A DNA stretch of 15,866 bases from an uncultured Eubacteriales bacterium. GTDB lineage: Bacteria > Bacillota > Clostridia > Oscillospirales > CAG-272. The stretch covers positions 1 to 15,866 of the forward strand of contig CAKSUH010000009.1 of assembly GCA_934500855.1 (NCBI GenBank). The letters are read 5' to 3'. The position numbers and the translations under genes are program-made. A model generated the notes under the pieces. It was not told where the DNA came from. It did not search any database and saw only the letters and a program-made list of their open reading frames with translations. This document shows, in pieces, positions 1-15,866 of this stretch (position 1 is its first letter; each line of letters begins with the position of its first letter).

Positions 1-1141
1 GCTTGTGGTGCGCTTCGTACTTGTCGCGCAAGCCGCGCAGGATGGCGAGCGCTTCCTCTTTGGTCGGCTCGCCGACCATCACGGACTGGAACCGACGCTC
101 CAGCGCCGCGTCCTTTTCAATGTGCTTGCGGTACTCGGCAATCGTTGTCGCGCCGATGACCTGCATCTCGCCGCGCGCCAGAGCCGGCTTGATGATGTTC
201 GCCGCGTCAATTGCGCCCTCGGCTGCACCCGCACCGATGATGGTGTGGATTTCATCAATGAAGAGGATGATGTTCGGGTTCTTGCGAACCTCGTCCATCA
301 CGCTCTTGAAGCGTTCCTCGAATTCGCCGCGGTATTTTGCGCCCGCAAGCATTGCCGCGAGGTCAAGCGAGACAATCACCTTGTCGCGCAGGTTTTCGGG
401 CACTTTGCCCGCCACAATCCGCTGTGCCAGACCTTCCACCACGGCGGTTTTGCCAACGCCGGGCTCGCCGATCAGACACGGGTTGTTCTTGGTCCGACGG
501 GAAAGAATCTGAATCACCCGTTCGGTTTCGTTCTCACGCCCGATAATCGGATCCATCTTGCCGGACTTTGCAAGTTCGGTCAGATTTCTGCCGAAGTTCT
601 TCAGCGTGGGGCAGGACTCCATGCCCTTGCCGCCGCCCGATGCGCCGTCGGTTGCCGAAGCGCCGCCGAAGCCGGGTCTGCGACCGCCAACGCTGTCGCC
701 GCTTCCGCCCGTGGTCAGGAAGGTAATCAGATCCTGCCGCAGGTCGTTCACCGAGACGCCCGTTTCCTCCAGAATCGCAACCGCAACGCAGTCGCGCTCT
801 TCCAGAAGCGACAGGAGCAGATGCTCGGTGCCGATATAGTTCTGTCCGTAGCGGTCGGATTCGGACAGCGAATTTTCAATGATGTGCTTGGTGCGCGGGG
901 TGAGGTCGGCGGCGGAAACATCCGTCGGGGATCCTTCGCCCGAGCGCTCCACGATTGCGTCACGGATGCGCTCCGCCGAAGCGCCGCGCTCCGCAAGACA
1001 GTGTGCCGCAACACCCGAGTCCTCGCTCATCAGAGCGAGAAGCAGATGCTCGGAACCAATGTAGGTGTGCCCCAGATCGGATGCAGCCTGCATCGCAATC
1101 TGAAGAACCTGTTGTGCTTTTCTTGTGAAACGATTTGCCAT
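1..1141 (-). CDS. clpC: ClpC AAA+ unfoldase, N-terminal 380 residues (3' end outside window)
   Basis: This is the Hsp100 unfoldase that feeds substrates, including arginine-phosphorylated proteins, to the ClpP protease in the cytosol. The start ATG at 1141 has AAAGGA 10 nt upstream. Two Clp-N repeats cover about residues 1-65 and 78-142, including the paired [13 protein letters not shown] and [13 protein letters not shown] motifs. A Gly-rich linker follows at about 144-172, then the first AAA+ module: Walker A GEPGVGKT at 225-232, pore loop [10 protein letters not shown] at 267-276 with Tyr270, Walker B ILFIDEIH at 292-299, sensor-1 region GATT at 330-333 and arginine-finger region LERRF at 347-351. 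The family is usually about 810 residues, so the M domain and second AAA+ module are missing only because of the window edge. It is the last visible gene of the ctsR operon, 37 nt after mcsB. ClpC is preferred over ClpB or ClpA because of the mcsA/mcsB neighbours. Confidence 0.97.
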
Positions 1142-1178
1142 ATAGAATCATTCCTTTCGTTCGGGAATAGGGAATTGT

Positions 1179-2216
1179 TTATTCGGGTTTGTCACCGCCC
1201 GCAGGGTTGCCCGCGAGAAGCGACTGAATTTTCTGCGCACGCAGACGGTCGCGCGCCGCGTCGGTTTTCGGCGTTGTTTCCGCCGAAAGGGTCAGCGTGG
1301 CGGGCATGACCTCCACAAGGAGCGTGCCGAGCTGTTCGTAAGTAATATCCTTGACGATGCCGAGCGCGATGCCGAACCGCACATCCGCAAACAGACGGAT
1401 GAATTCGGAGGATGACATCCGGTGCGCATAACGGAGCGTTCCCTCGGCGCGCAGAATCAGGTCGGTCAGGCGATCCAGTTCCTCTCCGGTGATTGCCTTA
1501 CGCGCTTTGTGCTCGCTTTCGCTGATCTGCGCCACCGCATCGGAGAGCTTTTCGAGTGTGTCCTCTTCGGTGATGCCGAGCGTGATCTGGTTGGAGATCT
1601 GGTACATACAGCCCGCCGCGCCCGAACCTTCGCCGAACAGCCCGCGCACGGTCAGTCCGATCTTGGAGAGTTGCGCCGCCAAAGAATCCATGTAGCCGCG
1701 CCGCGTCAGGGCGGGCAGGAACATCATCACCGAAGCACGCATGCCCGTGCCGAGGTTGGTGGGGCAGTGGGTGAGGTATCCGAGCTTTTCGCTGTAGGCG
1801 AAGTCAAACTCTTCGTCGAGCCGCTTTTCGATGCGGGAGGCGTTCCTGTAGGCTTCGTCGAGCGCAAGCCCCGGCAGAATGCTTTGAATCCGCAGGTGAT
1901 CTTCCTCGCAGACCATCACCGCCATTCCGCCGTTCTCCTGCAGGAGCAGGGCGTGCGGCGTTTCCTTTTGTGCGAATTCGGGACTGACATAGTGGCGCTC
2001 CACATAGGAGGTTGCCATTATGGGGGAGATATCCGAGAAGTTGATTTTGCGGAAGCCCGCCGCCTCAAGCGGTGCGCTGACCTTTTCAATGATCTCGTTT
2101 GCGCCCGCCGCGTCCAGTTTGGAAGCGAACGGGTAACCGACAAGGTTTCTTGCCAGACGCACGCGACTGCTGATAACGGTGTCCGCATTTTTACCGATTG
2201 TATTATACCATGCCAT
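1179..2216 (-). CDS. mcsB: McsB protein-arginine kinase
   Basis: McsB phosphorylates arginine residues on misfolded proteins and on CtsR, marking them for ClpC-ClpP. The 345-residue product has the phosphagen-kinase fold. The nucleotide-binding stretch SSRVRLARNLVGYPF is at 16-30, an acidic CEEDHLRIQ motif at 103-111, the active-site cysteine in HCPTNLGTGMRASVM is Cys151, and RGLFGEGS is at 191-198. The C-terminus has RDRLRA at 322-327, which fits the RDxxRA phospho-arginine-binding motif known from Bacillus McsB, so both the catalytic and the allosteric features appear intact. The ATG at 2216 lies 2 nt after the mcsA stop, and its Shine-Dalgarno AAAGGAGGG (2226-2234) sits inside the mcsA coding end, so the two genes are probably translationally coupled. 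This matches the need for McsA as activator. Confidence 0.97.
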   Translation of the reverse strand: MAWYNTIGKNADTVISSRVRLARNLVGYPFASKLDAAGANEIIEKVSAPLEAAGFRKINFSDISPIMATSYVERHYVSPEFAQKETPHALLLQENGGMAVMVCEEDHLRIQSILPGLALDEAYRNASRIEKRLDEEFDFAYSEKLGYLTHCPTNLGTGMRASVMMFLPALTRRGYMDSLAAQLSKIGLTVRGLFGEGSGAAGCMYQISNQITLGITEEDTLEKLSDAVAQISESEHKARKAITGEELDRLTDLILRAEGTLRYAHRMSSSEFIRLFADVRFGIALGIVKDITYEQLGTLLVEVMPATLTLSAETTPKTDAARDRLRAQKIQSLLAGNPAGGDKPE

Positions 2217-2218
2217 GA

Positions 2219-2761
2219 TCAGTTTCCCTCCTTTTCATTCTGATGTTCAAGCGCGCGGATTTCGTCCCGCAGTTTGGCGGCGCGCTCATATTCTTCCGCT
2301 TTGATCGCCTCGTCCAACTCGCGACGGAGCGTTTTTCTTTTCTCGTCCCGTTCCTTTTTCGCGCGGTGACGGGAGGGGACATTGCCCGTGTGGGTGGTCG
2401 TTCCGTGAACCGACTGAATCAGGTGGGAAAGCTCGTCCCCGAAAGTCTCATAACAGGCAGGGCATCCGACTTTGCCCGATTCGGCAATGTCGGAGTAGGT
2501 CGACCCGCAAACGGGACATTTCTTCTCGGGTGCTGCGCTGTGCAACGCGGGCATTCCGAAAAAGCCCGAGAAGAACTGATCGTGAAGCTCGGAGAAGGGG
2601 TCTGCGAAACTGCCGATCATCGAGGTCACATCCTGTAATTCTCCCTTTTCCCGCATTTTTGCGGCACATTCGGCACACAGCGAGTAGGAGCGTGTTTTTC
2701 CGTTGATATTTTCATTATAGAAAACGGTAGCGTTTCTCTTTTTACATTTTTCGCAAAGCAT
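2219..2761 (-). CDS. mcsA: McsA, zinc-binding activator of McsB
   Basis: McsA activates the McsB arginine kinase and helps control CtsR. The 180-residue product has four CxxC pairs: Cys3/Cys6, Cys29/Cys32, Cys82/Cys85 and Cys100/Cys103. These form two four-cysteine zinc sites. A charged C-terminal segment follows, with a UVR-type helical hairpin at about 144-178 (core RRELDEAIKAEEYERAAKLR). The start at 2761 is chosen because the Shine-Dalgarno AGGAAAGG lies 9 nt upstream of it. The alternative in-frame ATG at 2770 directly abuts that Shine-Dalgarno, and a longer frame opening near 2863 would run through the putative promoter. The gene sits between ctsR and mcsB in the canonical order. Confidence 0.95.
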   Translation of the reverse strand: MLCEKCKKRNATVFYNENINGKTRSYSLCAECAAKMREKGELQDVTSMIGSFADPFSELHDQFFSGFFGMPALHSAAPEKKCPVCGSTYSDIAESGKVGCPACYETFGDELSHLIQSVHGTTTHTGNVPSRHRAKKERDEKRKTLRRELDEAIKAEEYERAAKLRDEIRALEHQNEKEGN

Positions 2762-2774
2762 GTTACTCATCCTT
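2762..2774 (-). promoter_or_regulatory. Ribosome binding site that selects the mcsA start
   Basis: On the minus strand AGGAAAGG is immediately followed by ATGAGTAAC and then ATG. The spacing is 0 nt to the first ATG (2770) and 9 nt to the second (2761), so translation most likely starts at 2761. Confidence 0.6.
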
Positions 2775-2779
2775 TCCTG

Positions 2780-2857
2780 CCGGAGACTCCGGCACTTGTC
2801 GAATACATTTATTATACACGGTCGGTCGGGAAATATTTGTCGTATTTTGGGACCGAC
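2780..2857 (-). promoter_or_regulatory. ctsR-mcsA spacer with candidate internal promoter and inverted repeats
   Basis: The 127-nt gap between ctsR and mcsA contains a perfect -10 TATAAT on the minus strand (2816-2811), but no good -35 at 16-18 nt. It is flanked by the 7-bp inverted repeat GTCGGTC (2821-2827) and GACCGAC (2851-2857). Downstream, in the leader, is the 13-bp palindrome CCGGAGACTCCGG (2780-2792). A single CtsR-like heptad GGTCAAA (minus strand, 2884-2878) lies just after the ctsR stop. A weak internal promoter for mcsA-mcsB-clpC is plausible but unproven. Confidence 0.35.
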
Positions 2858-2888
2858 TTCCAATTTTTGTAAGTTTTTTTGACCCTCT

Positions 2889-3341
2889 CTAAACGGTCAT
2901 CAAAGAAAGAATCATCTGTTTGAAGATCTGCGCCCGTGCGGAGTTTCGTTCTGCCGGGGGCAACCCTGCCAGAGCCGCACCCGAGACCGCCGCGCAGGCT
3001 ATGCGGTATTCGCGTTCCTGCAACAACCCCGTGCCAAGCAGGTTCTTGAGGTAGGCGACCGCTTCGCTTTCATCGATACTGTCGCCGATGGCACAGAAGA
3101 AGTGCATCAGATATTCGTTCCTGCCCATCTGCTTCCGCGTGATGCGGATGCAACCGCCGCCGCCGCGCCGTGATTCGATCACATAGCCGCGCTCGGGGGT
3201 AAAGCGGGAGGAAATGACATAACTGATCTGACTGGGGACGCAACCGAGTTTGGATGCCATTTCGTTCCGTTGCAATTCCAGAATTCCGTGGCCCTCGTCC
3301 AGCATCTCCTCAATCATCTTTGCAATGGAGTCTGCCAACAT
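2889..3341 (-). CDS. ctsR: CtsR heat-shock repressor
   Basis: CtsR is the transcriptional repressor of class III heat-shock genes (clp genes). It binds the tandem heptad AGTCAAA boxes upstream of its own operon and is inactivated by heat and by the McsA/McsB system. The 150-residue product has an N-terminal winged HTH at about 1-70, including LGCVPSQISYVISSRFTPERG, and the glycine-rich wing ESRRGGGG at 56-63, which acts as the thermosensor in the family. A helical dimerisation domain follows at about 75-150. The residue after the glycine run is Cys64, where Bacillus CtsR has Tyr (GGGGYIRI). The start is at 3341 and an in-frame stop lies just upstream. The Shine-Dalgarno AGAAAGGA is slightly far, about 12 nt. 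This is the first gene of the operon. Confidence 0.96.
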   Translation of the reverse strand: MLADSIAKMIEEMLDEGHGILELQRNEMASKLGCVPSQISYVISSRFTPERGYVIESRRGGGGCIRITRKQMGRNEYLMHFFCAIGDSIDESEAVAYLKNLLGTGLLQEREYRIACAAVSGAALAGLPPAERNSARAQIFKQMILSLMTV

Positions 3342-3383
3342 CCCGTACCATCATCCTTTCTGCTTTCTTTTTCTTACGCGAAT

Positions 3384-3412
3384 AGTATACACCAAAAGTC
3401 AAAGAAAGTCAA
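3384..3412 (-). promoter_or_regulatory. SigA-type promoter of the ctsR operon
   Basis: On the minus strand TTGACT (3412-3407) and TATACT (3389-3384) are separated by exactly 17 bp, close to the vegetative consensus. The -35 hexamer is itself the reverse complement of part of a CtsR heptad, so repressor binding would block sigma contact directly. Transcription is expected to start near 3377. Confidence 0.85.
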
Positions 3413-3429
3413 AGTCAAAGAAAGTCAAA
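3397..3429. promoter_or_regulatory. Two overlapping tandem CtsR operators
   Basis: The plus strand shows AGTCAAA-GAA-AGTCAAA at 3397-3413 and an identical copy at 3413-3429, sharing one A. Both fit the known CtsR box (RGTCAAA NAN RGTCAAA) perfectly. The pair has 16-bp periodicity and overlaps the -35 element, which predicts strong autorepression. Confidence 0.9.
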
Positions 3430-3570
3430 AAGATTTGACGAAAAGCAATCAGAGACGATTAGACGAAAAAAACAGCGCTTTTTCTTACGATTTCTCACTT
3501 TTTTACAATCCGAAAAGCGGAACCGCGGGTCTCAAATTTTTTTCGTAAAACGGCGTGAAATGACCGGGAC
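3430..3570. other. AT-rich spacer between the ctsR promoter and the luxR-like gene terminator
   Basis: This stretch holds no convincing gene. It is AT-rich, with runs such as AAAAAAAC and TTTTTTAC and two GACGAAAA repeats. A TTGACG hexamer at 3435-3440 has no good -10 at a normal distance. It may supply upstream A-tract activation for the ctsR promoter, which reads leftward from it. Confidence 0.4.
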
Positions 3571-3614
3571 AAAAAACAAAACAAAGCCTGCGTCGCATAT
3601 GCGGAACGCAGGCT
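3571..3614 (-). terminator. Rho-independent terminator of the solute-binding/LuxR operon
   Basis: Read on the minus strand, AGCCTGCGT (3614-3606) pairs with ACGCAGGCT (3593-3585). The loop contains the palindrome CGCATATGCG. The stem is followed by a T-rich tail, TTGTTTTGTTTTTTG. It lies 37 nt after the stop of the upstream minus-strand gene. Confidence 0.85.
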
Positions 3615-3651
3615 GTTTTCGAAATCACTATAAATAAGGAAGGAATTCCCA

Positions 3652-5304
3652 TCAGACCGTCGGATTGCTTTTTTTCTCCTGCATCAGCGCGGCATAGCGC
3701 AGAAGCTCCTTGCGGGAGGTGATGTTGAGCGTCTGATAAATGTGTTTGTTGTGGTATTTCAGCGTGTTCTCGCTGATTCCGAGCAGATTCCGGATGTCTT
3801 TGCCGTTCTTTCCCGCAAGGTAGAGGTCGAAGATTTCGCGTTCCTTCGGCGTCAGGCGGCAAAGGTTTGTCGCAAAGTGGGCGTAGTCCTCGGGGTCGAC
3901 TTCCTGCATGGCGGAAACGGTCAGGCGGGAGATCTGTGTTTTGGCACGCTCGTATTCTTCGCGCAGCTTGGTCTGTTCGGTTTGCAGTTTTAACAGTTCG
4001 CTGTCGGTCTCCGCCATTTCCCGCTTCAGACCGTCAATAACCGATTGCCTGTTGCGGTCCTTTTCGGCGAGAAAAGCAAAGAGGTCGTCGATTTCGGTCG
4101 GCGCGCCGCGGTGGGCAAGCCGTTCGTCCTTTTTCAGCTGTTCGAGGGATTTCAGAACAGGGGAGAGGTAACTTCGGCTGAAGAAAATGCAGAAAGCAAC
4201 GGAAAGTGCCGTAAGCAGAGCAATCAGCAACAGATTTTTGATAACGGTATCGGTTGCTTCACGGTTATAGTCGCTTTTGTTGGTCATGACAAAAGTTGTA
4301 AAGCTTTCGTCGGTGCGGGGGTCGGTGTAGGTGCGTTTCATACCGAGGTAGGTGTTGCTGTCGTCGGTCAGGCAGATCATTCCGTTTGCAAAATCCGAGA
4401 GAACGAGACTGCCGTTCGGCGCATAGTAATAGCCGTCATCCGATCCGCAGGAGAGGAAGGAGGAGACGCTGTTGCCGTTTCCGTCTCCGTGCGTCAGGAG
4501 TCCCGTAAAGCGCGGGAGCTTGGTGGATTGGCTGTGCAGTCTCGCAAAACAGCTTTCGGACACTTCAAAGCCGCAAACACCGAGCGTTTCACCGTTGCCG
4601 TTCCGCACGGGGAGCATGAGAAGCGTTGCTTTTTCGGACATTCCGGGCAGGGTAAACACATCGCTGAAGCGGTAGGAATACGCAAGCGGCAGAGCGGGGA
4701 CGATCCTGCTTCTGCCAAACTCGGAAATGATATCGGTCCGCGTTTCCAGCCGCCATTTTCGGTGCGGCATGATGCCGTGCGCTTTGCCGACGGAGGAAAT
4801 GCCGCGATACAGGATCATTTCGCGGCGGTCGGTTTCGTAGCCGTTTACCTGAAGGTACAGACCGCTGCGGGAGGGGGAGCTTTCATCCGAGCCTGCCGTG
4901 GCGTTGAGCAGGATGAACGCGCCGGAGCAGTCCGCCTGCAACAGGTATTGACGGAGCGGCTCGACCATACGCTCTTGCAGGGCGGCAAGATGTGTGCTGT
5001 CGGAAAGCCCGTCAAGCGTGATGCCCGCATCCGAGAGGTAATTCTCAATCAGCGAAGCGGCTTCCTCGGACAGGTAGGAGCCGACGGTGACAAGGTTGTT
5101 CCTGTGAGAAAGAAGTTCTTTTTCAAAACTCATCGCCTGCGTATCGAGCCGCTCGGCAAGGGTGTCTCTCGGGGTTTTGAAGCGACCGAACAGCGAGAGG
5201 CAGACGGCAAGCAGAGCAAGCAGCAGGAGCACGGGGACCAGCATATAGAGAACCAGCTTGGTCCGCATACTGTTTCGCGGCAGGCGGACAGATAATCTGC
5301 TCAA
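3652..5304 (-). CDS. Membrane-tethered LuxR-type regulator with extracellular sensor domain
   Basis: The 550-residue product has a transmembrane helix at about 16-40, a large extracellular region at about 41-355 that resembles a Cache-type sensor in size and placement, a second transmembrane helix at about 357-377, a charged coiled-coil segment at about 385-465, and a C-terminal LuxR/GerE HTH at about 482-540 (LTPKEREIFDLYLAGKNGKD..ISENTLKYHNKHIYQTL). It should bind DNA while anchored in the membrane and respond to an external cue; the Cache assignment is inference. The start is TTG at 5304, because AAAGGAGG lies 6 nt upstream; the first in-frame ATG (5268) has no such site. The gene follows the solute-binding lipoprotein by 12 nt, so that protein may present the ligand. 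No receiver or kinase domain is seen. Confidence 0.88.
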   Translation of the reverse strand: MSRLSVRLPRNSMRTKLVLYMLVPVLLLLALLAVCLSLFGRFKTPRDTLAERLDTQAMSFEKELLSHRNNLVTVGSYLSEEAASLIENYLSDAGITLDGLSDSTHLAALQERMVEPLRQYLLQADCSGAFILLNATAGSDESSPSRSGLYLQVNGYETDRREMILYRGISSVGKAHGIMPHRKWRLETRTDIISEFGRSRIVPALPLAYSYRFSDVFTLPGMSEKATLLMLPVRNGNGETLGVCGFEVSESCFARLHSQSTKLPRFTGLLTHGDGNGNSVSSFLSCGSDDGYYYAPNGSLVLSDFANGMICLTDDSNTYLGMKRTYTDPRTDESFTTFVMTNKSDYNREATDTVIKNLLLIALLTALSVAFCIFFSRSYLSPVLKSLEQLKKDERLAHRGAPTEIDDLFAFLAEKDRNRQSVIDGLKREMAETDSELLKLQTEQTKLREEYERAKTQISRLTVSAMQEVDPEDYAHFATNLCRLTPKEREIFDLYLAGKNGKDIRNLLGISENTLKYHNKHIYQTLNITSRKELLRYAALMQEKKSNPTV

Positions 5305-5310
5305 GGTGTG

Positions 5311-5318
5311 CCTCCTTT
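5311..5318 (-). promoter_or_regulatory. Shine-Dalgarno overlapping the upstream stop codon; fixes the TTG start
   Basis: On the minus strand AAAGGAGG begins inside the TAA stop (5319-5317) of the solute-binding protein gene and ends 6 nt before TTG (5304). This supports both the TTG start and translational coupling of the two genes. Confidence 0.8.
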
Positions 5319-6648
5319 ACATGGCGGCGAGAAACAGCTCCCACAGCTCTGCGGCGAGCGCGGCGGCACTTTCTCCGTTCTTTATCCGCGCGGGAAGGGA
5401 GGACTGGACCTTGCGGATCTCGGCATACAAACCGTTAACCCTGCCGTAGTAGCCCGGGAAGGACGGCTCGCGCAGGAGGGTGTAATCGCTCTTGACGGTG
5501 TTCAGCGCGGCATAGAGGTTGCGGTAGCCGTCATCGCGGAAGGTGTGGTCGGTGAACCGCGCATATGCGCCCGCAGTGACGGGCATATACCCCGTCTCGG
5601 AGACGAAATCGAGATTGCGCTCGCCTTCGGTAAGCCAATGGGCAAAGACCGACGCCGCCTCGGCTTTTCTGTCGTCTGTTTTCACGGCGCACAGACCGAC
5701 GCCCGCCTGCGTGTCAACCTTTTTCGCGCCGTCGGTATAGGGCATGGGACAAACTTTCAGACGCATCGGCTCGGAGGTGTTGTCGGGATAGGTAACGGTA
5801 TCGTTGTAGTAGAGAATTCCCGCCGAGGAGCCCATGCCTGCGGGCGTTTCGCCCGTCATGACCTGCGTGTTGGAATAAAGATCGGCAACCACGATATGTC
5901 CCTTTGCAATCGCCTCGGCAAAGCGCAGGTAAGCTGCTTTCAGTGCTTCGTTCGAGAAGTTATACCGGCTGTCCCGATAGAAGGCGTCCGGGTCCGCGCC
6001 GCCGGACACTGCGTAAAGCTCCACCGCACGGAGGAGGTAATCAAATGCGCAGAAGGGTTTGCCGCCGGAATAGATGTAGTATTTTTCAGCCGCCGCAAAG
6101 AAGCCGTCCCAAGTGGCAAGACTTTCATAGGTCACGCCGGTTGCCGCGGAAAAGCGGTCGAACTCGTTTCCGCTGAGGTAGAGGACATGCGTGGATTTGG
6201 AAGTGGGAAGCACGGAGAGATGACCGTCTACCATTCCGTCGGCAAGAAAGTCGGGGACAAAGGCGGAAAGCTCTTTTTCCGAGAAAAGGGTATTCCAGTC
6301 CAGCAGGCTGTCGGCGCCGAACGCCGCCGCGTCATTGTTGTGACAGAAGAAGAGATCGGGGAGCGGGACTGCGCCTGCCGTGCCGTTCTGCGCCTCCGCA
6401 AGTCGGTCGCTGATTTTGGCGGCAACGGTCATCAGCGTGGTTTTGATCACGATTCCGCGCTCTCTCCCGACGGTGGAGTTGAAGGTATCGATCAGACGGT
6501 TCATGGGGGAGTCGGACTGCTCGCCGTAGGTATGCCACATGGTCAGAACAACGGGATTATCGGCGGAAAGCAGGGATTGCTTGCCGCATCCGAAGAAGCA
6601 AAACGGAATCAGCAGGAAAGCAAGCAGGAAAGCGAGCGCCTTTTTCAT
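5317..6648 (-). CDS. Extracellular solute-binding lipoprotein (family 1-like)
   Basis: The 443-residue product has a lipoprotein signal (MKKALAFLLAFLLIPFCFFG) with the lipidated cysteine at Cys21; the FFGC lipobox is somewhat atypical. The mature part resembles ABC sugar-binding proteins: an N-terminal strand VVLTMWHTYGEQSDSPMNRL at 33-52, a PDLFFCHNND segment near 97-106, a central MGSSAGILYY at about 274-283, and a C-terminal TGYMPVTAGAY motif near 355-365 typical of this family. It would bind a sugar-like ligand outside the membrane. The ATG at 6648 has AAAGGAGG 8 nt upstream. No permease or ATPase genes are adjacent; instead it is followed by the membrane LuxR-type protein in one operon. 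A role in ligand sensing is therefore as likely as uptake through permeases encoded elsewhere. The ligand cannot be predicted. Confidence 0.88.
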   Translation of the reverse strand: MKKALAFLLAFLLIPFCFFGCGKQSLLSADNPVVLTMWHTYGEQSDSPMNRLIDTFNSTVGRERGIVIKTTLMTVAAKISDRLAEAQNGTAGAVPLPDLFFCHNNDAAAFGADSLLDWNTLFSEKELSAFVPDFLADGMVDGHLSVLPTSKSTHVLYLSGNEFDRFSAATGVTYESLATWDGFFAAAEKYYIYSGGKPFCAFDYLLRAVELYAVSGGADPDAFYRDSRYNFSNEALKAAYLRFAEAIAKGHIVVADLYSNTQVMTGETPAGMGSSAGILYYNDTVTYPDNTSEPMRLKVCPMPYTDGAKKVDTQAGVGLCAVKTDDRKAEAASVFAHWLTEGERNLDFVSETGYMPVTAGAYARFTDHTFRDDGYRNLYAALNTVKSDYTLLREPSFPGYYGRVNGLYAEIRKVQSSLPARIKNGESAAALAAELWELFLAAM

Positions 6649-6669
6649 GTCGGGAGCCTCCTTTGGCGG

Positions 6670-6736
6670 TTTTTTCGGCTTTTCTTCGATTTTCCCACCC
6701 TTTTTGGGGGAAAGGGGTGGGAGGGAGCCGAAAAAA
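6670..6736. repeat. Two-tier inverted repeat upstream of the solute-binding protein gene
   Basis: TTTTTTCGGCT (6670-6680) and AGCCGAAAAAA (6726-6736) form a perfect 11-bp inverted repeat. It encloses a second one, CCCACCC (6694-6700) with GGGTGGG (6715-6721). In the minus-strand transcript this hairpin ends about 7 nt before the Shine-Dalgarno. Confidence 0.75.
6706..6725 (+). other. Canonical G-quadruplex motif
   Basis: The plus strand reads GGGGG-AAA-GGGG-T-GGG-A-GGG: four G-tracts with loops of 3, 1 and 1 nt. It lies on the template strand of the minus-strand operon leader, so folding could impede RNA polymerase; the leader RNA itself would be C-rich here. Confidence 0.6.
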
Positions 6737-6743
6737 TTTTTGG

Positions 6744-6774
6744 TTTTCCCACCCGTTTGAGGGAAAAGGGTGGG
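6744..6774. repeat. Second CCCACCC/GGGTGGG hairpin, near-copy of the first
   Basis: CCCACCC (6748-6754) and GGGTGGG (6768-6774) repeat the arrangement at 6694-6721, and both units begin with TTTTCCCACCC. In RNA the arms of the two units could also pair with each other, giving alternative structures. Confidence 0.65.
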
Positions 6775-6791
6775 GACAGCTTTGAAAAATC

Positions 6792-6800
6792 TGTTATAAT
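6792..6800 (+). promoter_or_regulatory. Candidate extended -10 promoter facing right
   Basis: TGTTATAAT on the plus strand is a perfect extended -10 element (TGn-TATAAT). No good -35 is seen 16-18 bp upstream, which extended -10 promoters can tolerate. If active, it would read toward the small ORF at 6984 and the lipoprotein at 7282. It is the best promoter candidate seen for that cluster. Confidence 0.4.
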
Positions 6801-6899
6801 GAAGGTGTAAGCAGGTTTCGCAGGGGTCGGAAGGGAGGACCTGATGTCTCCCCCGAAACCGATCGGTTGCTGTGATACCCGGGGTTCGCCTTCATTATA
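6795..6899. repeat. 105-bp element bounded by inverted -10 sequences
   Basis: TATAATGAAGG (6795-6805) and CCTTCATTATA (6889-6899) are perfect 11-bp inverted repeats. Including flanks, TGnTATAATGAAGGnG is shared in both arms. Inside lie GGTTTCG (6814-6820) with CGAAACC (6854-6860), and GGGAG with CTCCC around a short loop. The whole segment can be drawn as nested stems. Confidence 0.7.
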
Positions 6900-6922
6900 T
6901 CACAAAGCCGAAAGGAAATCAA
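6894..6922 (-). promoter_or_regulatory. Promoter of the solute-binding/LuxR operon
   Basis: On the minus strand TTGATT (6922-6917) is followed after 17 bp by TATAAT (6899-6894), preceded by TGA to give a perfect extended -10. The transcription start is expected near 6887. This is the strongest promoter for the two minus-strand genes. Confidence 0.8.
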
Positions 6923-6983
6923 GCGGAAAGCGGAGAGAAACAGAAAATTTATTTCCGAAAAGAAAAAAGGAGGGCTGAAGGAC

Positions 6984-7121
6984 ATGAACAAACAAAAAAC
7001 GAAATTCGGGAGGGAAACGGAGAACGCGCGAGACTGCCGCCGCAAAAAACGGAGCAGGCTCGGCGGGCTGCCTCGAAATCGGAGGAGAACCTTCGTCATC
7101 GGGAGCCCGGCGTTCGCGTGA
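6984..7121 (+). CDS. Possible small basic protein of 45 residues
   Basis: This short frame starts MNKQKTKFGRETENARDC and ends in a GSPAFA C-terminus before TGA at 7119-7121. A strong Shine-Dalgarno (AAAAAAGGAGGG) lies 9 nt before the ATG, which is the main reason to list it. The product is rich in Arg and Lys, with basic clusters CRRKKRSR and RNRRR, and has no membrane helix or recognisable domain. It lies in the leader of the lipoprotein cluster, so it could be a regulatory upstream ORF or a true small protein. The basic composition could equally be an accident of an A/G-rich purine tract. Confidence 0.3.
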   Translation: MNKQKTKFGRETENARDCRRKKRSRLGGLPRNRRRTFVIGSPAFA

Positions 7122-7281
7122 CGGCGCAGCAAAAACACGGAAGTTGCAAAGTTGCAACGGCTTGAACACTCCGCTCATCCCGAGTTCCGCGGCATCTGTT
7201 TCCTGCATCGGTCCGAAATCGCGGCTTCGGCTTGCGATTGGAAATATTTCCCCACAAACAGAAACAAAAAGGAGAAAAATC
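7122..7281 (+). promoter_or_regulatory. Leader upstream of the EF-Tu-like lipoprotein gene
   Basis: The segment contains GTTGCAAAGTTGCAAC (7143-7158), a repeated GTTGCAA whose second copy forms the palindrome GTTGCAAC. It also has a hairpin with a UUCG tetraloop (AATCGC 7217-7222, GCGATT 7234-7239) and the palindrome GGAAATATTTCC (7240-7251). I see no convincing -35/-10 pair. The Shine-Dalgarno AAAAAGGAG lies 7 nt before the ATG at 7282. Confidence 0.4.
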
Positions 7282-9786
7282 ATGAAACGAAAAAGACTCT
7301 TTACCGTATTTGCAGGCGTTCTGACCATTCTGTTGCTTCTTTCGGCGCTTGCGGCGTGCGGAAAAAAGCACACTTTTTCCGAGGAATGGAAGGCTGACGA
7401 ATCGAGCCATTGGCACGAATGCACGGCTAAAAAGCATACCGACACCTCAGAGAAAGAGGACCACGCGTTTGACGACGGCGAAATTACGACCCAACCTACC
7501 GAAACCGAAAAAGGCGTAAAGACCTTTACCTGCAAAATCTGCGGATACCGTAAAACCGAAGCGGTTGACACGCTTCCGCATACGCACAAATTCAACACCG
7601 AGGTCTGGGAAAAGGACCAAACGAACCACTGGCGCGCCGCAAGCTGTGAGCACACAACCGAAAAGGATGCGCTTGCCGCACATACTTTTTCCAAGTGGAC
7701 CGAAAAGACTCCTGCTGCCGTTCACGCCGATCGGGTGGAACAGCGCAGCTGTACGGTCTGCGGCTATGAGGAGACCCAAACCATAGCCGGAACCGCACTT
7801 CATTCCTATAACGAAAGTCAGTGGATGAAGGACGAAACCGGACACTGGCACGAAAGCACCTGCGCGGGGCATGATCCCAAACTGACCAAGGATTTTGCCG
7901 CACACAGCGGAGAGTGGACGGTGAAAACCGAGGCAAATTACGGGCAGAACCGCATAGAGCAACGCGATTGCGCAGTCTGCGGTTATCATGAGGAACGGGC
8001 TGTTGAAGGTTCGATGCTCCCGCCCAAGGCAAGAACGATTACAATTGACGATTCGTTTGACGGATTTGTATTTGACGGCACGCGTAAGTCGATTGAGAAA
8101 TACATCACCGTAACCAACAAAGAGGGCGGCATGAAGATCGAATACCGTCTTGCGGGTGCCGAGAATTGGTCCGTCGAAGCCCCGATCGAAGCGGGATCTT
8201 ATGAATATTCGGTTGTGTTGACCGGAACGCCCGAGTGGGCAGAGTGCTCGTTCAAATCATCGTTCCGTATCGCTCCATACGGGATTAAGCTGACCGCTTC
8301 CAAATTCGAGATTGAGTTGGGCGGCAGCCTTTCGGGCGGATCCTTCGGGCTGATGTGCGAGGATGTGTCCTCAAAGGTGAACAGCTGGACCGATTGGGTT
8401 ACGGTCTGCGTTCCCGAAGCGTATCGGGTCGCGGGCAGACACACCATCCCCGTAGGGGAGCTGTTTACGGACGAAGAAAACTTTACGGTTGACGCGGGCA
8501 GCCTTGAAACCGTTGAATTCCTCGTTCTGGACACTGCGGATTTCTATTGCGGCATTCGGGATATCTTTAGCATGAGCGACGGCAGTGTTCTGATCGAAAC
8601 CGTCATTGCACGCGGAACGCTGTACCCGGGCGATGAAATCTATATCCAGGAACTCGGCAAAACCATCACCGTAACGAAGATCGAGGCACATCGTAAGATA
8701 TTGGACAAAGCAACCGTCGGCGATACGGTTATGATGAAAATCACCGGCGCGACCAAAGAGGAACTGAAGCGGGGCTTTATGCTGGCAAAGCCGGATTCCA
8801 TGGAGGCTTATGACCGGTTTGTTGTGACCATCCGGTTCAGAACGAAAGAGGAAGGTGGCAGACACACACCGGCGCTTTCGGGCTATCCGCTTACCCTGCG
8901 GTTTACGGATACCGGCAAGGAGGTTGTCTGTAGAATTACGCTGCCGAACGGCATGGAGATGCTAGCCCCGGGAGAAACGCTGGAAGGTGTTGCGCTTGAT
9001 TTCGGAATACAGGAGGTCGGATTCGTCGGACGCAATTTCATCGTGATTGAAAGCGGAAAAACCATCGCAGAGGGAACGGTTACGGATGTGCACAGTCACA
9101 CAAAGACCTCCGTGCTGAGCAGCGGGCACTGCCTCTGCGGATATGATGTCAGCGACGATCTGGACGGAACGGGAGACAGCTGCACTTCCGGCAGAAAGCA
9201 CTATCTGAAAACGGAACAGAGAATTTTTGACATTGCCGTTTCGCCTTCCACCGGAAGCGGCACGGTCCGCTACAAGATCGGGCTTTCCGCCGCAGGCTTT
9301 ACTTTCCGCGTTTACGACGGCGGCAGTGTTTTGACCCCCGATGCGGACGGCGTGGTTGCACTCCGCGCCGATGCAACGAAGCTGCAGGTGATTGTGGTGG
9401 CAAGCGACAACGGGTATTGCGAGATGACGGTTACCAAAAATCCGCCTGTCAGACTGATTTTTGACGAAGCGACCGGTAAGGCAATCTCCGAAAAACTGTT
9501 TTACACCAAAGGCACAGCGAGTGAATATATCATCGGGCTCGGCGCACCGTCCGGAAATGCAGTCCGGTATACCTTCTCCCTTTCCAATTCGGCAAATTTC
9601 ATCCTGGCGGTGTATGACAGCGCAGGAAACAATATCATCTTGGATTCCACTTACAGCATTGTCCTCCCGCAGGGAACCGCGATTTCGGATTACAGAATGG
9701 TTGTGACCTGCACTTCCGTCGGCGGAAGATATGGGACGATCGGAGCTCAATGTCAGCTGACTGTCACTGCCACGACGGTAGCTTAA
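7282..9786 (+). CDS. Surface lipoprotein with HWHEC/CxxC modules and embedded EF-Tu domains 2-3
   Basis: The 834-residue product starts at ATG 7282 (AAAAAGGAG 7 nt upstream). A classic lipobox LAAC puts the lipidated cysteine at Cys26. Residues 30-245 hold three repeats of the W..D...HWHEC type (36-47, 109-122, 181-194), each followed by a TCxxCGY pair (84-89, 157-162, 230-235). About 252-332 is an MBG/Ig-like module (F.FDGT.KS..AGSYEYSV), and about 335-410 another beta module. Residues 413-604 align without large gaps to elongation factor Tu domains 2 and 3. The rest, about 645-719 and 738-831, looks like two copies of a beta-sandwich (RYKIGLS..FTFRVYD and RYTFSLS..FILAVYD). No GTPase domain, G1-G5 motifs or sortase signal is present. 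It should be anchored on the outer face of the membrane. Its function is unknown; binding of a protein or RNA partner is speculation. Confidence 0.9.
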   Translation: MKRKRLFTVFAGVLTILLLLSALAACGKKHTFSEEWKADESSHWHECTAKKHTDTSEKEDHAFDDGEITTQPTETEKGVKTFTCKICGYRKTEAVDTLPHTHKFNTEVWEKDQTNHWRAASCEHTTEKDALAAHTFSKWTEKTPAAVHADRVEQRSCTVCGYEETQTIAGTALHSYNESQWMKDETGHWHESTCAGHDPKLTKDFAAHSGEWTVKTEANYGQNRIEQRDCAVCGYHEERAVEGSMLPPKARTITIDDSFDGFVFDGTRKSIEKYITVTNKEGGMKIEYRLAGAENWSVEAPIEAGSYEYSVVLTGTPEWAECSFKSSFRIAPYGIKLTASKFEIELGGSLSGGSFGLMCEDVSSKVNSWTDWVTVCVPEAYRVAGRHTIPVGELFTDEENFTVDAGSLETVEFLVLDTADFYCGIRDIFSMSDGSVLIETVIARGTLYPGDEIYIQELGKTITVTKIEAHRKILDKATVGDTVMMKITGATKEELKRGFMLAKPDSMEAYDRFVVTIRFRTKEEGGRHTPALSGYPLTLRFTDTGKEVVCRITLPNGMEMLAPGETLEGVALDFGIQEVGFVGRNFIVIESGKTIAEGTVTDVHSHTKTSVLSSGHCLCGYDVSDDLDGTGDSCTSGRKHYLKTEQRIFDIAVSPSTGSGTVRYKIGLSAAGFTFRVYDGGSVLTPDADGVVALRADATKLQVIVVASDNGYCEMTVTKNPPVRLIFDEATGKAISEKLFYTKGTASEYIIGLGAPSGNAVRYTFSLSNSANFILAVYDSAGNNIILDSTYSIVLPQGTAISDYRMVVTCTSVGGRYGTIGAQCQLTVTATTVA
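8518..9093 (+). other. EF-Tu domain 2 + domain 3 segment inside the lipoprotein
   Basis: Residues 413-604 of the lipoprotein match, in order, landmarks of bacterial EF-Tu from memory: IRDIFSMS for IEDVFSIS, ARGTLYPGDEIYI for ERGIIKVGEEVEI, HRKILDKATVGD for FRKLLDEGRAGE, KRGFMLAKP for ERGQVLAKP, TKEEGGRHTPALSGY for SKDEGGRHTPFFKGY, ITLPNGMEMLAPGE for IELPEGVEMVMPGD, and FIVIESGKTIAEGTV for FAIREGGRTVGAGVV. The order and spacing are colinear, so homology is clear. The GTP-binding domain that precedes domain 2 in EF-Tu is replaced by Ig-like and Cys-rich export modules. Confidence 0.9.
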
Positions 9787-9814
9787 GGCAAAACAACACG
9801 GTTGGATCATTCGG

Positions 9815-9890
9815 CATTCCCGCCCTTGTACAACGGGGCGGGAATGGGCAGGGAAAATGCGGTCCCGGCAGATGAGGGCGCCGCATTTCC
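9815..9890 (+). other. Two hairpins after the lipoprotein gene, no U-tract
   Basis: CATTCCCGCCC (9815-9825) pairs perfectly with GGGCGGGAATG (9836-9846). A second stem pairs AAATGCGG (9855-9862) with CCGCATTT (9881-9888). No run of T follows either stem. They may stabilise the upstream mRNA or slow read-through rather than act as simple intrinsic terminators. Confidence 0.6.
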
Positions 9891-9932
9891 GACATCCTTG
9901 TAATGCCACGGCTTTTCGGAATGTGCGCGGTG

Positions 9933-9940
9933 AAAGGAGG
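9933..9940 (+). promoter_or_regulatory. Ribosome binding site that selects the start at 9948
   Basis: AAAGGAGG is followed by GATGCAA and ATG. The ATG at 9942 is only 1 nt away, while the one at 9948 is at 7 nt, so 9948 is preferred. An upstream in-frame start near 9903 has no such site. Confidence 0.65.
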
Positions 9941-9947
9941 GATGCAA

Positions 9948-10391
9948 ATGCCCGTAAAAGAGAAGAAACTGTTTGACGGTTTTTATATACCGATGATTCC
10001 CGATGCGGATTATTTTTCGGATACGGATATTCACGGCTGCAATTTTCTGTTTATCGATGACAGAAAAAAACGCTTTCTGTTCAGCTTTGAAAGCGGACTG
10101 GACTGCTTTGAACGGTGTCGGGATGACCCGAAATTCCGAAAATACTCCCATACCAAAGGGGAAAGAAGTCTGCATGTAATTCTGTGTGTTCGGGAGGACA
10201 ACGATCCTTTGAACAGTTACGGCTTTTTCGTGTGGGACACGCCGTTCGGTCGGCTGGAAGGACAGGTATCCCTCCCGCAGATGCGGGATTGGGACGGTTG
10301 CGTGTTTCCCGCACTTCTGGCGCTGATGGATGGATTGGAGCAATGCGAAAGCATTGAACATGAATTCGGAAAGGAACCCGGTAATGAATAA
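9948..10391 (+). CDS. Protein of unknown function, 147 residues
   Basis: I do not recognise this family. The product begins MPVKEKKLFDGFYIPMIPDA and lacks a signal peptide or membrane helix, so it should be cytosolic although both neighbours are exported. It is mixed alpha/beta by appearance, rich in Phe, Asp and Arg, with the stretch HGCNFLFIDDRKKRFLFSFES at about 29-49, a DTPFGRLEGQVSLP segment at about 96-109, and an acidic C-terminal helix (LMDGLEQCESIEHEF). The start is fixed by AAAGGAGG 7 nt upstream. Its stop overlaps the start of the giant surface protein gene by 8 nt in a different frame, so the two are probably translationally coupled. That placement suggests an accessory role, such as regulation or assembly of the surface protein, but this is inference. 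Confidence 0.75.
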   Translation: MPVKEKKLFDGFYIPMIPDADYFSDTDIHGCNFLFIDDRKKRFLFSFESGLDCFERCRDDPKFRKYSHTKGERSLHVILCVREDNDPLNSYGFFVWDTPFGRLEGQVSLPQMRDWDGCVFPALLALMDGLEQCESIEHEFGKEPGNE

Positions 10392-13300
10392 AAAAACAAT
10401 CAGAACGCTGAGCCTGCTCCTTGTCGTCATGCTGCTGCTCGGCTGTATGCCGTTCGGCATCCTGTCGGCGTCTGCCGCGGGAGGAAAAACTCCGACGGCT
10501 GAAGGATCTGCGGGAGAATACCGCATTGTTGCATGGGGCGGCATCATCAAAAAAGCAGGGGAAACCACCCCGCTCGGGGACAGCGTCCAAGCGGCTGCGG
10601 GAACGGTGCTGGAGATTTCGCTTGACGAAACCAAGTGGGCGGGTCACAGCTTTGCGTGTTGGCAATGCTCCGACGGAACGATTATCCCGGAGAAGTCGTT
10701 CCGCACGCTGGTTGACCGTTTGGCGGCATTTTACCCCGTATTTTCGGATCTAACGGGAAATTTCGGCGACTGGGAGGTCCTCTTCCGGGGGACCTACTGC
10801 ACGGACAGCATTTTGTATGCCCGCACGGACCCTGCAACCGGGCTTCGGGAATACAGGACCGAGAGAGCCTACCACACGGACTATACCTATGAGCGAATCA
10901 ACGGCGAAAAGCATCTCGTGCGCTGTCAGGATTGCCCGTATACGGACGAGAACTACCATTACTGGGATGCGGGTGTGGTGACCACGGAAGCCTCGCATCT
11001 GACAGACGGCGTAAAGACCTACACCTGTATACAATGCGGAGAGAAACGGTATGAGCTGATTGAAAGGAGCAACAGTCACACTTATCCGTTGTACCCGAAA
11101 GATTCCGACTATATCATCGATGAGCCTGCCGTGGGCAGAACGCCCGGGAAGAGGCATCTGAAATGTACGGTGTGCGGCTTTGAGCAGGAGCCGAAGGCGT
11201 ATATTCTGTCCGCTCTGCCGGAAAGCACCAAGAAAGTGCGGCACTTTACCTATGAGAGCAAGTCCCCCTACGGAGCAGGGTCCGGCTTGAACTCGGCGCG
11301 GGTTGAGGAGCATTATATCAGCGACAACGCCTACTACTTTTCGATCAAGGCGGAAGCCGTTGCGTATCAATTCGAGTTCCTGTGGGTGAATCACGGTGCG
11401 CACAGTCCGATTTACATTCGCTCCGGGACCCGCTACGGCACACCCGAGTCCGCTTATTACGGCATCATCGGTTATGCGGACAACCGGGAGGAATTCATTT
11501 CGATGATCAATTCCTCCCATATGCTTTCCGGTTATAACAACGGCAGGCTTTCCTCTCACCTGACCTCGGAATACAGCGGAAGCCGCTATTTTGAGAAGCT
11601 GTGGAATGACGACTACCAACGCACGAAGCTGAAGATCACAAAGGAAAATGTTACGCGTCCCGGCTGGAAAACGCCGCTGACCGAATATGAATACGATTAC
11701 GGATCGGGAAGAAAACCGCTCCTTTATGTGGACGAAAACAATGTCTGCGTGTTCCAGTATGTCGGACCGGGGGACTCGATGGAGCTGAAATTCACCGAGG
11801 AGCTGGATGAATTTCCGTTTCCCGAGCCCGATCGCGACAGGATTACCTGTTTCGGCTATGAGGTGACCGACGGAACCTATGCGGCAAAAGGGTGGGATCC
11901 ACATTACGGTATGATTTCGACGGAGACGGCTGACGATGAGCGCAGGGTGACGCCGCGTAACGCCGAAGCGGGAAAATACTTCAGCCATTGGGAAAAATAC
12001 AATTTCGATACGAAACGGTTTGAATACTGCACCGATGCGGCAACCTGGATCCCTTCCGTTTCGGATGTCACAAAGCTGAGAGCCGTTTTCAGGGATGTTA
12101 CCTATCACATCAAAGTCAATGGCGGATACTATCAGATCTCCGTCGGCTGGGAGAAATGGAGCGAGGAAACCTTTACCGAGGGAGATGTTCCGTACGGAAC
12201 GGAGATTCGCCTGTGGGCGGACGGAAGCACGGTTCCCGAAGGGAAGGAGACAGACTGCTTTGTCGATAAAAGCGGGGAACGGTTGAGCAGTTACCGCTTT
12301 GTGCCGAATGCCGACGGCGAATATACCATGACCTATAAAAATAAGGAAGCGTATTTCGACGCAGGCGCGCGCAACGGTGTGGTGAAAAAGGACGGCGAGG
12401 CTTTCAGCGGCGGCAGATTCCCCATCGGATCAAGCCTGACGCTGACCTCCGAGAGCACGGACGCTGCGCTTTATCCGTATTTTATCGGTTGGTGCAGGGT
12501 GCGCTACGGCGCAGGCGGAGAGGAATACACGGTCATTTCCGCCGACGCGACCTACACCGCAACGATAGAGGACGATACGGGCAACAACCGCATTGTCGCG
12601 GTCTGGAGCGCTTCGCCGACTCTGCCGGAGAAGCAGTGGCACAACATCCGTATCGTCAAGGGCTTTGCCAAACAGGATTATGACGGAGTTGCCGTTTCCT
12701 GCCTGCGCGTGCCCGACAACACCGAGTTGCTTGTTGTCCGCGATCCAACGGAAAAACTGAAGGTTCAGACATGGATTTCTTCCGATACCGACACGGGAAC
12801 CGTGATCGAAACAAAGTCGGCATCCGATTACGGCACACGGTTCCTTATCAACTCCGCTTCCTCCGACGGCGGCAAGGGGGACGGTAAATATGACGGGAAG
12901 GGCGGAAAACCGGGCGATGGCGGAACGGGCTATCCCGCGAATGTGACCGTCACGGGGACGGTTACGGTCTGCGCGGAAGATGCCCATGTGTGGAATGCGG
13001 GCATGGTTACAACTCCTCCCGACTATGAGCGGGACGGTGTGAAAACCTACACCTGCACGGTCTGCGGAACCGAGCGGACAGAGTCGGTAGCAAAGCTCGT
13101 CGGTTACTGCGTTCATGCCTGCAAAACCTGCGGCAACTGCACGCTGTCGGAAAATGATCCGACCTGTCGGGCCGAGCGCTGTACCTGCACCGCAAAGAAT
13201 CCCCCGATTCTGCTCAACCAAAGCGGAGACATTGCGGGCGTTTCGGGGAATGTCACGCTTTATGTGACGGAACTGATTACGGAGAACGACCGACCCGAGG

Positions 13301-15675
13301 ACACTCCGTATCTGAAATTCGTTGCAGAGGCGGCAGAGGGCTATGAAATTGAGCGGATCTATGACCTTTCCCTCCGAAATGCCGACGGCAGCGCTTACGA
13401 ACTTCCGCTCGGAGAGACACCGACGGTTACGCTGACGGTCGGCAGGTCCAATGCCGAGGCTTTGCGGGACGGCAGAATGTTCCTTACGCACATCACGCCA
13501 AAGGGACCCGAAACCTACGGCGTCGGATTCCGACCGATCACCGTTGACGCGGAAGCCGGTACGGTCAGCTTTACGGTTGAGAGCTTTTCTCCGTTCCTGT
13601 TGGTCAGCACGCCGGTTGCGTATTACGGCAGAAGCGCGCTTGCGGCATTGCCGAATTCCGAAGCTCTGCTCTATGCTTACGATCGGATTGCGGAGGGAAT
13701 CGAAAGAAGCGCGGCGGAAATCAATGTTTACAACGGCGTGAGCGCACTGACCAAGGCGGAACTGGAAACCGTGTTTGACGCGTACCGTTGCGACCGCACC
13801 GAGCATTTCTGGCTCGGAAACGGCTACAGCATCGGACTTGTTTCCAACCAAGCCCGCACATTGCACCCGTCCTATCTGCTGTCGGGAGATGCGCTTGCAA
13901 CGGCAAGGGCGGCATTTGACGCGGCGGTGGGGGAGATGCTTTCGGGTATCACTTCCGAAATGAGCGAATACGCGCGCGAAAAGCTGTTGCACGATCGCCT
14001 TGCGGCAAAACTCGTCTATGACGGAAGCGCCGAAAACGCGCATAATGCCTACGGAGCACTGGTCGAAGGCAGGGCAGTCTGCGAGGGGTATGCCGAAGCA
14101 TTCGCTTACCTGCTTCGGAAGGCGGGAATCCAATCCTTTATCGTAACCGGGAAAAGCGCAAATCCCGGCTCCGGAACATCCGAGGGGCACGCATGGAATC
14201 TGGTCAGAATCGACGGAAAATACTACCACGCGGATCCGACATGGGACGATCAGGGCGAGCAGATTTTCTATGCCTATTTCAACAAAACCGATGCGGAAAT
14301 TCTGGAGGATCACACGATTGACGAAAAGGCGTATGCGTTGCCTGCCTGCACCGATAAGGACGCCGATTACTTTACGGTAAACGGCGGCAGACTGCCCGCG
14401 TTCGATCTTGCGGCAGTGACGGAACTTCTGACGGCGGGAGGCGGCATGGCGCGCGTTTATGTAACGGGGGACCTTGCGGCATTCATCAGCGCGTTTGAAG
14501 CGAATCTTTCCGATGTAATCAGAGGTATGGGACTTACGGGGACGGTCAGCGCTTCCTACTCATCGCTCGGCAGAGAGGTCATTCTCAAAGTAAACGCCCC
14601 GCACATCCATATGTGGTCAACCGAATGGACCGGGAACGGTACGCATCACTGGCATGCGTGCATCGGCGAGGGGCTGTGCAACATCACTTCCGACAGCGAC
14701 AAAAACGGCTACGCGGCACATCTTTTTGACCGCGAGGTCGCCGATGAAATCTATCGGGTTGCCGGAACGGATTCCTCGTACTACAAATCCTGCATCTGCG
14801 GCGCAAAGGGGACGGAAACCTTCACAACCTACACCGTCCGCTTCGATGCCAACGGCGGAACGGGAAGCATGCCGGATGTCGCAAATGTTTTTGCGGGGAG
14901 TTATACGCTTCCCGAAAACGGCTTTACCGCACCTGTCGGAAAGCGGTTTGCGGGATGGGCTTCGGACGCGGCAGGCACGGCTGTTACGGGTAAGACCTAC
15001 AGCATAACGGCGGATGTGACCTTTTATGCGATCTGGGAAGATGATCCGCACACACAGCACGAATACGGCGCGGAGTGGTTCCGTAACGAGAGCACGCACT
15101 GGCACGAATGCGGGGTCTGCCATGAGAAGAAGGATGAGGCGGCGCACGCGTTTGAATGGAAGGTCGATCGGGAGCCGACCCCGTCCGAGGAAGGTTCCGG
15201 GCATGAGGAATGTCGGGTTTGCGGCTACAAAAAAAGCGCCGTTGCCATCGGGCGCCTTGCTCCCTCCGTTGTGGAGGGGAAGGAAAGCACATGGAGCAAG
15301 GGCGGAGAAGCGGGGCTGACATTCCGGTCGGATGCGGACTATGCGGATTTCGTCGGCGTTTTGGTGGACAATGCCGTGCTGTCCTCCGAATTCTACACCG
15401 TGCGGGAGGGCAGCACCGTTGTCGAACTGAAAGCAAGCTATCTCGAAACGCTTGCCGCGGGGGAACATCGTCTGACCATCCGTTCCGGAAGCGGGGATGC
15501 AACCGCAAGTTTTGTTGTGAAATCCGGGTCGGTTCCGACAACGGAAGGTCCGACAGACTCCGGGTCTCCGACCGATACGGTAATCCGGGTGATTGTTGCG
15601 GTCGCGGTCGGCGTCATCTGCGTGATTGTGATTGCGGTTATCGTCCGAAAGAAGGGGACCGCTTCGCGACGGTAA
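10384..15675 (+). CDS. Giant membrane-anchored surface protein with transglutaminase-like domain
   Basis: The 1763-residue product has a Sec signal peptide (cleavage likely after SASAA, about 32). The first part has an InlB-like module (45-122), CxxC units (181-271) and an unassigned beta region (272-485). InlB/Flg_new-like repeats run to about 815, then come a Gly/Lys linker (828-855), another CxxC unit and a Cys-rich knot (913-935). A beta domain (about 943-1080) precedes a transglutaminase-like core with Cys1233 (AVCEGYAEAF), His1269 (EGHAWNLV) and Asp1284 (HADPTWDD), the full catalytic triad. HWHAC/HWHEC units flank a canonical Flg_new repeat (1483-1552). An Ig-like module (1625-1713), a Pro/Thr/Ser linker, one transmembrane helix (about 1733-1754) and a short basic tail complete it. 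No LPxTG motif is seen. The ATG at 10384 has AAAGGA 8 nt upstream. The triad could serve crosslinking or proteolysis. Confidence 0.92.
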   Translation: MNKKTIRTLSLLLVVMLLLGCMPFGILSASAAGGKTPTAEGSAGEYRIVAWGGIIKKAGETTPLGDSVQAAAGTVLEISLDETKWAGHSFACWQCSDGTIIPEKSFRTLVDRLAAFYPVFSDLTGNFGDWEVLFRGTYCTDSILYARTDPATGLREYRTERAYHTDYTYERINGEKHLVRCQDCPYTDENYHYWDAGVVTTEASHLTDGVKTYTCIQCGEKRYELIERSNSHTYPLYPKDSDYIIDEPAVGRTPGKRHLKCTVCGFEQEPKAYILSALPESTKKVRHFTYESKSPYGAGSGLNSARVEEHYISDNAYYFSIKAEAVAYQFEFLWVNHGAHSPIYIRSGTRYGTPESAYYGIIGYADNREEFISMINSSHMLSGYNNGRLSSHLTSEYSGSRYFEKLWNDDYQRTKLKITKENVTRPGWKTPLTEYEYDYGSGRKPLLYVDENNVCVFQYVGPGDSMELKFTEELDEFPFPEPDRDRITCFGYEVTDGTYAAKGWDPHYGMISTETADDERRVTPRNAEAGKYFSHWEKYNFDTKRFEYCTDAATWIPSVSDVTKLRAVFRDVTYHIKVNGGYYQISVGWEKWSEETFTEGDVPYGTEIRLWADGSTVPEGKETDCFVDKSGERLSSYRFVPNADGEYTMTYKNKEAYFDAGARNGVVKKDGEAFSGGRFPIGSSLTLTSESTDAALYPYFIGWCRVRYGAGGEEYTVISADATYTATIEDDTGNNRIVAVWSASPTLPEKQWHNIRIVKGFAKQDYDGVAVSCLRVPDNTELLVVRDPTEKLKVQTWISSDTDTGTVIETKSASDYGTRFLINSASSDGGKGDGKYDGKGGKPGDGGTGYPANVTVTGTVTVCAEDAHVWNAGMVTTPPDYERDGVKTYTCTVCGTERTESVAKLVGYCVHACKTCGNCTLSENDPTCRAERCTCTAKNPPILLNQSGDIAGVSGNVTLYVTELITENDRPEDTPYLKFVAEAAEGYEIERIYDLSLRNADGSAYELPLGETPTVTLTVGRSNAEALRDGRMFLTHITPKGPETYGVGFRPITVDAEAGTVSFTVESFSPFLLVSTPVAYYGRSALAALPNSEALLYAYDRIAEGIERSAAEINVYNGVSALTKAELETVFDAYRCDRTEHFWLGNGYSIGLVSNQARTLHPSYLLSGDALATARAAFDAAVGEMLSGITSEMSEYAREKLLHDRLAAKLVYDGSAENAHNAYGALVEGRAVCEGYAEAFAYLLRKAGIQSFIVTGKSANPGSGTSEGHAWNLVRIDGKYYHADPTWDDQGEQIFYAYFNKTDAEILEDHTIDEKAYALPACTDKDADYFTVNGGRLPAFDLAAVTELLTAGGGMARVYVTGDLAAFISAFEANLSDVIRGMGLTGTVSASYSSLGREVILKVNAPHIHMWSTEWTGNGTHHWHACIGEGLCNITSDSDKNGYAAHLFDREVADEIYRVAGTDSSYYKSCICGAKGTETFTTYTVRFDANGGTGSMPDVANVFAGSYTLPENGFTAPVGKRFAGWASDAAGTAVTGKTYSITADVTFYAIWEDDPHTQHEYGAEWFRNESTHWHECGVCHEKKDEAAHAFEWKVDREPTPSEEGSGHEECRVCGYKKSAVAIGRLAPSVVEGKESTWSKGGEAGLTFRSDADYADFVGVLVDNAVLSSEFYTVREGSTVVELKASYLETLAAGEHRLTIRSGSGDATASFVVKSGSVPTTEGPTDSGSPTDTVIRVIVAVAVGVICVIVIAVIVRKKGTASRR

Positions 15676-15699
15676 TAGCATCTGCAGACAGCATGGAGA

Positions 15700-15729
15700 G
15701 GGGGCATCCGCCGTAAGGCGGATGCCCCC
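15700..15729. terminator. Strong hairpin between convergent genes (possible bidirectional terminator)
   Basis: A perfect 13-bp stem GGGGGCATCCGCC/GGCGGATGCCCCC encloses the tetraloop GTAA (a GNRA loop in the plus-strand RNA). It lies 24 nt after the giant gene's stop and faces the minus-strand gene from the right edge. Neither side has a U-tract, so intrinsic termination is uncertain despite the position. Confidence 0.6.
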
Positions 15730-15777
15730 ATTGTCGGGTAGCGGCTCAATCGGGCGACCCTCACCCGTGCCGTGATC

Positions 15778-15866
15778 TTATTCTCTGCGGTTCTTTTTTC
15801 GGACCGCAAATCGGTCGCACAGGGCAAGAATCCCGGGCAGGATAAACAAAATCAGCAGCGTTGCGG
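15778..15866 (-). CDS. C-terminal end of a membrane protein (5' part outside window)
   Basis: Only 28 residues are visible, ending at TAA (15780-15778): a hydrophobic helix LLILFILPGILALCDRF followed by a basic tail VRKKNRRE. A hydrophobic helix with LPG/LPA then a D-R-F turn and Lys/Arg tail is reminiscent of the last helix of RND/MMPL-type transporters, but this fragment is far too short to assign. It is convergent with the giant surface protein gene and separated from it by the hairpin at 15700-15729. Confidence 0.6.
   Translation of the reverse strand, partial: ATLLILFILPGILALCDRFAVRKKNRRE

Follow-up and report, generated by a model that had tools for sequence, protein, structure and literature searches.

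A family of modular lipoproteins that carry EF-Tu domains 2 and 3 without the GTPase domain

Layout of the gene and its neighborhood

The window, as we call the whole stretch of DNA analyzed here (15,866 nucleotides from an uncultured Eubacteriales bacterium), encodes on its plus strand a lipoprotein in which a segment homologous to domains 2 and 3 of EF-Tu (D2-D3) lies between other beta domains. The gene is laid out as follows.

7269..7274, plus strand: Shine-Dalgarno-like AAGGAG, 7 bases 5' of the ATG at 7282
7282..9786, plus strand: whole gene, stop included, for an 834-residue modular lipoprotein with EF-Tu D2-D3 (open reading frame as read; relatives)
7282..7359, plus strand: signal peptide (residues 1-25) and lipobox Cys26 (LAAC)
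7366..8004, plus strand: three HWH/R...CxxC modules (motif positions; borders by eye)
8014..8274, plus strand: MBG/Ig-like beta domain, residues 245-331 (predicted model; borders by eye)
8275..8538, plus strand: second beta domain before D2, residues 332-419 (predicted model)
8539..8796, plus strand: segment assigned to EF-Tu domain 2, residues 420-505 (Pfam PF03144, E=3.4e-8)
8770..8793, plus strand: RGFMLAKP, equivalent of the EF-Tu RGxVLAKP segment (alignment)
8797..9093, plus strand: segment assigned to EF-Tu domain 3, residues 506-604 (Pfam PF03143, E=5.2e-5, below the cut-off; NCBIfam; fold)
8848..8871, plus strand: EEGGRHTP, the D3 motif of EF-Tu (alignment)
9097..9783, plus strand: two tandem beta domains, residues 606-834 (predicted model)

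The lipobox at residues 23-26 was identified by eye. The N-terminal modules have HW[HR] at residues 43, 116 and 188 and CxxC at residues 84, 157 and 230, and confidence in the predicted model is low in parts of this region. The MBG/Ig-like call is backed by a weak Pfam MBG_3 match in the relative P0007 (E=0.0025, below the cut-off), the scans made named no family for the second beta domain, and the two C-terminal domains align with each other at 32% identity (E=0.004).

The NCBIfam EF-Tu model matches the window protein with E=3.5e-28, in a match that runs from EF-Tu position 212 to position 394 of 396. Taken together, the family matches and the predicted structure, which places two barrels in an EF-Tu-like arrangement, show that the D2 and D3 barrels of the window protein are homologous to those of EF-Tu. 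An earlier, sequence-only reading of this DNA had described an exported lipoprotein in which D2-D3 stands beside Ig-like and HWHEC/CxxC modules and the G domain is absent. These points held up, as did the structural comparison it proposed; of the two Pfam models it named, PF03144 matched clearly and PF03143 stayed below its cut-off. The N-terminal G domain with its P-loop is missing, since the match begins at EF-Tu position 212 and the P-loop pattern occurs in 0 of 128 family proteins. The signal peptide and lipobox also speak against cytosolic action in translation.

The left part of the window carries, on the minus strand, ctsR and a UVR-motif gene that we take to be mcsA, and further minus-strand genes there are presumably mcsB and clpC. 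A LuxR-type HTH protein, with membrane spans recognized by eye, adjoins an extracellular solute-binding protein (3652-5304 and 5317-6648, both minus strand), and the two may be a sensor-regulator and transport pair. Downstream of the lipoprotein gene lies a 162-residue protein for which the scans made returned no family. A 1781-residue protein (10330-15675, plus strand) has a transglutaminase core, a List_Bact repeat, HWHEC-like modules and a C-terminal hydrophobic span, and matches the NCBIfam MAG6410 transglutaminase-related lipoprotein model far below the cut-off.

Extent of the family and a membrane-anchored architecture

A whole-protein search found 1032 proteins at E<=1e-5 out of 7996 scored, a total that may include proteins sharing the HWHEC part only; at least 120 are relatives at 36-95% identity. 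At 70% identity, 121 family proteins fell into 9 clusters, and an HMM of D2-D3, built from 11 of the same 123 proteins, found the domain pair in all 123, two of them partial. When residues 408-606 alone served as the query, 37 of 4489 candidates passed E<=1e-10, and a third search, with a query from a distant cluster, gave 10 proteins and added P0124-P0128. Pfam recognizes D2 in P0124-P0127 with E<=1e-4, although two of these matches stay below the cut-off. P0128 shares 31% identity with P0036 across 97% of the part used in the search, and neither Pfam (E up to 0.01) nor NCBIfam (E up to 1e-5) recognizes its D2-D3, which may be drifting beyond detection.

The lipobox pattern is present in 122 of the 128 family proteins. 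Among the exceptions, P0012, P0087 and P0119 have LFSC, which the pattern misses, P0011 and P0073 have a hydrophobic N terminus without a cysteine, and P0004 has no signal in its listed start. The latter, of 590 residues, is 94% identical over 71% of the query, yet 87% over residues 408-606, and has TKAEGGRNLP in D3; we regard it as a mosaic or truncated copy. The N-terminal modules are swapped within the family (HWHEC versus InlB B-repeats in P0011 and P0048), and the D2-D3 pair is retained. Judged by sequence, the D2-D3 lipoproteins are a real protein family, and the earlier suggestion of a dedicated, gene-encoded version of these domains is borne out by a separate gene, with its own signal peptide, that is kept across the family.

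Sweeps with the family alignment returned few genomes. In the order to which genome G001 belongs, a single genome among 297, G200, matched at E<=1e-45, with at most 3 candidates scored per genome; in the family of G200 1 of 40 genomes matched at E<=1e-46, namely G200 itself; a sweep of the class gave 0 of 391 at E<=1e-46, a weak negative with at most 2 candidates scored in each. G200 belongs to the same order as a Christensenellaceae MAG. Its truncated lipoprotein (L089:1501-2049, plus strand) matches the N-terminal part of the family and lies directly 3' of another CxxC-rich protein, whose C terminus holds a hydrophobic span. The match covers profile positions 1-179 only and is cut by the contig end, so that any D2-D3 would lie beyond the cut; no other contig of G200 supplied the missing part, and the sole D2-D3 match in this genome is tuf-sized. 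The presumed McsB of the window matched none of 391 genomes at the strict threshold of E 1e-100 and 275 of 299 genomes at 1e-30, with 38-44% identity among the matches listed; at 1e-10 it matched none of 6 genomes, G200 and 5 of its family, which gives no support for a close relationship between G200 and the bacterium of the window. A scan of genome contigs gave 592 relatives, the best 80 of which were dominated by tuf-like matches because the search patterns fell in D2-D3. Surveys with PF03143 miss many of the lipoproteins because D3 scores low in them.

Carriage by mobile elements was considered and rejected. Searches with tblastn returned 16 phage and 84 plasmid records, and in both the best 10 of the 16 and the plasmid matches listed, the similarity (29-36% identity) does not extend outside query residues 417-621. 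The annotated rows among the matches listed are EF-Tu, several rows are without annotation, no phage or plasmid record covers 80% of the query, and a viral-contig scan with P0015 found no relative.

A second architecture came from genome G004 (locus L018, titled Candidatus Ventrenecus stercoripullorum), which encodes a 282-residue protein that consists of a short N-terminal stretch, a single hydrophobic span and D2-D3. The PF03143 survey of the order of G004 matched 107 of 117 genomes and gave second, divergent matches (86-92 bits) in four, G994, G004, G1072 and G1036, each of which also has a tuf-sized frame of 395-408 residues. Two weak second matches were found besides, one in G1057 (33 bits, internal stops) and one in G1032 (a 28-residue contig-edge piece). 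The divergent loci are as follows.

L103:3402-4529, plus strand: membrane D2-D3 protein, 375 residues
L104:4636-5562, minus strand: membrane D2-D3 protein, 308 residues, FDTTTGQP head
L106:3694-4542, minus strand: membrane D2-D3 protein, 282 residues, FDPITGQP head
L105:238-558, minus strand: fragment, 106-residue frame, D3 and the end of D2 only

The L103 protein combines a zinc ribbon, lysines, a hydrophobic span, a Thr-rich linker and D2-D3 with KEEGGRHTP. NCBIfam EF-Tu models match L103, L104 and L106 over D2-D3 at E 2e-65 to 3e-55, and the Pfam and NCBIfam scans found no G-domain family in them. Basic residues before the span, read by eye under the positive-inside rule, predict that D2-D3 lies outside. 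Close downstream of the gene in G004 lies a 431-residue protein (L106:2255-3550, minus strand) that to our eye looks SPFH/SHOCT-like. PF03143 surveys also covered the order of G001 (131 genomes, 119 of them matched) and its class (148 genomes, 129 of them matched), and among the matches listed there was no divergent full-length one; by open frame and position these matches look like tuf or contig-edge pieces. The membrane form thus seems uncommon in the order and class of G001.

Descent and residue retention of D2-D3

A tree built from 22 lipoprotein rows and 88 further D2-D3 rows, one of which (L087) was called tuf and is a membrane form, separates the lipoproteins from the rest by one branch (SH-aLRT 97). 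A 51-row tree (16 lipoprotein, 3 membrane, 32 tuf) places the lipoproteins in one clade (100/98) and joins lipoprotein and membrane forms against tuf (96/94), a grouping that is weak because long branches meet. The best tree does not unite the three membrane rows in a clade, and a tree that holds them together is not rejected (AU p 0.32). The EF-Tu of a contig filed as a Methanomethylicota archaeon (L054) falls among bacterial rows and is probable contamination.

Residues are numbered as in mature E. coli EF-Tu and were compared between 87 tuf rows, which include a few identical copies, and 10 lipoprotein representatives, namely P0122 and one protein from each of the 9 clusters. All ten representatives have G246E and A270V, where the replaced residues are >=99% invariant in tuf, and all ten have P213G and E243Y, where the replaced residues stand at 92% and 82%. 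The membrane forms keep G246 (3 of 3). These new invariant residues suggest new selection on the lipoprotein D2-D3.

Fifty-seven positions are >=99% invariant in the tuf rows: 16 tRNA contacts, 19 Gly/Pro and 23 others, with one Pro counted in two of these groups. The aminoacyl-tRNA (aa-tRNA) contacts and the roles of single EF-Tu residues are presumed ones. The lipoproteins retain the EF-Tu residue at 34% of the contacts, 57% of Gly/Pro and 41% of the others. The contact set does not differ from the other non-Gly/Pro positions (p 0.27) and is kept less than sets drawn at random from all the universal positions (p 0.06); in the membrane forms the figures are 51%, 85% and 55%, with p 0.38 and 0.03. 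Thus, neither tRNA binding nor the antibiotic pocket seems to be specially kept, single contacts excepted. Q329 and F261 are kept in 0 of 10 representatives, E215 in 1 and N273 in 3; E378 is retained in 8, E259 in 7 and R262 and R288 in 6 each. The proposal that the protein uses the tRNA-binding face of D2-D3 fares poorly against these figures (34% of contacts versus 41% of others, Q329 and F261 lost throughout), yet E378 and E259 persist in most representatives.

The EEGGRHTP motif is intact in the window copy, as the sequence-only reading had it, and is not general in the family: across the representatives Gly317 is kept in 10, Gly316 in 9, Thr320 and Pro321 in 8 each, and Arg318 and His319 in 5 each. 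With R318 and H319 in half of the representatives and G317 in all, the motif looks structural. D2-D3 carries a net charge of -10 to +3 in the 10 representatives and of -6 to -16 in the 3 membrane forms, against a tuf mean of -2.1, and so has gained no positive charge that would serve to bind heparin or nucleic acid. Over the 28 pairs of 8 representatives, identity is 41% in D2, 37% in D3, 45% in the HWHEC part, 43% in the MBG part, 33% in the second beta domain and 28% in the first C-terminal part. D2-D3 is therefore not more conserved than its neighbors, which also fits a plain spacer.

Possible roles of the exported domains

What might two EF-Tu barrels do in a surface lipoprotein? One possibility is that part of a bacterial tuf gene, its D2-D3 half without the G domain, was captured in a lineage of exported lipoproteins and became a two-barrel unit of a modular, beta-rich surface protein. 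The protein would be exported, lipidated and displayed, and the faces of D2-D3, freed of the G domain and tRNA, could act as an adhesin-like ligand-binding surface that escapes the demands of translation, akin to moonlighting EF-Tu on host matrix. Captured D2-D3 as a putative ligand-binding module is the explanation that we consider best, with moderate confidence and by analogy. It is supported by the presence of D2-D3 in 123 of 123 proteins, the lipoprotein clade (100/98), the new invariant residues and the second architecture; P0128, whose D2-D3 goes unrecognized, counts against it. An adhesion role for D2-D3 is put forward as a hypothesis. More tentatively, at least two architectures may have turned EF-Tu D2-D3 into a dedicated extracellular binding domain, an end-point of moonlighting outside translation.

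A near rival, somewhat less probable, is that D2-D3 acts only as a stiff spacer of two barrels within a stalk of beta domains, with binding done by the HWHEC or end domains. In its favor, Gly/Pro is the best kept class (57%), the other universal EF-Tu positions are eroded, conservation is no higher than in the flanks and P0128 has lost a detectable EF-Tu signal. The new invariant D2 residues (e.g., G246E in 10 of 10 representatives) argue against it, as does retention of the pair while the N-terminal modules are swapped between HWHEC and InlB B-repeats (P0011, P0048).

It is improbable that displayed D2-D3 serves as a decoy, also raised earlier, that soaks up EF-Tu-directed toxins or antibiotics (CDI toxins, elfamycins, thiopeptides). 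In a solved CdiA/CdiI complex, EF-Tu is represented by domains 2 and 3 alone (5i4q_C, a sequence match to the window protein), but E215, F261, N273 and Q329, which we take to be drug and aa-tRNA pocket residues, persist in 0 to 3 of 10 representatives, and the general family scans matched no toxin or immunity family among the window genes scanned. It is slightly less probable again that the old tRNA face serves for the extracellular capture of tRNA or another nucleic acid. Descent from a tRNA carrier, the contacts that persist (E378 in 8, E259 in 7, R262 and R288 in 6 of 10) and a weak match of membrane-type L103 to the NCBIfam model "tRNA-binding protein Pbp11" would fit such capture, but the contact set as a whole is not preferentially kept and D2-D3 is mostly acidic or neutral. 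An assembly chimera, such as a join to tuf, or chance resemblance has next to no probability, given E=3.5e-28, relatives on many contigs in 9 clusters and base composition that is even throughout the gene, even if PF03143 surveys found tuf often split at contig ends in draft genomes.

If the ligand-binding reading is true, a surface function of EF-Tu has moved to an exported fragment outside translation. D2-D3 with a lipoprotein signal or membrane anchor and without the G domain is a natural experiment: the gene should be dispensable for translation, and its deletion would therefore test an extracellular role. It is also a warning to annotators that a Pfam EF-Tu domain match is not always a translation factor.

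The family shares with EF-Tu (tuf, TIGR00485) the sequence and predicted fold of D2-D3, the barrel order and the GG of EEGGRHTP. Unlike EF-Tu, the lipoprotein has a lipoprotein signal and no G domain, has lost several tRNA contacts, and has new invariant residues and a separate clade. As in reports of surface-moonlighting EF-Tu, EF-Tu D2-D3 would lie outside the cell (PMC5593925, PMC6822514). One paper places the fibronectin-binding regions of Mycoplasma pneumoniae EF-Tu at the end of domain I, the start of domain II and most of domain III, and describes moonlighting EF-Tu as ordinary EF-Tu without a secretion signal, whereas the lipoprotein has a dedicated gene with an export signal (PMC5593925). 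According to a 2019 review, EF-Tu is without signal secretion motifs and its binding motifs must evolve without jeopardizing the G-protein structure (PMC6822514). The route of EF-Tu to the surface remains open because it has no export signal. Among the matches listed from titles and abstract starts of open-licence PMC literature, we found no exported D2-D3 without a G domain, in agreement with the earlier impression that no such system is described, and did not meet Pbp11 by that name. Pbp11 (NCBIfam NF041207, function from the model name) is likewise EF-Tu-domain-2-like and, at 104 positions, too short for a G domain; it differs in being D2-like only and is matched, among the proteins scanned, by L103 alone (E=8.8e-6; 25.6 bits, where the cut-off is 100). 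In its lipobox and beta-rich modules the window protein resembles modular lipoproteins that combine HWHEC/CxxC, MBG/Ig-like and InlB B-repeat domains, from which its EF-Tu D2-D3 module sets it apart.
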